Positions 1 through 64,000 of a stretch of DNA of 64,000 bases are shown piece by piece. The notes beneath the pieces were generated by a model. It ran no database searches. It was not told where the DNA came from and saw only the letters and a program-made list of their open reading frames with translations. The DNA comes from Jiangella gansuensis DSM 44835. GTDB lineage: Bacteria; Actinomycetota; Actinomycetes; Jiangellales; Jiangellaceae. Within the stretch, counting starts at the first letter, position 1; every line of letters starts with the position of its first letter. The stretch covers positions 4,458,697 to 4,522,696 of the forward strand of contig NZ_KI911782.1 in NCBI RefSeq assembly GCF_000515395.1, in the 5' to 3' direction. The position numbers and the translations under genes are program-made.

Positions 1-72
1 CACGCTGAAGCGGACCCCCAAGGACAGCGCGAGGTGGTACTCGTCGGTCATCCGCACCCGGGCGCTGCCCGC

Positions 73-2541
73 ATGAACCCGACCCGCCTGCCGCTGACCG
101 ATGGCTGGACGGTCGAGGGCCACGGGCCACGCGTGCCCGAGGCCGTGCGGGCCGCCGGTCCGGTGCCAGCGACCGTCCCCGGCACCGTCCACACGGACCT
201 CCTGGCCGCGGGCCTGATCGACGACCCCTACCTCGACGACAACGAGCATCTGCAGGCCTGGATCGGCGTCACGGACTGGACGTACCGCCGCCGGTTGACC
301 TGGCATCCCGACGGCTCCGACCGGCAGGAGCTCGCCTTCGACGGACTCGACACGGTGGCCGCGATCTCGCTGAACGGCGCACCGATCGGCGCGACCCGCA
401 ACATGCACCGCCGCCACCGCTTCGACGTCACGGGGCTGCTGCGCGACGGCGGCAACGAGCTGGTCGTCGCGTTCTCGTCGCCGGTCCGCGAGGCCGACGC
501 GGCCAGCCTCGCGCTGGGCTACCGCCCGCATACCAACCACCACCCGTACAACGCGATCCGGAAGATGGCCTGCGGCTTCGGCTGGGACTGGGGCATCGAC
601 ACCTCGACGTCGGGCATCTGGCGGCCCGCGTACGTGGAGAGCTGGTCCGTCGCCCGCCTCGACGAGACCCGGGTCGCCGCCGCCGTCGAGGACGGGGTGC
701 CAGTCGTCACCGTCGACGCGATCGTGGCCCGTGCGTCGTCGGACCTGCTGACCGTGCGTGTCCGCGTCGGCGGGCGTGCGGCCGACGCCATCATTCCGGC
801 CGGCACCCAGTCGGCGCGGCTGCGCCTGGAGGTCCCGGACGCGCAGCTGTGGTGGCCACGCGGGCACGGGGCGCCGGTCCTGCACGACCTCACCGTGGAC
901 CTGTCCGCAGGTGGCCGGTCGCTCGACACCCGAACCCACCGGATCGGGTTCCGGACCGTCGAGCTCCGCACCGAGCCCGACCCAGACGGCGTCGGCTTCG
1001 AGGTACGCGTCAACGGCAGCCGGGTCCTCGTCCGCGGCGCCAATTGGATCCCCGACGACGCCTTCCCACACCGCGTCACCCGAGACCGGTACGCGCACCG
1101 GCTCGCGCAGGCGGAGTTCGCCGACCTCAACCTCGTCCGGGTGTGGGGTGGCGGGATCTACGAGTCCGAGGACTTCTACGCCGAGTGCGACGAGCGCGGC
1201 ATCCTCGTCTGGCAGGACTTCCTCCTGGCCTGCGCGGCCTACGCCGAGGAAGAACCGCTGTGGTCGCAGATCGAAGCCGAGGCGCGAGAAGCGGTCACGC
1301 GCCTCGGTGCGCACCCGTCGCTGGTGGTGCTCAACGGCAACAACGAGAACCTGTGGGGCCATCAGGACTGGAACTGGGCACCTCGGCTGGAGGGGCGCAC
1401 CTGGGGCGCCGGCTACTACTACGAGTTGTTCCCGGCGCTCGTCGCCGAGCTCGCCCCGCACGTCGCCTACCTGCCCGGCAGCCCGTTCTCGCCCGACCCC
1501 GGCGACCCGCAGAACGACCCGGCCAAGGCGACGTCTCATCTCTGGGACTTGTGGAACGAGAAGGACTACCCGCACTACCGCGACCACCGGCCCCGGTTCG
1601 TCGCCGAGTTCGGCTGGCAGGGCCCGCCCACCTGGAGCACGCTCACCGGCTCGATCTCCGACGATCCGCTGACGCCGGAGTCACCCGGCATGATCGTCCA
1701 CCAGAAGGCCGCCAAGGGCAACGACAAACTCACCGACGGCCTCGTGGCGCACTTCCCGCTCCCGGACGACATGGCCGACTGGCACTGGGCCATGTCGCTG
1801 AACCAGGCCGTGGCCGTGCGCACCGGCATCGAGTGGTTCCGGTCCCTGACACCACACTGCACCGGCTCGATCGTCTGGCAGCTCAACGACTGCTGGCCCG
1901 TCACGTCATGGGCAGCCGTGGACGGCAACGGGAGGGCCAAACCGCTGCTTTTCGCGCTGCGCCACGCCCACGCCGAACGCCTGCTCACCGTCCAACCCGA
2001 GAACGGCGGCCTCGTGCTCGTGGCCGTCAACGACACCGGCGAGACGTGGGACGCCGAGGTCGTCGTGGAACGGCTCACCTACGCGGGGCAGGTCCTGGCG
2101 CGGCAACCGGTGCGCGTTGCCGTCGGGCCTCGCGACGCCGGCCGGGTCGTGCTCGACGAAACCGTCGCCACCTCGCAGCGGCCCGCGGGCGAACTGGTGG
2201 CCGTACGCTGCGAGGAGGCGGCGGCCCACTGGTTCTTCGCCGACTACCGCGACTCCCTACTGGACCAGCCTGCCGTCACCGTGACGGCGGCCAGGTCCGG
2301 CGCCGGGTGGACGGTCGATGTCGCCGCCGGGACGCTGGTCCGCGACCTCACTCTGCTCGTCGACCGCGTCGACCCCGACGCCGTCGTGGACGACGGACTG
2401 GTCACGCTGCTGCCGGGGCAGACGGTCCGGTTCACAGTCACCGGCGCGCTTGACGCCGAGGCGAAGGATTTCAGCGCTCCGGCGGTCCTGCGATCGGCCA
2501 ACGACCTGGTCGTTGACCGAGCACGACGACCTGCCGGGTAG
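73..2541 (+). CDS. beta-mannosidase-like glycoside hydrolase family 2
   Basis: An 822-residue GH2 enzyme expected to release terminal beta-mannose from manno-oligosaccharides in the cytoplasm. The N-terminal third is the sugar-binding jelly roll, followed by an Ig-like domain and the TIM barrel. The acid/base glutamate is E425 in LNGNNENLWG and the likely nucleophile is E512 in FVAEFGWQG; both sit where the family places them, and the length is normal. No signal peptide is visible. ATG 73 begins the conserved N-terminus (LPLTDGWTVEG); a GTG at 34 is the alternative. The upstream gene lies outside the window. Downstream it converges on a secreted phosphoesterase. The mannose specificity is inferred from overall resemblance; another GH2 beta-glycoside specificity is possible. 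Confidence 0.85.
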   Translation: MNPTRLPLTDGWTVEGHGPRVPEAVRAAGPVPATVPGTVHTDLLAAGLIDDPYLDDNEHLQAWIGVTDWTYRRRLTWHPDGSDRQELAFDGLDTVAAISLNGAPIGATRNMHRRHRFDVTGLLRDGGNELVVAFSSPVREADAASLALGYRPHTNHHPYNAIRKMACGFGWDWGIDTSTSGIWRPAYVESWSVARLDETRVAAAVEDGVPVVTVDAIVARASSDLLTVRVRVGGRAADAIIPAGTQSARLRLEVPDAQLWWPRGHGAPVLHDLTVDLSAGGRSLDTRTHRIGFRTVELRTEPDPDGVGFEVRVNGSRVLVRGANWIPDDAFPHRVTRDRYAHRLAQAEFADLNLVRVWGGGIYESEDFYAECDERGILVWQDFLLACAAYAEEEPLWSQIEAEAREAVTRLGAHPSLVVLNGNNENLWGHQDWNWAPRLEGRTWGAGYYYELFPALVAELAPHVAYLPGSPFSPDPGDPQNDPAKATSHLWDLWNEKDYPHYRDHRPRFVAEFGWQGPPTWSTLTGSISDDPLTPESPGMIVHQKAAKGNDKLTDGLVAHFPLPDDMADWHWAMSLNQAVAVRTGIEWFRSLTPHCTGSIVWQLNDCWPVTSWAAVDGNGRAKPLLFALRHAHAERLLTVQPENGGLVLVAVNDTGETWDAEVVVERLTYAGQVLARQPVRVAVGPRDAGRVVLDETVATSQRPAGELVAVRCEEAAAHWFFADYRDSLLDQPAVTVTAARSGAGWTVDVAAGTLVRDLTLLVDRVDPDAVVDDGLVTLLPGQTVRFTVTGALDAEAKDFSAPAVLRSANDLVVDRARRPAG

Positions 2542-2580
2542 GTGGTACGGGCTCACACCCAACCTGTGACGCTGACCGGC

Positions 2581-4476
2581 CTACCGTTGGACGGAGAAGC
2601 GGTCGAGAACGACGGGGTCGGCGTCGGGGGTGCGCAGGTCGTAGGAGTAGCTGACGACCTCGCCGGCGCCGGTGTCGAGCACGGTGAAGACGGCGTGGTC
2701 GTTGCTCTGCACGAACGGCAACGGGGTGCCGTCGGCGGACCGGTGCGGGTTCTCTGTCGGGACGATCGGCGCCAGCCCGCCGGGGTTGCCGAGCGCCCAG
2801 TAGTTGGCCGGGTTCCATGGCGCGGGCGGCACCGGGCGGGTGCGGCCGCTGAGCTCGTGGAAGGCGCCGTAGCTGTTGCCGGTGTTGGAGGTCTCCAGGT
2901 AGTTCGTGACGCCGTTGGCGCCGACGAAGCGGTTCCAGAGGTGGCTGTGGCCGTTCTGGACGAGGTCGACGCCGGCGTTCTCCAGCAGCGGCTGCAGGTC
3001 CTGGAGCAGGTGGTTCTCGCTGGCCGGGTATTCATAGCGGACGCCGGTCAGCGTGCCGTCGGCGGAGCGTTCCTCGATGCGGACCGGGTCGGTGAAGGCC
3101 GGCATGACGTTGTCGCCGAGGCCCTGCGGTCCTTCGTGGAGCATGACGACGCGGTACTTCGCGGTGGCGAACTCCTCGCTGGCCAGTTCCTCGGTGAGCC
3201 AGGCGTACTGCTCGCTGGAGGCGTCGATGGCTTCGAAGATGTGCTCGCCGTATCCCTGGGCGAGCGGGTTGTCCAGCGTGGCGCGGGACTCCTGGTAGCG
3301 GGTGGTGGCGGTGCGGGCTGCGGGGTCGGGGTTCGCGGTCGTGCCGCGCCAGATGCGGGTGGAGTACAGGGAGATGAGCCGTACGTCGCCGACGGTGACG
3401 GCGTAGTAGGTCTCGCCGCCGGGGGAGTCGTCGGGCAGGGTGAAGATCTCCTCATAGGTGGTGGTGGAGAAGGAGTTGTCGGCGATCCACCGCTCACGCA
3501 CCGCCGGGTCGCCGGTGGGGTTGACGTCGTCGGCGACCGCCTCGTAGGCGGCCTCGGCGACGGCACGGGGGACCGGTGCGTTGAACGACGTGTTCAGGCT
3601 GGTGGCGCCCGCGCGCCGGCCCTGGACTTCGTGATTGCCGACAGCAGGGTAGAGGGGCGCGTTCTGGATGATCTCGCCGCCGGCGTAGCTTCGGCCGTTG
3701 GTGGCGACACGGCCGCCGTTGCCCTGCAGCACGGGGAAGAAGGCGCTCCCGCGCGTGTCGTCGAACCACTCCGAGGCGCGGTCGGGGATGTTGACCAGGT
3801 CGCCGGCCAGGAACACCGCGTCGATGTCGCCGATCGTCTCCGCGGCCTTCTGAAGGTTGGCCGGTGTGTTGACCATGGCCTGGTGGTCACTGGTGAGCAG
3901 GATCCTCAGGTCCTGACCGGCGACGGGTGCGGGCTGCAGCCGGAACGTTCCGGACGCGCCGAACCGGGCCCGCTGGGTGCTGACGACGCGGTACGGCACC
4001 CGCTCACCGGCGGTCAGCCCGGTGAGGGTGGCCTCGTGCCGCCATACGGCGCGCTCGACGACGCCGTCCGCCGGAGCAGGCCGCCGGTCGGCCGGGACGT
4101 TCGAGGCGGCGTCCTCAGCCACCTGGGACAGCCGCGTCGTCTCCGCCTCGACTCGGCGGATCCCCGGCAGCCGGGCCCCCATCGCCGCGGCCTTGAGCTG
4201 CGCCATGCCGAGCCGGCCGACACTCTCACCGAGGAGAACGACGTGTGCGTCGCCGGCGTACTCGGTGAACCACACGACATTCACGCCGTCGGCCTTGGGC
4301 GCCTGCAGGAACGGATCTGTGAGCAGCGACAGCGCTCCGACCGGATCGGTCGAGGACGCCGGCGCAGGGACGGCCGGCGCTGCCGCCGTCGTCGCGGAGA
4401 GTGACGCCCCGATCAGCGTGCAGAAGGCGACGGCGGACGCCGCGACGAGGACGAACGGCGGGCGGAGTACGGACAC
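2581..4476 (-). CDS. secreted calcineurin-like metallophosphoesterase
   Basis: A 631-residue exported phosphoesterase of the purple-acid-phosphatase/calcineurin fold, likely scavenging phosphate or nucleotides outside the cell. An N-terminal hydrophobic stretch ending near SATTAAAPAVPAPAS is a signal peptide. A fibronectin-like N-domain precedes the catalytic domain. The dinuclear metal motifs run in order: LLTSDHQ, FLAGDLVN, PAVGNHE, VMLHEGPQG and NGHSHLW. I chose GTG 4476 because GAAGAGG lies about six bases upstream and the signal peptide follows directly; a longer frame to 4533 has no ribosome site. It is convergent with the GH2 gene and apparently monocistronic. The substrate is not predictable. 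Confidence 0.85.
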   Translation of the reverse strand: MSVLRPPFVLVAASAVAFCTLIGASLSATTAAAPAVPAPASSTDPVGALSLLTDPFLQAPKADGVNVVWFTEYAGDAHVVLLGESVGRLGMAQLKAAAMGARLPGIRRVEAETTRLSQVAEDAASNVPADRRPAPADGVVERAVWRHEATLTGLTAGERVPYRVVSTQRARFGASGTFRLQPAPVAGQDLRILLTSDHQAMVNTPANLQKAAETIGDIDAVFLAGDLVNIPDRASEWFDDTRGSAFFPVLQGNGGRVATNGRSYAGGEIIQNAPLYPAVGNHEVQGRRAGATSLNTSFNAPVPRAVAEAAYEAVADDVNPTGDPAVRERWIADNSFSTTTYEEIFTLPDDSPGGETYYAVTVGDVRLISLYSTRIWRGTTANPDPAARTATTRYQESRATLDNPLAQGYGEHIFEAIDASSEQYAWLTEELASEEFATAKYRVVMLHEGPQGLGDNVMPAFTDPVRIEERSADGTLTGVRYEYPASENHLLQDLQPLLENAGVDLVQNGHSHLWNRFVGANGVTNYLETSNTGNSYGAFHELSGRTRPVPPAPWNPANYWALGNPGGLAPIVPTENPHRSADGTPLPFVQSNDHAVFTVLDTGAGEVVSYSYDLRTPDADPVVLDRFSVQR

Positions 4477-4653
4477 GGCAGGCCTCTTCGTGATCGGTCC
4501 TGGTGGCGACAGACGCCCAGCGTGAAGCGGCACTGTGGCGGTGGCGTGGCGCCACGGCTGCCGCGAGACGACTGTTGCGTGAACCGCTGCCGTTACGGCT
4601 TGATCTGGTCGCCAGGCCGCTGCGCCGATCCTTCGCGAGAGGATAATCGAGAC

Positions 4654-5358
4654 ATGGCGTTACGCCCGTTGGTCATCGCCTTCGACGTGATCGAGACGTT
4701 GTTCCCGCTGGAGCCGCTCCGGCGCCGGCTGGTGCGGGCCGGCCAGCCGGGTCATGTCCTGGAGGTGTGGTTCGCCCGCCTGCTGCGCGATGCGTTCGCG
4801 CTGGTGGCGACTGACAGCTACCGCTCCTTCGGTGAGATCGCCGCCAGCGCGCTGCGATCGTCCACCGGCGGCGAACTTGACGACGAACAGGCCCGTGCCG
4901 TCCTGGCCGGGTTCGCCGAGCTGGACCCGCACCCCGACGTCGTGCCCGCCGTGGAGCTGGCCCGCGAGGCGAGGGTCCGGATGGTGACGCTGACCAACGG
5001 CTCGGCGCAGACCACCAGCACCTTGCTGCGGCGCGCCGGAATCGCCCACGACATCGAACAGGTGCTGTCGGTCGACGACGTCCAACGGTGGAAGCCCGCA
5101 CCGCAGATCTACCTGCACGCCGCGCACCGCACCGACGTCGTGCCGGCCCGGGTGGCGCTCGTGGCCGCCCACGCCTGGGAGACCCACGGTGCCCACCGCG
5201 CCGGCCTGACCACCGGCTGGGTGGCGAGGCTCGAGGACGACTTCCCGGCCGTGTTCGAACCGCCGGACGTCACTGGTCGTGACCTCGTCGAGGTCGTGCG
5301 GGGTCTGCTGGCCCTGCCGAGTGAGCCCGCGCACCGTGGAACGTCAGTCGAGTCATAG
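4654..5358 (+). CDS. haloacid dehalogenase type II (HAD superfamily)
   Basis: A 234-residue HAD-fold hydrolase of the L-2-haloacid dehalogenase type. Motif I is IAFDVIETLF near the N-terminus with the nucleophilic aspartate; motif II is TLTNGS; motif III is the lysine in RWKPAPQIY; motif IV is VALVAAHAWETHGAHRAGL, close to the type-II AAHxWD pattern. Size and motif order match the family. The ATG at 4654 follows GAGAGGA by about eleven bases; the frame is open further upstream but lacks family similarity. It stands alone between the phosphoesterase and the tetR-MFS pair. Whether the real substrate is a haloacid or a phosphate ester cannot be told. Confidence 0.82.
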   Translation: MALRPLVIAFDVIETLFPLEPLRRRLVRAGQPGHVLEVWFARLLRDAFALVATDSYRSFGEIAASALRSSTGGELDDEQARAVLAGFAELDPHPDVVPAVELAREARVRMVTLTNGSAQTTSTLLRRAGIAHDIEQVLSVDDVQRWKPAPQIYLHAAHRTDVVPARVALVAAHAWETHGAHRAGLTTGWVARLEDDFPAVFEPPDVTGRDLVEVVRGLLALPSEPAHRGTSVES

Positions 5359-5456
5359 CCCCAGGCCAAGGGTGGCTTCGAGCCTGGGTTCAGGTGGACA
5401 AGTTCCTCCTCGGACGCCCACGCGTTTGGTCAACATTCGCTCGGGGGCGACCGGAT

Positions 5457-5480
5457 GTTTTGTATTCGTGAATACAAAAC
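5457..5480. promoter_or_regulatory. 24-bp perfect palindrome, probable TetR operator
   Basis: Arms GTTTTGTATTC and GAATACAAAAC are exact reverse complements separated by GT. The site is strikingly AT-rich for this genome and ends 17 bases before the TetR start codon, where it would overlap the core promoter. This is the usual geometry for TetR autorepression; that this TetR binds it is an inference. Confidence 0.75.
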
Positions 5481-5497
5481 GTGTTAGCGTGACCCTC

Positions 5498-6100
5498 ATG
5501 GGAAGGCCACGCATGTTCGACGAAGCCTCCGTGCTCGAGGCCGCGGCCGGCGAGTTCCGGGTCTACGGGTTCGCCGACACCTCCACCGAGCAGCTCTGCG
5601 AGGCGGCCGGCGTTCGGCGCAGCAGTCTCTACAACGCGTTCACCTCGAAGGACGAGCTGTTCGTGCGCGCACTGGAACACTACGTCAGCACGATCCGCGA
5701 GCGCCAGGCGGCAATCCTCGCCGACGACGCGCTGCGCGGAGCGGAGCGGTTGCGCGCGCTGATCGACATCGTCATCAGTGAGGAGCAGGACGCCTCCGAG
5801 CGTGGTCATGCGGCCGGCTGCATGGTGGTGCAGAGCTTTATGAGCCCCGGCCTGCGCGAGCGGGACGAGCGCGTCGCGCGCATCCTCGACCGCGACCTGC
5901 GGGAGCGGACCGCGCTCTTGGCGGGAGCCATTCGTGCCGGTCAGATCGACGGGTCCGTCGCGGGCGGAGTCGACCCGGACGACGGGGCGGTGCTCGTCAG
6001 CACCGTCATCTCGGGGTTGCGCGTCACCGCGCAGGCCGGCGTCGACGCCGAGACTCTCCGGCGGGTCGCACTGTCCGGGCTCCGCGCTCTCCTGCGCTGA
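5498..6100 (+). CDS. TetR/AcrR-family transcriptional regulator
   Basis: A 200-residue TetR repressor. The N-terminal helix-turn-helix spans roughly residues 8-52 (AAAGEFRVYGFADTSTEQL, then AAGVRRSSLYNAFTSKDELF), followed by an all-helical ligand-binding domain with the GHAAGCMVVQ segment common in the AcrR-like TetR_C group. The ATG at 5498 directly follows the 24-bp palindrome. It is transcribed in the same direction as the MFS exporter 73 bases downstream, suggesting it controls both itself and that exporter in response to a toxic ligand. No second copy of the palindrome lies before the MFS gene, so co-transcription is the simpler model. Confidence 0.88.
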   Translation: MGRPRMFDEASVLEAAAGEFRVYGFADTSTEQLCEAAGVRRSSLYNAFTSKDELFVRALEHYVSTIRERQAAILADDALRGAERLRALIDIVISEEQDASERGHAAGCMVVQSFMSPGLRERDERVARILDRDLRERTALLAGAIRAGQIDGSVAGGVDPDDGAVLVSTVISGLRVTAQAGVDAETLRRVALSGLRALLR

Positions 6101-6173
6101 CACCCTGTCCGCGGGCGTCCGCGCTTTGGCCTGGACTCATTTTGGATATTGAAGTACAGAAAGGGTTCGACTC

Positions 6174-7427
6174 TTGACCACCGTCACGACCACTGTCCCC
6201 GCCACAAACAGGGAGGTCCCGCTCGCGGTGTACGTCCTGGCCGCCGGCGTCTTCGCGATGGTGACCAGCGAGTTCGCCGTCGCCGGCCTCATGCCTCAGT
6301 TGGCCGCAGGGCTCGGCACCGGGATCGAGCAGGTCGGCTACCTCGTGACGATCTTCGCCGCTGCGATGGCCGTCGGCGGCCCGGTCCTCACCGTCGCCCT
6401 GCTGCGCGTGCCGCCGAAGACCGCACTGATGATCGTGTTCGCCCTTTTCCTGGTCGGCAACGTCATCGCCGCCCTAGCCTCGGGTTATCCGATGATGGTG
6501 GTCGCGCGGGTCGTCAGCGGCGCGGCCTCGCAGGCGTTCTTCGGGATCGCGGTGTCGATGAGCGTCCGACTGGTCGATGAGCGGATGCGCGGCCGTGCAG
6601 TCGCGGTCGTGATGAACGGGCTGATGCTCGGCACCCTGCTCGGTCTGCCCATGGCGACGTTCATCGGCGGCCGGCTCGGCTGGCAGTCCGCGTTCTGGGC
6701 GATCTCGCTGATCACCCTGGCCGCCGCGGCCCTGACGCACGGAGCCGTGCGCAACCCCGCCGCACCAGTCGGCGCCGATGCGCAAGCTCCGGAGGGGATG
6801 GGCTCGGAGCTCGCGGTGCTGCGTAGGCCGCAGTTCCTGCTCGCTCTCGCCTCCAGCACGCTCATCATCGGCGCGACGTTCTCAGCGTTCAGCTTCTTCA
6901 CCCCGATCCTCACTCGGGTCACCGGGTTCTCCGAAGGCATCGTGCCCGTGCTGCTGCTCGTCTACGGCGCTGCGACCCTGATCGGCAACATCGTCGTGGG
7001 GCGGCTGGCGGACCGGCACACCGTGTCCACGCTCTTGGTCGGCACCGGCCTGAACGCACTCTTCCTGGCCGGGTTCGCGCTCTTCACAGATGTGCCGCCA
7101 TTGGCGCTCGCATTCATGCTCGGCATCGGCTTGGTGGGAGTGACGATGAACCCGGCGATGGCCGTGCGCGTGCAGCGCGCCGGCAGCACCGCGCCCCTTG
7201 TGAACACTGTGCACGGCTCAGTCATCACGCTTGGGGTCATGATCGGCTCAGCCGGCGGCTCCGCACTGATCCCGATCCACGGGCTCCGCGCGCCGATCTT
7301 CTTGGGTATCGCTCTGGCGGCGCTGGCGGTCCTCGCCATCCTGCCCGCCCTCGCCAGCCCCTACCTGCGACACGGAAACGACGCCGGTACTGCGTCGGGG
7401 GCGGATGTTCTCCAGCGCGGCAGCTGA
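6174..7427 (+). CDS. MFS transporter (DHA1/AraJ-like efflux)
   Basis: A 417-residue major facilitator with about twelve membrane helices, beginning with VYVLAAGVFAMVTSEFAVAG, typical of the AraJ/DHA1 drug-efflux group. The cytoplasmic signature after helix 2 reads RVPPKTALMI. The only plausible start is TTG 6174 with GAAAGG about nine bases upstream. It follows the tetR gene by 73 bases and is probably regulated by it. Likely role: proton-driven export of a small hydrophobic compound or sugar; substrate unknown. Confidence 0.85.
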   Translation: MTTVTTTVPATNREVPLAVYVLAAGVFAMVTSEFAVAGLMPQLAAGLGTGIEQVGYLVTIFAAAMAVGGPVLTVALLRVPPKTALMIVFALFLVGNVIAALASGYPMMVVARVVSGAASQAFFGIAVSMSVRLVDERMRGRAVAVVMNGLMLGTLLGLPMATFIGGRLGWQSAFWAISLITLAAAALTHGAVRNPAAPVGADAQAPEGMGSELAVLRRPQFLLALASSTLIIGATFSAFSFFTPILTRVTGFSEGIVPVLLLVYGAATLIGNIVVGRLADRHTVSTLLVGTGLNALFLAGFALFTDVPPLALAFMLGIGLVGVTMNPAMAVRVQRAGSTAPLVNTVHGSVITLGVMIGSAGGSALIPIHGLRAPIFLGIALAALAVLAILPALASPYLRHGNDAGTASGADVLQRGS

Positions 7428-7590
7428 TCCTCCTGTGCCGCGCGCTGATGTCGTTGCGCCGGATCACCTCCGCACCGGGAACACGTGGTGCGTGACCCGG
7501 TCGCCCTGGACGCCTTGTCCTGCTTGGCGACGTACCCGTCGAGAGGCATGATCGCCTGCGCCTGCCCTGTGCCCACCAGGGCTTCCCTCC

Positions 7591-8145
7591 TCAGGTGTGC
7601 TGGGGTCGGTAAATGTGTACGACTATGCCGCTGGGGAACGGCGTGGTCTCGACGAGATTCAGGTGCCGTGACTGCGGCAGCTGGTCGAACAGGGCCTGTC
7701 CGCGGCCGAGGACCAGCGGTTGGACCAGGAGGCGGTACTCGTCGATCAGGTCCGCCGCGGCCAGCGCGCCCGCCAGCCGGCTACCGCCCCAGACGATCAC
7801 GTCCTGGCCGGGCTCGGCCTTGATGGCTGCGATCTCGGTCGTGAGGTCGCCCCGCGCGACCTTGGTCTCGGGCCAGGTGGCCTCTGCGTCGCTGAGCGTC
7901 TTCGAGAACACGACCTTGGGGATGTCGTTCATCGGCGCCGCGTACGGGTCGTCGGACTGCGGCCAGTACGACGACATCTCCTGGTACGTGACGCGACCCA
8001 TGAGGTGGGCGCCGGTCTCGCTGACCCGGTCCAGCTTCCACTGCTTCAGCTCAGGGCCTTCGGGAACCGCGATCCCTGGGTGCTCACGGTCGCTGCCGAC
8101 GAACCCGTCCAGCGACATCGACATGTACAAGATGACGTCTCGCAT
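7591..8145 (-). CDS. dihydrofolate reductase-family (RibD C-terminal-like) protein
   Basis: A 184-residue single-domain protein of the RibD_C/YyaP group: MSMSLDGFVG at the start, HLMGRVTYQEM, the NADPH-loop-like VIVWGGSRLAGALAAADLIDEYRLLVQPLVLGRG, and a C-terminal beta strand. These proteins have the DHFR fold but an unsettled reaction; reduction of a pterin- or flavin-like substrate is the usual guess. It is transcribed leftward as a single gene, converging on the MFS gene. A distant relative occurs at 25085-25660 in this window. Confidence 0.82.
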   Translation of the reverse strand: MRDVILYMSMSLDGFVGSDREHPGIAVPEGPELKQWKLDRVSETGAHLMGRVTYQEMSSYWPQSDDPYAAPMNDIPKVVFSKTLSDAEATWPETKVARGDLTTEIAAIKAEPGQDVIVWGGSRLAGALAAADLIDEYRLLVQPLVLGRGQALFDQLPQSRHLNLVETTPFPSGIVVHIYRPQHT

Positions 8146-8264
8146 GACTACCTCTCGTTGTTCGTGCTGGATTCGTCGGGCCTTTGAGTCTCGATCGTGT
8201 CGGCCATGCGACGACGCTCGCAGCTGGCCCCGCAGGTATTAATGCCGATTTCGGCCAAATCTCG

Positions 8265-8520
8265 TGGCGTGACTCCTCGACGACGCCGGCGGTCCGGCCG
8301 CGGCGCTGGTGCGTCGAGCCTGAACTGCAGGTGGGTCCAGCTTCCTGCTCGACCAGTTGACGGGCGTGGTCGATGTGCTCGGCCGCGCCGCGGCGGTGCA
8401 GGTGGATTAGGCCGGGACGTGGTCGCGGGCCCGGCTGCCGAGCAGTTCGTACAGCGGCACGCCCAGGACCTTGCCGCGCAGGTACCACAGCGCCAGATCG
8501 ATCGCGGCGGCGGCCGGCGG
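8265..8520 (-). pseudogene. remnant of a mandelate racemase/enolase-superfamily gene
   Basis: Reading leftward from about 8516, IDLALWYLRGKVLGVPLYEL matches the same part of the gene at 10255-11580 (MALWDIAGKRAGMPVYELLG). The frame hits TAA at 8407-8409, where GCCTAATCC looks like GCC-TAC-ATCC with one base lost. The other frame then continues as LIHLHRRGAAEHIDHARQLV. A second single-base loss near 8330 shifts again to SWTHLQFRLD, matching GWTHVRLQVG in the intact-frame copy. Both ends are missing. It is a decayed paralogue fragment, not a coding gene. Confidence 0.7.
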
Positions 8521-8551
8521 CGCCTCCCTCGCTCGGGTCACGCGCTGGTTA

Positions 8552-9322
8552 CGACCACCCCTGCTGTGGCTGTTCAAGTCCGCCGTGTCGACCAGCCAGG
8601 ACGTCATCCGCGAGCCGTTCGGGCTGTGGTCCAGCGGCATCCAGTGGCACAACCTCAGCGACGCCTGGAATCTTGTCCACATCGGCCGGGCGCTGCTGAA
8701 CACGGTGTGGATCGCCCTCGGCTCGTGGTTCTTCGGCCTGCTCGTCGCGTTGACCGGCGGCTACGCGCTGTCGGTGCTGCGTCCGAGGTACGGCCCGATC
8801 GTCACCGGCGCCGTGCTGGCCACCCTGTTCGTGCCCGGTGTCGTGTCTCTGGTCGCGTCGTACCTCATCATCCTCGACGTGCCGATCGTCGAGCGGAACC
8901 TCATCAACACGTTCTGGGCCGTCTGGCTGCCCGCCGCGCCGAGCGCGTTCAACGTGCTGCTGATGAAGCGCGTGTTCGACCGGCTGCCTCGCGACCTGTT
9001 CGAGGCGGCGAAGGTCGACGGTGCCGGTCCGTTCCGCATCTTCTGGAGCATCGTGCTACCGATGTCGAAGCCGATCATCGGTGTCATCTCGTTGCTGACG
9101 ATCATGGCGGCATGGAAGGAGTTCCTCTGGCCGATGCTGGTCCTGCCCGACACCGAACTACAGCCGTTGTCGGTCGTGCTGCCACGGCTGGAACAGACCT
9201 CGGAGATGAGTCTGCTCATGGCCAGCCTGTTCATCTCGGTCATCATCCCGGTGCTGCTCTTCCTGGTCTTCCAGCGTCAGTTCCTCCGTGGCGCCGGCCA
9301 GGCGGGAGCGCTGAAGGGTTGA
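8552..9322 (+). pseudogene. 5'-truncated sugar ABC transporter permease (MalG type)
   Basis: About 256 codons resembling the second permease of carbohydrate ABC importers. The frame contains the EAA loop (LFEAAKVDGAGPFRIFWSIV, then LPMSKP) and several membrane helices. Similarity begins at PLLWLFKSAVSTSQD; the first helix and its cytoplasmic N-terminus are absent, and the preceding codons overlap the inverted remnant of an enolase-superfamily gene, so a deletion or inversion joined them. No partner permease or binding protein is nearby. A shortened product could start at an upstream in-frame codon (the frame is open from 8471), but a functional importer is unlikely. Confidence 0.7.
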
Positions 9323-10254
9323 CCGTTCCCGCACCGAGCTCCGTGGAGCACGTTCTGGTCACCGGCGCGGCCGGCATGATCGGCCGCGCCACCACCAACC
9401 ATCTGCGCTCGCTCGGCCATGCCGTCACGGCGCTGGTGCTGGACGACCCCGGAGATCTCAAGGTCGACAGGGTCGTCGTCGGCAACGCCGGCGACCGGGC
9501 TGCCGTCGAGGAAGCGCTCGACGGTGTCGAGGCGGTGATCCACCTCGCCGCGATCCCGGCTCCCGTGCTCGGCACCGCGAACGAGGTGTTCGCCGGCAAC
9601 ACGGCGGCCACGTTCACGGTGTTGGACGCCGCCGGCCAGCGGGGAATTCGGCGGGCGGCGATCGCCAGCAGCATCAACGCGCTGGGGTACGGCTGGTCGC
9701 CACTGCGGCGGCCATGTCCAGAGTACCTGCCGCTCGATGAGGACCTGCCGACCCAGGCCGCCGATCCCTACTCTCTGTCGAAGGTGGCCGACGAGGCCAC
9801 GGCAGCGGCGATGCATCGTCGGTACGGCATGACGGTGGTAGCCCTGCGCCTGCCGTTCGTCGGGTCCCTGAGCACCGACGACGGAGGTGATGGCCGGCTG
9901 CCCGCACACGCCGCGGCGGTGACGGCGAACGCCGAGGTCGGCGCCCGTGACCTGTGGCTGTACCTGGAGACTCGCGACGCGGCCCGCGCGATGGAACATG
10001 CCCTACGGGTGTCCGAAGCCGGTGCCCACGTCGCGTTCGTCGCCGCACCGCGGTCCATCGCGCCCTACAGCACCGAGGACCTGCTCGACCTGTACTACCC
10101 CGATGTGCCGCGTCGCCGCCCGATGCCGGGGCGGACGGCTCCGGTCGACCTGACGCAGGCCGAGCGGATCCTCGACTTCACCGCCATCCATCTCCTTCCC
10201 GATTCCGACGAGGTCCGCACCCTGCCCGCCGGCCTCCGAACCGAAGAGGACGTC
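9319..10254 (+). CDS. NAD-dependent epimerase/dehydratase (uronate dehydrogenase-like), no own stop codon
   Basis: About 312 residues of an extended short-chain dehydrogenase. The Rossmann glycine motif is VLVTGAAGMIGRATTNHL; VIHLAAIPAP follows; the active-site tyrosine and lysine are in ADPYSLSKVADE. The start may be TTG 9319, overlapping the upstream permease stop (TTGA), or GTG 9343. No stop codon separates it from the next gene: the frame runs through the ATG at 10255 and ends only at TAA 10597-10599, so an epimerase with about 115 foreign C-terminal residues would be made unless translation ends otherwise. Its likely role is sugar or sugar-acid oxidation/epimerisation within this decayed locus. 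Confidence 0.7.
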
Positions 10255-11580
10255 ATGACCGTCACCAGAACGACACCCGACTCCCGGACCGCCGAGACCA
10301 CCCAGGTCCTTGCCGCCGATGCGCCGGCATTCGAGAACGTGAAGCCGCCGTGGGAGCCGCGCGACGGTCTTCGGATCACCGGGGTGCGGGCCATCGCCAC
10401 CGCGCCCGGCGGCACGCCGCTGGTGATCGTGCGGGTCGACACGAACGAGCCGGGTCTGTATGGGCTGGGTTGTGCGACGTTCACCCAGCGCTGGCACTCC
10501 GTGGTGGCCTACGTCGAGCAGCACTTGGAGCGGCTGGTCGTCGGGCGGCACCCGGCAGACATCGAGGACATCATCCGTGCGGTGCACTACGGGAGCTAAT
10601 GGCGGGCAGGGCCGGTGGGCAACAACGCGCTGTCGGGGCTGGATATGGCGCTGTGGGACATCGCGGGCAAGCGGGCCGGGATGCCGGTGTACGAGCTGCT
10701 GGGTGGGCGGGTCCGCGCGGCGGCGGCCACTTACATTCACGCCGGTCGGGCGACGGTCGGGGAGACGTTCGACGATGCGCGCCGGTTCATCGAGGCCGGC
10801 TGGACGCATGTGCGGTTGCAGGTGGGGCAGCCCGGTCTCGGCACCTACGGTGCGCCCGGGGCGCGCGGCGGGTACCCGGACGCGCCGAACCCGGACGGGT
10901 GGAGCGTGCAGCGTTACCTGCGCACCACGCCGGAGTTGTTCGCGGCGGCTCGTGCGGAGCTGGGCGAGGAGGTGGAGTTGCTGCACGACGTGCACTCGCG
11001 GCTGACGCCGAAGCAGGCGGTGTTGCTGGCGCGGTCGCTGGAGCCGTACCGGTTGTTCTTCCTGGAGGACGTGGTGGCGCCGGAGTATTTCGACCGGTTG
11101 CCGGAGGCGCGGGCGGCGTCTCCGGTGCCGTTGGCGGTGGGGGAGTTGGCGACGTCGTTCACTGATGCGGTGCGGCTGGTCCGCGACGGTGGGGTGGACC
11201 TGATCCGTTGTCACATCTCCGCGATCGGTGGGCTGTCGCCGGCGCGGAAGCTGGCGGTGCTGGCCGAGCTGACCGGGGTGCGCACGGCGTGGCATTCGCC
11301 GGCGGACGTGTCTCCGATCGGTGCCGCGGCCAACGTGGCGCTCGACGTCACGTCGGCGGCGTTCGGGATCCAGGAGGGCCATGTGTATCCGGAGCCGGTG
11401 CACGAGGTGTTCCCGGGCACGTTGCGGATCGAGCGGGGCTGGCTGCGGCCGAACGAGGCACCGGGCTGGGGCATCGACCTGGACGAGAAGGCCGCCGCCC
11501 AACACCCACCGGGTCTGGCGCGCATGGACGAGTGGGTGCTGGGCGTCCGCGGCCCGGACGGCGGCTTCTTCGCGCCGTGA
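10255..11580 (+). pseudogene. mandelate racemase/mannonate dehydratase-like gene with in-frame TAA
   Basis: The frame encodes an enolase-superfamily enzyme similar to RspA/ManD-type D-mannonate dehydratases, starting at ATG 10255 after GAAGAGGA. TAA at 10597-10599 sits between HYGS and WRAGPVGNNALSG, where relatives read SYWR; the frame is preserved on both sides, so a single TAC-to-TAA change explains it. Downstream metal-binding elements persist: LLHDVHSR, FFLEDVVAPE and LAVGELAT, then SAIGG and AWHSPADVSPIG. Everything after the stop is intact, which suggests a recent mutation. Restart at GTG 10615 would lack the capping domain. Confidence 0.82.
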
Positions 11581-11601
11581 GCCCGGGATCACCCGCGGGC
11601 T
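11580..11601. terminator. weak GC hairpin between convergent genes
   Basis: AGCCCG and CGGGCT pair across a ten-base spacer, starting at the stop codon of the enolase-superfamily gene and lying before the convergent LacI gene. There is no T-tract, so this is only a tentative terminator. Confidence 0.3.
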
Positions 11602-11618
11602 GCGTCGCTGTGAGCCGG

Positions 11619-12632
11619 TCAGGCCGACTCGCGGCGGCGCAGCTGCGCCGAGAAGACGACCTCCTGCGGGTCGGGCGGGCCCTCGCCTGCGATGCGCTGG
11701 AGCACCAGTCGGCCGGCGGCGTGCCCGATCTGGTGCGACTGGTTGGCCATGGTGGTGAGCTTCGGGGTGATCAGCCTGGCCGCCTCGATGTCGTCGAACC
11801 CCATGACGGCGATGTCGTCGGGGATCCGCAGCCCCCGGGCATGGGCGGCGCCGATGGCGCCGATCGCGACGACGTCGTTGGTGGCGATCACGGCGTCGGG
11901 TGGTTCCGGCAGATCCAGCAGGGCGTTCATGCCCTGGGCGCCGCCGTCGCCGCTCACTGGCGCGCGCAGGAGCAGGTCGGGTTCTGCCGGGATGCCCGCC
12001 TCGTGAAGCGCGGCGCGATAGCCGTCGACGCGCACCGCGGGCGCGCCGCTGCCGGCCGGCGCGGTGATGAACCCGATGCGCCGATGGCCGCGGCCGATGA
12101 GGTAGCGCGTGGCCTCGGCGCCGCTCTCGTGGTCGGCGCCGTTGACGACGTCGTACCCCTCCTTCGGCCGGTGACTTCCGAGCAGGACGACAGGTATGCC
12201 GACCGACACGGCCGGCCGGATGTCTTCCTGATGCTGGTAGTACCCGGAGAAGACGATGCCGTCGACCCGTCTCTTCACGAGCTGCTCCACGGTCTTGCGC
12301 TCGAGATCCGGGTTCGCGTCGGTGTTGCAGACGATGCCGAAGTACGTATCCGCCTGGATGGCGTCCTGCAGGCCGCGGGCCACGGAGGTGTAGAAGGGGT
12401 TGGTGATGTCGGGGATCACCAACGCGATGGTGTTCGTCCGCTGGCTGCGCATGCTGCGGGCCAGATCGTTGGGCTGATAGCCCAGCTCGGCGATGGCGTC
12501 GAGCACCCGCTCCCGGGTGGCCGCCGAGACCGGCCGGCGCTGGCTGAGAGTGTGCGAGACGGTGGTGACACTCACGCCTGCCAAAGCCGCGACGTCGATG
12601 ATGCTGGCGTGGCGACGGCGCTGCACGGTCAT
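11619..12632 (-). CDS. LacI-family transcriptional regulator
   Basis: A 337-residue LacI/PurR-type regulator. The N-terminal helix-turn-helix and hinge read ASIIDVAALAGVSVTTVSHT and PNDLARSMRSQRT; the periplasmic-binding-like effector domain has LVIPDITNPFY and the C-terminal VMGFDDIEAARLITPKLTTM. ATG 12632 follows GAGGTGGG. It is divergent from the large protein at 12723 and convergent with the enolase-superfamily gene, so it most likely senses a sugar or sugar acid for this locus. The 90-bp gap with the divergent gene contains the small palindrome TATCGATA at 12669-12676, a possible operator core. Confidence 0.87.
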   Translation of the reverse strand: MTVQRRRHASIIDVAALAGVSVTTVSHTLSQRRPVSAATRERVLDAIAELGYQPNDLARSMRSQRTNTIALVIPDITNPFYTSVARGLQDAIQADTYFGIVCNTDANPDLERKTVEQLVKRRVDGIVFSGYYQHQEDIRPAVSVGIPVVLLGSHRPKEGYDVVNGADHESGAEATRYLIGRGHRRIGFITAPAGSGAPAVRVDGYRAALHEAGIPAEPDLLLRAPVSGDGGAQGMNALLDLPEPPDAVIATNDVVAIGAIGAAHARGLRIPDDIAVMGFDDIEAARLITPKLTTMANQSHQIGHAAGRLVLQRIAGEGPPDPQEVVFSAQLRRRESA

Positions 12633-12722
12633 GTCGCCCACCTCGTCGGATGCCTCATCAAGACATCGTATCGATAAGCGCAGAAGGTTTTGCGCGCGGG
12701 AACTCGAGTGAATGGAGATCTC

Positions 12723-14579
12723 ATGGCGGACGGCGAACTGGATCGGATGCTGATCGCGGCAGCGTGCGAGGCCGGCGACCGGTCCTACGACGCGGAGTGG
12801 GGCCTGCTCAGAGTCCGCGCGCACTTCAACCCGATCCACACCCGCATCGTGTCCGGCCACGGTCACCGGTATGTCGCCAGCCTGTCGTACGCCGTGGCCC
12901 TGTGCGAGGCCGGCCGGTTCGACCGGGCACAGCGAATCCTGTTGCGCTGCATCGAGGACCAGGACACCGACCCGGCGTCGCCAACCTACGGGCTCTGGGG
13001 CTACTACGCAGAGGAGCCGGTCGCCGACATGCAACCACCGGACCGGAACCAGGCCGACTTCAACGGCCGGGCCCTGGCCACGGTGCTGCTGCGCCATCAG
13101 CCGTCCCTGCCGGACACCGTCCGCCAGGCGGCGCTGACGTCCCTGGCCCATGCCGCCCGGTCGATCGTCCGGCGCAACGTCTCGATGGACTACACCAACA
13201 TCGCGGCCAAGGGCACCTTCGTCACGCTGGCGGCCGGTCAGCTGCTGGACGATGCCGGGCTCACGGGCTACGGACGGGACCGGCTGCGGCGCTTCGCCGC
13301 GAACGTCGACCGCACCGGCAGCTTCGTCGAGTACAACAGCCCGACCTATTGGGCCATCACGAGCCAGGCGCTCACCGCGATCGCACAGTACGCCGACGAG
13401 GCGGAGACCAGGCGGGAGGCTGATCGCCTCGCCGCCCTGGCCTGGAGGCATCTGGCGGCACACTGGCATGCGCCGTCCGGGCAACAGGCCGGGCCGATGT
13501 CTCGAACCTACGGCGACGACCTGGCGCAGAACTCCGGACTGGCGATGTTCCTACGCAAGGCGCTGGGCGGGAGGGCGCCGTTCGGCTCGTTCGAGCCGGC
13601 CGACCCCGAGGTCGAGCTGGTGTGGCCCGCGGTGCTCGAGCCGCAGGTGCCCGAGGAGCTCGCGGCCGAATTCACCGAGCTGCCGGAACCGCAGCAGCGG
13701 CGGGTGCTCTTCGCCGTTGGCGACGCCGCCCACGGGGCGGGGGAGCAGCGCGGCGGCACGGCGCTGCGGGCGATCGTCGGCACGACCTGGCGCGAACCGA
13801 CGCTGACCCTGGGGACGATCAACCAGTCCGACACCTGGTTGCAGCGGCGGAACCTGCTCGGGCGGTGGACCGAACCGGGCGACGCGCCGTGGCGGCAACC
13901 CGCGCGTTACGTCCGCCTCCGGGTCCTCAAGGACGGCGTCGACTTCGCGTCCGGCTCGTTCTCCTCCGTGCAGCACGGCAGTGCCGCGTTGTGGGTCGTC
14001 GGCTTCGCCTCGCCAGGCGGCGACCGCCACCTGCACCTGGATCTGATCGCCCAGGGCGAGGCGTTCGAGGCAACGTCGATCACGGTCTCGTTCGAGTTCG
14101 CGGGAGCCGCCGACGCAGTCATCCTGGTCGGCGACCAGCAGGCGGGTCCGGGTGACGGTTTCGGTATCGGCGACGTCGTACGCGTCGTCACTGCAGGCGT
14201 CGAACTGGCGATCCACCTGGCAGCCGGAGACTTCGGCGGAACTCGGCCGCACGGCGTGCTTCGCCGCGACGGCGACAAGGTGTTCGTCGACGTCGACCTG
14301 TTCCGGTCGCCGGAGCCTGCCGCGGTCGACCTGACCACCATCGGCAGCGCGTTCGTCGCTGGCACCTTCGCCATGACCCGTCCCGACGAACGGCAGGACC
14401 GCACTCGTCTGCCCACGGTCCGGACGCTGCCTGCCCAGATTGAACTCTCCGGATCTGGCATGTGGCTGCGGGCGCGCACGATGGTCGGCACCCGCGCGGA
14501 CCATGCCGCCGCTTTCGCCTCCAGCGCGCCGGTTCCCTTCGTCGAGGACATGGTCGTCGGCGACCGGCAGGGGGCATGA
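12723..14579 (+). CDS. large protein with helical-toroid-like N-domain, probably glycan-active; not recognised
   Basis: A 618-residue protein I cannot assign to a named family. Residues about 15-300 are helical and rich in paired-helix patterns (HTRIVSGHGHRYVASLSYAV, ADFNGRALATVLLRH, VEYNSPTYWAITSQALTAIA), resembling the alpha/alpha toroid of glycoside hydrolases and polysaccharide lyases. Residues about 300-618 are beta-rich, as in the beta-sandwich attached to such toroids. N-E-Y-H residues in FVEYNSPTYWA and the GHGHRY motif could be catalytic. No signal peptide is present, so it would act on an imported oligosaccharide. Start ATG 12723 follows GGAG. It is divergent from the LacI regulator and next to sugar-acid genes. 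Confidence 0.6.
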   Translation: MADGELDRMLIAAACEAGDRSYDAEWGLLRVRAHFNPIHTRIVSGHGHRYVASLSYAVALCEAGRFDRAQRILLRCIEDQDTDPASPTYGLWGYYAEEPVADMQPPDRNQADFNGRALATVLLRHQPSLPDTVRQAALTSLAHAARSIVRRNVSMDYTNIAAKGTFVTLAAGQLLDDAGLTGYGRDRLRRFAANVDRTGSFVEYNSPTYWAITSQALTAIAQYADEAETRREADRLAALAWRHLAAHWHAPSGQQAGPMSRTYGDDLAQNSGLAMFLRKALGGRAPFGSFEPADPEVELVWPAVLEPQVPEELAAEFTELPEPQQRRVLFAVGDAAHGAGEQRGGTALRAIVGTTWREPTLTLGTINQSDTWLQRRNLLGRWTEPGDAPWRQPARYVRLRVLKDGVDFASGSFSSVQHGSAALWVVGFASPGGDRHLHLDLIAQGEAFEATSITVSFEFAGAADAVILVGDQQAGPGDGFGIGDVVRVVTAGVELAIHLAAGDFGGTRPHGVLRRDGDKVFVDVDLFRSPEPAAVDLTTIGSAFVAGTFAMTRPDERQDRTRLPTVRTLPAQIELSGSGMWLRARTMVGTRADHAAAFASSAPVPFVEDMVVGDRQGA

Positions 14580-14681
14580 GCGCGCGGTCCATCCGCCGGT
14601 CTCGTGGTCCGAGGTGGCCCCGAGCGCCCGTGGACCATGGGTCGTGGCCGGGCCGGCCCTCGAGGTGGTGCCGCGGGGGTT

Positions 14682-14848
14682 GTCACCTGATCGTCGATGT
14701 GCCGCCTGATCGGGTCCGCGGCGACGATCAGGTGACGACAGCACCCGCGGGCGGTGGGATCGGGCACCTGATCGTCTCCAGCATGTGGACACGAAACGAT
14801 CAGACGACGTCGACACGGCAATTCGGCGCGAACGGTCACCTGATCATT
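14682..14848. repeat. cluster of CACCTGATCGT-type inverted and direct repeats
   Basis: The 345-base gap between 14579 and 14925 holds no gene. Arms GTCACCTGATCGTCG (14682-14696) and its exact complement (14722-14736) form a 15-bp stem with a 25-base loop. Further copies of the core occur as CACCTGATCGTC at 14765, ACGATCAGACG near 14796 and TCACCTGATCATT at 14836, so at least five core copies in both orientations lie within 170 bases. It could be a REP-like element, a terminator for the upstream gene, or a protein-binding array. Confidence 0.65.
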
Positions 14849-14924
14849 CCTGCCGGGTCCGTCGCTGGCCGGCGATCCGGTCCTTGACGCTGACCCGATC
14901 GCGGTGTGCGTAGAGTTCTGCGCC

Positions 14925-15578
14925 ATGGGCGACGAGCTGGCACGAGGTGGGGACGCGGCCGCGTCTCGGGCGCTGGAGCGGGTGTCCGACGCCGACCGCG
15001 AGCGGGCGGCGGAATTCGTCCAGACAGCGCTCGGCGACGGCCGGATCGGTCTCGACGAGATCGACGAACGGCTCGGCGCGGTCATGGCCGCACGAACCCG
15101 CGGCGACCTCGAAGCGGCGTTGGTCCACCTCCCAGGCGCCGACGCCGCCTTGGCGACGACCCAGCCGGTGGTGCCCGCGACGGGTCGCGCGAGCGAACCC
15201 ACGACGATCAATGGGACACACGCGAGAATCCGGCGCACCGGCCGGTGGGAGGTGCCCGCCCACCTCGTCGTCACGATGGTCCACTCGTGGATGGTCCTCG
15301 ACCTCATGGAGGCGGACCTGCCCGGGCCCGAGATCCGAGTGGACGTCGACCTCACGCACAGCCGTCTTCGCGTGATCGTTCCCGATGACATCCGGGTCGA
15401 GGACTCAGGTCTCGAGCAGCACGGGTCGACGGTGAGCGTCGAACCGGCTCGCGGCACCACGTCGCCTCGTGCGGTCGTCCGCCTGAGCGGCCGGCTGCAC
15501 TGGAGCAAGGTCGCCGCCGAGCCGCCCGGCTGGCGCCGCCGCCGGGAACTGCGCAAAGCCGCCCGACGGTCCTCCTGA
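14925..15578 (+). CDS. DUF1707 (SHOCT-like) domain protein
   Basis: A 217-residue cytoplasmic protein. Residues about 15-70 form the DUF1707 domain common in actinobacteria (RVSDADRERAAEFVQTALGD, then GRIGLDEIDERLGAVMAART), here following a short N-terminal extension. The remaining 150 residues are beta-rich with charged C-terminal arginines (GWRRRRELRKAARRSS), resembling the cell-wall-active-antibiotic-response half of liaF-like proteins. Start ATG 14925 gives the canonical domain; no strong ribosome site is seen. Function is unknown; envelope-stress roles are inferred for relatives. Confidence 0.75.
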   Translation: MGDELARGGDAAASRALERVSDADRERAAEFVQTALGDGRIGLDEIDERLGAVMAARTRGDLEAALVHLPGADAALATTQPVVPATGRASEPTTINGTHARIRRTGRWEVPAHLVVTMVHSWMVLDLMEADLPGPEIRVDVDLTHSRLRVIVPDDIRVEDSGLEQHGSTVSVEPARGTTSPRAVVRLSGRLHWSKVAAEPPGWRRRRELRKAARRSS

Positions 15579-15594
15579 CCAGTGACCGTGATTT

Positions 15595-15984
15595 CTGGCC
15601 GTCGAGCGCGACCTCAGCAACGGCGAGAACGCCGCCGGTGACGGGCGGACGCTCAGCGTCGGCGGAATCACCCACGAGAAGGGGCTGGGCGTGCACGCGG
15701 AGTCGCGGGTGTCCTACTACCTGGGCGAGGCGTGCTCCCGGCTCACCGCCGTCGCCGGCGTGGACGACGAGATCCTCGACTACGGTTCCGTGCGCTTCTC
15801 CGTCGTCGGTGACGGCGTCACCCTGGCCCGGTCCGACGTGCTCACCGGGGTGTCGGACCCAATGCCGCTCGACGTCGACGTGAGTGGAGTGAGTTACCTC
15901 GACCTGGTTGTGGACGGCGCCGGCGACGGTGTCAGCGGCGACCACGCCGACTGGGCCAGCGCCCGGCTCGCCTGGTCACCATGA
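15595..15984 (+). pseudogene. orphan NPCBM carbohydrate-binding module, 5' truncated
   Basis: The frame reads VERDLSNGENAAGDGRTL, GGITHEKGLGVHAESRVSYY and, near the end, DHADWASARLAW, the standard NPCBM (novel putative carbohydrate-binding module) that caps secreted glycoside hydrolases such as alpha-galactosidases. It starts mid-module after an in-frame TGA at 15589-15591, and no catalytic domain or signal peptide precedes it. It is a leftover 3' end of a larger glycosidase gene. An internal ATG at 15691 would make only half the module. Confidence 0.7.
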
Positions 15985-16064
15985 GCCGCTCAGTGGACGG
16001 CGCGCCGACTGGCGGGTAGGGCTCGCGGGCGTCGGCCGTCACGACCACGAGGGTGGACGCGAGG

Positions 16065-16898
16065 TCAGGGCCTCCCGGCGCCCGGCGCGGGCGCCGGGAA
16101 GGCCACGACCTGTCCGTTGGGCTCCGGCGACTCGGTGCCGAAGTCCTGGCCGACGACATACAGGTGTGGGTCGTCGCCGCGGCTCAGGGCACAGGCGAAG
16201 GCGCCCCGGTCCAGTTCTACGGTGGACAGCACCTCGCCGCCCTCGCGCACCCGGACGCAGTGCTGGTTGCCGACGTCGGCGTACCAGACCGCGCCCTCGG
16301 CGTCCACGCAGATCCCGTCGGGATGGTCCGTGGGTGTCGGCGCCCACACGCGGCGGTTGCCGAGGCCGCCGTCGGCCTCGATGTCGAACGCGGTGAGGCG
16401 GTTGGCGTAGGACTCGGCGACGATCAGGGTCGCACCGTCCGGCGTGATCGCCATCCCGTTCGGGAACGCCACGTCGCCGGCCACCTGCCGGACCTCGCCG
16501 CCCGGGGCCACGAGGGCGATCAGGCCGGGCGCGAACTCGCCGCCGGGGAAGTCGAAGCCGATGTTGTTGACGTAGGCGTTGCCACGGTCGTCGACCACGA
16601 TGTCGTTCCACGGCAGGTCCGAGACGGGGGAGAGGTCCGCGTGCCGCTCCATGGCCCCGTCGGGCTCTCGGCGCAGCAGCTGCCTGTGTGCGGAGTCCAC
16701 GACCAGCAGCCGCCCGTCCGGGAGGAAGTCGATGCACATCGGGAACGACGGAACGGTCGCCACCACCTCGTGACCGCCGTCGGCGCCGAGCACGATCACC
16801 TGGTTCGCGCCCCAGTCGGAGAACCAGAGCCGCCCGTCGTGCCAGCGCGGTGACTCACCGAAGACGATGCGGTCCATCAGGACCTCGGGTGTGCTCAT
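16065..16898 (-). CDS. SMP-30/gluconolactonase/LRE family protein
   Basis: A 277-residue six-bladed beta-propeller of the SMP-30/Gnl/luciferin-regenerating group, probable lactone hydrolase. Blade motifs include GESPRWHDGRLWFSDWGANQ with the metal-binding glutamate, LPWNDIVVDDRGNAYVNNIG, VAFPNGMAITPDGATLIVAE with the metal-binding asparagine, and DHPDGICVDAEGAVWYADV with the active-site aspartate. ATG 16898 follows GAGAGGAAC. It is divergent from the GntR regulator, and the shared 112-base gap contains a perfect palindrome, suggesting control by that regulator. It may open a sugar-acid lactone. Confidence 0.85.
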   Translation of the reverse strand: MSTPEVLMDRIVFGESPRWHDGRLWFSDWGANQVIVLGADGGHEVVATVPSFPMCIDFLPDGRLLVVDSAHRQLLRREPDGAMERHADLSPVSDLPWNDIVVDDRGNAYVNNIGFDFPGGEFAPGLIALVAPGGEVRQVAGDVAFPNGMAITPDGATLIVAESYANRLTAFDIEADGGLGNRRVWAPTPTDHPDGICVDAEGAVWYADVGNQHCVRVREGGEVLSTVELDRGAFACALSRGDDPHLYVVGQDFGTESPEPNGQVVAFPAPAPGAGRP

Positions 16899-16997
16899 GT
16901 CAGTTCCTCTCCCCATCGGTACAAGACGGACCATGCCCGGCTCGGAAAGTCATCGCGAGCACCGGCACATTTGGCTTGCCGATGGGCGGCGGTTGTG

Positions 16998-17011
16998 TGC
17001 AATATATTGCA
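16998..17011. promoter_or_regulatory. palindrome TGCAATATATTGCA, probable GntR operator
   Basis: A perfect 14-bp AT-rich palindrome in the divergent region of the SMP-30 and GntR genes; its last A is the first base of the GntR ATG. FadR/FCD-type GntR repressors bind short palindromes of this kind near their own start. Binding here would block initiation of the regulator and possibly of the SMP-30 gene. Confidence 0.65.
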
Positions 17012-17661
17012 TGCCCATCCCAGAGGGCACGCCCTCGATCGACCGTCGCCTCCTGCGTGACGACGTCTTCGGCCGGCTGCGCGACGCCATCGTCGACGGA
17101 GTCCTTGCGCCGGGTGAGCAACTGCGTGACGGTGAGCTCGCGGCCTGGCTCGGGGTGAGTCGCACTCCGGTGCGCGAGGCGTTGCTGCGGCTGGCGGAGG
17201 CGGGACTCGTCGTGGCCCGGCCGGGGCGTTCCACGACCGTGAGCACGCTGGACCTGCGTGACATCCGCGATGCTCGTGACGTGGTCGCGGCGATGCACGA
17301 GGTGGCCGTGCGGGAGGCGGTGGACAGCCTCACCCGGAGCGATCTCGAAGCGATGCGGGCGGCCAACCACCGCTTCCGCACGGCGGTGGAGCGCGGCGAC
17401 GTCGAGGCGGCCTTGCGCGCCGACGACGACCTGCACGGCATCCCGGTGGCCGTGGCCGCGAACCGGGCGCTGAGCGCCGTGCTCGATCAGTTCACGCCGG
17501 TGCTGCGGAGGGCTGAGCGGCTGCGCTTCTCCTCGCTGGGCGGCCGCGCCTCGATCACCCGGCACGACGACCTCATCAGACTGTGCGCCGCCGGAGACGC
17601 GGAGCAGGCGGCAGCGGTCGCCTTCGACACCTGGCACACCCTGCCGACCACTGAGGAGTGA
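17011..17661 (+). CDS. GntR-family regulator (FCD-type)
   Basis: A 216-residue GntR protein. The winged helix-turn-helix spans residues about 12-75 ([20 protein letters not shown], then [20 protein letters not shown]), followed by a short helical FCD effector domain with metal-ligand-like residues ([20 protein letters not shown]). ATG 17011 lies on the operator and has no good ribosome site, so the mRNA may be leaderless or an upstream TTG may be used. Its TGA overlaps the region immediately before acdS, three bases away, so the two are co-transcribed and it probably controls ACC deaminase and the divergent SMP-30 gene. Confidence 0.82.
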
Positions 17662-17663
17662 CC

Positions 17664-18737
17664 ATGGCCCTGTCCGATTTCCCCCGCCACCGGTTGACCT
17701 TCGGCCCCAGCCCCGTCCACCCCATGCCGCGATTGACCGCCCACCTCGGCGGCGCGTCGATCTGGGCGAAACGGGAGGACTGCAACTCGGGTCTCGCCTA
17801 CGGCGGCAACAAGACCCGCAAGCTGGAGTACATCGTCCCCGACGCGCTGGCGCAGGGAGCCGACACCCTGGTGTCCATCGGCGGGTACCAGTCCAACCAC
17901 ACCCGCCAGGTCGCCGCCGTCGCCGCGTCGCTGGGCCTGAAAGCCGTGCTGGTACAGGAGAACTGGGTCGACTGGCCCGATTCCGTCAACGACCGCGTCG
18001 GCAACATCCTGCTGAGCCGCATCATGGGCGCCGAGGTCCGCCTCGACCCGGCCGGTTTCGGCATCGAGTTCAAGGAGTCCTGGTCCCGCGCGATCGAGGA
18101 CGTGAAGCAGCGCGGTGGCACACCGTACCCCATCCCGGCGGGTGCCTCCGACCACCGGCTCGGCGGTCTCGGGTTCGCGAACTGGGCCTACGAGGTCGAG
18201 CAGCAAGAACGCGACCTGGGCATCTTCTTCGACACCATCGTGGTCTGCGCGGTCACCGGTTCCACCCACGCGGGCATGATCGCCGGATTCGCTGCGCTCG
18301 AAGAAGCCGGTGGCCGGCCACGCCGCGTGATCGGCATCGACGCCAGCGCGAAGATCGAGGAGACACGCGCTCAGGTCGCGCGCATCGCGACCGCGACAGC
18401 CAAGCTCATCGGGGTGGAGCGGCCGCTGCGTGACGACGAGATCACGATCCTCGCCGACTGGGCGGGGGACAGGTACGGCATCCCGGTGGACTCCACGCTC
18501 GACGCGATCCGGCTCACCGGTCAGCTCGAGGGGGTGATCCTCGACCCCGTCTACGAGGGCAAGTCGATGGCCGGCCTCATCGACCTCGTCACCGCCCGCG
18601 AGATCTCGCCGGAATCGACGGTCCTCTTCGCCCACCTCGGCGGCCAACCGGCCCTGAACGCGTACAGCAGCCTGTTCACCCACACCAGTCCGCTCCCCAT
18701 CGAATCGCAGGAGCGCGGTGTCGGCGGGACCGCGTAG
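17664..18737 (+). CDS. acdS: 1-aminocyclopropane-1-carboxylate deaminase
   Basis: A 357-residue PLP enzyme cleaving ACC, the ethylene precursor of plants, to ammonia and 2-oxobutanoate. The PLP lysine is K50 in [12 protein letters not shown]; the nucleophile-loop is [15 protein letters not shown]; phosphate binding is [10 protein letters not shown]. The diagnostic [13 protein letters not shown] and [13 protein letters not shown] keep the Tyr-Glu and Leu that distinguish true ACC deaminase from D-cysteine desulfhydrase. The length is slightly above the usual 338. ATG 17664 follows GAGGAG at five bases; GTG 17658 overlaps the upstream stop. It is in one transcription unit with the GntR regulator and suggests contact with plant exudates. 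Confidence 0.9.
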
Positions 18738-18810
18738 CCCTCATTCGCGGCCCCGGGGTCCGCCGCCGCGCGGTGACCCGCACCGAGCCCGCAACAGCTG
18801 CCGGGGTCGG

Positions 18811-19401
18811 TCAGACCGGCTCGCGCCACATGCACCACAACGGGGGCCCGTCGGGGAGCCGGATCACCTTGGTGACCGCGAAGCCGTGCCGCTCGTACAG
18901 CGAACGGTTGCGCTCCGAGGTGGCCTCCAGATAGGCGGGTACGCCGTCGTGGTCACACCAGGTCAGGACCGAGCGCAGCAGCGCCGTGCCGAGGCCCTGG
19001 GATTGCCAGGCGTCCCGGGTGCCGAGGAGGAAGAGGTACTGGTGCTCCTTGTGGGTCGGGTGGTGCTCGTCGAGCAGGCCCATCAGCGTCAGCAGGCGGT
19101 CGGCGTACTGCTCGGACGCCGTGCCGAGGTCGCCCGCCATCCGTTCCGCGTCGATCTCGGCGGCCGGCGGGACCCAGACCGAGGCCGCCGCGCCTTCGAG
19201 CGCGGTCTCCACCCCGCCGTGGGGGATCGCCGCTTCGAGAATCACGCGGAACGCCGTCGGCAGGATCCGTGCTCGCGCCGCCACGTCCGGGTAGCACCAC
19301 GAGAGAACCGGATCGGACTGGAACGCCTCGGCGAGGGTTGCCGCGAGGGTGTCGGTGTCGGCTGGGCCGGCGCTGCGTGCCGTGATGGTCTGGGTGCTCA
19401 T
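18811..19401 (-). CDS. GNAT-family N-acetyltransferase
   Basis: A 196-residue GNAT protein: substrate-binding N-half (AEAFQSDPVLSWCYPD) and the acetyl-CoA loop HQYLFLLGTRDAWQSQGLGT with the Q/GxGxG/A variant QSQGLGT, ending with YLEATSERNRSLYERHGF typical of the family. Start ATG 19401 is nine bases from GAGGAG; the ATG at 19410 is too close to it. It is convergent with acdS and upstream of nothing in operon. Substrate unknown. Confidence 0.85.
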   Translation of the reverse strand: MSTQTITARSAGPADTDTLAATLAEAFQSDPVLSWCYPDVAARARILPTAFRVILEAAIPHGGVETALEGAAASVWVPPAAEIDAERMAGDLGTASEQYADRLLTLMGLLDEHHPTHKEHQYLFLLGTRDAWQSQGLGTALLRSVLTWCDHDGVPAYLEATSERNRSLYERHGFAVTKVIRLPDGPPLWCMWREPV

Positions 19402-19551
19402 CGCTGTCATCTCCTCTTCGGTGCTGCCCGAACGGGCTCTCGACCCCCAGGCTGCGCCGTCGGACGCGGCGGCCGCGTCGCAGGATGACACCAATCTCCG
19501 GGTCCGGAACGGATGGCGTGTTCCCGCCAGCAGACTCGGGTCCGCCGAGGC

Positions 19552-21117
19552 TCACACGTTGTCGATCAGCCCGTCCCGCAGGGCGAGGGCGACCGCGGCG
19601 GACCGCGACCCGGCGCCGAGCTTGCCCAGGATGTTCGTCATGTGGCGGTTCACCGTGTGCTCGCTGACCACCAGCGCGCTGGCGACGTCGCGGTTGGTCA
19701 GGCCACGGGCGATCAGGCCGAGCACTTCACGCTCTCGGGGCGTCAGCGGCGACCGAGCTCCTGACGGTTCGGTACCGGCAGGCTCGGGCGCGCGGCCGTG
19801 CAAGCCGCTCAAGAGTGCGTCGGCACGCGCCTGATGATGGTCGGCGTCCGCCGGCCGCCCGTCCCGGTCGAGCACCCGGGCCAGTGCCATCAGGGCGCGG
19901 GCCTCGTCCCACGGTGCGCCGACCCGGTGGAAGAGCCGGGCCGCGTCCTCGAATGCGATCCGTGCCTCGCCGAGGTCCGCGGCCGCCTCCGCTACGAAGC
20001 CGGCCGCCCATGCGACCGAGGCCCGGCTGGGATCCGTGCCGAGGCGCTCGGAGACCGCGGTCAGCTCGGCCAGCGCAGCCCGCGCGGCCACCAGATCTCC
20101 CTCTGCCGCGGCCGCCCGGGCCAGAAGCTCCAGTCCGGCGGCCCGCGGAGTCGCCGGTCCGGAGGCGGCGTCGCGGAGGTACTCCTCGGCTCGGTCCCGG
20201 GCGGCCCGGACCTCCCCGGCGTCCAGGTGCAGCTCGCCGACGCCCAGGATCGAGAGCGGGTGTGCCGGCGCCTCCTCGAAGAGCCGCAGTGCCTCCTCGG
20301 CCCGAGCCTGACGACGTCGCAGCTCACCCAACCGGACACCGACGTCCGCAACCGCCGGGGGCCTCAGCTCGACGAGCGCTCGCATCGCCTCGGTCAGTTG
20401 GGTCTCGGCCGCATCCCAGGCACCCTGCCAGACCAGCACGCTGGCGTAGTGCGCACGACAGGTGTGCTGGAGCGCGCCGAATCTCCGCGTAGCCCACTCC
20501 TCGATGCTCCGGCACCACTGGACTGCTCGCTCGTAGTCACGGACCTGCTCACAGCCATAGATGAGGTAGCAGCAGCACCAGCCGGCCGCCCACGTTTGGT
20601 CCAGCTCGTCCGCAAGCGCGGCCGAGGCGGCCTCCTCGAGCCTCCGGCTGCCCTCGTCGACGTGCCCGGCGAAGACCTGCGCGAGCCCGATCGTGGCGGT
20701 CGCCAGGGACTCGAGGTCGAAGTGGCCGAGGCGGCGTGCCAGGGCCAGCGCCTCCGAACCGTCCGCGATCGCAGTGTCGGTATCGCCGATGTACATCACC
20801 TTCTCGGCCTCGTGGATCAACAGCAGGCCGTACTCGAGGGTTTCCTCTCGCCCATCCAGCAACCGACGCGCCCGGGCCAGCCACCCGCTGGCGACCGCCG
20901 TCTGTCCCCGGAAATCGACGGAGTCGGTGCCGAGCCAGCACGCCATCCGAGCCGCGCCGAGGTCGTCGCCGGCAGCGCGGTAGGCCCGGTACGCACGTTC
21001 TCTGGCCTCGAATAGGGCCTCGACGTCGTTGCGCCACCAGGCTTCCCAGCTCAGGGCCTCGAATGCCTCCGGGGAGGCCGATATGGCACTCGAGGACGGG
21101 GCCACCAGCGGCTCCAT
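19552..21117 (-). CDS. LuxR-type regulator with TPR-like sensor region
   Basis: A 521-residue protein. Residues about 20-450 are helical repeats of the tetratricopeptide kind (rows of A/L-rich helix pairs); the C-terminal 60 residues are a LuxR/GerE helix-turn-helix (LTPREREVLGLIARGLTNRD, then SEHTVNRHMTNILGKLGAGS). No ATPase domain is present, so it looks like the C-terminal half of a MalT/LAL regulator working alone. ATG 21117 has no ribosome site and may be leaderless. The VOC gene 117 bases upstream runs in the same direction, so the two may be co-transcribed. Ligand unknown. Confidence 0.8.
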   Translation of the reverse strand: MEPLVAPSSSAISASPEAFEALSWEAWWRNDVEALFEARERAYRAYRAAGDDLGAARMACWLGTDSVDFRGQTAVASGWLARARRLLDGREETLEYGLLLIHEAEKVMYIGDTDTAIADGSEALALARRLGHFDLESLATATIGLAQVFAGHVDEGSRRLEEAASAALADELDQTWAAGWCCCYLIYGCEQVRDYERAVQWCRSIEEWATRRFGALQHTCRAHYASVLVWQGAWDAAETQLTEAMRALVELRPPAVADVGVRLGELRRRQARAEEALRLFEEAPAHPLSILGVGELHLDAGEVRAARDRAEEYLRDAASGPATPRAAGLELLARAAAAEGDLVAARAALAELTAVSERLGTDPSRASVAWAAGFVAEAAADLGEARIAFEDAARLFHRVGAPWDEARALMALARVLDRDGRPADADHHQARADALLSGLHGRAPEPAGTEPSGARSPLTPREREVLGLIARGLTNRDVASALVVSEHTVNRHMTNILGKLGAGSRSAAVALALRDGLIDNV

Positions 21118-21234
21118 GAGGCCATTGTGCACCCGATGGCGGACGCTGGTCGGCGTCGTGGACCACGATCTCGCCGCTGCCGAGGGGTGACAGGCCGCGG
21201 TGCCGCGCCGCATGGCCCGGCCGAGTGACGCGCG

Positions 21235-21675
21235 TCAGCCGATGTGCTCGAACAGGGACACGATGATCCCTTCGGGCCCGCGCACGTAGGCCATCCGGAC
21301 ACTGCCCTCGTACTCGCCGACGCCACCCACGAGGCCGTACCCGTCCGCAGCTACAGCCTCGATGGCTGCGTTGAGGTCGCCGACCTCGAAGGAGACGTTG
21401 CGCAGGCCCAGCTCGTTGGCCATCGCCGCGGGCGATCCGGGGACGTGATCGGGCGTGAGGAAGCTCGAGAGCTCCAGCCGGGTTCCACCGGCGGGCAACC
21501 GCAGCATCGCGATCTTGCAGTGCGCGCCAGGGATGCCGCAGACGGTCTCCACGAACTCGCCCTCTACGGATCCGGTGCCCTCGACCTCGAAACCCAGCCC
21601 GACGAAGAACGCCGTCGCCGTCTCCAGGTCCGCAACGGTGATGCCGACGTGGTCGAAGCGTTGTACATGTGTCAT
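21235..21675 (-). CDS. VOC (glyoxalase/bleomycin-resistance) family protein, copy 1
   Basis: A 146-residue two-module VOC protein: RFDHVGITVADLETATAFFV opens the first beta-alpha-beta-beta-beta unit and NVSFEVGDLNAAIEAV the second; the metal ligands would be H9 and the glutamates of RLELSSF and GIIVSLFE. ATG 21675 is about nine bases after GAAGG. By ungapped by-eye alignment it differs from the VOC protein at 25744 at 23 of 146 positions. It precedes the LuxR gene at 21117 on the same strand. Reaction unknown; isomerase, lyase or sequestration are all possible. Confidence 0.83.
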   Translation of the reverse strand: MTHVQRFDHVGITVADLETATAFFVGLGFEVEGTGSVEGEFVETVCGIPGAHCKIAMLRLPAGGTRLELSSFLTPDHVPGSPAAMANELGLRNVSFEVGDLNAAIEAVAADGYGLVGGVGEYEGSVRMAYVRGPEGIIVSLFEHIG

Positions 21676-21837
21676 GCGATCCATCCTTCACTGGTGATCT
21701 GGTCGCTTCGATCCTGGGACGGAGCCAAGGCCGGGATCTCGACATGTTCCAGCCGCAACCTCGTGGTACTCCCCTAGATTGCTGCCAACGCGCATACCTG
21801 GCCGCCAGCGGTCGCTGCGTTCCCTGACGAAGGGTCG

Positions 21838-24540
21838 TCACGGTGCCTTCGGCGGGACGGCAAATCGCGCGGCGATGAGCTGGAGTGTGGAGGTGCGCTC
21901 GAACTCGGCGCCGACCTCGGCATATATGGCCGCCGCGGTCTCCAGGTCCTCATGGCGTCCGAGGAGGCGGCCTCGGGCACGGGCGAGAGTCGCGGCGGCC
22001 CACCTGTTCTCTGCGGCGTACGGCTCGGCCGCGTAGATCCGTTCCTCGGCGTCCGCAAGCCCGGCGGCGACGGCCAGCTCGGCACCGGTGGCGCGCGCGT
22101 ATCCGTCCGACCGGTGCGCCCAGCCGGGCGGTGCCGCGAAAGCAGCGTCGACCAGGCGTGGAGCCGCTGCGAGGTCGCCGGTGTGCAGAGCGATCCTCGC
22201 GCGCACGAACGCTGCGCGGACCGTCATCCAATCGGTCGGTGCGAGGTCGGCCATGGCCACCATCGACGTTCGCTCGAGCCACACGCCGTCCTCGCCGTCG
22301 TCGGCGAGGCCGTGCGCCAGGGCGACGAGATTGAACGCGGGCGCCAGCCAGCGCCGGTCGATGCCATCGCGTCTCCAGGCGTCCCACAGCTCGGCGCCTT
22401 GGTCGATGGCCGCGGCGAACCGGCCGGTGAGCGTGTGGACGGCGATGCGTCGCGGGATGGCGATGTACGGGTTCGAGGTGGGATCCTCCACCTCGGCGCG
22501 GTCGAGGAACTCGCTCGCGAGGTCCAGCTCGCCGGTGGAGATGGCCAGGTTGATCGCGACCTGGAACGTGTCCGAGATCTCGGTGGCGGCCGCCGGGCGA
22601 TGCCGTGGCAGGCTCCTGAGCAGGCTGAGCCGCTCACCGGCGATCTCGAGTGCGTCGTGCAGGTGGCCCTGCTCGATGAGGGTCGCACTCAGGACGTCCA
22701 GTGCACGGAGCGTGACGATCGGGTCACCCGCGTCGCGTGCTCTGGCCACGGCGGTGCCGGCCGGATCGGTCCGGAGGAGGCCGCCTTCGTGCCAGGCGCG
22801 CGCAGTGGCGACGAGTGCCGTGACGACCGGATCGTCCGGGTCCGCCTCACGCTGCGCCGCGTCCAGGAGTTCCGATCGGTGTTCCGGCGCACCGGCCGAC
22901 CGGTACTCGTATCCGAACCGGACTCGGGTCTCGACGGCGGCCGCCCATGCGGCGGCCGCGTCGTTGCCGTGGTCACCGGCCCGGCGGGCGGCGAGCATGA
23001 GCAGGTCGACGCCGGCCTGGACGTCCGAACCGGCGATCGCGACCTCGGCCGCATCGCGGAGGTCGTCGAAGGCCTCCCCGTCGTCCGCGGTCCGGGTGGC
23101 CGCGGCGAGATACAGCTCGCGAGCCTCGCGGACGTAACCGCGGGCGAACATCAGATGCGCCAACGTCCGCGCCAACTCACGGCCCGCGGGATCGGGCGCG
23201 GCCGGCGACCGCGCGAACGCCTCTCGCAGGTCGTCGACCACAGCGTCGAACTCGGTCAGCCAGCTACCATCCAAGGCCTTCTCGAGCCTCGTTGCGGTGG
23301 CGATCGCCCAGCTCAGGTGCCGCGCGACCAGGTCGGACCGCTCCACACCGCCGGTCTTGGTGTCGGCAAAGGCGCGGACGGTCTCCAGCAGTCGCCAGCG
23401 GGTGGTTCCCGTCGTTGTCGCCCGCACGACGAGGCTGCTGTCGACGAGGCGTCCGAGCAGGTCCGCCGCGGCCGCGGTGTCCGGTGCACCCGTGACCCAC
23501 GCGACGGATGCGAGGTCGAAGCTGCCCGCGAACACGGACAACCCTCGCAGCATCGACCGCTCCGCGTCGTCCAGGAGGTCGTAGCTCCAGCCCATGACGG
23601 TGTTCAACGACGTGTGACGCGGTGGTACGCCTCGAGCGCCGTTCACCAGGCGGACGTGGTCGCTGATGGCAGCGCGGAGCCCGTCCTGACCCAAGGACGA
23701 TGCCCGCGCCGCGGCGATCTCGATCGCCAGCGGCATCCCGTCGAGGTGATCGCAGATGTCCGCGACCACCTCGCGGTCGAGTTCCAGGTCAGGATCCCCT
23801 GCGCGAGCGCGGTCGAGGAACAGGCGTACGCCGTCGGGATCGGTGGGCAGTGGGCCCAGGCGCACCAGCCGTTCATCTGGTAGTCGGAGCCGCTCACGGG
23901 AGGTGGCGAGCACGACGAGGTGCGGGCATCTGTCGAGTAGCGTCCCGAGGAGAGAGCCGACCTCGTCGACGACGTGCTCGCAGTTGTCCAGCATGAGCAG
24001 GAACCTGCCCGTCCCCAGGTGTCCTGCGATCGTGCCGCTCACCTCCTGGTCCGGCAGCTCGGAAACCCCGAGGACGCTCGCCACCGCCTCCGCCACGAGA
24101 CCGGGCCGCACCGGAACGAGGTCCACGAACGCGGCACCTGCGGGAAAGCCCCGCGCGCTTTCGGCGGCCACCACCGTCGCCAGGCGGGTCTTGCCCATCC
24201 CGCCGGGCCCGACCACGCTGACCAGTCGGTGGTCGTCGAGAGCGCCGACGATCGCCGCTCGATCCGGCTGGCGGCCGACGAAGGTGCTTCGCCCGCGGGG
24301 AAGCCCGGCCACTTGTCCGGGCCCGCCGCCGGGAACGGACGCCTGCGGCCCGGCCAATGCCCCCAGTTCGCGCCGGTCGCTCGCGCCGAGCTTGCGGAGC
24401 AGGGATGACACGTGGTTCTCGACCGTCCGCACGGAGATGTGCAGGACATGCGCGATCTGGGCGTTCGACCGGCCAGCCGACAGTTGGCCGAGTACCTCGG
24501 CTTCACGATCCGTGACCGAGGGCAAGGACGACCGATCCAT
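21838..24540 (-). CDS. large LuxR-type regulator, N-terminal HTH plus AAA/NB-ARC ATPase
   Basis: A 900-residue signal-transduction ATPase. Unusually, the LuxR helix-turn-helix is at the N-terminus (residues about 8-58: VTDREAEVLGQLSAGRSNAQ, SVRTVENHVSSLLRKLGA). The ATPase follows with Walker A GPGGMGKTRLA (111-121), Walker B FLLMLDNCEH (about 185-194) and sensor motif LVVLATSRERL. The C-terminal 450 residues are helical TPR-like repeats. This is the architecture of BTAD-less AfsR/SARP-like regulators of actinobacteria. ATG 24540 lacks a ribosome site. It is divergent from the operon starting at 24666 and is its likely activator. Confidence 0.82.
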   Translation of the reverse strand: MDRSSLPSVTDREAEVLGQLSAGRSNAQIAHVLHISVRTVENHVSSLLRKLGASDRRELGALAGPQASVPGGGPGQVAGLPRGRSTFVGRQPDRAAIVGALDDHRLVSVVGPGGMGKTRLATVVAAESARGFPAGAAFVDLVPVRPGLVAEAVASVLGVSELPDQEVSGTIAGHLGTGRFLLMLDNCEHVVDEVGSLLGTLLDRCPHLVVLATSRERLRLPDERLVRLGPLPTDPDGVRLFLDRARAGDPDLELDREVVADICDHLDGMPLAIEIAAARASSLGQDGLRAAISDHVRLVNGARGVPPRHTSLNTVMGWSYDLLDDAERSMLRGLSVFAGSFDLASVAWVTGAPDTAAAADLLGRLVDSSLVVRATTTGTTRWRLLETVRAFADTKTGGVERSDLVARHLSWAIATATRLEKALDGSWLTEFDAVVDDLREAFARSPAAPDPAGRELARTLAHLMFARGYVREARELYLAAATRTADDGEAFDDLRDAAEVAIAGSDVQAGVDLLMLAARRAGDHGNDAAAAWAAAVETRVRFGYEYRSAGAPEHRSELLDAAQREADPDDPVVTALVATARAWHEGGLLRTDPAGTAVARARDAGDPIVTLRALDVLSATLIEQGHLHDALEIAGERLSLLRSLPRHRPAAATEISDTFQVAINLAISTGELDLASEFLDRAEVEDPTSNPYIAIPRRIAVHTLTGRFAAAIDQGAELWDAWRRDGIDRRWLAPAFNLVALAHGLADDGEDGVWLERTSMVAMADLAPTDWMTVRAAFVRARIALHTGDLAAAPRLVDAAFAAPPGWAHRSDGYARATGAELAVAAGLADAEERIYAAEPYAAENRWAAATLARARGRLLGRHEDLETAAAIYAEVGAEFERTSTLQLIAARFAVPPKAP

Positions 24541-24665
24541 GCCAGAAGGAAACCACGTCCGGGCACAGGTGGCGGGTGCGTGGTCGTTGAGTGGTGCCCA
24601 CTGATGCGCTCGGGAGCCGCGATCAGCAGATTGGAACCACGCACGCAGGCACAAGGAGGACCGTG

Positions 24666-25082
24666 ATGAGCCTGGTGATCGTGACAGCCCGGGTCCACGC
24701 GGACAACGTCGACGCGGTCGCCGTCGAGGCGCGCAGGACATTCGCGGCGATCGCCGCCGCGGCGCCGGACGCAGGGTATGCGGTCTGCAAGGGACCCGAC
24801 GGCACCTTCGTCGCCATCCTCGATGCGCCGGAGGGCAGCAATCCACTGCTCGCGATCCCGGCTTTCGTCGACTTCCAGGATGGCATCAGCGCCTGGGGAG
24901 CGGAGCCGCCCACGTCCGAGCTGTGGGAGGTGGTCGGCTCGTACCGCCTGTTCGAGCGCACCGCTGACTCAGCCGAGCCCGAACGGCTCACCGGCAGCCT
25001 GAGCCTCGAACGCCGGACGTCGAACTCTTCGGCAGCCGCCAATCGAAGGACGAATCAAGAGCACGACCCAAGGAGAGCCTGA
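24666..25082 (+). CDS. small protein with dimeric alpha/beta-barrel-like N-domain
   Basis: A 138-residue protein I do not recognise firmly. Residues 1-100 (LVIVTARVHADNVDAVAVEA, VCKGPDGTFVAILDAPEG, WEVVGSYRLFE) have the strand-helix pattern of small antibiotic-biosynthesis-monooxygenase/muconolactone-isomerase-like domains. The last 30 residues are polar and probably disordered. ATG 24666 follows AGGAGG at six bases, the strongest ribosome site in this region. It is the first gene of a rightward operon with the DHFR-like and VOC genes. Confidence 0.6.
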   Translation: MSLVIVTARVHADNVDAVAVEARRTFAAIAAAAPDAGYAVCKGPDGTFVAILDAPEGSNPLLAIPAFVDFQDGISAWGAEPPTSELWEVVGSYRLFERTADSAEPERLTGSLSLERRTSNSSAAANRRTNQEHDPRRA

Positions 25083-25084
25083 AC

Positions 25085-25660
25085 ATGACAGACAAGCGCA
25101 AGCTCATCGTCCAGCAGTGGGTGACCGTCGACAACGTCGCAGCCGAAGAGGACGGCGGGCTCAGCTTCGTGTCGGGTGAGCCTTTCTCCGAAACCGACAC
25201 CAGTCCTTTCAAGGCCGATCTCATGGGGTTCATCGGCTCCGTCGACACGATGATCCTCGGTGCGAACACCTACCACCAGGCCAAGGGCTACTGGCCCCAC
25301 GCCGACGAGCAAGGCGAGTACGGCGAGAAGCTCAACAACCTCACCAAGTTCGTCGCCTCCACGACCCTGGACGACGCGCCGTGGGGCGATTTCCCCGCGG
25401 CGACCGTCACCCGTGATCCCGCCGCCACCGTCCGTGAGCTGAAAGAGAAGAGCGGCAAGGACATCTGGCTGTGGGGGAGCTTGACGCTCATGCGTTCGCT
25501 GCTCGACGCCGGCCTTGTCGACGAAATCCGGATGCTGGTCTGCCCGGCCTCGCGTGGCAGGGGAACGCGCGTGTTCGAGGACCGGCGAGACCTCTCACTG
25601 CTCGAGGCCACCGCGTTTCGGAACGGCGTGGGACTCCTGCGCTACGAGATCAAGAACTGA
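25085..25660 (+). CDS. dihydrofolate reductase-family protein
   Basis: A 191-residue RibD_C/DHFR-fold protein. Recognisable parts are LIVQQWVTVDNVAAEEDGGL, MILGANTYHQAKGYWP, the nucleotide loop IWLWGSLTLMRSLLDAGLVD and RMLVCPASRGRGTRVF. ATG 25085 is two bases after the upstream stop and preceded by AGGAGAG, so translation is coupled. It sits with a VOC protein and a deazaflavin-type oxidoreductase, suggesting a small detoxification operon controlled by the divergent LuxR ATPase. Confidence 0.8.
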   Translation: MTDKRKLIVQQWVTVDNVAAEEDGGLSFVSGEPFSETDTSPFKADLMGFIGSVDTMILGANTYHQAKGYWPHADEQGEYGEKLNNLTKFVASTTLDDAPWGDFPAATVTRDPAATVRELKEKSGKDIWLWGSLTLMRSLLDAGLVDEIRMLVCPASRGRGTRVFEDRRDLSLLEATAFRNGVGLLRYEIKN

Positions 25661-25743
25661 ATGGCGTCCACACAGTCCACGATTCTGCCCGGCCGCAGCT
25701 CCGTGCCTGCACCGAATCAGACGAACGAACGTCGGAGGATCAC

Positions 25744-26184
25744 ATGCCGCACGTACAGCGTTTCGACCACATCGGCATCACCGTCGCGGACCTCGCCTCG
25801 GCGACCGCGTTCTTCGTCGGGCTGGGACTCGAAGTCGAAGGTACCGGAACTGTCGAGGGCGAGTTCGTGGAGACCGTCTGCGGCATCCCTGGCGCACGCT
25901 GTCAGATCACGATGCTGCGGCCTCCCGACGGAGGATCCCGGCTGGAGCTCTCGAGCTTCCTCACGCCCGACCATGTCCCCGGATCGCCCGCGGCGATGGC
26001 CAACGAGATTGGCCTGCGCAACGTGTCCTTCCAGGTCGCCGACCTCGAGGCGGCCGTCAACGCCGTGGCCGCGAATGGGTACGGACTCGTCGGCGGCATC
26101 GGCGACTATGAGAACAGCGTCCGGATGGCCTACGTGCGCGGGCCGGAAGGAATCATCGTGTCCCTGTTCGAGCAGATCGGCTGA
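25744..26184 (+). CDS. VOC family protein, copy 2
   Basis: A 146-residue VOC protein collinear without gaps with the copy at 21235-21675 (123 of 146 residues identical by eye). The metal-ligand positions H9, E in RLELSSF and E in VSLFEQ are all kept. ATG 25744 follows AACGTCGGAGGATCAC (GGAGG). The two copies bracket the large LuxR gene on opposite strands, an inverted duplication that spared function in both. Its operon mates are the DHFR-like gene upstream and the deazaflavin-type enzyme downstream. Confidence 0.83.
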   Translation: MPHVQRFDHIGITVADLASATAFFVGLGLEVEGTGTVEGEFVETVCGIPGARCQITMLRPPDGGSRLELSSFLTPDHVPGSPAAMANEIGLRNVSFQVADLEAAVNAVAANGYGLVGGIGDYENSVRMAYVRGPEGIIVSLFEQIG

Positions 26185-26305
26185 CGCGCGCGAGCAGCAC
26201 CACGTGCGTGGGCCCGTTGCCAATACGGGAACGACCAGACCGCTCCGTTCTGGATGCACGGGCGACCGGCGCCGCACACAACAACGAAACGGAAGGAATG
26301 CCTAT

Positions 26306-26752
26306 ATGGCCACCGCCGCGGATCTCGACCGCGCCACCGACTCACAGTGGGACTGGGTAGCGGAGCAGACCCGGACGTACCTCACCTCGGGCGGATCCGA
26401 GGGACACGAAGCGAACGGGGTGCGCATGCTCGTGCTCGTCACGACAGGACGCACCAGCGGACAGCCACGACGCACGTGCCTGATCTACGGCACCTCCGGG
26501 AACGACTTCGTCCTGGTCGCCTCCAAAGGCGGCGCCGACGAGGATCCGGATTGGTTCAAGAACCTCAAAGCAGACCCCAGCGTCGGGGTCCAGGTCGGTA
26601 CCCGCCGCTTCACCGGCCGCGCCCGACTGGCGTCCCCGGCCGAGCGCGAGGCCCTTTGGCCCCAGATGGTACGGATCTTTCCGCTGTACGAGGACTACTC
26701 CCACAAGACCGACCGGCAGATTCCGGTCGTCTTGCTCACGTCCCAAGACTGA
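26306..26752 (+). CDS. deazaflavin (F420)-dependent nitroreductase-family protein
   Basis: A 148-residue split-barrel protein of the Ddn group: MLVLVTTGRTSGQPRRTCLI, VASKGGADEDPDWFKNLKAD and VGTRRFTGRAR are the diagnostic segments that bind F420 in mycobacterial Ddn. Such enzymes reduce nitroaromatics or quinones with F420H2. ATG 26306 follows GGAAGGA. It is the last gene of the rightward operon from 24666. An F420-dependent LLM enzyme at 60936-61988 supports the presence of the cofactor in this organism. Confidence 0.85.
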   Translation: MATAADLDRATDSQWDWVAEQTRTYLTSGGSEGHEANGVRMLVLVTTGRTSGQPRRTCLIYGTSGNDFVLVASKGGADEDPDWFKNLKADPSVGVQVGTRRFTGRARLASPAEREALWPQMVRIFPLYEDYSHKTDRQIPVVLLTSQD

Positions 26753-26971
26753 ACCAACCCGTCGAAGCACGCCCGCGACCCACCTAGCGTTGTTCTCACC
26801 GTCCCCCGGGGTCGCGGTCGACCTCTTGGACGTGACTGCGGAAGGATTGCGATGGGCGGACCGAGCAGAACGAGCTGCAGGTAACGGATGGCGTGCGGAC
26901 CAACGGCCCGCCCCGTCCGGTGATCAAGGGATTCCGAGCATGGCGGTGATCGAGGACGTTCGGGCGCTGGG

Positions 26972-27106
26972 CGCTGGGTCCTCGCCGAGCTGGCGGCACT
27001 GGGCCCGACCGAGGCGCGCGAGCTGGTCGTCGACGCTTGGCGCATGGTCGTCCCCAAGAAGCTCTCCCGCGCCTACGACCTCACCCATCCGAACGGCCCG
27101 GGCTGA
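26972..27106 (+). pseudogene. 3' remnant of a MmcQ/YjbR-like gene
   Basis: Within the otherwise empty stretch 26753-27080 a 45-codon frame reads RWVLAELAALGP, ELVVDAWRMVVPKKLSRAYD and stops at 27106. The DAWRMVVPKxL pattern is the C-terminal helix of the MmcQ/YjbR DNA-binding-like family (about 115 residues when whole). The preceding codons show no relation, so only the tail survives. The rest of 26753-26971 shows nothing I can name. Confidence 0.5.
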
Positions 27107-27566
27107 GCCCATACTCCATGCGGCCTGCGGCCGGGTGTGCCGACATGGGTCCCCCTGGGTCCCATGGATTGATGCATCGGACGCCGAGGGGTTCGAAGTG
27201 CTTGGTGTTCCGCGTCGCGACGGTCATCTCGGCGGCCTGCGCGATTGCGGCGATGAGGGCGTCGTCGAACGGCGCGTGCTCGGGAACCCCGTAGGTGGCA
27301 AGGATCCGTGCGGCCGGCAGGTCGAATGGCAGTACGCGGTTCGTGAACGTGGGGAGCACATGCTCGTCGAACCACCGGCGCAAGATCTCTCCTTGTGCTG
27401 GGTCGGATCGCTCCTTCGCGACGATTCCGCGCTCGATCTCGGCGACGGTCGTAGCCGTCACGAACAGGTCGGCCACCGGAATAGCCGCCGCCCAGGCTTC
27501 CACCGACCGATTGCGCCCTCGGACGCGCAGCGCGGACACCACGCTGGTGTCCAAGACGTACCTCAC
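27081..27566 (-). CDS. PIN-domain toxin (FitB/VapC-like)
   Basis: A 161-residue PIN ribonuclease. Acidic residues are in place: D6 in YVLDTS, E43/E45 in TVAEIERG, D101 in APFDDALIA, with the closing ATRNTKHF segment. Cognate FitB proteins end shortly after this point; here about 25 extra residues ([16 protein letters not shown] onwards) run into the YjbR remnant, so the original stop was probably lost. Its start overlaps the antitoxin stop by ATGA. Role: growth-inhibiting RNase neutralised by the upstream antitoxin. Confidence 0.85.
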
Positions 27567-27790
27567 AGCTCAGGGGTACGCGCCGTCAGGCCCAAGCGCC
27601 CCGGCTCGAACACGATGTCGGCGCCCTCGTCCATGCTCAGCAGGTCGACGATGGTGACGGGCTCACGCGCGAGGCTCTCGGCGAGAATCTCGCGCGCCTC
27701 TGCTTCGACGGACCGGTGATGCTGCTCGGCGCGCACGCGAAGCGCGGCCTTCGTACCGGCGGGAAGGTTGCGGATCAAGATCTGCTCCAT
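27563..27790 (-). CDS. FitA-like ribbon-helix-helix antitoxin
   Basis: A 75-residue antitoxin. Residues about 1-45 are the FitA Arc-type DNA-binding domain ([20 protein letters not shown], then [15 protein letters not shown]); the tail binds the PIN toxin. ATG 27790 is preceded by GGAGGTGG; the frame is open 21 bases further but lacks the domain. It overlaps the toxin by four bases, and the GATATC repeats just upstream are the likely autoregulatory site. Confidence 0.85.
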
Positions 27791-27803
27791 GGTGACCACC
27801 TCC

Positions 27804-27823
27804 GATATCAATTCGACGATATC
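27804..27823. promoter_or_regulatory. GATATC-N8-GATATC, probable FitA operator
   Basis: Two GATATC hexamers 14 bases apart form an inverted repeat 14 bases upstream of the antitoxin start, next to its ribosome site. FitA-type antitoxins bind paired half-sites in their promoter; this placement fits, but binding is inferred. Confidence 0.5.
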
Positions 27824-27925
27824 ACTTCACGACGTGGCCATCACGGTGTACGGGCGGACCGTTCGTTCGCTGTCCAGGGTGTGCCCCGGTGACGCGGAGG
27901 ACCGGCACGGTCGTTCCGCCGGTAC

Positions 27926-27941
27926 TGGCCGCAAGCGGCCA
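27926..27941 (-). terminator. short perfect hairpin after the RDD gene
   Basis: TGGCCGC and GCGGCCA pair exactly around two bases, 17 bases after the stop of the leftward RDD gene. No T-tract follows; terminators of this genome generally lack one. Confidence 0.4.
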
Positions 27942-27957
27942 TGCGCGGCGCGGCCGG

Positions 27958-28458
27958 TCAGCCGGGCGGCAGCCAGTGGTAGACGACGGCGCTGCCGGCG
28001 AGCCGGTCCTGCAGGGATCGCCGCTGCGGCGTGAGCAGCGTCCACAGCAGGCCGATCGGGAAGACGGTGCAGGTGGCTGCGCGCAGGAGGGCTCGCCTGG
28101 CGGGCAGGCGTGCGCGGGTGCCGGCGTCCACGACGCGGGTTCCCATGACGGCGCCGCCGAACGTGCGGCCGGTCGACGCCCAAGCGATTGTCAGGTACAC
28201 CACCGAGATCACGAACCCACTGAGCAGCATCACCGGCAACGGCACCAGGACCGGCTCGAACGCCAGTGGCCGGATCGCCAGGACGGCGGCGTTGAGCAGT
28301 AGCAGGCCGACAGCGAGGAGCACGAGCACCATGGCCAGGTCGACGGCGCCGGCGATCAGCCTGGTCACGAGGCCGGCCGGCTGGCCCTGGTACCTGCGGG
28401 CCTGCTTCGGCACACCGGACAGGTGGTGTTCGGTGTCCGCGCCGCGTCCGGTGGTCAT
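27958..28458 (-). CDS. RDD-family membrane protein
   Basis: A 166-residue membrane protein with the RDD signature: RLIAGAVDLAMVLVLLAVGL opens the first helix, a second helix follows in LPVMLLSGFVISVVYLTIAW, and the conserved GRTFGGAVMGTRVVDA and RSLQDRLAGSAVV blocks bracket the third. RDD proteins are poorly understood; some transport ions or help stress tolerance. Its start overlaps the end of the upstream gene by ATGA, so the two form an operon. Confidence 0.82.
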   Translation of the reverse strand: MTTGRGADTEHHLSGVPKQARRYQGQPAGLVTRLIAGAVDLAMVLVLLAVGLLLLNAAVLAIRPLAFEPVLVPLPVMLLSGFVISVVYLTIAWASTGRTFGGAVMGTRVVDAGTRARLPARRALLRAATCTVFPIGLLWTLLTPQRRSLQDRLAGSAVVYHWLPPG

Positions 28459-29123
28459 CGGCGGTTCCGGCGTAGCAGTCGGTCCACGACCCCGGCGACG
28501 ACGTCGTCCGCCTCGATGCCGCGCTTGCGGACACCGACGACCACGGAGCTGGCCAGCGATCCGGTCGAGCTGCGGATGATCTCGGGCAGGTCGATCTCGT
28601 CGAGGACCTGGTCGGCGATGGCCGCCAGATCGAGCCGGTCGACGACGCGTTCTGTGTCGACACGGTCGGCGATCGCGTCGACGTCGATCCGCGCGGCGAT
28701 CGCGTCGAGGTCGACGTTCTCCGTGACCAGGTGCGTCAGGTCGATCCGCTCGACGACCTCGGCGACGATCAGCGGGACCAGCCGGTCGAGCAGCTCGGAC
28801 ACCTGCGCTGCCTGCCGCTGTCGCTCGACGTCACCGCGCCGGGCCAGCTCGGCGACCCGGAAGCGCAGGTCGGCCTCAATCGTCGCCGCGGCTTCCCGGA
28901 CCATCGCGCGATAGTGCTGCGGCACCAGCGCACGAACCGGCGCGGAGCCGTGCCACACCAGACGGGCCGTGATGCCGACCATGACGGCGCCGTACTCGAC
29001 CACCCGGACGGCGGCGGCCCGGCCGGTCGCCGCCGCGCCCACCACCGCGTCCGACGCCCGCACGGCGGGCGGCGCCGGCGCGGCCATGCGACGCGACGCT
29101 GCGCCCGGACGGGTCACGCTCAT
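28455..29123 (-). CDS. unrecognised protein with repeated Asp-Ile/Leu-Asp segments
   Basis: A 222-residue protein of unknown function. The N-terminal half is Ala-rich with one weak hydrophobic stretch (VVEYGAVMVGITARLVW) and a helical charged region. The C-terminal half has tandem degenerate units of about 10-12 residues with core D-x-D-x-I-A-x-R-(I/V)-D (DLDAIAARID, DVDAIADRVD, DLAAIADQVLDEID). These may form a beta-helix-like or coiled solenoid. ATG 29123 was chosen because the upstream open frame has no domain character. It overlaps the RDD gene, so the pair probably acts at the membrane together. Confidence 0.6.
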   Translation of the reverse strand: MSVTRPGAASRRMAAPAPPAVRASDAVVGAAATGRAAAVRVVEYGAVMVGITARLVWHGSAPVRALVPQHYRAMVREAAATIEADLRFRVAELARRGDVERQRQAAQVSELLDRLVPLIVAEVVERIDLTHLVTENVDLDAIAARIDVDAIADRVDTERVVDRLDLAAIADQVLDEIDLPEIIRSSTGSLASSVVVGVRKRGIEADDVVAGVVDRLLRRNRR

Positions 29124-29181
29124 CTGGCCAGTATGACCCTCACGGTGACGGCTACGCGTGCGTTGCCGCGTTCTGCGACTT

Positions 29182-30714
29182 CTACGGGCCGTCCGGTGAC
29201 GGTCGGGTGAGGATGTCATCGATGGCTTGTTCCAGGTCCGCGGCGGCTCCCTCGAGGCGGTTGCGGACGGCGGTGACTTCGGCCCGGTCTCGGTCCAGGG
29301 AATGCTGGAGCGAGGCGAGAGCCGCCCGGAGGGCATGTGGCGAGGGCCCGCCCAGGAGCGTGCGCCGTTCGACGCCCTGACGCGGATCGAGTGCGTCGCG
29401 CAGGATCATCTCGGGAAGCTCAACCGGCCGGCCGAGGTAGGCGACGGCGGCTTCGTCGACGAGCTGTGGGGTGACGTCCTGGGGGAGGAGGCCCCTTTCA
29501 CCACAGAGCCGGACGAGAATCCCGACGATCTGGTGCGCGCTGCGCCACGGCAGCGCGCTGTGCCGGCTGACGGCGGCGGCCAGATCGGTGGCTTGTGCCC
29601 AGCCGCCGGTGGCAGCGGCGAGGGTGCGGTTGGCGTCGACGGTGACGTCGCGCAGGACCGTGGTGGTCGCGGCCAGCTGGGCGATCGCCAGCGTGAACAC
29701 CCGGTCGAGAGTGTCATCGGTGACGCGACGCTCGCGGAACGACAGTCCAGTGGGTCCCTTCTCAGCCAGGAACGCCGACGTGAGCCCCGATACGGCGAGC
29801 ACGGCGATGCTCTTGGTGGCCTCGGGGAAGTCGGGGTTGCGCTTCTGCGGCATGATGCTGCTGGTGCCGCAGAAGCGGTCGGGTACGTCGACGAAGCCGA
29901 ACTCGGACGAGAACCAGAGCTGCAGGTCGTCGCCGAGACGCCCGAGATTGGCGGTGGCGATGCCGAGGACGGCGGCCGTCTCCAAACAGTCGGTGTCGTG
30001 GCTGAGGATGGCGTCCATGGTGTGCGGGATCGGGCCGTCGAAGCCGAGCAGATGTGCGGTGCGCTCGCGGTCAACGGGGATGTCGGAGCCGGTGAGCATG
30101 CCGGCACCGGCGGGCGACAGGTTCAGGCGCCGGTACAGCGCCAGGGCGCGCTCGCAGTCGCGGGCGAAGACGTTGGCCCACATGGCGAGCCAGTGACCGA
30201 ACGTGGTGGCCTGCGCCACCTGGCCGTGGGTGTACCCGGGCATGACGGTCTCGACGTGCGCGGTGGCCTGCTCGTGCAACGCACCACGCAGTGCGTTGAG
30301 TTCGCCGACCAGGTCGAGCAGGTGGTCGCGGTGCACGATCCGGCGGGATACGGCGCCGAGGTCGCCTGAGCTGCGCGCGAGGTTGATGTGCCCGCCGACG
30401 TCCTCGCCTAGGGCACGAATGAGGTACTGCTCGCCGGAGTGCCGTTCGCCACCGACCCGGGCCCGCTGCTCGACGATGTCGTGCTTTTCGAGCCGGCGTA
30501 GCTCATTCAGGATCGCCGCGCCCGCGGATCGGGGGATCAGCTCGCGTTCGGTCAGCATCACGACGTGTGCCTTGTCGAAGCGGTGCGCCGCGGCGAGGAA
30601 ACTGGCCGGGTCGCTGATGCCGGGCACCACGGCAGAGGCGTCCAACTCCTCGGAGAGGCGGATGCCGGCGGTGCGGTACCCGCGGTAGGTGGCGTGGGGT
30701 TGCTGCAGGGGCAT
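29182..30714 (-). CDS. argininosuccinate lyase-like enzyme (fumarase/aspartase superfamily)
   Basis: A 510-residue C-N lyase that removes fumarate from an N-succinyl-type substrate. The helical core has the three conserved regions: RSSGDLGAVSRRIVHRD, PGYTHGQVAQATTFGHWLAM (general-base histidine H163) and the signature GTSSIMPQKRNPD (283-295) with the catalytic serine. No biosynthetic arginine genes surround it; it is the last gene of an ABC importer operon, 62 bases after a hairpin that follows the binding protein. A catabolic role, splitting an imported aspartate-derived amine conjugate, is more likely than arginine synthesis. Relatives include lyases of aminopolycarboxylates such as EDDS; that link is only a suggestion. 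Confidence 0.8.
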   Translation of the reverse strand: MPLQQPHATYRGYRTAGIRLSEELDASAVVPGISDPASFLAAAHRFDKAHVVMLTERELIPRSAGAAILNELRRLEKHDIVEQRARVGGERHSGEQYLIRALGEDVGGHINLARSSGDLGAVSRRIVHRDHLLDLVGELNALRGALHEQATAHVETVMPGYTHGQVAQATTFGHWLAMWANVFARDCERALALYRRLNLSPAGAGMLTGSDIPVDRERTAHLLGFDGPIPHTMDAILSHDTDCLETAAVLGIATANLGRLGDDLQLWFSSEFGFVDVPDRFCGTSSIMPQKRNPDFPEATKSIAVLAVSGLTSAFLAEKGPTGLSFRERRVTDDTLDRVFTLAIAQLAATTTVLRDVTVDANRTLAAATGGWAQATDLAAAVSRHSALPWRSAHQIVGILVRLCGERGLLPQDVTPQLVDEAAVAYLGRPVELPEMILRDALDPRQGVERRTLLGGPSPHALRAALASLQHSLDRDRAEVTAVRNRLEGAAADLEQAIDDILTRPSPDGP

Positions 30715-30737
30715 GATCGGCTACTCCTGAAAGGCGC

Positions 30738-30764
30738 GCACGCGGCAGGTGGGTTGCCGCGTGC
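30738..30764 (-). terminator. hairpin between binding-protein and lyase genes
   Basis: GCACGCGGCA and TGCCGCGTGC are exact complements around a seven-base loop, eleven bases after the stop of the leftward solute-binding-protein gene. Such stems stabilise or attenuate operon mRNA so that the binding protein is made in excess over the downstream lyase. Confidence 0.6.
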
Positions 30765-30775
30765 ACGGTCGGCGG

Positions 30776-32104
30776 TCACTCGTTGCGGTCGCGGTACTCC
30801 GCTTCCGCGGTCTCGAACGTCTCCGCCATGGTGGAGACGAACTCCTCGGCGCTCGTCTCGCCCAGCAGGACGTTCTGGTACGCCGGCTCGCTCTGGGACG
30901 TCTCGATGGAGGAGTAGTCCGGCAGGTACATCGGCGCGAAGAGCGTCTGGGTCCGCGGATCGGCGAGGATCTCGTTGGCCACGACGATGCCGGGCTGGTC
31001 GAGCGTCCACTCGTCCTGGGCGGCGTCGAGGTTCGCCGGCACCGATCCGAAAGCCTCGACCAGGTAGCTGTTGCTCTCGTGGGACAGCAGGAATTCGACG
31101 AAGGCCCATGCCTCGTCGGGGTGGTCGCTGCCGGCGAAGATGGCGTAGCCGGGTACGCCGGACATCAGCTGTGTGTGCGGGTCCGACTCCGACTGTCGCG
31201 GCAACGGGAACGCGCCGAGGTCGTCGCCGAACGCGGTACGCAGGGTGCTGGCGCTGAACAGGTCATGGTGCATCATCGCGATCTCGCCCTCGGTGAACTG
31301 GGCGACCATCTCGCTGTAGCCGTTGGTCAGGTCGGCTTCGGGTGTGTGCGTGCCGTAGATCTCGGCCATGCGCTCGATGTGCGCCACCGCGTCCGGGTGC
31401 CGGAGATTCGCCGTACCGTCGTCGTCGAAGAACGGTGCGGCACCAGACGCGGCGAAGGCTTCGGTCATGACCTGGAAGACGCCACCCGCCCCGCCTCGGA
31501 TCGTGTACCCGTACCGGCCCGCGGCCGGGTCGGTCAGCGTTTCGGCGGCGGCGAAGAACTCGTCCCACGTCTGCGGAACGTCGATGCCGGCCTCAGCGAA
31601 CAGGGACTTGCGGTACCACATCAGTTCCAGGTTGCCGCGGAACGGGACGGCATAGAGGGCGCCGTCCGGCGAGATGTCACGCAAACCGTCGAGGAGCCCT
31701 TCCTGCAGCGAGCCGCTGAGCTCGCTGGACTCCAGACGATCGTCCAGCGGTATCAGCGCGTTCTGGGCCAGGATGGCGCCCAGGCGGCTCGACGTGACGC
31801 TGCCGATGTCCGGTGTTGCTTCGTTGGCGATGGCCGCGTTGTACTTCTGCGGCGACTCACCCGGGGGCAGGCCGAGGTAGCTCACCTCGATCCCCGGGTT
31901 CGCCGCCTCGAACCGCTCGATCAGCTCCTCGTATCGCGGGGTGGTCGTGGCGCCGGCGCTGTCGTCCCAGAACTCCAGCGTGACGGTACCGTCGGCGTCG
32001 CTGGCCGTACCGTCGTCGGAGCCGCAGGCGGCGAGGACGGCGACACAGGCGGCGCCGGTCACCACGGCCAGGACGCGGCCGCGGATGCTGATGATGGGTT
32101 GCAT
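30776..32104 (-). CDS. extracellular solute-binding lipoprotein (sugar ABC type)
   Basis: A 442-residue family-1 binding protein. The lipobox is VLAAC around residue 26 after a basic, hydrophobic leader; the mature protein begins with Ser/Asp-rich residues and VTLEFWDDSAG. Core signatures are YLGLPPGESPQKYNAAIANE and LMWYRKSLFAEAGID-PQTWDEF. ATG 32104 follows GAGGAGGAATGCC. With the two permeases upstream it forms an importer lacking its own ATPase, as is normal for actinobacterial MsiK-driven systems. Although the fold is of the sugar class, the neighbouring amino-acid enzymes suggest an amino or peptide-like ligand. Confidence 0.87.
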   Translation of the reverse strand: MQPIISIRGRVLAVVTGAACVAVLAACGSDDGTASDADGTVTLEFWDDSAGATTTPRYEELIERFEAANPGIEVSYLGLPPGESPQKYNAAIANEATPDIGSVTSSRLGAILAQNALIPLDDRLESSELSGSLQEGLLDGLRDISPDGALYAVPFRGNLELMWYRKSLFAEAGIDVPQTWDEFFAAAETLTDPAAGRYGYTIRGGAGGVFQVMTEAFAASGAAPFFDDDGTANLRHPDAVAHIERMAEIYGTHTPEADLTNGYSEMVAQFTEGEIAMMHHDLFSASTLRTAFGDDLGAFPLPRQSESDPHTQLMSGVPGYAIFAGSDHPDEAWAFVEFLLSHESNSYLVEAFGSVPANLDAAQDEWTLDQPGIVVANEILADPRTQTLFAPMYLPDYSSIETSQSEPAYQNVLLGETSAEEFVSTMAETFETAEAEYRDRNE

Positions 32105-32136
32105 GGCATTCCTCCTCGACGGAGTTCGGTGTGGCA

Positions 32137-33003
32137 CTAGCCTTTGACCGCGCCCAGGGTCATGCCCTGGACAAGGTGGCGCTGTACGTAGGCGAAGACG
32201 AGCACGACGGGCAGAATCGACAGCATGCCCCCGGCGGCGAGGGCGCCGTAGTCGGCACTGTGTTCGCCGACCAGGTAGCTCAGCCCGACCGGGACCGGGA
32301 ACAGCTCCTGCTGGTTGATGAACATCAGGCCGAACAAGAAGTTGTTCCAAGCACCGATGAACGCGAACGAGCTGACCGCGACGAGCGCCGGCCCGAGTAG
32401 GGGGAGCACGACCAGCCGGAACCCGCGCAGCCGGCCGCAGCCGTCGATCATCGCCGCTTCTTCGAGCTCGACGGGAACACTGCGGATGAACCCGCTCATC
32501 AGGATCATCGCCAGGGGCAGTTGGAAGACGGTGTTCGCGACGACGAGACCTTGCAGGGAGTTCAGCAGCCCGAGGTCGCGGAAGACCTCGTACAGGGGGA
32601 TGAGCAGCATGGCTCCGGGAACGAACTGGGTGCACAGCAGCAGCACCAGGAAGGCGCGGCGGCCTCGGAACCTGAAGCGTGCCAGTGCGTATCCGCCCAT
32701 GAGCGCGAACAGGACGGTCAGGACGACGGTACCGACGCCGATGACGGCGCTGTTGCGCAGGAACGCGCCGAAGTTCAGGCTGCCGAGGACCGCGTCGAAG
32801 TTCTCCCAGGAGAGCGGGAACGGTGTGAACAGCCGCGAGCCAGGCTGCCGGAGCGCGTAGACGAGCATCCAGTAGAGCGGCACCAGCGTGAACGCCAGGT
32901 AAGCGAAGAGCGGCAGGTAGATGCTCAGGATCCGCCCGCGGCGGCGCTGGCGTCGTGCTGGCGGCGTGACGGCGCGACGGGTCGCGGTGTGTGCCATGGT
33001 CAT
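32137..33003 (-). CDS. ABC importer permease, MalG type
   Basis: A 288-residue permease with six membrane helices; the N-terminus is Arg-rich (PPARRQRRRGRILS), and the EAA loop reads ELEEAAMIDGCGRLRGFRLV. It ends VQGMTLGAVKG, the standard MalG-type tail. ATG 33003 overlaps the stop of the upstream permease (ATGA). It pairs with that gene and the downstream binding protein. Confidence 0.88.
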   Translation of the reverse strand: MTMAHTATRRAVTPPARRQRRRGRILSIYLPLFAYLAFTLVPLYWMLVYALRQPGSRLFTPFPLSWENFDAVLGSLNFGAFLRNSAVIGVGTVVLTVLFALMGGYALARFRFRGRRAFLVLLLCTQFVPGAMLLIPLYEVFRDLGLLNSLQGLVVANTVFQLPLAMILMSGFIRSVPVELEEAAMIDGCGRLRGFRLVVLPLLGPALVAVSSFAFIGAWNNFLFGLMFINQQELFPVPVGLSYLVGEHSADYGALAAGGMLSILPVVLVFAYVQRHLVQGMTLGAVKG

Positions 33004-33953
33004 TCCTCGTCCCCCAGTCGGACCAGCCGGAGATACAGCAGGGACATGAGCAGCAGGCCGAGGAAGGCCGCGACGGTGAGCGCCGCCCCGTAGCCGAAGT
33101 CGTAGTCGTGGATCGCCGTGCGGGCGATGTAGAGCGGCAGTGTGGTGGTCTGGTTGGCCGGACCGCCTCCCGTCAGGGAGTACAGGAGGTCGACGTTGTT
33201 GAACTCCCACACGATGCGCAGCAACGACGCGAGGACAATGGTCTCCTTGAGGTGCGGCAGTGTCACGGCGCGGAACTGGTGCCACCGCCCAGCGCCATCG
33301 ACCGCGGACGCCTCGTACAGCTCGGGCGGCACGGTCTGCAACGCGGCGAGCAGCAGGATGGCGAAGAACGGCACGCCGTGCCACAGTTCGGCGACCACCG
33401 CCGCCCAGAACACCGTGTCGGTGTTGCTGAGGACCGCCGTGGACGAGTCGCCGATTCCGGCGGCCGAGAGCACCCGCATGACACCCGTCGCCGGGTTGTA
33501 GACCAGGCTGAAGATCGCGGTGGTGAGGACACCGGAGACGGCCCACGGAGCGAAGATGAGCGCGCGGGCCAGGCCGCGGCCGACGAAGGTCTGGTTGAGC
33601 ACCAGGGCGCCGCCGAGCCCCAGCAGGAGCTGAAGACCGACCTCGACGACCACCCACTTGACGCTGAATATGAGGCTCTGCCAGAAGAGGTCGTCGTCCA
33701 GCATCGCGCGGAAGTTGTCCAGGCCCACGAAGCCGTCGTTCCACGGCTGGGTGATGTTGTAGTCACGCAGGCTGAAGTAGAAGACGTTGCCGATGGGGTA
33801 GGCGAGGAAGACGGCGAAGAGGACGAGCGTCGGGGCGATCAGCAGGTAGGGGGTCGCCCGGCGTCGCAGGCGGCGCCGTCTGGGCGTCGTGCGCGTCCGC
33901 CGTCGCCGGTCGAGGTCGTCCGGCGAGTTGCGGGGTATGTCAGTGATCGTCAT
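33000..33953 (-). CDS. ABC importer permease, MalF type
   Basis: A 317-residue permease with a very basic N-terminal tail (RRRRTRTTPRRRRLRRR), six helices and the EAA loop ELYEASAVDGAGRWHQFRAV. ATG 33953 lies inside the end of the threonine-synthase-like gene (14-base overlap), so it is translationally coupled to it. This tight link between an importer and metabolic enzymes indicates that uptake and breakdown of the same compound are encoded together. Confidence 0.88.
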   Translation of the reverse strand: MTITDIPRNSPDDLDRRRRTRTTPRRRRLRRRATPYLLIAPTLVLFAVFLAYPIGNVFYFSLRDYNITQPWNDGFVGLDNFRAMLDDDLFWQSLIFSVKWVVVEVGLQLLLGLGGALVLNQTFVGRGLARALIFAPWAVSGVLTTAIFSLVYNPATGVMRVLSAAGIGDSSTAVLSNTDTVFWAAVVAELWHGVPFFAILLLAALQTVPPELYEASAVDGAGRWHQFRAVTLPHLKETIVLASLLRIVWEFNNVDLLYSLTGGGPANQTTTLPLYIARTAIHDYDFGYGAALTVAAFLGLLLMSLLYLRLVRLGDEE

Positions 33954-35220
33954 GTGATGCCTCCACGGGGCCGACCACGTGGGGGACCGTCGCGAGAATG
34001 TCGTCGAGCGCGTCCAGGGTGGGCGAGGCGGACACCGGGCCGGGAAGGGCGGCCGTGGTCGCCGCAACGTCCTTGAGGCCGCTCGACGTGCCGATGACGA
34101 CGACCTCGTCATGTGGGTGCAGCGTCCCGTCCGCCAGGAGGCGGCGCACCGCGAGTAGAGCGGTGATGCTGGCGGCTTCCAGGTAGATGCCTTCCGTGGC
34201 GGCCAGGTCGCGCTGTGCCGACATGATCTCGTCATCGCTGCGGACCGGCACCGCGACGCCAGCTGACTCCCGCAACGCCGCGACGCCCTGGCCGGTAGCG
34301 TAGGCCACTGCCGTCGAGAAGGAGACCGAGCCGGGCATCGGCAGCGGGTCCGGCAGAGGCTGGCCGTGCCGAAGTGCCCGTTCGTACGGCCCGTACACCT
34401 CGGCCGCCACCAGCCGGGGCGCCCGCTCGATCAGCCCCAATGCCCGCAGGTCGGCGAAGCCCCGGTGGATGCCGGCGAGGCCGTCGGCGTAGGCGGTGGG
34501 AACGACCACGACGTCCGGGACGCGACCAAGCTGCTGGAAAAGCTCGTAGGCGATGGTCTTGTATCCCTCGACGCCGAACGGGTTGGACCCGGCCGGCGGC
34601 TGAGTGAACGACGACATCGGCACCCAGCCGCGCTTCGCCACCGCCTCCCGCATCACCGTCCACCGGTCTGCGGGATCGTCGTAGGCCACGACCATGGCGC
34701 CGAACACCTGCATCAACGTCCGCATCGTCGGCGGGACCGAGTGGAGGGTGAGCGCGACGCAACGCAGCCCGGCGGCTGCGGCGTAGGCGGCGACGGCCGC
34801 GCCGTGGTTTCCCGTTGTCGAGACGACGACCGTGTCCGCCGCGCTGGCCCGTGCCTTGGTGACCGCGACGGCTGCCAGCCGATCCTTGTAGGACCAGGTG
34901 GGGTTGCGGCTCTCGTCCTTCAGCCACAGGTCTCGCACGCCGAACCGCCGGGCCAGTGACCTCAGCGGGAGCAGCGGTGTGCCGCCCTCGCCGAGGCTCA
35001 CCGGCGGGTCGGCCGGCGCGAGCGGCAACAGGTCTCGATAGCGGAACAGCCCGGGCATGTCGGCGTCCAGCGGCAGCGGACCTGGCACGATCTCGTACAC
35101 GGGGGTCAGGTTGGCCGGATGCCCGGAGGTGGGGTCGGGCACCGGGACGTAGGCGGCCTCGTCGTTGTACCGGCGAGTGCCGCCCGGCGCGACCAGGTGG
35201 CCCGCATATCGCGCGGTCAC
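33940..35220 (-). CDS. threonine synthase-like PLP-dependent enzyme
   Basis: A 426-residue fold-type II PLP enzyme. The PLP lysine is K112 in NPTWSYKDRLAA, the phosphate-binding loop is VVSTTGNHGAAVAAY, and GEGGTPLL is the threonine-synthase-type N-motif. The C-terminal VVVIGTSSGLKD closes the cofactor site. Besides threonine synthase this group includes amino-acid ammonia-lyases and diaminopropionate lyase. GTG 35220 overlaps the peptidase gene end (GTGA). Since thrA/thrB are absent and an importer follows, a beta- or gamma-elimination in catabolism is more likely than threonine synthesis; the exact substrate is open. Confidence 0.78.
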   Translation of the reverse strand: MTARYAGHLVAPGGTRRYNDEAAYVPVPDPTSGHPANLTPVYEIVPGPLPLDADMPGLFRYRDLLPLAPADPPVSLGEGGTPLLPLRSLARRFGVRDLWLKDESRNPTWSYKDRLAAVAVTKARASAADTVVVSTTGNHGAAVAAYAAAAGLRCVALTLHSVPPTMRTLMQVFGAMVVAYDDPADRWTVMREAVAKRGWVPMSSFTQPPAGSNPFGVEGYKTIAYELFQQLGRVPDVVVVPTAYADGLAGIHRGFADLRALGLIERAPRLVAAEVYGPYERALRHGQPLPDPLPMPGSVSFSTAVAYATGQGVAALRESAGVAVPVRSDDEIMSAQRDLAATEGIYLEAASITALLAVRRLLADGTLHPHDEVVVIGTSSGLKDVAATTAALPGPVSASPTLDALDDILATVPHVVGPVEASHDDH

Positions 35221-36485
35221 GCTCCCACCACCCGCAACGAGCGATCCAGGCTGGTGAAGAGCTCGAAGCCGGATTCGGTGACCACGCCGGTGTCCTCGAC
35301 CATCATGCCGCCCCAGCCGAACTCGTAGTACGGGGTCTCGAGCGAGAACACGCCGCCGGTCTCGATCCTCGTATCCACACCGGGACCGACGACCGGGTGT
35401 TCGTAGACGGACAGCCCGATTGCGTGACCCACATGGTGCCGCCGATACGGGCTCAGGCCGTGACGTTCCACCGTCTCCACGGCCCGGGCGAACACATCCC
35501 CGGCGCGAACGCCGGGGCGGGCCAGCTCGATCTCGGCCATCAGCCCCTCGAGGAGCGCCCCGTATCGCCGCTCCTGGTCCGGTGTCGGCTCCACCAGCAC
35601 CGCCGTCCGCGCGATGTCGGACCAGTAGCCGTCGAGCTGGCAGCCCAGATCGAACCGGAGCAGGTCGCCTGGCAAGCAGCGGGTAGTGCCCGGTGGGGCA
35701 TCGCCCAGCGCGCTGCGCTGACCGGTCGTCACGACGATGTACCGCGGATCGCCGCCGCGGGCGATCATTGTCTCGGCCACGACCCGCGCCAGGCTGCGTT
35801 CGTCCACACCGGGTTCGGCGACGGCCAGGGCCGCATCGATCGCCGCCTCGGCGATGTTGGCGGCTCGTCGCAGGAGTTGCTGCTCCGCGGGCAGCTTGAC
35901 CGATCGCACCGACAGCATCCAGGCGTTGGCGTCCGCGACCTCGGGGAGGGCCCCCCGCACCTGTGAGGTCTCCGCCACCCAGCCCTCGGCGCCGATGCGC
36001 ACCTGTCCGAGGGCCACCAGTCGATCCGCGACCGCGGCGGCGAGGGACCGGTGCCGGGCGTCGGGGACGCCGATGCGTTCGGCACCGGTGAAGTAGAACG
36101 TGCCGTGCACGGTCAGGTCGTCGACGTCGGTGCCCGCGTCCACCGCGGCGGCTACGTCCCCGGCCGGGCAGATCAGCCAGGTCCGTTCCACGGTCACGAC
36201 CGCCGCCAGCGGATAGCCCTGGTGGAGAGAGCCGAACACGCTGCGATACCCGGTCGCGTAGTCGACGGCTTCCGGGCTGGTCAGGACGAGCGCGTCCAGT
36301 TCCGACTCGGCGAGCCGGGCGCGCAGCCGGTGCTTGCGTTGTCGGACCGTCTCGTGCCGCTCGTGGATCGCGATGGTATCGGCCAGCGCCGGCGATCGCC
36401 TCGTCGCTGCGCCGAGTGCCTCCTGCGACGTGTCTGTGCGCAATCCGCGCACCCCTTCCATCTGCCGAATTTGTGGTCTGCTCAT
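35217..36485 (-). CDS. M24 (Xaa-Pro/creatinase-type) metallohydrolase
   Basis: A 422-residue protein with an N-terminal creatinase-like domain and a C-terminal pita-bread domain. All five dinuclear metal ligands are visible: the two aspartates in RFDLGCQLDGYWSDIARTA, the histidine in RHHVGHAIG, and the glutamates in SLETPYYE and MMVEDTGV. It could be an aminopeptidase P, or an amidohydrolase such as creatinase or ectoine hydrolase. The start is uncertain: ATG 36485 or 36461, neither with a ribosome site. As first gene of the leftward operon it may make the first cut on the imported compound. Confidence 0.82.
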   Translation of the reverse strand: MSRPQIRQMEGVRGLRTDTSQEALGAATRRSPALADTIAIHERHETVRQRKHRLRARLAESELDALVLTSPEAVDYATGYRSVFGSLHQGYPLAAVVTVERTWLICPAGDVAAAVDAGTDVDDLTVHGTFYFTGAERIGVPDARHRSLAAAVADRLVALGQVRIGAEGWVAETSQVRGALPEVADANAWMLSVRSVKLPAEQQLLRRAANIAEAAIDAALAVAEPGVDERSLARVVAETMIARGGDPRYIVVTTGQRSALGDAPPGTTRCLPGDLLRFDLGCQLDGYWSDIARTAVLVEPTPDQERRYGALLEGLMAEIELARPGVRAGDVFARAVETVERHGLSPYRRHHVGHAIGLSVYEHPVVGPGVDTRIETGGVFSLETPYYEFGWGGMMVEDTGVVTESGFELFTSLDRSLRVVGA

Positions 36486-36504
36486 GGTGGCCGGAGTCGC
36501 ATGC

Positions 36505-36560
36505 TGTGACAATGTGAGCGGGAGGGAGCGAATGACGAGCGCAGTTGTGTCATTGTCACA
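36505..36560. promoter_or_regulatory. paired TGTGACAATG sites in the PucR/peptidase divergent region
   Basis: TGTGACAATG (36505-36514) and its exact complement CATTGTCACA (36551-36560) are 36 bases apart in opposite orientation. The second lies within codons 7-10 of the PucR gene and is itself part of TTGTG-N7-CACAA. Spacing suits a looped or cooperative repressor, most simply PucR acting on both directions. Confidence 0.6.
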
Positions 36561-37734
36561 ATTGGCGGCGCGGATGGAGCAGTCCGCGCCCGACCTCGCG
36601 AACGAGATCCTCCGATATGTCTGGGGGATCCCGGGTTACAGCGAGGAGCGGATCTCTCGCAGCGAGCTCGCGGGCATCCTCGAGGACACCGTGCGGGGCG
36701 TGGCCGGGAGTCTGCGCCACGTCGGTGACGCTGACCCTGCCACCATCCTCTCCGCCCAGCAGATCGGCGAGGCGCGAGCGCTACAGGGTGTGCCGGTCGA
36801 CGCCATGGCCCAGTCGTGGATGACCGTGCAGCGCGTTCTGGTCGACCATCTCGTCATGCGCGCGGACTCTCTGGCACCGGACGACCTGCGCCGCGGCGTC
36901 GCGTGGCTCGGGTCGATCTTCGCGGTGCTGACCCGCACGTCTGTCGACACCTACCGCAAGACGCAGGACGAGGTGACCGCACATTACGACCGGCTCACCG
37001 GCGACCTGGTGGCGCGGCTGGCCGGCGCGCAGCCCGCCGACCCCGACGACATCGTCCAACGCGCCCGGATCCTCGGCGTGGACCCGAACGCTCAGCACCT
37101 GGCGATCGCGGTTTCCGCCTCCCCGCTGGACGGCGAGTCCGCGCCGCAGGCGTACGTGCGGGTGCAACGGCTGATCCTGGCGCGGGTGGCGCCGATGACG
37201 GTCGGGCGCGTCCTCATCGGCCATCTCGACGAGTTCCCCCTGCTGATCGCGCCGTTGAAGGTTCCGGTCGAGGCAGCGGAGGCGCAGATCGCGGCGGCGG
37301 TGCGGCAGTCACCGCACCACCCCCAGGCCCTGGTCGGCATCGGTCAGAAGACGGCGCGCCTGCCTCAGATGGCGGCCGTCTGCCGGCAAGCCCGCGAAGC
37401 GCTCGACGTGGGGCTGCGAATGAGTTGGTCGGGACGGGTGGTGCGGTTCGACACCGTGTTGCCGGAGGTGTTGCTCATCCGCAGCCCGGACGTCCTGGAG
37501 CAGTACGTCGAGCTGCTGCGCCCGATCATGGACCGGCCAGAACTGCTGGACACGCTGCGCGCCTACGTGGAGTCCGGCCTCTCCGCCCGGGAGACCGCCC
37601 GGCGGGTCTTCGTTCATCCGAACACCGTGCCCTACCGGCTCAAAACGATCAGTTCGCTCCTCGGCCGGGACGTCTCCGACCCCGCGTCCACAGTCCTGCT
37701 GGAGTTGGCTCTTCGCGCTGTCGATCTCAGCTGA
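36532..37734 (+). CDS. PucR/CdaR-family transcriptional regulator
   Basis: A 400-residue regulator. The N-terminal sensory part (about 1-170) and a GGDEF-like central region lead to a C-terminal PucR-type helix-turn-helix at about 335-395 (LLDTLRAYVESGLSARETAR, RRVFVHPNTVPYRLKTISSL). ATG 36532 follows GGAGGGAG at five bases. Regulators of this family respond to nitrogen-rich metabolites such as purine or allantoin and usually sit beside their target operon; here that is the leftward M24/PLP/ABC/lyase set. Its stop overlaps the convergent membrane gene by eight bases. Confidence 0.85.
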   Translation: MTSAVVSLSQLAARMEQSAPDLANEILRYVWGIPGYSEERISRSELAGILEDTVRGVAGSLRHVGDADPATILSAQQIGEARALQGVPVDAMAQSWMTVQRVLVDHLVMRADSLAPDDLRRGVAWLGSIFAVLTRTSVDTYRKTQDEVTAHYDRLTGDLVARLAGAQPADPDDIVQRARILGVDPNAQHLAIAVSASPLDGESAPQAYVRVQRLILARVAPMTVGRVLIGHLDEFPLLIAPLKVPVEAAEAQIAAAVRQSPHHPQALVGIGQKTARLPQMAAVCRQAREALDVGLRMSWSGRVVRFDTVLPEVLLIRSPDVLEQYVELLRPIMDRPELLDTLRAYVESGLSARETARRVFVHPNTVPYRLKTISSLLGRDVSDPASTVLLELALRAVDLS

Positions 37735-38782
37735 TCGCTGCCTTGTCGGGTTCGGCGTCGTCGCGGTCGGCGGGGTCCGGCCGGCGTCGGGTGAGGTTGT
37801 GGGCACGGTAGACGGCGAGGGTGGCGGCGACGGCGAACAGCGCCAGCCCGGTCCACACCATGCCCGGCGTGACGTTGAGCCCGGCACCGTCGACGCCGCG
37901 GGTCCGGCCGCCGTCGTTCCCGGATGCGGCGACGACGAGGATGGTGACGATGGTGGCGGTGACGGCGATGCGGGCGATCCAGCGGCCCGCCTGGTCGATG
38001 GGCCGGCTGGACGGGCGGTGGGCGGGGGAGAGGATGCGGGTGATCAGCAGTGCCGCCACGGGCAGCTGGAGCAGCCAGACGGTGGTGCGGAACCAGCCGT
38101 CGTACCAGACGTTGGTGCCGTAGAGCAGCGTGTGCCAGACGCTCAGTACGTAGACGACGATGATCGTGCTGTGCAGGACGCGCCACGTCTTGGCGCCGAC
38201 GGAACGTCGTGCGTAGTAGGCCAGGCCGAGGGGGATGGCCAGATAGAACGCGAGCAGTCCGATGAGGATGGCGATGACGCCGGTGCCGCTGGGGTAGGCG
38301 CCGGGGACGAAGGCGTTGGCGAAGGCGTGCCAGGTGCGCCCGGCCCAGCCCAGACCCTCGGCGTTGCCGCGTACCTCCTCGGCGAAGAACATGAACGCGT
38401 GGGCGAACATCAGCCCGATGGTGGTGAGGCTGGTGGTGCGGTGCAGCTTCTCGATCCGGGTGGGGGAGAGCGGTAGCCAGGGCTTGGGGCGGCTGGACCG
38501 GGTCAGCCCGAGCATGACGGTGATCCAGGCCCACAGCAGGGCCGACCAGCCGAAGGCCTGGCACAGCCAGTACATCCAGTAGAGGTCGGCACCGCCGGCG
38601 AGGAATGGCATCACCTCGACGGTGGGTGAGGTGCCGGTGTCGACGCGCTGGTAGAACCATGCGAACAGGCCCACGGTGATGATCATTGCCAGGCCGCCGT
38701 CGATCATGGAGTCGCGGAGGTCGAGGCGGAAGGCGGCCCAGTCGAACCACCGGCGGGTGCGAAGCTCTCGAGCGTCGGTCAC
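37727..38782 (-). CDS. ferric-reductase-like transmembrane protein
   Basis: A 351-residue integral membrane protein with about eight helices and the heme-histidine pattern of the ferric reductase/MsrQ group: KLHRTTSLTTIGLMFAHAFM and, two helices on, RVLHSTIIVVYVLSVWHTLL. No NAD or flavin domain follows, so electrons would come from a separate partner. GTG 38782 is eight bases from GGAAGG; GTG 38791 abuts it. It converges on and overlaps the PucR gene end. Cytochrome-b-type electron transfer across the membrane is inferred. Confidence 0.75.
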   Translation of the reverse strand: MTDARELRTRRWFDWAAFRLDLRDSMIDGGLAMIITVGLFAWFYQRVDTGTSPTVEVMPFLAGGADLYWMYWLCQAFGWSALLWAWITVMLGLTRSSRPKPWLPLSPTRIEKLHRTTSLTTIGLMFAHAFMFFAEEVRGNAEGLGWAGRTWHAFANAFVPGAYPSGTGVIAILIGLLAFYLAIPLGLAYYARRSVGAKTWRVLHSTIIVVYVLSVWHTLLYGTNVWYDGWFRTTVWLLQLPVAALLITRILSPAHRPSSRPIDQAGRWIARIAVTATIVTILVVAASGNDGGRTRGVDGAGLNVTPGMVWTGLALFAVAATLAVYRAHNLTRRRPDPADRDDAEPDKAAIS

Positions 38783-38927
38783 GGGCAGCACCCTTCCACG
38801 TCGGAACGGCCGATGCCGCTTTCAACGAATCAGCAGCGGACCTTCGTGCATTGGCGTGAAAAGTAGGGCATTTCGGGAGCGTTTCGCTAGGGCATGCCCA
38901 GCAATCGGCCTGGCGCCGGGAGCTTTC

Positions 38928-38989
38928 TCAACCAACAGGTTGACGATGCGCGATCCACGACCTACGGTTGTATTCAACCGAGGAGTTGA
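38928..38989. promoter_or_regulatory. three overlapping GGTTGA/TCAACC palindromes, ArsR operators
   Basis: TCAACC-AACA-GGTTGA (38928-38943), CGGTTG-TATT-CAACCG (38965-38980) and TCAAC-CGAGGA-GTTGA (38974-38989) are exact inverted repeats built on one half-site. They cover the promoter up to seven bases before the ArsR start; the last two share a half-site, so two dimers cannot occupy them together. Confidence 0.7.
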
Positions 38990-38995
38990 GGATGC

Positions 38996-39370
38996 GTGGC
39001 GGAGGAGAGCGAAGAGCAACTCAACCGGGCGTTCGCGGCGCTGGCCGACCCCACCCGGCGTGACCTGGTGGCCCGGCTGGCTGGCGCGGACGCGACCGTG
39101 GGCGAGCTGGCGGAGCCGTACGACATGAGTCTCCAGGCGATCTCCAAGCACGTGAAGGTGCTCGAGGAGGCCGGACTGGTGACCCGTAGCAAGGACGCGC
39201 AGCGCCGGCCGGTCCACCTGGACGCCGAGGTGTTCGACCTGATGACGAAGTGGATCGAGCGGTATCGCCGGGAGGCCGAGGAGCGCTATCGACGCCTCGA
39301 CGCCCTGCTGGGCCGCATGGCCGACAGCAAGGACCACGACCAAACACACAAGGAGACATCATGGCCATGA
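38996..39370 (+). CDS. ArsR-family metalloregulator-like repressor
   Basis: A 124-residue winged-helix repressor of the SdpR/YrdB type that pairs with SRPBCC genes. The recognition helix reads MSLQAISKHVKVLEEAGLVT after LNRAFAALADPTRRDLVARL. It has no metal-binding cysteines, so it likely senses an organic ligand. GTG 38996 is preceded by AGGAG and GAGG. Its last codons overlap the start of the SRPBCC gene by ten bases, and three palindromes upstream suggest autorepression. Confidence 0.87.
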   Translation: MAEESEEQLNRAFAALADPTRRDLVARLAGADATVGELAEPYDMSLQAISKHVKVLEEAGLVTRSKDAQRRPVHLDAEVFDLMTKWIERYRREAEERYRRLDALLGRMADSKDHDQTHKETSWP

Positions 39371-39849
39371 CCAAGCACGAGACCGAGATCGTCGCGGACG
39401 AGTCGGTCCCGACCATCGAGATCATCCGGGAGGTCGACGCGGCGCCCGAGCAGGTGTTCAGGGCTCACGTCGACCCCGAGCTCTACGCGCAATGGGTCGG
39501 GCCGCGTTCGGTGACCACACGGGTGACGAAATGGGAGGCTCGCACAGGTGGTGAGTGGGCCTTCGCCAACGATCGTGACGGCGAGGAGATCGCCTCCTTC
39601 TACGGCAGCTTCCACGAGGTGCGCCCGCATGAGCGGATCGTGTGGACCTTCACTTATGAAGACGAGCCCGACGGAGTCGCGCTGGAGACGTTGACCTTCG
39701 AGACGCTCGAGGGCGGACGTACGCGGCTGAGGGTGCTGAGCGTGGTGCAGGACTTCGCGACCCGTGACGCCATCCTGTCCAGCGGCATGGACGTCGGGGT
39801 CAACGAAGGCTACGACAAGCTGGACGAGCTGCTCGCGAAGGGAGCCTGA
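39361..39849 (+). CDS. SRPBCC (AHSA1-like) domain protein
   Basis: A 162-residue helix-grip protein: IEIIREVDAAPEQVFRAHVD, ELYAQWVGPRSVTTRVTKWE and VQDFATRDAILSSGMDVGVN are the hallmark segments of AHSA1/Hsp90-activator-like proteins, which bind hydrophobic ligands. ATG 39361 follows GGAG and overlaps the ArsR end; ATG 39367 would give ATGA coupling. It is co-transcribed with the regulator and the following DinB-like gene. Confidence 0.85.
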   Translation: MAMTKHETEIVADESVPTIEIIREVDAAPEQVFRAHVDPELYAQWVGPRSVTTRVTKWEARTGGEWAFANDRDGEEIASFYGSFHEVRPHERIVWTFTYEDEPDGVALETLTFETLEGGRTRLRVLSVVQDFATRDAILSSGMDVGVNEGYDKLDELLAKGA

Positions 39850-39850
39850 G

Positions 39851-40426
39851 GTGGAGCCAGTACCCACGAGCCCGGCGCAGCGGCACGCCCACGACGCGGC
39901 ACGCTTCACCGAGCTGGTCGAATCCGCCTCAGCCGGCGACTGGGAGCGACCCAGCCCGGTCGCGGAGTGGACTGCCCTGGACGTCGTGAAGCATCTGGTC
40001 GAGTGGTCTCGCGGCTTCCTCGCCGGTGCCGAGATAGAACTGCCGGCCCTGGACGTCGGTGCCGACCCGGCGGCCGCCTGGAAGCAGCACGTCACCGACA
40101 TCCAGACCATCCTCGACGATCCCGCCGGGAGGGTGCTCAAGAATCCGCACACGGGTGACAAGCCCGTGGATCAGGCGATCGACGAGTTCTACACCGGCGA
40201 CATCTGGATGCACTCCTGGGACCTCGCCATGGCGCTCGGTCGCGAGCCCGACCTGGGCGAGGAGCGCTGCCGCGCCGCGCTTGCGGCCATGGAGCCGATG
40301 GAGCAGGTGCTCCGCGACAGCGGGCACTTCGGTCGGGCTGTGCCCGTCGCTCGCGACGCTTCCGCGCAGGACAAGTTGATGGCGTTCATCGGCCGCGACC
40401 CCGCCTGGCGTCCTGAGCACGGGTGA
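39851..40426 (+). CDS. mycothiol-dependent/DinB-like (TIGR03086-type) protein
   Basis: A 191-residue helical-bundle protein of the mycothiol maleylpyruvate isomerase N-terminal/DinB group. The likely metal histidines are in VVKHLVEWS and DIWMHSWDLAMALG. GTG 39851 immediately follows the SRPBCC stop. Such proteins use mycothiol in conjugation or isomerisation of electrophiles, so with the SRPBCC protein and ArsR regulator it looks like a small detoxification operon. Confidence 0.8.
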   Translation: MEPVPTSPAQRHAHDAARFTELVESASAGDWERPSPVAEWTALDVVKHLVEWSRGFLAGAEIELPALDVGADPAAAWKQHVTDIQTILDDPAGRVLKNPHTGDKPVDQAIDEFYTGDIWMHSWDLAMALGREPDLGEERCRAALAAMEPMEQVLRDSGHFGRAVPVARDASAQDKLMAFIGRDPAWRPEHG

Positions 40427-40443
40427 CGCCCGGCCCGCCGCGA

Positions 40444-41457
40444 TCAGGCCGCTGCCGACTCGCTCGTCGACGCGGATGTCGGGCGGCGCGACCGGCGGCG
40501 ACGGCGGAGCCTGACGACGACGGCCAGGACCAGCGCGCCCAGCACCGCGAGAACCACCCAGGGGACGGCCCACACGTGGCCCCCGGCGGAACCGGAGGCG
40601 GGCGGCGGTTCGAGGAGTTGGTCGCCGGACGACTCCGGCTGGACGGTCACGTCGACGTCGAGCCGGACCAGCGGCCACACGCCGTCGACCACCGCCGACG
40701 TCGTGACGGAGTCGCCGGGGAGCAACTCGGGGAGCAGTTCGCCCGTCACCTCCCGCGCGCCGAGCCCGAACGGGCCGGCGACGCGGACGGTGGGACGCCC
40801 GGACAACCTGACGTTGCCGGTGTTGCGGACGGTGTAGTCCACCCGGATCTCGCCGGGGGCACCGACCGGAAGGCCGGAGAACGAGGCGTGGACGTCGGTC
40901 ACGTCGAGGCGGGGGTCGAGCGTTCCGGACACGCGGACGTAGATGCGGGCGCCGACCCGCCGGTCGACGGTCACCTCACCGGACGAGAGGCCGCCCGGCT
41001 CGGTGGCCAGGCTCGCTACGATGCCGCCGGCGTGATCGCCGGGCGTGGCGTTGGCCGGGACCCTGATCCGGAACGGGACGTCCACGCGAGAGCGCGCCGG
41101 GACGGTCAGCGGTGTCTCGTCGAGAACCACCCAGCTTCCGACCTCGATGGGCTCCTTGGCCGCCGGTAGCAGGTCGAACCCGCCGTTGGTGCTGCGCACA
41201 GCGTCGTGGGCGTAGACGGTGAGGGTGAGCGGCCGTTCCGAGTAGTTGGCGACCGCCACCACGTCGGTGCGGGATGCGCCAGGGTCCAGGACGAAGTCGA
41301 ACGCGCCGCGGTCGCCGGGACCCTCCGGCCCGGACGGGACGATGCCCCACGTGAGCGGGGCCGCGGATTCCGGTGGCTCGTCTCCTGCGACATCCGAGGC
41401 GGTCGCCCAGGAAGCGGCGGCAAGCGCGCCTGCCAGCAGATGACGAAGCAGCGTCAC
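40444..41457 (-). CDS. DUF916/WxL-interacting-type peptidoglycan-binding membrane protein
   Basis: A 337-residue exported protein. Signal peptide at residues 1-25; LTWGIVPSGPEGPGDRGAFD with FVLDPGASRTDVVAVANYSE is the DUF916 (WxL-interacting protein, peptidoglycan-binding) start, followed by PLTLTVYAHDAV and a second Ig-like domain. A C-terminal helix (VWAVPWVVLAVLGALVLAVV) and Arg-rich tail fix it in the membrane. GTG 41457 follows GGAG. It is second in the leftward arm of the locus, behind a hairpin after the WxL-like wall protein. In Firmicutes DUF916 proteins hold WxL proteins at the wall, which matches its neighbour here. Confidence 0.75.
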   Translation of the reverse strand: MTLLRHLLAGALAAASWATASDVAGDEPPESAAPLTWGIVPSGPEGPGDRGAFDFVLDPGASRTDVVAVANYSERPLTLTVYAHDAVRSTNGGFDLLPAAKEPIEVGSWVVLDETPLTVPARSRVDVPFRIRVPANATPGDHAGGIVASLATEPGGLSSGEVTVDRRVGARIYVRVSGTLDPRLDVTDVHASFSGLPVGAPGEIRVDYTVRNTGNVRLSGRPTVRVAGPFGLGAREVTGELLPELLPGDSVTTSAVVDGVWPLVRLDVDVTVQPESSGDQLLEPPPASGSAGGHVWAVPWVVLAVLGALVLAVVVRLRRRRRSRRPTSASTSESAAA

Positions 41458-41484
41458 GAGGGTCTCCGGTGGTCGAGGTCGTGT

Positions 41485-41519
41485 GTGGGACGGCCGGTCG
41501 CCTGGGCCGGCCGCCCCAC
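41485..41519 (-). terminator. 13-bp hairpin between wall protein and DUF916 gene
   Basis: GTGGGACGGCCGG and CCGGCCGCCCCAC pair with one mismatch around a nine-base loop. It starts 18 bases after the stop of the wall-protein gene and 28 bases before the DUF916 start, so it probably lowers expression of the second gene. Confidence 0.65.
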
Positions 41520-41536
41520 GCGGGTGGTTGACGTGG

Positions 41537-43027
41537 TCAGATGGCGGTGAAGGTGATCACGGCCTCATAGGTGCCCGGCGTCAGGGTGGTCGGCGCTTCG
41601 ATGCGCAGACCCGCGCCGAGTCGGCTGGTGCCGGTGCCCGATCCGGGCGGGGCGCTGGCCAGAGGGCTGCTGGCGGTCAGGCCGTCACCGGCCGGGTACC
41701 CCGGTGCGACAGCGGTACCCGGCGTGACGTCGCCACCATCGGGCTGGCCGGCGACGTTCGGGGTCCAGCCCAGGTGTCCGCCGGGCAGGACGTCGTCGCC
41801 GGCGACGAAGTCACCGACCTGACCGGACACCACCCAGCCAGGTGCGGTGGCGCGGGTGTCGGTGACGGTGACCGGCCGCAGTTCACCGGCCGAGGTCCAT
41901 CGGTCACCGGCGGAGCTGAGCTCGAAGTCGCTCATCAGGACCTCGTTGTCCTCCGGGTCGAGACTGACCACCAGGGCGCCTTCGTCCTCCGGCAGCGTCG
42001 CGACGATGCGCTGGGACAGTGCCGGCGGTTCCGGGTCGGTGTGATCGTCGACGGCGACAGTCACCGGCGCGGATTCGGCCACGACGGCGTGGTCGTCGTC
42101 GTAGAGCCTGGCGATGATCTCCAGCCCGTCGTGTTGCGCGGTGGCGGTGAAGCTGTACTCACCGGTGCCGGCATCCGGGACGATCAGCCAGTCCTCGGTC
42201 CCGGGTGCGCGGGTGAACCAGTGGTAGTGGTCCAGCTCGGTCTGCGGGTCCTGCACCGCGGTGAGTGTGACGACGTCGCCGGTGTGGTAATGCCCGGCCA
42301 GGCCGGAGATGCTCAACGTGGTCGCCGGATCCGGGTCGGGGCCGGGGTCGACGCCGTCGCCCACCTGGAAGGTGTACGTGACCGGCGAGCTCGTGGCAGT
42401 GCCACCGGCTGCCAGGTCTCCGGCCGCCTCGACGGTGAGGCGGTAGGTGCCCTCGGCCGTGAAGGCCCAGTTGGCGTGGGCATGGACGTTGACGTTGGCC
42501 GGGATGGTGCCGGGGAGCTGGTGGCCGCCGCCGGCGAGGACCGGCAGCGACTGGCCGAACGAGCCGGTCTGCCAGAGGAAGACGTCGCCTGGGCCGTCGA
42601 CGTCGGTGATCTGGATGCGCAGCGGATTGGTGAAGACCCCGGCGGGCAGGCTCTCGGTGCTCCACCCGGGCCAGATCAGCTCCTGGTCCTGCGTCTGCGG
42701 AAGGTAGTAGACGGTCTCGCCGGCGTCGCCGAGAAAGGCGAGGCTCTGTGGAACCGGGTCCGGGAGGGTCAGCGCAGCTTGGGGCTTGACCTGCAGCAGA
42801 ACGTCTTCGGGAGCATGCCGGACGTGGTGCCCGGTGACGTCCTCCTGAAGCTCGACCACCAGCTGGTCGTTCTCCCATAGCAGCGCGAAGGCATCGATGT
42901 GGCCGTGGTCCAGGACCAGGTCGAACTCGCCGGCCGTGGCGCTTCCGGCAGCTCCGGTCGCCAGTACCGCACCGGCGACGATCGGGACGGCCAGCCTTCT
43001 GGCGCGTCGGGTGAGCAGTGTCGTCAT
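41537..43027 (-). CDS. choice-of-anchor M wall protein with WxL-like C-terminus
   Basis: A 496-residue secreted protein. Signal peptide to about residue 32; residues about 35-225 are one anchored-repeat module (DLVLDHGHIDAFALLWENDQ, then VNVHAHANWAFTAEG and VTYTFQVGD); about 228-325 is an Ig/PKD-like domain; 330-496 resemble a WxL domain: VTVTDTRATAPGWVVSGQVG and GGHLGWTPN give the two tryptophans, ending in VITFTAI. There is no LPxTG motif or C-terminal helix, so anchoring would be non-covalent to peptidoglycan, aided by the DUF916 protein. ATG 43027 follows GAGAGGA. It is divergent from the main wall protein across Zur-like boxes. Confidence 0.8.
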   Translation of the reverse strand: MTTLLTRRARRLAVPIVAGAVLATGAAGSATAGEFDLVLDHGHIDAFALLWENDQLVVELQEDVTGHHVRHAPEDVLLQVKPQAALTLPDPVPQSLAFLGDAGETVYYLPQTQDQELIWPGWSTESLPAGVFTNPLRIQITDVDGPGDVFLWQTGSFGQSLPVLAGGGHQLPGTIPANVNVHAHANWAFTAEGTYRLTVEAAGDLAAGGTATSSPVTYTFQVGDGVDPGPDPDPATTLSISGLAGHYHTGDVVTLTAVQDPQTELDHYHWFTRAPGTEDWLIVPDAGTGEYSFTATAQHDGLEIIARLYDDDHAVVAESAPVTVAVDDHTDPEPPALSQRIVATLPEDEGALVVSLDPEDNEVLMSDFELSSAGDRWTSAGELRPVTVTDTRATAPGWVVSGQVGDFVAGDDVLPGGHLGWTPNVAGQPDGGDVTPGTAVAPGYPAGDGLTASSPLASAPPGSGTGTSRLGAGLRIEAPTTLTPGTYEAVITFTAI

Positions 43028-43060
43028 CACGATCCTCTCTGTCGGAGATCAACACACTAA

Positions 43061-43165
43061 TGAGAATCGTTACGATTAGCAACGATTGTCTCGCGGTGCT
43101 GCGGGGCGGACGGCAGAAGTGACAAGAGTGAGAATCGTTATCTATAGTACTGAGAACGCTTCGCA
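43061..43165. promoter_or_regulatory. divergent promoter with three Zur-like boxes
   Basis: TGAGAATCGTTACGA (43061), TGAGAATCGTTATCT (43129) and TGAGAACGCTTCGCA (43151) resemble the actinobacterial Zur/Fur box TGANAATNATTNTCA. The first contains the near-palindrome AATCGTTACGATT. The stretch is AT-rich relative to its surroundings and serves both arms of the locus, leaving the boxes over the start regions of each. Zinc-responsive repression is an inference. Confidence 0.65.
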
Positions 43166-43187
43166 TCTATGAGGAGACGACGTTCGC

Positions 43188-46175
43188 ATGCGACGATCCA
43201 TGCTTCAGGCGGCCGCGGCGGGGGCAGGCGTTGCAGCGCTCCTGTCAGCTCCGGTCGTCGCCGGACTCTCGGCCAGCGCCGACCCCGGTTTACCGCCTGC
43301 CCCGACCGAGCGCCGACTGCTCACGACCGAGCACGTCGACGCCATCAACGTCGGGTTCGACGGCGACCGGCTCACGGTGAACTCGAAGATCGGCCCACCG
43401 GCCGAGTACGCCGCGGTCGACGACCTGATCTTCCACCTCTCGGACCTCGGGCGGGTGGAAGGTCTGCCCGCGCACTACACCGAGTTCATCGGGACCAGCG
43501 ACGTCTGGCTGGTTCCCCAGACCCAGGATCCCGACGTCCTGTGGGCGGGCTGGAGCACTGAAGAGATCGGCTCCGGGGTGGTCGATGGCGACGCCGTGGA
43601 CGTCACGCTGACCGACGTCCGTGGGCCCGGCGAGGTCGAGGTGTGGCAGACCGTCGGGTTCGGAGAGATCAGCCGGATCTTCAGCTCCGACGAGGACTTC
43701 TCGACGCGGCGCCAGGGCGTCAACGCGCACGTGCACGCCAACTGGGCCTTCACCCAGCCGGGGGTCTACACGCTCTCGTTCACCGCGTCCGCGACGGTCG
43801 GTGGCCAGCCGGTGACCTCCGACCCCGTCGACTACACCTGGGTGGTGGGCGGTGAGCAGGGTACGTTGCCGACGCCTGCGACGTCCATGACGACCCTGAC
43901 CGCACCGGCGACGGCGGCCGTCGGCCAGGAGACCGTCCTGGAGGTCGACGTCTCCACGGACACCGGCGACGGCGCGCCGCCCGCTCCTGGTGGCCATGTC
44001 GAGTTCCGCCGCGGCGACGCGCTGCTGGGCTGGACCGGCCTGACGGACGGCCGGGCCACCCTCCCGGTCACGTTCGACGAACCCGGCGAGCACACCATCA
44101 CCGCGACGTACACACCGCAGGAGCGGCAGTTCTACGCGACGTCCGCTTCGCAGCCCGTGGTCGTCACGGTCGAGGGCGCGGAGCCGGGGACGGAGGCCGG
44201 CGGTGACGACCAGGGGACTGAGACGGGTGGCGAAAATCCGGATGATCCTCCGGGCCAGTGCGAGGACCCCCGCACGGTGCTGACCGACGAGCACGTCGAT
44301 CTGCTCGCGCCGGTGCTCGACGGCTCTGCCTTCGGCCTGCGGGCGAAGGTCGGTACGGCCACAGACCACACGTTCTATGACCCCGCCGACCTACTGGTCC
44401 AGGTGAAGGACCCGGAGGCGGCTACCGCCGTCCCCGACGGTCCCGAGTACGCGTTCCTGGGCGAGGCCGGCGAACCGCTGTGGCTGATCCCGCAGGCCCA
44501 GGACCCGAACGTGGTGTGGGCGGGCTGGTCGACCGAGGAGCTGGCACCGGGCGCCTTCGCCGGCGACGCGGTCGAGTTCGCCCTGGTCGGCGTGGAGGGG
44601 CCCGGTGACGTCGAGGTGTTCCAGACGGGGAGTCTGGGCTCGGCGCCGACAAGGATCTTCAGCTCCGTCGACCAGCTGGAACCACGCAGCCAGAGCGTGG
44701 GTCAGCACGTCCACGCGAACTGGGCGTTCACCGAGCTCGGCGAGTACACGGCCACCTTCGAGGTCAGCGGGACACTCACCGGCGGCCAGAGCGTGACGAC
44801 CGGCGAGGTCGCCTACACGTTCGTGGTCGGCGACCTGGCGTGCGACCCCGGTTCGCCCGGCGACGAGAACGGCACCGACGCGGGCGGCGACGCGAACGGC
44901 ACTGACACCGGTGGTGACGCGAACGGCACCGACACCGGTGGTGACGGGAACGGCACCGACACCGGCGGCGACGCGAACGGCACCGACACCGGCGGCGACG
45001 CGAACGGCACCGACACCGGTGGCGACGCGAACGGCACCGACACCGGAGGTGACGCGAACGGTACCGACTCCGGTGACGACGCGAACGGCACTGACACCGG
45101 TGGCGACGCGAACGGTGCCGACGACGGTGGTGACGGGAACGGCACGGCCTCCGGAGGCGACGGCGCCGGGCCCAAGCCCACGACGAAGCCGACGAGTGAC
45201 GTCTGTGTCCCCGCGCGTCCGACCTCGGCTCCGTCGGGATCGTCGACCACCCCGAACGGCGGTGGCACCCAGGCGCCGGACGGCGGCGGCGGCGACCAGC
45301 CCAGCGACTCGGTCGTGCTGACGAACGAGCACGTCGACCTGATCTCGCCGCGGCTGGAGGGTTCCAGCCTGTTCCTCGAGGCCAAGGTGGGAACGGCTGC
45401 CGAGCACACGTTCTACGACCCGGCGAACGTCCTGGTCCAGGTCAAGCCTGAGGCCCAGAGCACCGTTCCGGAGGGGGAGACGTACGCGTTCCTCGGCGCC
45501 GCCGGCGACCCGATCTGGCTGATCGGCGAGACCCAGAACCCGGACGTCGTCTGGGCGGGGTGGTCCACCGAGCAGTTGGCCGCCGGCTCGTTCCAGGCCG
45601 ACGCGGTGGACATGACGCTGGTCGACGTCGAGGGTCCCGGCGTGGTGGAGGTCTTCCAGAGCGCCGGGTTCGGCGATGTGAACCGCATCTTCAGCTCCGA
45701 GGAGGCGTTGGATCCCCGGCACCAGAGCGTGGGTCAGCACGTCCACGCGAACTGGGCGTTCACCGCCGAGGGGAGTTACACGCTGACCTTCGAGGTGAGC
45801 GGGACGCTCGCCGACGGTCAGAGCGTGACGACCGGGCCGGTGGAGTACTCGTTCGTCGTCGGTGACGTCGCCGGCGCGCAGGGGGCGTCGGCGACCCGGT
45901 CGGCGGACGGCGTGGTCCGCCCAGCCGTGTACGTCCCCGCGGCCGACGGGGTCGTGGTCCGGGCCAGCGCCACGCCGACGCCCAGCGCCACGCCGTCGTC
46001 GACACCACGTGCCACGCCGTCGTCGAGCAACACGGGTCAGGACGACGAATGTGCCCTGGCGAGCACCGGGTCGCCGTCTGCCCTTCCCGCCTTGGCGGTG
46101 ATGGGCGGGCTGCTCGTGGTGAGCGGAGCCGTGGCTTCGGCTTCCTACTGGAGGAGCCGGCGCAGCACGCCGTGA
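43188..46175 (+). CDS. LAxTG-anchored wall protein with three anchored-repeat (choice-of-anchor M) modules
   Basis: A 995-residue surface protein. After a signal peptide, modules lie at about 43-225, 355-550 and 705-900; each opens with EHVD, contains VWAGWSTE and the HVHANWAFT core and ends in Y-T/S-F-V-V-G. An Ig-like domain lies at about 229-330 between modules 1 and 2, and an Asp-Gly-Asn-rich stalk of eleven nonapeptides at 559-657 between 2 and 3. The C-terminus CALASTGSPSALPALAVMGG, a helix and YWRSRRSTP form an LAxTG class-E-type sortase signal. ATG 43188 follows GAGGAG. It matches the putative wall repeat protein of anchored-repeat ABC loci. A hairpin after its stop separates it from the transporter genes. 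Confidence 0.87.
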   Translation: MRRSMLQAAAAGAGVAALLSAPVVAGLSASADPGLPPAPTERRLLTTEHVDAINVGFDGDRLTVNSKIGPPAEYAAVDDLIFHLSDLGRVEGLPAHYTEFIGTSDVWLVPQTQDPDVLWAGWSTEEIGSGVVDGDAVDVTLTDVRGPGEVEVWQTVGFGEISRIFSSDEDFSTRRQGVNAHVHANWAFTQPGVYTLSFTASATVGGQPVTSDPVDYTWVVGGEQGTLPTPATSMTTLTAPATAAVGQETVLEVDVSTDTGDGAPPAPGGHVEFRRGDALLGWTGLTDGRATLPVTFDEPGEHTITATYTPQERQFYATSASQPVVVTVEGAEPGTEAGGDDQGTETGGENPDDPPGQCEDPRTVLTDEHVDLLAPVLDGSAFGLRAKVGTATDHTFYDPADLLVQVKDPEAATAVPDGPEYAFLGEAGEPLWLIPQAQDPNVVWAGWSTEELAPGAFAGDAVEFALVGVEGPGDVEVFQTGSLGSAPTRIFSSVDQLEPRSQSVGQHVHANWAFTELGEYTATFEVSGTLTGGQSVTTGEVAYTFVVGDLACDPGSPGDENGTDAGGDANGTDTGGDANGTDTGGDGNGTDTGGDANGTDTGGDANGTDTGGDANGTDTGGDANGTDSGDDANGTDTGGDANGADDGGDGNGTASGGDGAGPKPTTKPTSDVCVPARPTSAPSGSSTTPNGGGTQAPDGGGGDQPSDSVVLTNEHVDLISPRLEGSSLFLEAKVGTAAEHTFYDPANVLVQVKPEAQSTVPEGETYAFLGAAGDPIWLIGETQNPDVVWAGWSTEQLAAGSFQADAVDMTLVDVEGPGVVEVFQSAGFGDVNRIFSSEEALDPRHQSVGQHVHANWAFTAEGSYTLTFEVSGTLADGQSVTTGPVEYSFVVGDVAGAQGASATRSADGVVRPAVYVPAADGVVVRASATPTPSATPSSTPRATPSSSNTGQDDECALASTGSPSALPALAVMGGLLVVSGAVASASYWRSRRSTP
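44862..45158 (+). repeat. eleven tandem 27-bp repeats encoding DxNGTDxGG
   Basis: Eleven in-frame nonapeptide units, consensus DANGTDTGG, with changes only at positions 2, 5, 6, 7 and 9 (DEN, DGN, DSGD, GADD, GTAS). Most copies of GACGCGAACGGCACCGACAC are near identical at the DNA level, so copy number should vary between strains. The unit is acidic and flexible, a wall-spanning stalk or a low-affinity cation binder. Confidence 0.9.
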
Positions 46176-46184
46176 GAACAGGCG

Positions 46185-46219
46185 GAGGTGGCTGCCGTCA
46201 CGAGCACGGCAGCCACCTC
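46185..46219 (+). terminator. perfect 14-bp hairpin between wall protein and transporter genes
   Basis: GAGGTGGCTGCCGT and ACGGCAGCCACCTC are exact complements around CACGAGC, ten bases past the wall-protein stop and 26 before the binding-protein start. No T-run follows. It probably terminates or partly attenuates the rightward transcript, keeping the wall protein in excess. Confidence 0.75.
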
Positions 46220-46244
46220 GCTGGTCCAAAGCTGAGGTCGATAC

Positions 46245-47849
46245 ATGAGGACGGGTCAGATGTTGCTCTCGATGCGTCGCGCGGCACGGGTCGCGGCCGT
46301 CGCGGTGCTGGCTTCCGCACTCGCCGGGTGCGCGACGAACGGGTTGAGCGTTACGGATGACCGTCTCCAGGTCATCACCACCACGGGCCTGTTGGCCGAC
46401 CTGGCCAGGAACGTCGGAGGCGACCGGGTGAACGTGAACTCCCTGGTGCCCGGCAGCGCTGACCCGCACTCGTACGAGCCGAGCCTGCGGGACATCCGCA
46501 ACGTCGTCTATGCCGACGTCGCCTTCAGCAACTACATGCTGCTCGAGGAGCAGAGCATCATCAAAGCGCTGGACGCGAACCTGCAGGAGGGCGTGCCGAA
46601 CGTCTCGCTCGCCGAGGGCGCGGTCAAGTACGCCGCCGAGATCATCCCGCTGGTGGAGAACGTCGCGCTGGACACCGTCTGGTTGGGCATGCGGGTCCGG
46701 GGCACCGGCGCGGAGTACGGCGCGAACCGGTCCTCGGACGTCTACCTGAGCGGCACCGAGGTGAACGGGCCCGGCGACCTGGTGACCTACCTGACCGAGT
46801 CCTTCGGCAACCCGACCTTCTACGTGAACTCCGCCGACGGGTTCGACGCCTCCAACGGCTACAAGGACGACACCGCGACGCTGCCGCCCGATGCGCACAC
46901 CCACATGAGCTGGGCGTTCACCGAGCCGGGTGTGTACACGCTGACGTTGTCCGCGAGCCTGGCCGTCACGTCCGACGCCAAGCCGATCCCGCTGGGGGAG
47001 GAGACCTTCACGTTCGCCGTGGGGGTCGACCCGCACTCCGTGCCCGGCATGGACGGCGCGGACGTGCTGGACGCCGGTCATGCTGATATCACGGTCGACC
47101 TCGACCAGAGCGGATTGTCGATCCTCGCCGACCCGCACGGTGGCGGCGATGCTCACCACACCGTTCACGACCCGGCCGCCACCGTGATCGAGGTCCCGAA
47201 CAAGGCGCTGCACGACGTCCCAGCGGACCCGGGGTTCCGGTTCCTGGGCCGTCCGGGGGAGCAGATCTTCCAGCTGCCGCAGGCGGTGTTGGGCAAGCAC
47301 GTCCACGGCGAGATCGATCCGCACCTGTGGCAGAACGTCCGCAACGTGATCTCGTACGTCGAGCTGATGCGCGACACCCTGGCCGGCGCAGACCCGGAGG
47401 GTGCCCGTGAGTACCGGGACAACGCGCGCGCCTACATCGCCGAGCTGGAGGAACTCGACGCCTACGTCCGCGAGACCATCGCGGAGATCCCGGCGTCGCG
47501 GCGGCACCTGATCACCACTCACGACGCGTTCGGCTATCTCGGCGCCGCGTACGGGGTGGAGATCTCGGGATTCGTCACGCCCAACCCGGCCGCCGAGCCG
47601 AGCCTGACGGACCGCCGCAAACTGGCGGAGACCATCCGCAACCTGGACCTCCCCGCGGTGTTCCTCGAACCCAACCTGATCGCACGTTCCTCGACGCTCA
47701 CCGAGGTCGCCGACGACGTCGGGGTCGCGGTCTGCACGATCTACGGCGACACGTTCGACGACGCCGTCTCCGACTACATCTCGATGATGCGATTCAACGC
47801 CGAGTCGCTCCGAACCTGCCTGGCCGATCCACCGGAGAGGGACGAATGA
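46245..47849 (+). CDS. anchored-repeat ABC transporter metal-binding lipoprotein (ZnuA-like) with inserted module
   Basis: A 534-residue lipoprotein, lipobox LAGC with C29. Residues 40-135 and 350-530 make a ZnuA/TroA-type cluster A-I binding protein. Ligands are H75 (DPHSYEPS), H360 (IDPHLWQN), H426 (LITTHDAFGYLG) and D502 (IYGDTFDDA): three His plus Asp favours zinc over manganese. About 210 residues (137-350) are inserted; they contain the anchored-repeat core in unusual order, with GPGDL...AHTHMSWAFTEPG first and GHADI...FRFLGRPGEQIFQLPQ second. Extra histidines (ADPHGGGDAHHTVHDP) lie there. ATG 46245 follows GAGG. It overlaps the next gene by ATGA. Confidence 0.87.
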   Translation: MRTGQMLLSMRRAARVAAVAVLASALAGCATNGLSVTDDRLQVITTTGLLADLARNVGGDRVNVNSLVPGSADPHSYEPSLRDIRNVVYADVAFSNYMLLEEQSIIKALDANLQEGVPNVSLAEGAVKYAAEIIPLVENVALDTVWLGMRVRGTGAEYGANRSSDVYLSGTEVNGPGDLVTYLTESFGNPTFYVNSADGFDASNGYKDDTATLPPDAHTHMSWAFTEPGVYTLTLSASLAVTSDAKPIPLGEETFTFAVGVDPHSVPGMDGADVLDAGHADITVDLDQSGLSILADPHGGGDAHHTVHDPAATVIEVPNKALHDVPADPGFRFLGRPGEQIFQLPQAVLGKHVHGEIDPHLWQNVRNVISYVELMRDTLAGADPEGAREYRDNARAYIAELEELDAYVRETIAEIPASRRHLITTHDAFGYLGAAYGVEISGFVTPNPAAEPSLTDRRKLAETIRNLDLPAVFLEPNLIARSSTLTEVADDVGVAVCTIYGDTFDDAVSDYISMMRFNAESLRTCLADPPERDE

Positions 47850-48820
47850 GCAGCGAACCACGCCGCGCGCGGACGAGAGCGATCGGCACGGCGGTCACGG
47901 CCTCCATCCTGACGCTGGCCGTACCGGCCGCGGCGGCCGGGTCCGAGGACCCGGCCTTGGACCAGCAGATCGATGCCGATCAGTCGATCGCGACCGAACC
48001 CGCGGTGATCAGTGAGGGCCACGTCGACCTCGGGCCGCGGTACGTCGACGGCGAGTGGACGCTGCTGGTCCACGACGACAGTGCCGTCCCCCCGGTGTGG
48101 AGGCCGATGGACAGTGCGGTCTTCCAGATCACCGACGCCGCGCTCACCACCGTCCCGGACAACCCGGACTACGCGTTCCTGCCGGCCGAGCCCGGTTCCG
48201 ACGTCCACGTGGTGCCGCAGGCGCAGCAGCCCGGCGTGGTGTGGGTGGGCTGGAACACCCAGGACCCAGCTGTCCTGGACACCATCGACCGCGGGGCCAC
48301 GCTGACTCTGCACGGTGTGGAGGGTCCGGGCGAGGTGGTGATGTTCCTGCAGAGCGGCACCCTGGGCGGGCCCGAGGTGCTCTGGGACAGCCGTGATGCA
48401 TACCCGCAGGACCTGTGGGTCGAGATGAACACCCACACGCACGCCAACTGGGTGTTCTCCGAGCCTGGGGTCTACCTGGTCGAGGTCGAGGTGTCGGCCG
48501 ACCTGGTCTCCGGGGAGAGCGAATCCGACACCCAGGTGCTCCGGTTCGCCGTCGGCGACCAGACCAGCACCGACGACGCGCTCGCGGCGGACTACGTGCC
48601 GGCCGGCGGAACCGGCGAGGACGCGGCCGCCGCACCGGACGACACCACTGTCGACGATCAGGACGACTCCGGCCTGCGGGCCGGACTGCTGACCGCCGTG
48701 GCCGTGGCGGCGATGCTGGCCGTCGCGCTCGTGGTCGTCTCGGTCCGTGGCCGGCGTGCGAAGCGGCGGGCAGAGGACGCGCGGGCCGGCTCGGGAGCGT
48801 CCGCGGGGGACGGATCGTGA
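47846..48820 (+). CDS. membrane-anchored anchored-repeat (choice-of-anchor M) protein
   Basis: A 324-residue exported protein. Signal peptide to about residue 32; one module at about 45-240 (AVISEGHVDLGPRYVDGEWT, VVWVGWNTQDPAV, then MNTHTHANWVFSEPGVYLVE); an Asp/Ala-rich linker; and a C-terminal helix (AGLLTAVAVAAMLAVALVVV) with a basic RGRRAKRRAED tail that keeps it in the membrane without sortase. Its ATG overlaps the lipoprotein gene stop and its own end overlaps the ATPase GTG. It would stand between wall modules and the transporter. Confidence 0.85.
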   Translation: MSSEPRRARTRAIGTAVTASILTLAVPAAAAGSEDPALDQQIDADQSIATEPAVISEGHVDLGPRYVDGEWTLLVHDDSAVPPVWRPMDSAVFQITDAALTTVPDNPDYAFLPAEPGSDVHVVPQAQQPGVVWVGWNTQDPAVLDTIDRGATLTLHGVEGPGEVVMFLQSGTLGGPEVLWDSRDAYPQDLWVEMNTHTHANWVFSEPGVYLVEVEVSADLVSGESESDTQVLRFAVGDQTSTDDALAADYVPAGGTGEDAAAAPDDTTVDDQDDSGLRAGLLTAVAVAAMLAVALVVVSVRGRRAKRRAEDARAGSGASAGDGS

Positions 48821-49560
48821 CCGTCCTGCAGGTGGAGCGGCTCAGCGTGGCGCTGGGTGGCCGCCCCGTCCTGCACGACGTGGGCCTCAGCGTCGACGCC
48901 GGCGAGTTCGTCGGGCTGCTCGGCCCCAACGGTGCCGGGAAGACCACGCTGATCCGCGCGGTCCTGGCGTTGATCCGTATCTCGTCCGGGCGAGTACTCG
49001 TCGACGGCCGGCCCTCGAGGCCCGGGCGCTCACCCATCGGGTACGTGCCGCAGCGCCACGAGTTCGCGTGGGACTTCCCGATCTCCGTCGAGAACACGGT
49101 GATGACCGGTCGCAACGGTCGCATCGGTGTCTTCCGCCGGCCGGCGGTGGGTGACTGGACGGCCGTGGGCGATGCGCTGGAGCGGGTGGGGATGAGCGAC
49201 CTGCGGCACCGGCCGGTCGGCGAGCTCTCCGGCGGCCAGCGCCAGCGCGTGCTGGTGGCGCGAGCGTTGGCTCTGCAGCCCAGCGCGCTGCTGCTGGACG
49301 AGCCGTTCACCGGTCTGGACATGCCGACGCAGGAACTGCTGAACCAGCTGTTCCTGGAACTGTCGGTCGAAGGAAAGGCCGTCCTGATGACGACGCACGA
49401 TCTCCTGGGCGCGATGGAGTCCTGCACGAGGCTCGCCCTGCTCAACCGGACCGTCGTCGCCGACGCACCCCCCGACGAACTCCTGGACCGCGGTCCGTGG
49501 ATGCGGACGTTCGGCGTCGGGGAGAACAGCCCGCTGCTGAAGATCCTGAAGGCGGTCTGA
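48817..49560 (+). CDS. anchored-repeat ABC transporter ATPase
   Basis: A 247-residue metal-type ABC ATPase: Walker A GLLGPNGAGKTT, Q-loop YVPQRHEFAWDFP, signature LSGGQRQRVLVARAL, Walker B ALLLDEPFTGLD and H-loop MTTHDL. It is closest in type to ZnuC/MntB-class ATPases. GTG 48817 overlaps the upstream stop (GTGA), giving a 247-residue product; the frame is open further upstream only as a shadow of the previous gene. It energises the permease four bases downstream. Confidence 0.9.
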   Translation: MTVLQVERLSVALGGRPVLHDVGLSVDAGEFVGLLGPNGAGKTTLIRAVLALIRISSGRVLVDGRPSRPGRSPIGYVPQRHEFAWDFPISVENTVMTGRNGRIGVFRRPAVGDWTAVGDALERVGMSDLRHRPVGELSGGQRQRVLVARALALQPSALLLDEPFTGLDMPTQELLNQLFLELSVEGKAVLMTTHDLLGAMESCTRLALLNRTVVADAPPDELLDRGPWMRTFGVGENSPLLKILKAV

Positions 49561-49564
49561 GCGC

Positions 49565-50443
49565 GTGCCGATCACCGATTTCATCAACGACCTGCTCAAC
49601 CCCGACCTCGCCTTCCTGCCCAAGGCGCTACTGGTGGCGGTGATGTCGAGCATCGTGTGCGGCGTCGTCGGCTGCTACGTCGTGCTGCGCGGGATGGCGT
49701 TCATCGGCGACGCCGTGGCGCATGCCGTCTTCCCCGGCCTGGCGGTGGCGTTCGTCATCCAGGGCAGCCTGGTCATCGGCGGCGCCGTGGCTGGCGTGAT
49801 CACGGCGCTGTTGGTGGCGGTGTTCTCGCAGAACCGCCGGATCAAGGAAGACTCGATCATCGGCGTGTTCTACGTCGCGGCGTTCGCGCTGGGCATCGTC
49901 ATCATCTCCCAGGCACCCGGCTACGCCGGCTCGTTGCAGCAGTTCCTCTTCGGCTCCATAACCGGCATCCCGGACGAGGACATCTTCGTCGTCGGCATCA
50001 CCGGTGCGCTGCTCCTGGCGGTGGTGTTCCTCTTCCACAAGGAGTTCGTCGCCGTCAGCCTGGACCGGGAGATGGCCCGCGCTCTGGGCATGCGGGTGTT
50101 CTGGCTGGACATCGTGCTCTACGTCATGGTGACCGTGGCGATCGTCATCTCCGTGCAGACCATCGGCAACATCCTCGTGCTGGCGTTGCTGATCACGCCC
50201 GCCGCGGCGGCGCGGCTGCTCACGGATCGACTCGCCGTCATGATGCTGCTCGCCCCGGTCGTGGGCGGGACGTCGGCCGTGCTCGGGCTCTACCTGTCGT
50301 GGAGCTACGACCTGCCCGTCGGCGGCACGATCGTGCTGGTGCTTACAGCCGTGTTCCTGCTCGCGTGGACCTTCGCCCCGCGCCACGGCCTCATCGCCAA
50401 ACGCTGGCGGCAGGCCGCTGTCAGTTCCGTGGCGCCCGGATGA
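49565..50443 (+). CDS. anchored-repeat ABC transporter permease (ABC-3 family)
   Basis: A 292-residue permease of the ZnuB/MntC class with about eight helices. GMAFIGDAVAHAVFPGLAVA is the conserved first-loop motif, and DREMARALGMRVFWLDIVLY with NILVLALLITPAAAARLLTD are the ABC-3 coupling and core signatures. GTG 49565 starts four bases after the ATPase stop. It completes the zinc/manganese importer of the locus; the downstream methyltransferase has its own ribosome site and is probably separate. Confidence 0.9.
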   Translation: MPITDFINDLLNPDLAFLPKALLVAVMSSIVCGVVGCYVVLRGMAFIGDAVAHAVFPGLAVAFVIQGSLVIGGAVAGVITALLVAVFSQNRRIKEDSIIGVFYVAAFALGIVIISQAPGYAGSLQQFLFGSITGIPDEDIFVVGITGALLLAVVFLFHKEFVAVSLDREMARALGMRVFWLDIVLYVMVTVAIVISVQTIGNILVLALLITPAAAARLLTDRLAVMMLLAPVVGGTSAVLGLYLSWSYDLPVGGTIVLVLTAVFLLAWTFAPRHGLIAKRWRQAAVSSVAPG

Positions 50444-50519
50444 GCGCGGCGCTTCGCGGGTGAACGAGATCGATCGTCATCGACACCAGGACGTTGCTGT
50501 TGAACAGGGAGGACAGAAC

Positions 50520-51269
50520 ATGACCGTGGCCCTCGGAGCGGACGAATACCAGCGCTCGGCGGAGTACGTCGATGTGCTGCTGGCCGAACACTGGCGGGAG
50601 CTCGAACCGCTGGTCGCGGCCGGCCTGCGTGACGTCTCACCTGCCGCGGGACCGGTGGTGGACGTCGGAGCGGGGACCGGGCGCGGCGTGCTGGCGATCG
50701 TGAGCGCGCTGCCGGACGCGGAGATCATCGCGGTGGAGCCGTCGGCCGCCATGCGCGCGGTCCTGATGGCGCGGGTGTGCTCGGACGACGACCTGCGCCG
50801 CCGGGTGACCGTCAGCGCCGGTGAACTGTCCACGGCGCGGCTGCCGGAACGGGTGAGCGCCGTCGTGGCGATGAACATGATCGGTCACCTCGACCGGAAC
50901 GCCCGGCGGACGTTCTGGTCCGCGCTGGCCGCACGGCTGGCGCCCGGTGCCCCGGCACTGGTCAACCTGCAGCCGCCGGCCGAGGCGGTGGAGATCCCCG
51001 AAACCCCCATGGCCGAGGCGGCCGTGGGGCGCTACACGTATCGCGGTTCCGGCCGGGCCGTGCCGACCGGGGCTGATCGGGTCACGTGGCACATGACCTA
51101 CCAGGTGCTCGACGGGGACGTGACGGTCGCCGAGGATCAGGTCTCCTACGGGTGGTGGGTGCTGTCCGAAGCGCAGCTGCTGGACGAGGTCGCGGCGGCA
51201 GGTCTCCGCGCCGACTCGATCGGCCCCGACGCGGCCGGAGCCTACGTCCTACGGACCGTGGACACCTGA
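50520..51269 (+). CDS. class I SAM-dependent methyltransferase
   Basis: A 249-residue methyltransferase: VVDVGAGTGRGVLAIVSALP is motif I, IIAVEPSAAMRAVLMAR motif II, and VVAMNMIGHLDRN motif IV. ATG 50520 is seven bases from AGGGAGGA; an upstream GTG at 50460 would only add unrelated residues. It is 76 bases after the permease on the same strand and could be a late member of the metal locus, but its substrate is not indicated. Confidence 0.82.
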   Translation: MTVALGADEYQRSAEYVDVLLAEHWRELEPLVAAGLRDVSPAAGPVVDVGAGTGRGVLAIVSALPDAEIIAVEPSAAMRAVLMARVCSDDDLRRRVTVSAGELSTARLPERVSAVVAMNMIGHLDRNARRTFWSALAARLAPGAPALVNLQPPAEAVEIPETPMAEAAVGRYTYRGSGRAVPTGADRVTWHMTYQVLDGDVTVAEDQVSYGWWVLSEAQLLDEVAAAGLRADSIGPDAAGAYVLRTVDT

Positions 51270-51283
51270 CGAGGACCGCGCTG

Positions 51284-51922
51284 CTATGTGGCTGCGTCGT
51301 TGCGCTCGAGCGCTCGGGCGAGCGGGGATCGGCCGAGGGTGATGGTCCAGGCGGCGATGGCGAGAACGGCGACGGTGAGACTCTGCCAGATGTGCGGTTC
51401 TGGCTCGCCAACCGCGTCGGAGAACGGCAGCCAGGGTGCCACGCCGGGTGCGGCTTGCTGGATGAGGACGACGGCCAGGTAAGCGCTGACCGCGACGATA
51501 GGCCCTCCGATCGTTCCGAGCAGGCAGGTGGCGAGGAGCCCGATCGCAGTGATCATGACGACGTTGACCATGATGTCCAGCCAGGGCGCTTCGGACGGGA
51601 AGGTGAAGTGGACCAGCCACGGCCCAACCGCCGGGAGGGCCAGAGCGACGGTGACGGTGATCGCGTAGTACCGGCGCATGGGAGCGGTGCCGGTGCGTCC
51701 CCAGCTGTGCAGCCGCGGCGCGATGAACCCGCCGATCAGGGCTCCGTAGACGGCTGGGAGCGCCTCCCACAGCATGGTCCAGCGCGGTGGCTCGGCCCAG
51801 ACGAGCCGGACCTCGATGAACACGCTGCGGCCGGCCAGCGACACGGCCGCGACGAGCACCCCGACGACGAGGGCGGCCCGGGCCGGCCGCGCGGCCAGGA
51901 ACAGGCGCCAGCTCTCGATCAC
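51284..51922 (-). CDS. unrecognised membrane protein of ABC cassette
   Basis: A 212-residue protein with about five helices (ALVVGVLVAAVSLAG, ALPAVYGALIGGFIAP, ITVTVALALPAVGPWLVHF, IMVNVVMITAIGLLATCLLG, AVSAYLAVVLIQQAA). No family is recognised. Its start overlaps the end of the preceding permease by four bases, so it is the third gene of a coupled leftward cassette and probably an accessory transmembrane subunit. Confidence 0.6.
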   Translation of the reverse strand: MIESWRLFLAARPARAALVVGVLVAAVSLAGRSVFIEVRLVWAEPPRWTMLWEALPAVYGALIGGFIAPRLHSWGRTGTAPMRRYYAITVTVALALPAVGPWLVHFTFPSEAPWLDIMVNVVMITAIGLLATCLLGTIGGPIVAVSAYLAVVLIQQAAPGVAPWLPFSDAVGEPEPHIWQSLTVAVLAIAAWTITLGRSPLARALERNDAAT

Positions 51923-53241
51923 GACACGTCGCTCGGGCTGACCTCACAGGTGAGCAGCTCAGTGCGGTTGTCCGCGATCCATTGCCGGACCTGATCGGCT
52001 GGCTGCGCGCTCATGCTCTCGAACAATATCTGCGAGTCCGGGGAGAGGTACATGCCGCTACGTGATGCCGAGGTGTAACCGGCTTCGACCCAGATCCACT
52101 GCATGACGGCCCGGGCGACGGCGAACTCGTCCGGTTCGCCGGACACGTTCGCCGTGCCGCGCCGCAGCTCGTAGCAGGCTCTCGTGCCGGACAGCTCCAT
52201 GGCCAGGTGCTGGGCCGCATCAGCCGTCCACGCCTCGCCGTTCTGGAACTGGAAGTGCAGCGCGACGTGACTGGGCGGATTCTCCTCCCACAAGACCGCA
52301 TCGAGGACCTGCTGGACCGGCTGCGAGACCGCGGGTCCAGCCGCATCGAGGGTCCGGGACACCACTTGCGTCAGCGGGTCCAGGATCGCGGTGTTCGCCT
52401 GGTGGACGCACACCTGCACGTGTCCGACGTCCTCACAGGCTCGGGGAGCAGCCACGTCTCGGACCAGCGGATCGATCGGCCGGTTGACCGCGATCATCGC
52501 CAGCGCGGCCGGCAGCGCCAGCACCAGCAGGCCGGAGGTAGAAGTCCGCAGCGACGTCGGTGAACGGCCGAAGACCCAGCGTGCCGCGGCGGTCGCGCAG
52601 CAGACCGCGAGCAGCACGAAGAAGAGCAACCGGAACAGGGACAACGTCGTGTTCTCCTGATAGCCGGCGACGGCCAGGCCGGTCAGCCACACCGGGGACA
52701 GCGCCCAGGCCGTGGATCCTCCTCCTCCGGCCAGCACGAACGCGAACGAAACGATCACGGCCGCGACCACGCTCAGCGATCTGGGCAGCGCGGCACCGGC
52801 GAGGTATCCGATCGCGACGAACGCACCCAACGCTGCGACGCTGCCCATCAGGACGAGCAGATCCGGCCCTCCCATCGTGGCTCGGGTCGCGGTGGACACC
52901 AGCACGGGTGCGAGGCCGAGCGCGTACCCCAGCAGACCGGCCGCGACGAGCACGGTCAGGTGACGAGCCGCGATCGGGACACCCGACCGCGCCGCCGAAG
53001 GCGGGCACACGACGCTGCGTCGCCCGGTGAAGACTCCGGCCGTCCAGGCCGCGCAGCCGGCTAGCAGTGGCCCGGCGACGACCAGCGACTCATGGAACTC
53101 GGCCGAGACACTCACCCAATCCGCGACCGGCCAGTTGATCAGCGACCAGCTGTGTATCAACACCGCCAGCGCGACCATGAGCGTTGTGGTGCCGGCGAGC
53201 GAGACTGGTGTCGGCCACAGCAGGCGCCGCAGCCAACTCAT
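51919..53241 (-). CDS. ABC-2-like permease with large extracytoplasmic C-domain
   Basis: A 440-residue protein with about six helices in the first 255 residues (VSLAGTTTLMVALAVLIHSW, LTVLVAAGLLGYALGLAPVL, SVVAAVIVSFAFVLAGGGGS and others) followed by about 185 soluble residues. That tail contains two cysteines close together (RACEDVGHVQVCVHQ) and an alpha/beta pattern ending TELLTCEVSP, apparently outside the membrane. Its end overlaps the membrane gene and its start the ATPase. Such permeases with an extracellular domain occur in lantibiotic or antimicrobial-peptide self-protection transporters; that role is inferred. Confidence 0.6.
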   Translation of the reverse strand: MSWLRRLLWPTPVSLAGTTTLMVALAVLIHSWSLINWPVADWVSVSAEFHESLVVAGPLLAGCAAWTAGVFTGRRSVVCPPSAARSGVPIAARHLTVLVAAGLLGYALGLAPVLVSTATRATMGGPDLLVLMGSVAALGAFVAIGYLAGAALPRSLSVVAAVIVSFAFVLAGGGGSTAWALSPVWLTGLAVAGYQENTTLSLFRLLFFVLLAVCCATAAARWVFGRSPTSLRTSTSGLLVLALPAALAMIAVNRPIDPLVRDVAAPRACEDVGHVQVCVHQANTAILDPLTQVVSRTLDAAGPAVSQPVQQVLDAVLWEENPPSHVALHFQFQNGEAWTADAAQHLAMELSGTRACYELRRGTANVSGEPDEFAVARAVMQWIWVEAGYTSASRSGMYLSPDSQILFESMSAQPADQVRQWIADNRTELLTCEVSPSDVS

Positions 53242-53996
53242 GCGCCGTCCCCGATGAGGCGTTGGTAGGCGCGTTCCAACGGCGTCGACAGGCCCGAGTC
53301 ATTGCAGCCGTCGGCGTCGTCGGCGAGGGCTTGCGGCGGCCCGTGATAGACGACCGCACCTTCCCGTAGGACCACCAGGTCGTCACACAGATGTGCGCCG
53401 TCCTCGATCAGGTGAGTGGCCAGAACGATCGTGCGGCCCGTGCTGATGGTCTTCAGATACTGCCGCAACCGGACCCGCTGAGACGGGTCGAGCCCCGCCG
53501 TCGGCTCGTCCAGCAGCAACACGTCCGGCTCGTGCGCGATCGAGGCCGCCAACCCCAGCCGCTGGCGCTGACCACCGGACAAACGCCGAACCCGGTCGGA
53601 CGACCGGTCGGCCAACCCGACGACAGCCAGCGCCTTCGCCGCCGCCCGCGCGCAAGACCGCGTATCCACGCCGTGCGACCACGCCGCATAGGCGACGGTG
53701 TCACGCAGGGTCATCGACCCGGACAGGTCGAACCGCTGCGGCAACCACCCGATCACCGACCGCGCCGCCGCCCGGCCCGCGGACGAGAGCAGATCGTGGC
53801 CGTGGACTGACACCTGGCCCGCGTGCGGCCGGCTCACCGTGGCCAGCACCGACAACAGGGTCGTCTTGCCGGCACCGTTCGGGCCGAGCAGGCCGACGAT
53901 CCCGCCTCGGACGGTCAGGCTGACCGAATCCAACGCGACACGTCGCCCGTAGCGGACCACCACGTCGGCGACCTCGACGGAAGGAGGATCAGCCAT
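53238..53996 (-). CDS. ABC transporter ATPase (BcrA/NodI-type)
   Basis: A 252-residue ATPase: Walker A GLLGPNGAGKTTLL, Q-loop IGWLPQRFDLSGSM, signature RRLSGGQRQRLGLA, Walker B DVLLLDEPTAGLD and H-loop VLATHLIED. It belongs to the export/ABC-2 type group. ATG 53996 has no good ribosome site; a short ORF ends 17 bases upstream on the same strand, so translation may be coupled to it. It drives the two membrane proteins that follow with four-base overlaps. Confidence 0.87.
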   Translation of the reverse strand: MADPPSVEVADVVVRYGRRVALDSVSLTVRGGIVGLLGPNGAGKTTLLSVLATVSRPHAGQVSVHGHDLLSSAGRAAARSVIGWLPQRFDLSGSMTLRDTVAYAAWSHGVDTRSCARAAAKALAVVGLADRSSDRVRRLSGGQRQRLGLAASIAHEPDVLLLDEPTAGLDPSQRVRLRQYLKTISTGRTIVLATHLIEDGAHLCDDLVVLREGAVVYHGPPQALADDADGCNDSGLSTPLERAYQRLIGDGA

Positions 53997-54013
53997 GCCG
54001 GCTTAATCTACCG

Positions 54014-54127
54014 TCAACAGCTGAAGTTGATCATCTTCAAGAGGACCGCTGCGGCGACGACGCCGATCGTGTTGGTGTAGCACACGTTGCTGCCACCCAG
54101 GCAAGTCGCGTCAGCGGTCCACGTCAC
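54014..54127 (-). CDS. possible 37-residue cysteine-containing peptide
   Basis: A short frame from GTG 54127 to TGA 54014 encodes a peptide with DATCLGGSNVCYTN, then a hydrophobic IGVVAAAVLLKM stretch and the C-terminal INFSC. Three cysteines, a Thr/Ser-rich core and a Cys at the very end recall ribosomal peptide precursors, but no leader or modifying enzyme is nearby, and only a weak TTGAGG precedes the start. The frame is open further upstream without any better start. It ends 17 bases before the ABC ATPase, so it may be that cassette's peptide substrate, a truncated relic, or non-coding. Confidence 0.3.
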   Translation of the reverse strand: MTWTADATCLGGSNVCYTNTIGVVAAAVLLKMINFSC

Positions 54128-54226
54128 GTTGACGTGCCTCAAGTGGTGGTCAACCCACTTCCCGTTGGCGGCGCCGCCCCACGATGGCCGCGGACGAGGA
54201 GGGTTCGTTCCGGTAAGGCTGCTACG

Positions 54227-54793
54227 TCACAGCCGCTGGTCAGCCGGAGCAATGCAAGCATTCGTGACGACGTCGACCCATACCTCGGGGTGGGTAGACC
54301 ACAGGTCGTACGGTACGCCCGAGACCTCTACGAAGACTCCTTGCTTGACCAGAGCGGCGAGCTGACGGAGTGGCCATGAGGGGCGGATGTCGTGCTCGGC
54401 GGCGACAATGGTCATCGGGACCCGGCAATCAGCCAAGCGCCGCAGTAGGTCGGAGCCGTGGATCCACTCCACGAACGACTCGCTCAGCGCCTGGTGGACC
54501 ATGGGGTTCCAGTCGATGTCGATCTTGGGTTCAGTGTGCTTCAGGGCCTCGTAGGTTTGGGACCAGGTCCGGTCCTTGTGAAGTCCGTGACCGGCAACGC
54601 CGACCACTGCACGGACACGGGAGGGGTGGTCCAAGGCGTAGCAAGCCCGCATTCCGCGCGGCGCGATGTCATCGTGCTCGAGGTAATGGACGCATCCCGG
54701 CCCTCCTGACAAGACCACGGCATCAGATCCGCTTCCCGTGACTCCCACGTGCAGGCGGGTCCGGTCCTCGGCTTGCACAGTTACTGAGCGCAT
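54227..54793 (-). pseudogene. alpha/beta hydrolase with central deletion
   Basis: A 188-codon frame from the proline-iminopeptidase-like hydrolases. The N-part VVLSGGPGCVHYLEHDDIAP (oxyanion loop) jumps after RGMRA directly to CYALDHPSRVRAVVGVAGHG, which in whole proteins follows the nucleophile elbow. About 60 residues including the GHSxG nucleophile are missing, while the frame, the acid region MTIVAAEHDIRP and the C-terminal histidine survive. The product cannot be catalytic by the usual mechanism. ATG 54793 follows GGGGGAG. Confidence 0.75.
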
Positions 54794-54892
54794 GCGCTGA
54801 TTCTCCCCCGCTCGCTTTGCTCAGGGCCCCCGATCATCGGCAGGGTCGGACGAGTGCGGCTCAGTCGCCTGAGATCGGCAGCGTTGGTCTTC

Positions 54893-55957
54893 TCAGCTGT
54901 TGGTCTGGCCGTTCTCGGCCGCCGCGGCCTCGGCCTTCGCGTCCTTGACGGCGGCCGCCGCCAGCTCGGCCACCTCGTCGGCGGCTGCCGCGGCGTCCAG
55001 GCGCGCCGGTCCCTGCGTGACCGACGCGGGCTCGTCGTCGTCGGCGGCGTCGCTGCCCGCCGGAGCTTCGTCGACGGCGCCGGCCGCGCGGGCCGGGCCG
55101 CCGAACGCGTCGGTGACCGCGCGGATGGCCTGGGTCAGCTCACCGGGGATGACCCAGAAGGTGTTGTTGTCGCCGTCGGCGAGGTGGGGGAGGGTGTCCA
55201 GGTACTTGTACGCCAGCACCTTGGGGTCGGCGTCGTAGCGGTGCACGGCCTGGAAGACCCTCTCGATGGCCTTGGCCTCGCCGTCGGCGCGCAGGATGGC
55301 CGCCTGCTGCTTGCCCTGAGCCTCCAGGATCTCCTGCTGCCGGGTGCCCTCGGCGGTGAGGATCCGGGACTGCCGTTCACCCTCGGCGTGCAGGATGACG
55401 GCGCGCTTGTCGCGCTCGGCGCGCATCTGCTTCTCCATCGCCTCCTTGATGGTGGAGGGGGGATCGATCGCCTTGATCTCGACGCGGTTGACCCGGATAC
55501 CCCATTTGCCGGTGGCTTCGTCCAGGACGGCACGCAGCTGGGCGTTGATGTTCTCGCGGGAGGTCAAGGTCTGCTCGAGGTCCATGCTGCCGATCACATT
55601 GCGCAGGGTGGTCACCGTGAGCTGGTCGATGGCCTGCAGATAGTTGGCGACCTCGTACGCGGCGGCACGGGGGTCGGTGATCTGGTAATAGAGGACCGTG
55701 TCGATGTTCACCACGAGGTTGTCCTCGGTGATCACCGGCTGCGGCTGCGACGAGAACACGTGCTCCCGCACGTCGAGCTTCGTGTTGATGCGGTCGACGA
55801 CCGGGATGATGAAGTTCAGCCCGGGCTGCAAGGTGGTGCGGTAGCGGCCGAACCGTTCCACGTTGTAGCGGCGGGCCTGCGGAACCACCCGGACGGTGGA
55901 CACGACAGCGAACACCACCAGGACCGCGACGATGATGATCGGCACCAAGAGTTCCAT
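54893..55957 (-). CDS. SPFH/band 7 (stomatin/QmcA-like) membrane protein
   Basis: A 354-residue protein: one N-terminal helix (LLVPIIIVAVLVVFAVVSTV), then the SPFH domain (VPQARRYNVERFGRYRTTLQ, GLNFIIPVVDRINTKLDVRE, LDEATGKWGIRVNRVEIKAI) and a long coiled coil (MEKQMRAERDKRAVILHAEG). The tail is Ala/Glu-rich and disordered. ATG 55957 was chosen over a longer frame because the helix starts directly there. It follows the NfeD gene by 32 bases; this pair normally organises membrane microdomains. Confidence 0.88.
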   Translation of the reverse strand: MELLVPIIIVAVLVVFAVVSTVRVVPQARRYNVERFGRYRTTLQPGLNFIIPVVDRINTKLDVREHVFSSQPQPVITEDNLVVNIDTVLYYQITDPRAAAYEVANYLQAIDQLTVTTLRNVIGSMDLEQTLTSRENINAQLRAVLDEATGKWGIRVNRVEIKAIDPPSTIKEAMEKQMRAERDKRAVILHAEGERQSRILTAEGTRQQEILEAQGKQQAAILRADGEAKAIERVFQAVHRYDADPKVLAYKYLDTLPHLADGDNNTFWVIPGELTQAIRAVTDAFGGPARAAGAVDEAPAGSDAADDDEPASVTQGPARLDAAAAADEVAELAAAAVKDAKAEAAAAENGQTNS

Positions 55958-55989
55958 GTCTCCTCCGATGTCGTTCCGTGCGTCTGCGC

Positions 55990-56427
55990 TCAGGGGAGCA
56001 ACTCGCGGGGGTAGACGATCGCCGTCGCTCCTTCGATCTCCATGACATCGACCAACGCGCCGGCCGGAATGACGTGATCGTCGTCCAGCGCGCGGGCCGA
56101 CCACGTCTCTCCGGACAGTTTGATGAGGCCGCTGGACGCGGTGACCTCCTCGAGCACCACGGCCTTCCTGCCGACCAGGGCGTCAGTTCCCTCTTGCGTC
56201 AGTGGCGGATGGCTCATGTGCTGCCGAGCGATCGGGCGCACGATGACCAGCGCCGCGGCGCCCGCGAGCGCGAAGGCCAGCACCTGCGCCAGCCACGGCC
56301 CGCCGAGCCCGGCGACGACGGCCGCCACCACCGCGGCGCCGGCGAGGAGGCCGAACGCCAGGGTGAGGGTGAAGAACTCGATCACGCCGAGTGCCGCTGC
56401 GGCGATCAACCAGATGAGCCACGGCAT
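55990..56427 (-). CDS. NfeD-like membrane protein
   Basis: A 145-residue protein with three helices in residues 1-70 (MPWLIWLIAAAALGVIEFFT, GLLAGAAVVAAVVAGLGG, QVLAFALAGAAALVIVRPIA) and a C-terminal OB-fold (VGRKAVVLEEVTASSGLIKL, WSARALDDDHVIPAGALVDV). It lacks the ClpP-type protease domain, so it is the short NfeD1b form that binds stomatin partners, encoded directly downstream here. Confidence 0.88.
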   Translation of the reverse strand: MPWLIWLIAAAALGVIEFFTLTLAFGLLAGAAVVAAVVAGLGGPWLAQVLAFALAGAAALVIVRPIARQHMSHPPLTQEGTDALVGRKAVVLEEVTASSGLIKLSGETWSARALDDDHVIPAGALVDVMEIEGATAIVYPRELLP

Positions 56428-56523
56428 GGGACCAACCCCTGACGACTGGGCGTTACGTCCAATTTAGCTCTCGACCAGCGCCGTGTGCACCTGCCGGCCG
56501 CGCCGCGTTCCAGCGGTCACGCC

Positions 56524-57855
56524 CTAGTCGGGCCGCTGGTACACGTCAGGGATGCCGTCGGAGTCTTCGTCGGCCAGCTCTTCGGCCGCGTACACCTTGT
56601 ACCGCCGGTTGCGGGCCAACAGGATCGACGACGCGAGCAGCGCGGCGAGGACCGACGCTGTCAGGATGCCGATCTTGCCGTGATCGGTGTGCGGGCTGCC
56701 CGCGCCGAAACTGAGCTCGGCGATGAGCAGCGACACGGTGAAACCGATCCCGGCCAGCAGGGAGACGCCGAGGAGGTCGATCCAGCGCACGGACCGGTCC
56801 AGCTCGGCTCGCGTCACCCGGGTGACGATCCACGTCGTGGCCATGATGCCGAGCGGTTTGCCGGCCACCAGCCCGGCGACGATGCCGATCGTCACCGGGT
56901 CGGTCGCCGCGGACACGATCTCGTCCCGCCCGCCGATCGCCACACCCGCGGCCATGAAGGCGAACACGGGCACGGCCACGCCGGTGGAGAGGGGCCGGAA
57001 GCGGTGCTCGAAGAGCTCGGCCAAGCCCGCCGCGGGCCGGTCGGGCGCGCCGCGCAGCACCGGGATGGTGAACCCGAGCAGCACGCCGGCGATGGTGGCA
57101 TGGACTCCCGACGCGTGGACCAGTGCCCAGAACACGATGCCGATGGGAAGCAGGATCAACCATGCCGCGCCCGTGCGCCGGCCGAAGAACACCGGGTGCC
57201 GCTGGGCGAGCAGCGCGAACAACGCCAGTGGCAGCACGCCGATGAGTAGCGGAACGAGGTTGAGATCGTCGGTGTAGAAGACTGCGATGATCGTGATCGC
57301 GATGAGGTCGTCGACGACAGCCAGGGTGAGGAGGAACAGCCGCAGAGCGCTCGGCAGGCTGGACCCGATCACGGCCAGCACAGCCACGGCGAACGCGATG
57401 TCCGTGGCCGTCGGGATCGCCCAGCCGTGCATCGCCGCTCCGCCGGCGTTGACGGCGACGTAGATGAGCGCCGGTGCGAGGACGCCGCCGACGGCCGCCG
57501 CGACCGGCACGACCGCCGTCGAGACCGACCGCAGGTCCCCGGCGACGAACTCCCGCTTCAGCTCGAGGCCGACGAGGAAGAAGAACACCGCGAGCAGTCC
57601 GTCCGACGCCCAGTGCCCGAGGGTGAGGTCCAGCTCCCACGGCTCGTACCCGAACCGGAAGTCGCGCAGCGCCTCGTAGCCGTCGGACAGCGGCGAGTTC
57701 GCCGCCACCAGGGCGGCGAACGCGGCGCCCACCAACAGGAAACCACCGACCGTCTCCTTGCGGAGGATCTCGGCGACGCGTGTCGTCTCGCCGTAGCTCC
57801 TTCGGCCGAGGATTCGGCGGACGGGGCGTGGCACCTCGGACCGGGACGTGGGCAC
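56524..57855 (-). CDS. nhaA: Na+/H+ antiporter NhaA
   Basis: A 443-residue secondary antiporter with about twelve helices, exporting sodium in exchange for protons. The paired catalytic aspartates are in [20 protein letters not shown], and the [20 protein letters not shown] helix precedes them as in all NhaA proteins. The C-terminal 40 residues form a soluble tail. GTG 57855 follows GAGGAG. It stands alone between NfeD and a VOC gene. Confidence 0.92.
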
Positions 57856-57971
57856 GGCGGCTCCTCACGGGTTTTTCGAGTCCAACACCGACCTCGCCGA
57901 CCAAACTTCCCCGGCGCACCCGGGACCATGTTATCGCTGGCGACGCCACCGGCCGCCACGTTGCCGTGGTG

Positions 57972-58340
57972 TCAGGACGGCCCGTGGTCCAGGACGCAGA
58001 ACTCGTTGCCTTCGGGGTCGGCCAGGACGGTGAAACCCTCGTGACCCGTCTGCCCGACATCGGCACGGGTGGCGCCCAGCCCGAGGATGCGCTCGACCTC
58101 GTCCTCGGCCGTGCCCGCGGTCGCCACCAGGTCCGGGTGGTTGCGGTTCTTGTCCCGCTTGGGGCCGGCGCTGGGCTGCAACCACACGCTCAACGCGCCC
58201 GGCGGTGATCCCTCGGCCGGCCGCAGATGCACACCGTCGCCGTCGTCGTCGATCTCGTAGCCGAGCACGTCGGACCAGAACCGGGCCATGCGGTCGATAT
58301 CGTGGACGTCCAAGGTCCACTGCCGGATCAGACTGGGCAT
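57972..58340 (-). CDS. VOC-family protein
   Basis: A 122-residue glyoxalase/bleomycin-resistance-fold protein: LIRQWTLDVHDIDRMARFWS starts the domain, WLQPSAGPKRDKNRNHPDLV is mid-domain, and HEGFTVLADPEGNEFCVLDH ends it. ATG 58340 follows GGAGGAACG. A longer open frame upstream has no domain similarity. Unrelated in close sequence to the two VOC copies at 21-26 kb. The gap 58341-58558 shows nothing further. Confidence 0.85.
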   Translation of the reverse strand: MPSLIRQWTLDVHDIDRMARFWSDVLGYEIDDDGDGVHLRPAEGSPPGALSVWLQPSAGPKRDKNRNHPDLVATAGTAEDEVERILGLGATRADVGQTGHEGFTVLADPEGNEFCVLDHGPS

Positions 58341-58558
58341 CGTTCCTCCGTCTCTCGAGCCGTTGTCCGGGCCCGTACCCGTTGCCGCAGTGATCGATGT
58401 GCGCCGGCCGGGAGCAGCCTGCCGGTGCCCATGATCGGCTCGGGGCTGGGTAAGGATGGGGCATCGGAGAGCGTAGGAGTAGAGGGAGTGGCCTGATGCC
58501 GAGATCCGGGTGCTGCGCCGGTGATGTCGTTCGCGTGTTGCGGCAGGCGGCGTAGCCG

Positions 58559-58999
58559 ATGAACGACGACCCACGCGACGGGGACGACCTGCCGATGCTC
58601 GATTCACTCGACGATGTCCTGCGGACGGTCGACGACCGGCCCGGCCTGTTCGTCCGGTACTCGAAGGGGCCGTCCGTCGATCTGCGCAACGGCCCGAGCC
58701 GCGACTACGAAGCCGATGTCGACCTGCCGGGCTGGTCGGTCACCACCGTGGAGCCTGAGCCGTGGTGGACACGATCCACGGCGGACTGGGTCGCCCGGCG
58801 GCTGTGCAAGTACGACGAGCTCGACCAGGAGGACAGGTTTCCCTGGCTGCTCACCGCCCGGGTCGTCGGCTACGGCCCCGACCACGAACCGCTGGTCACC
58901 GAGATGCGCCCGGTGGCCCGGGTGGGCCGAAACGCGCTGGCCGAGGCCAGGAGACGCTACGAGGAGCGCTTCGACGTCGGCCGGGGCTCGGCCGGCTGA
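58559..58999 (+). CDS. DUF6098 family protein
   Basis: A 146-residue actinobacterial protein of unknown function. LPMLDSLDDVLRTVDDRPGL and FVRYSKGPSVDL, LPGWSVTTVEPEPWWTRSTA and DWVARRLCKYDELDQEDRFP are the recurring DUF6098 segments. ATG 58559 has no strong ribosome site. It precedes a ChaB gene, a frequent companion in actinobacterial stress clusters. Confidence 0.8.
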   Translation: MNDDPRDGDDLPMLDSLDDVLRTVDDRPGLFVRYSKGPSVDLRNGPSRDYEADVDLPGWSVTTVEPEPWWTRSTADWVARRLCKYDELDQEDRFPWLLTARVVGYGPDHEPLVTEMRPVARVGRNALAEARRRYEERFDVGRGSAG

Positions 59000-59105
59000 C
59001 GCGGATCCGGCGGACGCCACCGGCTTACGCGTGCCGCGTGAGTCGGCCTCGCACCTGGGTACGTGCCAGGTGTAGGTGAACACACGCCAGAGGTACGGAG
59101 GTGTG

Positions 59106-59519
59106 ATGATCATGCCGGCGAAGCAGGAGATGCCGTCGACCATCCAGCGTTCCCCGAAGCGGGCGCAGGAGGTCTGGGCCAAGGCCCACGACTCGGCCGT
59201 CGAGACGTATGGCGAAGGGGAGCGGGCGCACCGCACCGCGTTCTCGGCGTTGAAGCACGAGTTCCAGAAGGTCGGTGACCACTGGGAGCCCAAGAACGGC
59301 AAGGGCCCGTCGGACCGGCAGGCCAGCCGCTCGGCGCCGGAGTCGCGGACCCGGCCGCGAAAGACCGCGGGCGGCGTGGACGCGAACGCCTCGAAGAGCG
59401 ACCTGTACGAGACCGCGCGTGACCTCGGCGTGCAGGGTCGCTCGACCATGACGAAGGACGAGCTGATCGAGGCGATCGACAAGGAGAACAAGAGGCGGAC
59501 GCGCAAAGCCCGCGAGTGA
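59106..59519 (+). CDS. ChaB-family protein with Rho N-terminal-like tail
   Basis: A 137-residue protein. Residues about 3-60 are ChaB (EMPSTIQRSPKRAQEVWAKA, ERAHRTAFSALKHEFQKVGD); about 95-137 are a Rho_N-like SAP-type helix pair (SKSDLYETARDLGVQGRSTM, TKDELIEAIDKEN), which suggests nucleic-acid binding. GGAGGTG at 59097 fits ATG 59106 or 59112. The basic tail RRTRKARE is typical. It converges on a small membrane gene 14 bases away. Confidence 0.85.
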   Translation: MIMPAKQEMPSTIQRSPKRAQEVWAKAHDSAVETYGEGERAHRTAFSALKHEFQKVGDHWEPKNGKGPSDRQASRSAPESRTRPRKTAGGVDANASKSDLYETARDLGVQGRSTMTKDELIEAIDKENKRRTRKARE

Positions 59520-59533
59520 CCGGGACGCTCGCG

Positions 59534-59779
59534 CTAGTTCATCGCCAGGAATCCGAGGACGCCGAGGATGAGCAGGCCGGTGAGCAGGACCGCGACCACC
59601 GCGACGAAGAGTGTCCGCGCCGGCCATCTGCCGCGGTGTTGTTCGTCCAGGTCCTGCTCACCGGCCTGCTGCCGTCCCGGAGCCTCGGACGCGGGACGCT
59701 GCGCGGGGTCCTCGTACCCTCCCGCGCTCTCCTGGCGCTGACCACCGGGCTGCTTGTCGTGATCGTCGTCTCGTGGCAT
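59534..59779 (-). CDS. small single-helix membrane protein
   Basis: An 81-residue protein: 50 polar, Gln/Asp-rich residues, then one C-terminal helix (TLFVAVVAVLLTGLLILGVL). No family is recognised. It follows the CBS gene by 42 bases on the same strand and may be co-transcribed with it. Confidence 0.6.
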   Translation of the reverse strand: MPRDDDHDKQPGGQRQESAGGYEDPAQRPASEAPGRQQAGEQDLDEQHRGRWPARTLFVAVVAVLLTGLLILGVLGFLAMN

Positions 59780-59821
59780 GGCTACTCATCTCCGGCGTAA
59801 GCCGCTACGCGCACCGGCGTC

Positions 59822-60394
59822 CTAGGTGTTCGGGGGCGCCGCGCTGATGTCGGCCACGGCGGAGCGCGGGTCTCGCGCGAGTGCGACGTCGCCCAGCGAC
59901 ACCAGGCCCAGCGCACGGCCCTCGTCGTCGACGACCGGCAGGCGGCGCACCGCGGCGTCGCGCATGAGCCGCACGGCGTCGTCGACCGGAGTGCTCGGGT
60001 GGGTCGTCAGCAGGTCCGCGCTGCAGACGTCGCCGACGGTCGTCGTGGTGGGGTCCAAGCCCTCGGCGAGAACCCGGACCACCAGGTCCCGGTCGGTGAC
60101 GAAGCCTTGCACCAGCTCGCCCTCCGCGGCCAGCAGGCCTCCGATGTCGTTGTCGCGCATGGCCTCCGCGGCTTCGACGACGGATGCCTCGACGGGCATC
60201 GTCACGGCCGGGCGGGTCATGACGTCGGCCACGGTCTGTGGTTGCGTCCCGCGGACGTCGCTCGGCGGGGCGGCCCCGGAAGGCGAGCGTTCCGGCCAGT
60301 CCTCGAGGCGATCCCTGCTGGCGCGCTCCATCTCCTGCAGGTCGCGTTCGACGTCGTCGTCCGGCCCTGGGCCCGGGTTGCCGTCTCGTTGCAT
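59822..60394 (-). CDS. tandem CBS-domain protein
   Basis: A 190-residue protein with a polar N-terminus and two CBS motifs: DVMTRPAVTMPVEASVVEAA with GGLLAAEGELVQGFVTDRDL, and DVCSADLLTTHPSTPVDDAV with RRLPVVDDEGRALGLVSLGD. Such stand-alone CBS pairs bind adenine nucleotides and act in stress regulation. ATG 60394 follows GGAGGCCGAC; the frame open to 60430 is not needed. Confidence 0.88.
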   Translation of the reverse strand: MQRDGNPGPGPDDDVERDLQEMERASRDRLEDWPERSPSGAAPPSDVRGTQPQTVADVMTRPAVTMPVEASVVEAAEAMRDNDIGGLLAAEGELVQGFVTDRDLVVRVLAEGLDPTTTTVGDVCSADLLTTHPSTPVDDAVRLMRDAAVRRLPVVDDEGRALGLVSLGDVALARDPRSAVADISAAPPNT

Positions 60395-60445
60395 GTCGGC
60401 CTCCTGGTTGCGGCGGGGTCCGTACGACACCTGGCGTACCCGGAT

Positions 60446-60468
60446 CCGGGGGCGTCAATCGGCCCCGG
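60446..60468 (-). terminator. GC hairpin between CtaF-like and CBS genes
   Basis: CCGGGGGC and GGCCCCGG pair at seven of eight positions around GTCAATC, 21 bases after the stop of the CtaF-like gene. Confidence 0.4.
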
Positions 60469-60489
60469 TCCCGCCCGATCGACCCGGCG

Positions 60490-60885
60490 TCAGTGGCTGA
60501 AGTCGCCTCGGTAGTACTCGAAGATCCAGCCGGTCGCGGCGATCGCGGCAAGCGCGACACCGATGATGAAGATGAACCAGGCGAACACGAGACCCAGGAA
60601 CACCACGGCCGCGGCCGCACCGGCGGCCAGCGGCCACCACGAGTGCGGGCTGTAGAAGCCGTACTCGCCGGCCAGCTCCTCGACCTCGGCGTCCGCCCGG
60701 TCCTCCGGCCGCGGCGGGATGCGCCGGGACACCAGCGCGAAGTAGAAGGCGATCATTCCACCGAGACCGAACGTGAGCGCCAGCGTGGTCGTCCCGGTCG
60801 GGTCCCTGGACAGGACCCAGTACGTCGGTGTCACGACGGCGAAGAACAGTGTCACGACGATGAAGATCATGGCCTCGACCTTCAT
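60490..60885 (-). CDS. ctaF: cytochrome c oxidase subunit 4-like (CtaF) protein
   Basis: A 131-residue protein with four helices of the actinobacterial oxidase subunit IV: MKVEAMIFIVVTLFFAVVTP, TLALTFGLGGMIAFYFALVS, the linker EVEELAGEYGFYSPHSWWPL and VVFLGLVFAWFIFIIGVALA. The GxxGFYSPHSWWP element is diagnostic. It is away from ctaC/D/E, so it is either an orphan second copy or a displaced subunit. Confidence 0.85.
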   Translation of the reverse strand: MKVEAMIFIVVTLFFAVVTPTYWVLSRDPTGTTTLALTFGLGGMIAFYFALVSRRIPPRPEDRADAEVEELAGEYGFYSPHSWWPLAAGAAAAVVFLGLVFAWFIFIIGVALAAIAATGWIFEYYRGDFSH

Positions 60886-60935
60886 GCCATGTCCTTCCGT
60901 CGTCCGGTTCTCCGCGTCGGACCGAGCCGGCGCCC

Positions 60936-61988
60936 TCAGCCGCGCAACTGCGGGAGGACCGACTCGCCGTAGGTGCGAATGGTGCCCAGCGGGTTCCTCC
61001 CGGCCACGTTCATCACGACGATCGCGGTGGCGCCGAACTGCTGCAGGGCCTTGATCTTGCGCACGTGGTCCTGAGGGTCAGGGGACAGCAGGCTCCCGGT
61101 CGCGAACGTCAGGTCGGACACCTGATCGCGGCCGTTGGCGTGGATCTGGCCCGGGTCGTGGATGTCGTCGCTGTAGTGGGCCTTGACCTGGGTGGCCTTC
61201 CACTCGCGAGCGCTGTCCAGGGCCGCGTCCTGGGTGTCGTCGATGGCGGCGGCGGCCTGCAGGACGATCTCACCGGGTTCCTTGCTCGCCTCCTCGCAGG
61301 CTCGCCGGTAGCCGGCGATGACGCTCGGCACCGAGCGCGGGTCGGCCAAGGTCCACACGCCCTCGGCGAGCCGGCCGGCGATGCCGGCGGCGCGCTCGCC
61401 GAACGCCGACATGAAGATCGGTGGCCGACGCTCGGGCAGGTCGTACAGCCGCGCCGACTCGGTTCGGAAGTACCGGCCGCGGTACGTCACGGTCTCGCCG
61501 TCGAGCAGCCGCCCGATGATGGTCAGTGCCTCTTCGGTCCGGTCCAGTTGCTCCGGCACCGACGGCCAGCTCATGCCCGCGGGCACCTCGTTCATCGCCT
61601 CGCCGGAACCGACAGCCAGGAAGGCCCGGCCCGGGCACAGGATCTCCAACGTGGCCACTTGCTGCGCGACGACGACCGGGTTGTACCGGTGGACGAGGGA
61701 GGTCACCGCCGGACCCAGCGCCGCCGTGCTGGTCACCTGGCCGGCCGCTCCCAGCCACACCCAGGCGTTGCCGCATGCCGCCGGCGCGGGACTGCCCGGT
61801 TCCCACCATGGCGCCAGGTGGTCGCTGCAGCAGATGATGTCGAAGCCGGCGCGCTCGGCTTCGCCGGCCTGCCGCAGCAGCTCGTCGGCGGAGAACCGCT
61901 CGTGCGCGAGAGCTACGCCGTACGCGACGTCCTCGGGCTGGCGCCGCCGCGCCCACAGCAACCCGCGCACCGCCTCGACGACGCCCAT
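60936..61988 (-). CDS. F420-dependent LLM-class oxidoreductase
   Basis: A 350-residue luciferase-like TIM-barrel enzyme of the F420-dependent G6PD-like group: FDIICCSDHLAPWWEPGSPA, LGPAVTSLVHRYNPVVVAQQ, RAFLAVGSGEAMNEVPAGMS and RRPPIFMSAFGERAAGIAGR are the conserved blocks. Start ATG 61988 follows GGGAGCGAGG. It has no genomic partner here; the substrate may be a sugar phosphate, alcohol or xenobiotic. Confidence 0.87.
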   Translation of the reverse strand: MGVVEAVRGLLWARRRQPEDVAYGVALAHERFSADELLRQAGEAERAGFDIICCSDHLAPWWEPGSPAPAACGNAWVWLGAAGQVTSTAALGPAVTSLVHRYNPVVVAQQVATLEILCPGRAFLAVGSGEAMNEVPAGMSWPSVPEQLDRTEEALTIIGRLLDGETVTYRGRYFRTESARLYDLPERRPPIFMSAFGERAAGIAGRLAEGVWTLADPRSVPSVIAGYRRACEEASKEPGEIVLQAAAAIDDTQDAALDSAREWKATQVKAHYSDDIHDPGQIHANGRDQVSDLTFATGSLLSPDPQDHVRKIKALQQFGATAIVVMNVAGRNPLGTIRTYGESVLPQLRG

Positions 61989-62053
61989 GATCCCGCCTCG
62001 CTCCCTTCCGTTTCCAGCCGCAGTACCCACGAACCCGGACCATTACCTCGCGG

Positions 62054-62536
62054 TCACGGCCGGGTCGAGTCGTCACGCTCCGGCGGAACGTCGGTCTGGC
62101 GCCGTCTGCCGAGCGCGAGGTCGGCCAACCGGCGCAGCGACTCCTCGTTGCGTGGACGCAGGAACAGCCCCTGCACAGCCGTCGGTATTCGCCGCACCGG
62201 TCCTTCAGTTGCCTCTTCGGCCAGGGTCATCTCCGTGCCGCCGCCGGGTACGGGCGTCAGGATCAGGCGGACGCGGGCGGCACCGACGGGCCACATCCGG
62301 GCGGCCAGCTCGATGTGGGACCCGGGGCGGACCGCCCTCACGGTCGTGACGTCCTGGATCGACACCGGCCACGGGCCGATGCTGTGGTGCAGCCGGCTCC
62401 CGACGGCGGGCCATTCCGGGTCGACGGCGCGGATGTGCGCGGCACCGACCACCCAGTTCGCGAACGTCCAGCCGTCGCCGACGACCGCGAACACGTCGTC
62501 GGGAGAGGCGTCCACGCGGCGCGACACCTCGATCAC
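62054..62536 (-). CDS. SRPBCC-family protein
   Basis: A 160-residue helix-grip protein: VIEVSRRVDASPDDVFAVVG, GWTFANWVVGAAHIRAVDPE, WPAVGSRLHHSIGPWPVSIQ. It may bind a hydrophobic molecule such as a polyketide or lipid. GTG 62536 overlaps the DUF4383 gene stop (GTGA), so the two are translated together. Confidence 0.83.
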   Translation of the reverse strand: MIEVSRRVDASPDDVFAVVGDGWTFANWVVGAAHIRAVDPEWPAVGSRLHHSIGPWPVSIQDVTTVRAVRPGSHIELAARMWPVGAARVRLILTPVPGGGTEMTLAEEATEGPVRRIPTAVQGLFLRPRNEESLRRLADLALGRRRQTDVPPERDDSTRP

Positions 62537-62994
62537 GACGGCGCCCCCGTGGTACGGCCGGAGGTCCGGCCCAGGACGACGCCGAGGACGACCATGAGGA
62601 TCGCGAGACCGAGATGGAGCCAGTTGTCGGCGTTGTTGAGAGGCACGAAGTTGGCGGTGCTGTCGTGGTCGACGAACAGGCCGTAGAGCCAGAGCACCGC
62701 ATAGACGAGCCCACCCCAGACGAGGAAGGCACGGGCGCCGCCCGCACTCCGCGCCAGCACCAGGCCCGCCACCCCGAACAGCAGGTGCACGATGTTGTGC
62801 AAAATCGACACCTGGAACACGCCCAGGAGCATGGCCTCCGACTCGTGGCCGGCGAACTCCAGCGTGTCCATGTCGGTGGTGACCCCGGGAACGAAACCGA
62901 GCACGCCTACGGCGAGGAAGACGACCCCCACCACTGTGGCGGCGAGCTGTACCGGCGTCGCCGCCAGGCCGGACTTGCCGATGTCTTCTGTCAT
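62533..62994 (-). CDS. DUF4383 membrane protein
   Basis: A 153-residue protein with four helices: PVQLAATVVGVVFLAVGVLG opens, LGVFQVSILHNIVHLLFGVA is the diagnostic second segment with a conserved histidine pair, followed by AFLVWGGLVYAVLWLYGLFV and LHLGLAILMVVLGVVLGRTS. It is the first gene of a two-gene unit with the SRPBCC gene. Function unknown. Confidence 0.85.
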   Translation of the reverse strand: MTEDIGKSGLAATPVQLAATVVGVVFLAVGVLGFVPGVTTDMDTLEFAGHESEAMLLGVFQVSILHNIVHLLFGVAGLVLARSAGGARAFLVWGGLVYAVLWLYGLFVDHDSTANFVPLNNADNWLHLGLAILMVVLGVVLGRTSGRTTGAPS

Positions 62995-63162
62995 GTCACG
63001 ATCCCTCCCCCTCGATGGGTCCGGGCCATCGCCTGCCCGGACCCATGTGGTGGGTGCCCCTCCGCCGCGCCCTCAAACCTCTGCAGTGCCGACCCGAGCC
63101 AGCGTTTCCGCCGCCCGCCATCGGGAACGGACACTTCGTGAGCGCGAGGAGGGGGAAGCCAG

Positions 63163-63615
63163 ATGATCGGTATCGAGCTTCGGAGCCCGGATTTCAGTGA
63201 CCACACGCCCATCCCGGGCCGGCACGCCCACGACGACGAGAACGTGTCGCCGTCGCTGGAGTGGATCGGCGTTCCGACGGAGGCGGTGGAGCTGTTGTTG
63301 CTGTGTGAAGACCCCGACGCCCCGAGCGGCCCGTTCCTGCACTGGCTCGTGACCGGCATCGACCCACACGCCGCCGGCGTGCCGGAGAACCAGACGCCGG
63401 CCGGCGGGCGCGAATGGCCCAATGACTTCGGGGAAGTCGGCTGGGGCGGCCCCGCGCCGCCGCCGGGCGATCCGGCGCACCGCTACTTCTTCAGGCTGTA
63501 CGTCCTGTCGGAGCCGGCCGACCTGCCGGACGAGCCGACGGTCGAGGACGTGTATCGCGCGGCGGACTCCGCGGCGCTCGGGCGCGGCACGTTGGTGGGG
63601 CTCTTCCAGCGCTGA
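63163..63615 (+). CDS. YbhB/YbcL (PEBP) family protein
   Basis: A 150-residue phosphatidylethanolamine-binding-fold protein: SPDFSDHTPIPGRHAHDDEN, VELLLLCEDPDAPSGPFLHW, the anion-site DPDAPSGPFLHWLVTGI and the closing HRYFFRLYVLSE. ATG 63163 follows GAGGAGGGGGAAGCCAG. It is divergent from the DUF4383 gene and followed 21 bases later by a strong hairpin, so it is monocistronic. Confidence 0.9.
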   Translation: MIGIELRSPDFSDHTPIPGRHAHDDENVSPSLEWIGVPTEAVELLLLCEDPDAPSGPFLHWLVTGIDPHAAGVPENQTPAGGREWPNDFGEVGWGGPAPPPGDPAHRYFFRLYVLSEPADLPDEPTVEDVYRAADSAALGRGTLVGLFQR

Positions 63616-63636
63616 GCATGCGCCCGATTGTGTGAA

Positions 63637-63666
63637 CGGCCGTGCTGGTCCGGACCAGCACGGCCG
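63637..63666 (+). terminator. 30-bp perfect palindrome after the PEBP gene
   Basis: CGGCCGTGCTGGTCC is followed at once by its exact complement GGACCAGCACGGCCG, 21 bases past the PEBP stop. It can form a hairpin of about 13 pairs and is the likely terminator; a role as a binding site is possible. The rest of 63667-63878 shows nothing else I can support. Confidence 0.7.
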
Positions 63667-63878
63667 CCGGGAGGGTCGGGACACGTCGGGGTCGCCGCAG
63701 GTCCCTGGCGAATGTCGGTCGCGCGTATGCACCCGCCGGGCCTGGCATGCCGATGGAAAGCGTGAGTAGACGGACCTTTCTGTCCTCAGGGGGTTGATTA
63801 CGAACCCGTCACGTGTTTCGGTGGGTACACGTGGTCAAGCAAGTCGCCACGACACACGATATCTGGACAGGTGTCGGC

Positions 63879-64000
63879 ATGCGGACCCAATCGTCGTTTC
63901 ACCAACGCACGAGCCCCGACCAGAGCCCCGCAAATCTCGATCGCGGTGAGCTGACCAACGACATGTTGCGCCGGGCCGCCCAGGCCGGCGGGCAGGAGCG
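63879..64000 (+). CDS. 5' end of a probable SigB/SigF-type sigma factor
   Basis: The frame opens at ATG 63879 and runs off the window after 40 codons, ending ELTNDMLRRAAQAGGQE. Sigma-B/F-type factors start with a short variable stretch and a helix of this pattern (DRxELTxxMLxxAAxA). No ribosome site is clear. The stress genes before it fit such a factor, but the assignment rests on few residues. Confidence 0.45.
   Translation, partial: MRTQSSFHQRTSPDQSPANLDRGELTNDMLRRAAQAGGQE

Follow-up and report, generated by a model that had tools for sequence, protein, structure and literature searches.

A WxL-like domain and a WxLIP-like partner as a putative surface-anchor cassette beside an anchored-repeat metal ABC locus in Jiangella gansuensis

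Two gene clusters are among the described systems closest to the locus reported here. The first is the csc clusters of Lactobacillales and Bacillales, with which it shares a large secreted protein bearing a C-terminal domain homologous to WxL and an adjacent DUF916 protein with a C-terminal membrane helix. The second is the anchored-repeat ABC locus (TIGR03769–TIGR03773; troA–dip0445 in C. diphtheriae), with which it shares a repeat-inserted substrate-binding protein, an ATPase, a permease and choice_anch_M wall proteins. In a 64,000-nt stretch of the Jiangella gansuensis DSM 44835 genome (the window, Table 1), and unlike in csc clusters, the pair adjoins a metal ABC locus that has Zur-type sites; unlike in the anchored-repeat ABC locus as described, a WxL-like domain is present on one of the wall proteins, which has a WxLIP partner. 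The equivalogs TIGR03770, TIGR03771 and TIGR03772 and choice_anch_M proteins co-occur in the window, all above cut-off, which bears out the location beside a metal transporter given in the original prediction; its gene coordinates, motif positions and gene order also hold. Actinobacterial Ang-2 copper proteins have DUF916 and metallophosphatase genes nearby (PMC12537917), which likewise places DUF916 with metal-dependent proteins, but the available portion of that account has neither a WxL-like fusion nor a zinc locus. A literature search, outside whose coverage most subscription journals lie, returned by titles and abstract openings no publication on an actinobacterial WxL/WxLIP zinc locus.

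Table 1. Features of the locus, with positions in the window
Feature	Position	Strand	Basis or remarks
WxLIP-like partner	40444..41457	-	signal peptide, PGBD (DUF916), second Ig-like domain, TM helix, Arg-rich tail
Transmembrane helix of WxLIP-like protein, residues 300-323	40489..40560	-	predicted model
WxLIP domain 1, last two strands and low-confidence loop, residues 140-176	40930..41040	-	model; candidate donor hairpin
PGBD/DUF916 match	41017..41304	-	PF06030
Wall-protein gene	41537..43027	-	signal peptide, choice_anch_M domain, linker, C-terminal WxL-like domain
WxL-like C-terminal domain (P0006)	41540..42046	-	hhalign 96.2%; Pfam 15.1 bits; AF2 pLDDT 91.8
YEAVITFTAI	41540..41569	-	equivalent of distal WxL motif, Phe in place of Trp
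LGWTPN	41756..41773	-	conserved in subfamily; not the second WxL motif
First motif TDTRATAPGW	41834..41863	-	Asp at W-8, Arg at W-6, Gly-Trp; invariant in 30 aligned members
choice_anch_M domain of wall protein	42362..42916	-	NF038134 173.1 bits, cut-off 55
Zur-type box	43061..43075		2 mismatches
Zur-type box	43129..43143		1 mismatch
Zur-type box	43151..43165		2 mismatches
Divergent wall protein	43188..46175	+	three choice_anch_M domains, LASTG-TM-RR tail (read from sequence)
Anchored-repeat ABC substrate-binding protein	46245..47849	+	TIGR03772 797.7 bits; lipobox read from sequence
choice_anch_M protein with C-terminal hydrophobic stretch	47846..48820	+
Anchored-repeat ABC ATPase (approximate start)	48832..49560	+	TIGR03771 362.6 bits
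Anchored-repeat ABC permease	49565..50443	+	TIGR03770 470.2 bits

The choice-of-anchor-M wall protein comprises 496 aa when read from the ATG at 43027 (a GTG lies one codon further upstream, at 43030). Its final ~165 residues form a separate domain, and the C-terminal part contains GWVVSGQ, LGWTPN and TDTRATAPGW. Downstream on the same strand, after a gap of 79 nt, lies the partner gene, whose product matches WxLIP_PGBD (PF06030) at 41.4 bits (E 1.7e-10, cut-off 27.3) and is modelled as two beta-sandwich domains, the second Ig-like, followed by a helix at residues 300–323, in agreement with the DUF916 protein with membrane helix originally predicted. PF06030 is matched at E ≤ 0.01 by 28 of 29 aligned WxLIP members, nearly all of the 29 have by eye an Arg-rich tail after the helix, and the WxLIP-like profile matches the solved EfmWxLIP1 (5.5e-5). 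The best structural matches of the WxLIP model are 9i25_C and 9i1y (VIA Z 12.8, rmsd 9.6, 232 aligned); the PDB title of 9i25 is that of a WxLIP bound to a long WxL, and the same literature search found no publication for it. The segment aligned with the N-terminal WxLIP motif NQIDKxxxYFDLK differs in letter, and the host-binding domain DUF3324 is absent at E ≤ 0.01 from the families listed for the 29 members. We also considered whether, in Jiangella, the counterpart of the divergent 995-aa wall protein had exchanged its tail for that of a WxL protein, an idea that arose from a WxL-tailed 1009-aa protein encoded divergently from the gene in that genus; this was ruled out, the best counterpart (L007, 14783–17470) retaining LASTG.

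The C-terminus of the wall protein had been predicted to resemble Firmicutes WxL domains, with GWVVSGQ and LGWTPN as its tryptophan motifs and TDTRATAPGW as a further WxL-like segment. An alignment of 30 members of the domain matches one of 13 Firmicutes WxL domains with an hhalign probability of 96.2% (E 2.1e-9, 119 columns); two control pairs reached 0.1% and 0.2%. The Pfam WxL family (PF13731) scores only 15.1 bits against the window domain and 12.4 against the whole protein, below its cut-off of 25, and nothing in the J. gansuensis genome matches it at E ≤ 0.001. PF13731 is matched at E ≤ 0.1 by 21 of the 30 aligned domains (best 1.2e-6). TDTRATAPGW corresponds to the first motif: Asp at W-8, Arg at W-6 and Gly-Trp are kept in 30/30 members, with Ala (17), Val (10) or Thr (3) and never Leu at W+2, so that Trp-x-Leu is absent. 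LGWTPN is not the second motif: YEAVITFTAI occupies the place of the distal motif YxxxLTWxLxxxP, of which Tyr and (L/I)T are present in all 30 members and Trp in none (Leu 22, Phe 8); the wall protein also lacks the final xxxP. The original prediction had thus misplaced the second Trp motif, and with both Trp-x-Leu triads lost the domain is, judged by these alignments, a homologous WxL-like variant and not a canonical WxL domain. The pair thus departs from csc clusters in its missing triads, distal Trp, xxxP and DUF3324 match, and no small WxL gene was found. The domain is C-terminal and clusters with a DUF916 gene, as in WxL clusters, whose published definition however asks for two or more WxL genes alongside a single WxLIP; this genome contains one PF06030 protein and one homologue of the domain (55/55 candidates scored in one search, 12/92 in another), though very divergent WxL genes could escape such searches.

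We propose, with a probability of roughly 0.7, that the two genes constitute a surface-anchor cassette in which the WxLIP retains the WxL-like domain and which is expressed under zinc starvation with the ABC transporter. The choice_anch_M domain, which has an invariant HxH, probably handles metal and would bind zinc, would be carried on the C-terminal WxL-like beta-sandwich; the partner would be anchored in the bacterial membrane by its C-terminal helix with the Arg-rich tail inside, and by binding the WxL-like domain would keep it at the cell surface. The cassette would thus replace the sortase signal, TM helix or lipid anchor of the other choice_anch_M proteins here.

The pairing of the domain with WxLIP is real. 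WxLIP is present in 25/25 fetched loci with the domain and 0/17 fetched loci without it, as surveyed beside choice_anch_M genes, and for 62 of the 78 PF06030 matches over the cut-off the domain lies on the same strand, less than 1.5 kb upstream. Among 296 genomes drawn from the class the domain occurs in 65, PF06030 in 61 and both in 54 (Fisher 4e-40, uncorrected for relatedness), and actinobacterial pairs are therefore common; this does not support the earlier view of an essentially low-GC pair singly recruited here. The domain lacks a detected PF06030 in 11/65 genomes and PF06030 lacks the domain in 7/61. A stronger statement, that WxLIP is missing from species whose choice_anch_M loci are domain-free, was abandoned as PF06030 occurs elsewhere in 4/16 such genomes; the one of these four examined has a choice_anch_M-WxL gene and a WxLIP ~6.5 kb beyond the permease of its ABC cluster. 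Many carriers of the domain belong to what we take to be environmental genera. A near-identity DNA search of plasmids with a distant actinobacterial WxL locus gave no match.

It is also conceivable, at rather less than even odds, that the C-terminal domain itself binds peptidoglycan or wall glycans, WxLIP being an accessory stabiliser or separate wall binder. For WxL domains, non-covalent attachment to peptidoglycan, in trans as well, has been demonstrated according to the available part of a review (PMC5817068), and the Pfam label of the WxLIP domain is peptidoglycan-binding; however the tight pairing suggests dependence on WxLIP, and the motif residues of the Firmicutes domains are partly lost.

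Improbable, by comparison, is that the C-terminus is an unrelated Ig- or pilin-like sandwich which resembles WxL, with its DUF916 neighbour a general Ig-like stabiliser. The missed Pfam cut-off and absent triads would fit this, as would the PDB searches: phmmer with the window domain gave a single match (E 0.84) and a profile of the domain matched no WxL chain. Against it stand the hhalign result with its two clean controls and same-genus paralogues with 44–47% identity to the window domain, two of which score over the PF13731 cut-off, at 26.5 bits and, when frame neighbours are included, 25.7 bits (a third scores 21.6). Foldseek with the domain model found nothing in the PDB at E ≤ 0.001, and neither 9i25_A nor any other solved WxL structure is among the 50 matches listed by Foldseek or VIA, an absence that does not exclude likeness.

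Within the surface-anchor reading, WxLIP probably donates a beta-strand that completes the WxL-like sandwich, as periplasmic chaperones do with pilins. In published AF2 complexes of Firmicutes pairs, as far as the accessible text describes them, the strand that makes the WxL sandwich complete comes from WxLIP (PMC10599100). The predicted folds of both our partners are like those of chaperone-usher pairs (FimC-FimH, CfaA-CfaB, Caf1M-Caf1), for which strand donation is the proposed parallel, but WxL/WxLIP has no known usher or polymer and its partner is membrane-tethered. Of the 50 VIA matches listed for the domain, 32 are by their titles chaperone-usher subunits (Z 5.9–8.2, two being FimH lectin domains), in a PDB that is redundant for type 1 pili, and WxLIP domain 1 resembles the chaperones FimC, Caf1M and CsuC (Z 9.3–10.0). 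These likenesses are unspecific because sandwich domains of GH123 glycosidases tie for both (Z 6.7–7.1 and 9.9–10.2, respectively), and we claim no homology. We propose residues 140–176 of WxLIP as the donor hairpin, a position which we presume by analogy with the chaperones of those pairs. The literature search brought up WxL and donor strand together in one paper, a 2013 review. TasA filaments of Bacillus subtilis reportedly involve strand donation between Gram-positive surface proteins, but there self-assembly gives a matrix fibre, unlike an anchor pair (PMC9674648). More tentatively, and with the odds against it, WxL/WxLIP as a whole may be a Gram-positive donor-strand anchor, with WxLIP in the role of a pilus chaperone, though tethered to the membrane, and WxL in that of a pilin-like acceptor, used in actinobacteria as an interchangeable scavenger anchor and alternative to sortase. 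Fusions of the domain with HtaA or with purple acid phosphatase occur elsewhere, and the scavengers would be choice_anch_M for zinc, HtaA for haem and purple acid phosphatase for phosphate.

Zinc starvation is suggested as the setting by the Zur-type sites together with the homologous, zinc- and Zur-repressed cluster of C. diphtheriae (PMC6711530). Three of the four Zur-type boxes in the whole window lie in the divergent region, as judged by a consensus composed after inspection of upstream regions, of which 15/26 had no site clearly above shuffles. The sole perfect match in the genome is just upstream of a ZnuA gene; four further places besides the window site have one mismatch, and the pattern RWTAACGRTTNTCAYT with at most one mismatch is matched by the window site alone. 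The stretch around the cysteine-free L33 gene of the genome (L099) has no Zur-type site with fewer than two mismatches. Genes for L28, L33 or S14 are found in 17/25 loci with the domain, and ribosomal-protein genes also flank 4/17 loci without it. The cassette may therefore be under Zur control in J. gansuensis and would be made together with the anchored-repeat ABC transporter when zinc is scarce.

That the WxLIP helix is inserted into the membrane of a host and the pair serves for adhesion, as the accessible text of PMC10599100 proposes for gut bacteria, is very improbable here, given that the domain occurs in 27 of the 114 genera of the class searched, accompanied by metal-, haem- and phosphate-related domains, and that the Arg-rich tail behind the helix fits the bacterial membrane with its positive side in.

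If our proposal is correct, WxL/WxLIP, a device studied in gut bacteria, would become a surface anchor of general use across actinobacteria, with zinc starvation as a likely physiological setting. The minimal one-to-one pair would be suited to probing whether a strand is donated and how WxLIP is oriented in the membrane, and for actinobacterial DUF916 genes it gives a function to look for.

Whether the C-terminal domain of the 496-aa wall protein (P0006) is WxL-like, as the original prediction proposed, received a divided answer from profile searches: homology to Firmicutes WxL domains is upheld, but the domain is not a canonical one. P0006 alone scores 15.1 bits against Pfam WxL, below the cut-off of 25, and searching the surrounding genome (5.59 Mb, single contig) with the same Pfam model gave no match at E ≤ 0.001. 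Three paralogues from the same genus, sharing 44–47% identity with P0006, score 26.5, 24.8 and 21.6 bits, the second rising to 25.7 once frame neighbours are included. We aligned P0006 with 29 relatives, omitting four of 33 candidates (a second copy from locus L005, L003 with its off-pattern end, and divergent L051 and L058); PF13731 matches 21/30 members at E ≤ 0.1 (best 1.2e-6). Compared by hhalign with an independent alignment of 13 WxL domains from named Firmicutes plasmids (13 of 14 prepared references, the large-WxL end L065:6934 being omitted and the broken L069 frame also unused), this family matches at 96.2% (E = 2.1e-9, 119 columns), compared to 0.1% for a WxL-interacting protein (WxLIP) alignment and 0.2% for the six-copy choice_anch_M alignment, so P0006 is a homologue of WxL domains.

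Asp at W-8, Arg at W-6 and the Gly-Trp pair, positions named for WxL domains (PMC9772566; PMC1534035), are invariant across the 30 aligned members, while in L051 and L058, outside the alignment, Ala precedes the Trp. No aligned member has Leu at W+2 (Ala 17, Val 10, Thr 3), and all 30 lack the Trp of the distal motif (Leu 22, Phe 8); P0006 is a non-canonical WxL domain without Trp-x-Leu triads. LGWTPN, previously taken as the second Trp motif, is kept within the subfamily, yet the true equivalent is the C-terminal YEAVITFTAI.

Genes and domains of the locus
Feature	Coordinates	Strand	Remarks
Wall protein, 496 aa	41537-43027	-	choice_anch_M domain, linker, C-terminal P0006
P0006, C-terminal domain	41540-42046	-	
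WxLIP-like protein, 337 aa	40444-41457	-	PF06030 WxLIP_PGBD, 41.4 bits
Wall protein with three choice_anch_M domains	from 43188	+	LASTG-TM-RR end; tail read from sequence
Anchored-repeat ABC substrate-binding protein		+	TIGR03772
choice_anch_M protein with C-terminal hydrophobic stretch		+	between substrate-binding protein and ATPase genes
Anchored-repeat ABC ATPase		+	TIGR03771
Anchored-repeat ABC permease		+	TIGR03770

The 496-aa protein, whose nearest named relatives are in Jiangella (74–75% identity), matches the choice_anch_M model NF038134 at 173.1 bits against a cut-off of 55, and its gene diverges across 160 bp from the anchored-repeat ABC locus. In this one locus the choice_anch_M repeat domain seems to come with four different anchors, namely a sortase-type signal, lipid and a TM helix (all three assigned by reading the sequence) and the WxL-like domain. 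The C-terminus of a choice_anch_M protein elsewhere (L038:2376-4595) is SLH-repeat-like by eye, a further anchor type. A 27-bp tandem repeat (11.3 copies, 44859-45162) within the 995-aa wall protein gene encodes a (NGTDTGGDA)-type linker separating choice_anch_M copies.

The predicted DUF916 partner with a membrane helix, encoded by the gene adjacent to that of the 496-aa wall protein, was confirmed by PF06030 and by a structural model (pLDDT 85.6) in which two sandwiches are followed by a helix (residues 300-323) and a tail rich in Arg. PF06030 is found in 28/29 aligned relatives at E ≤ 0.01 (L050 and L052 omitted out of 30 references), DUF3324 had no match among the families listed for them, and their profile matches solved EfmWxLIP1 at 5.5e-5. 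The best structural match is 9i25_C (VIA Z 12.8, rmsd 9.6), whose entry title describes a complex of WxLIP with long WxL; 9i1y comes next (Z 12.7, rmsd 9.2), and both rmsd values span the two domains. Insertion of the WxLIP helix into the host membrane has been proposed (PMC10599100); the Arg-rich tail, seen by eye in nearly all 29 relatives, suits a bacterial membrane better.

The P0006 model is a confident one (pLDDT 91.8). Foldseek found nothing in PDB for it at E ≤ 0.001, the nearest being the pilus subunit CfaB at 1.4e-3. Chaperone-usher subunits lead its VIA list, with 32 of the best 50 rows by title (Z 5.9–8.2), two of them FimH lectin domains; cannula and TLP filaments are also among the 50. 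WxLIP domain 1 resembles the chaperones of the same systems (for example FimC 3bwu_C, Z 9.8, rmsd 3.1, 110 aligned). In published AF2 complexes a WxLIP hairpin strand lies parallel to a WxL strand and completes the WxL sandwich (PMC10599100). Together these likenesses suggest that WxLIP may act on the WxL domain as a pilus chaperone does on a pilin, yet permanently and membrane-tethered. Purely by analogy, the donor strand would lie at WxLIP residues 140-176, modelled as the last two strands of domain 1 with a low-confidence loop between. However, GH123 glycosidase sandwich domains tie with these matches (Z 6.7–7.1 for P0006, 9.9–10.2 for WxLIP domain 1), which counts against specificity, and the likeness is weakened further as Ig-like folds cross-match readily and PDB is rich in copies of type 1 pili.

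The WxL-like domain occurs in 25 of 42 fetched loci, all 25 with WxLIP (in L042 beyond the permease rather than adjoining). WxLIP was found in 0/17 loci without the domain (blastp E ≤ 1e-5; some flanks short), and PF06030 lies elsewhere in 4/16 genomes behind these. In one of the four, the genome of L026, it adjoins another choice_anch_M-WxL gene, and this pair (L105:8746-10626 and 10648-11781) lies ~6.5 kb past the ABC permease. Among 296 genomes of the class, taken as one set for both counts, 65 have the domain and 61 PF06030 (54 both, 11 domain only, 7 PF06030 only; Fisher 4e-40, ignoring kinship). At least 62 of 78 PF06030 matches over the cut-off follow a same-strand copy of the domain by < 1.5 kb; the other 16 have none within that distance among the matches listed. 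These counts make the pair an established module of actinobacteria rather than a single occurrence; overall, the observation in the original prediction was confirmed and its interpretation partly supported. Some genomes, G256, G187, G147 and G225 among them, have 5–12 copies of the domain, scoring being capped at 12 candidates for each genome; several of these copies sit in ~210–290-aa open frames and are perhaps counterparts of small WxL.

Actinobacterial Zur boxes guided our consensus TGANAAYSRTTNTCA, which was written after inspecting upstream regions. Three sites with 1–2 mismatches each lie in the 158-bp stretch 43031-43188, out of only four at up to 2 mismatches in the window. Genome-wide, six places match at up to 1 mismatch (a reversed control gave 1 match per strand); five of them, the window site included, carry 1 mismatch. 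The sole perfect place (L092) sits 22–36 nt ahead of where a ZnuA gene (PF01297, 271 bits) probably starts, and an ABC ATPase gene follows that gene. In 11/26 upstream regions (the window and Jiangella, Actinophytocola and Actinoplanes-group loci) the site is equalled by at most 1/200 shuffles; in 15/26 no site stands clearly above them (12–200 of 200 equal). Thirteen of these 15 have an S14 gene (12) or permease (L020) directly upstream, so the domain gene may be operon-internal, and in L017 and L021 a permease lies some 600 bp away. Genes for L28, L33 or S14, by our reading probably of the zinc-free type given missing cysteines in three seeds, flank 17/25 loci with the domain and 4/17 without. 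HxH is invariant across the window's six choice_anch_M copies, which fits predicted metal binding. The homologous Corynebacterium diphtheriae cluster troA-dip0445 is zinc- and Zur-repressed in promoter fusions (PMC6711530). The locus beside the pair is probably a zinc-starvation locus.

Eleven proteins from loci L105–L130 were scanned for ectodomains (NCBIfam and Pfam for nine; L105 NCBIfam only, L127 Pfam only). The WxL-like domain is fused to purple acid phosphatase and metallophosphatase domains in L118, L122, L124 and L125, to HtaA, which binds haem, in L116 and L127, and to choice_anch_M in L114, L115 and L105; L117 and L119 had no match in Pfam or NCBIfam. DUF916 and metallophosphatases have been observed earlier near actinobacterial Ang-2 genes (PMC12537917). 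WxL/WxLIP is already known as a kind of surface anchor; the pair described here has no Trp-x-Leu triads, shows one detected domain per WxLIP in the genome, and has a probable zinc-starvation locus as its neighbour. Judging from the fusions, this anchor appears to be common to metal-, haem- and phosphate-related ectodomains in actinobacteria.
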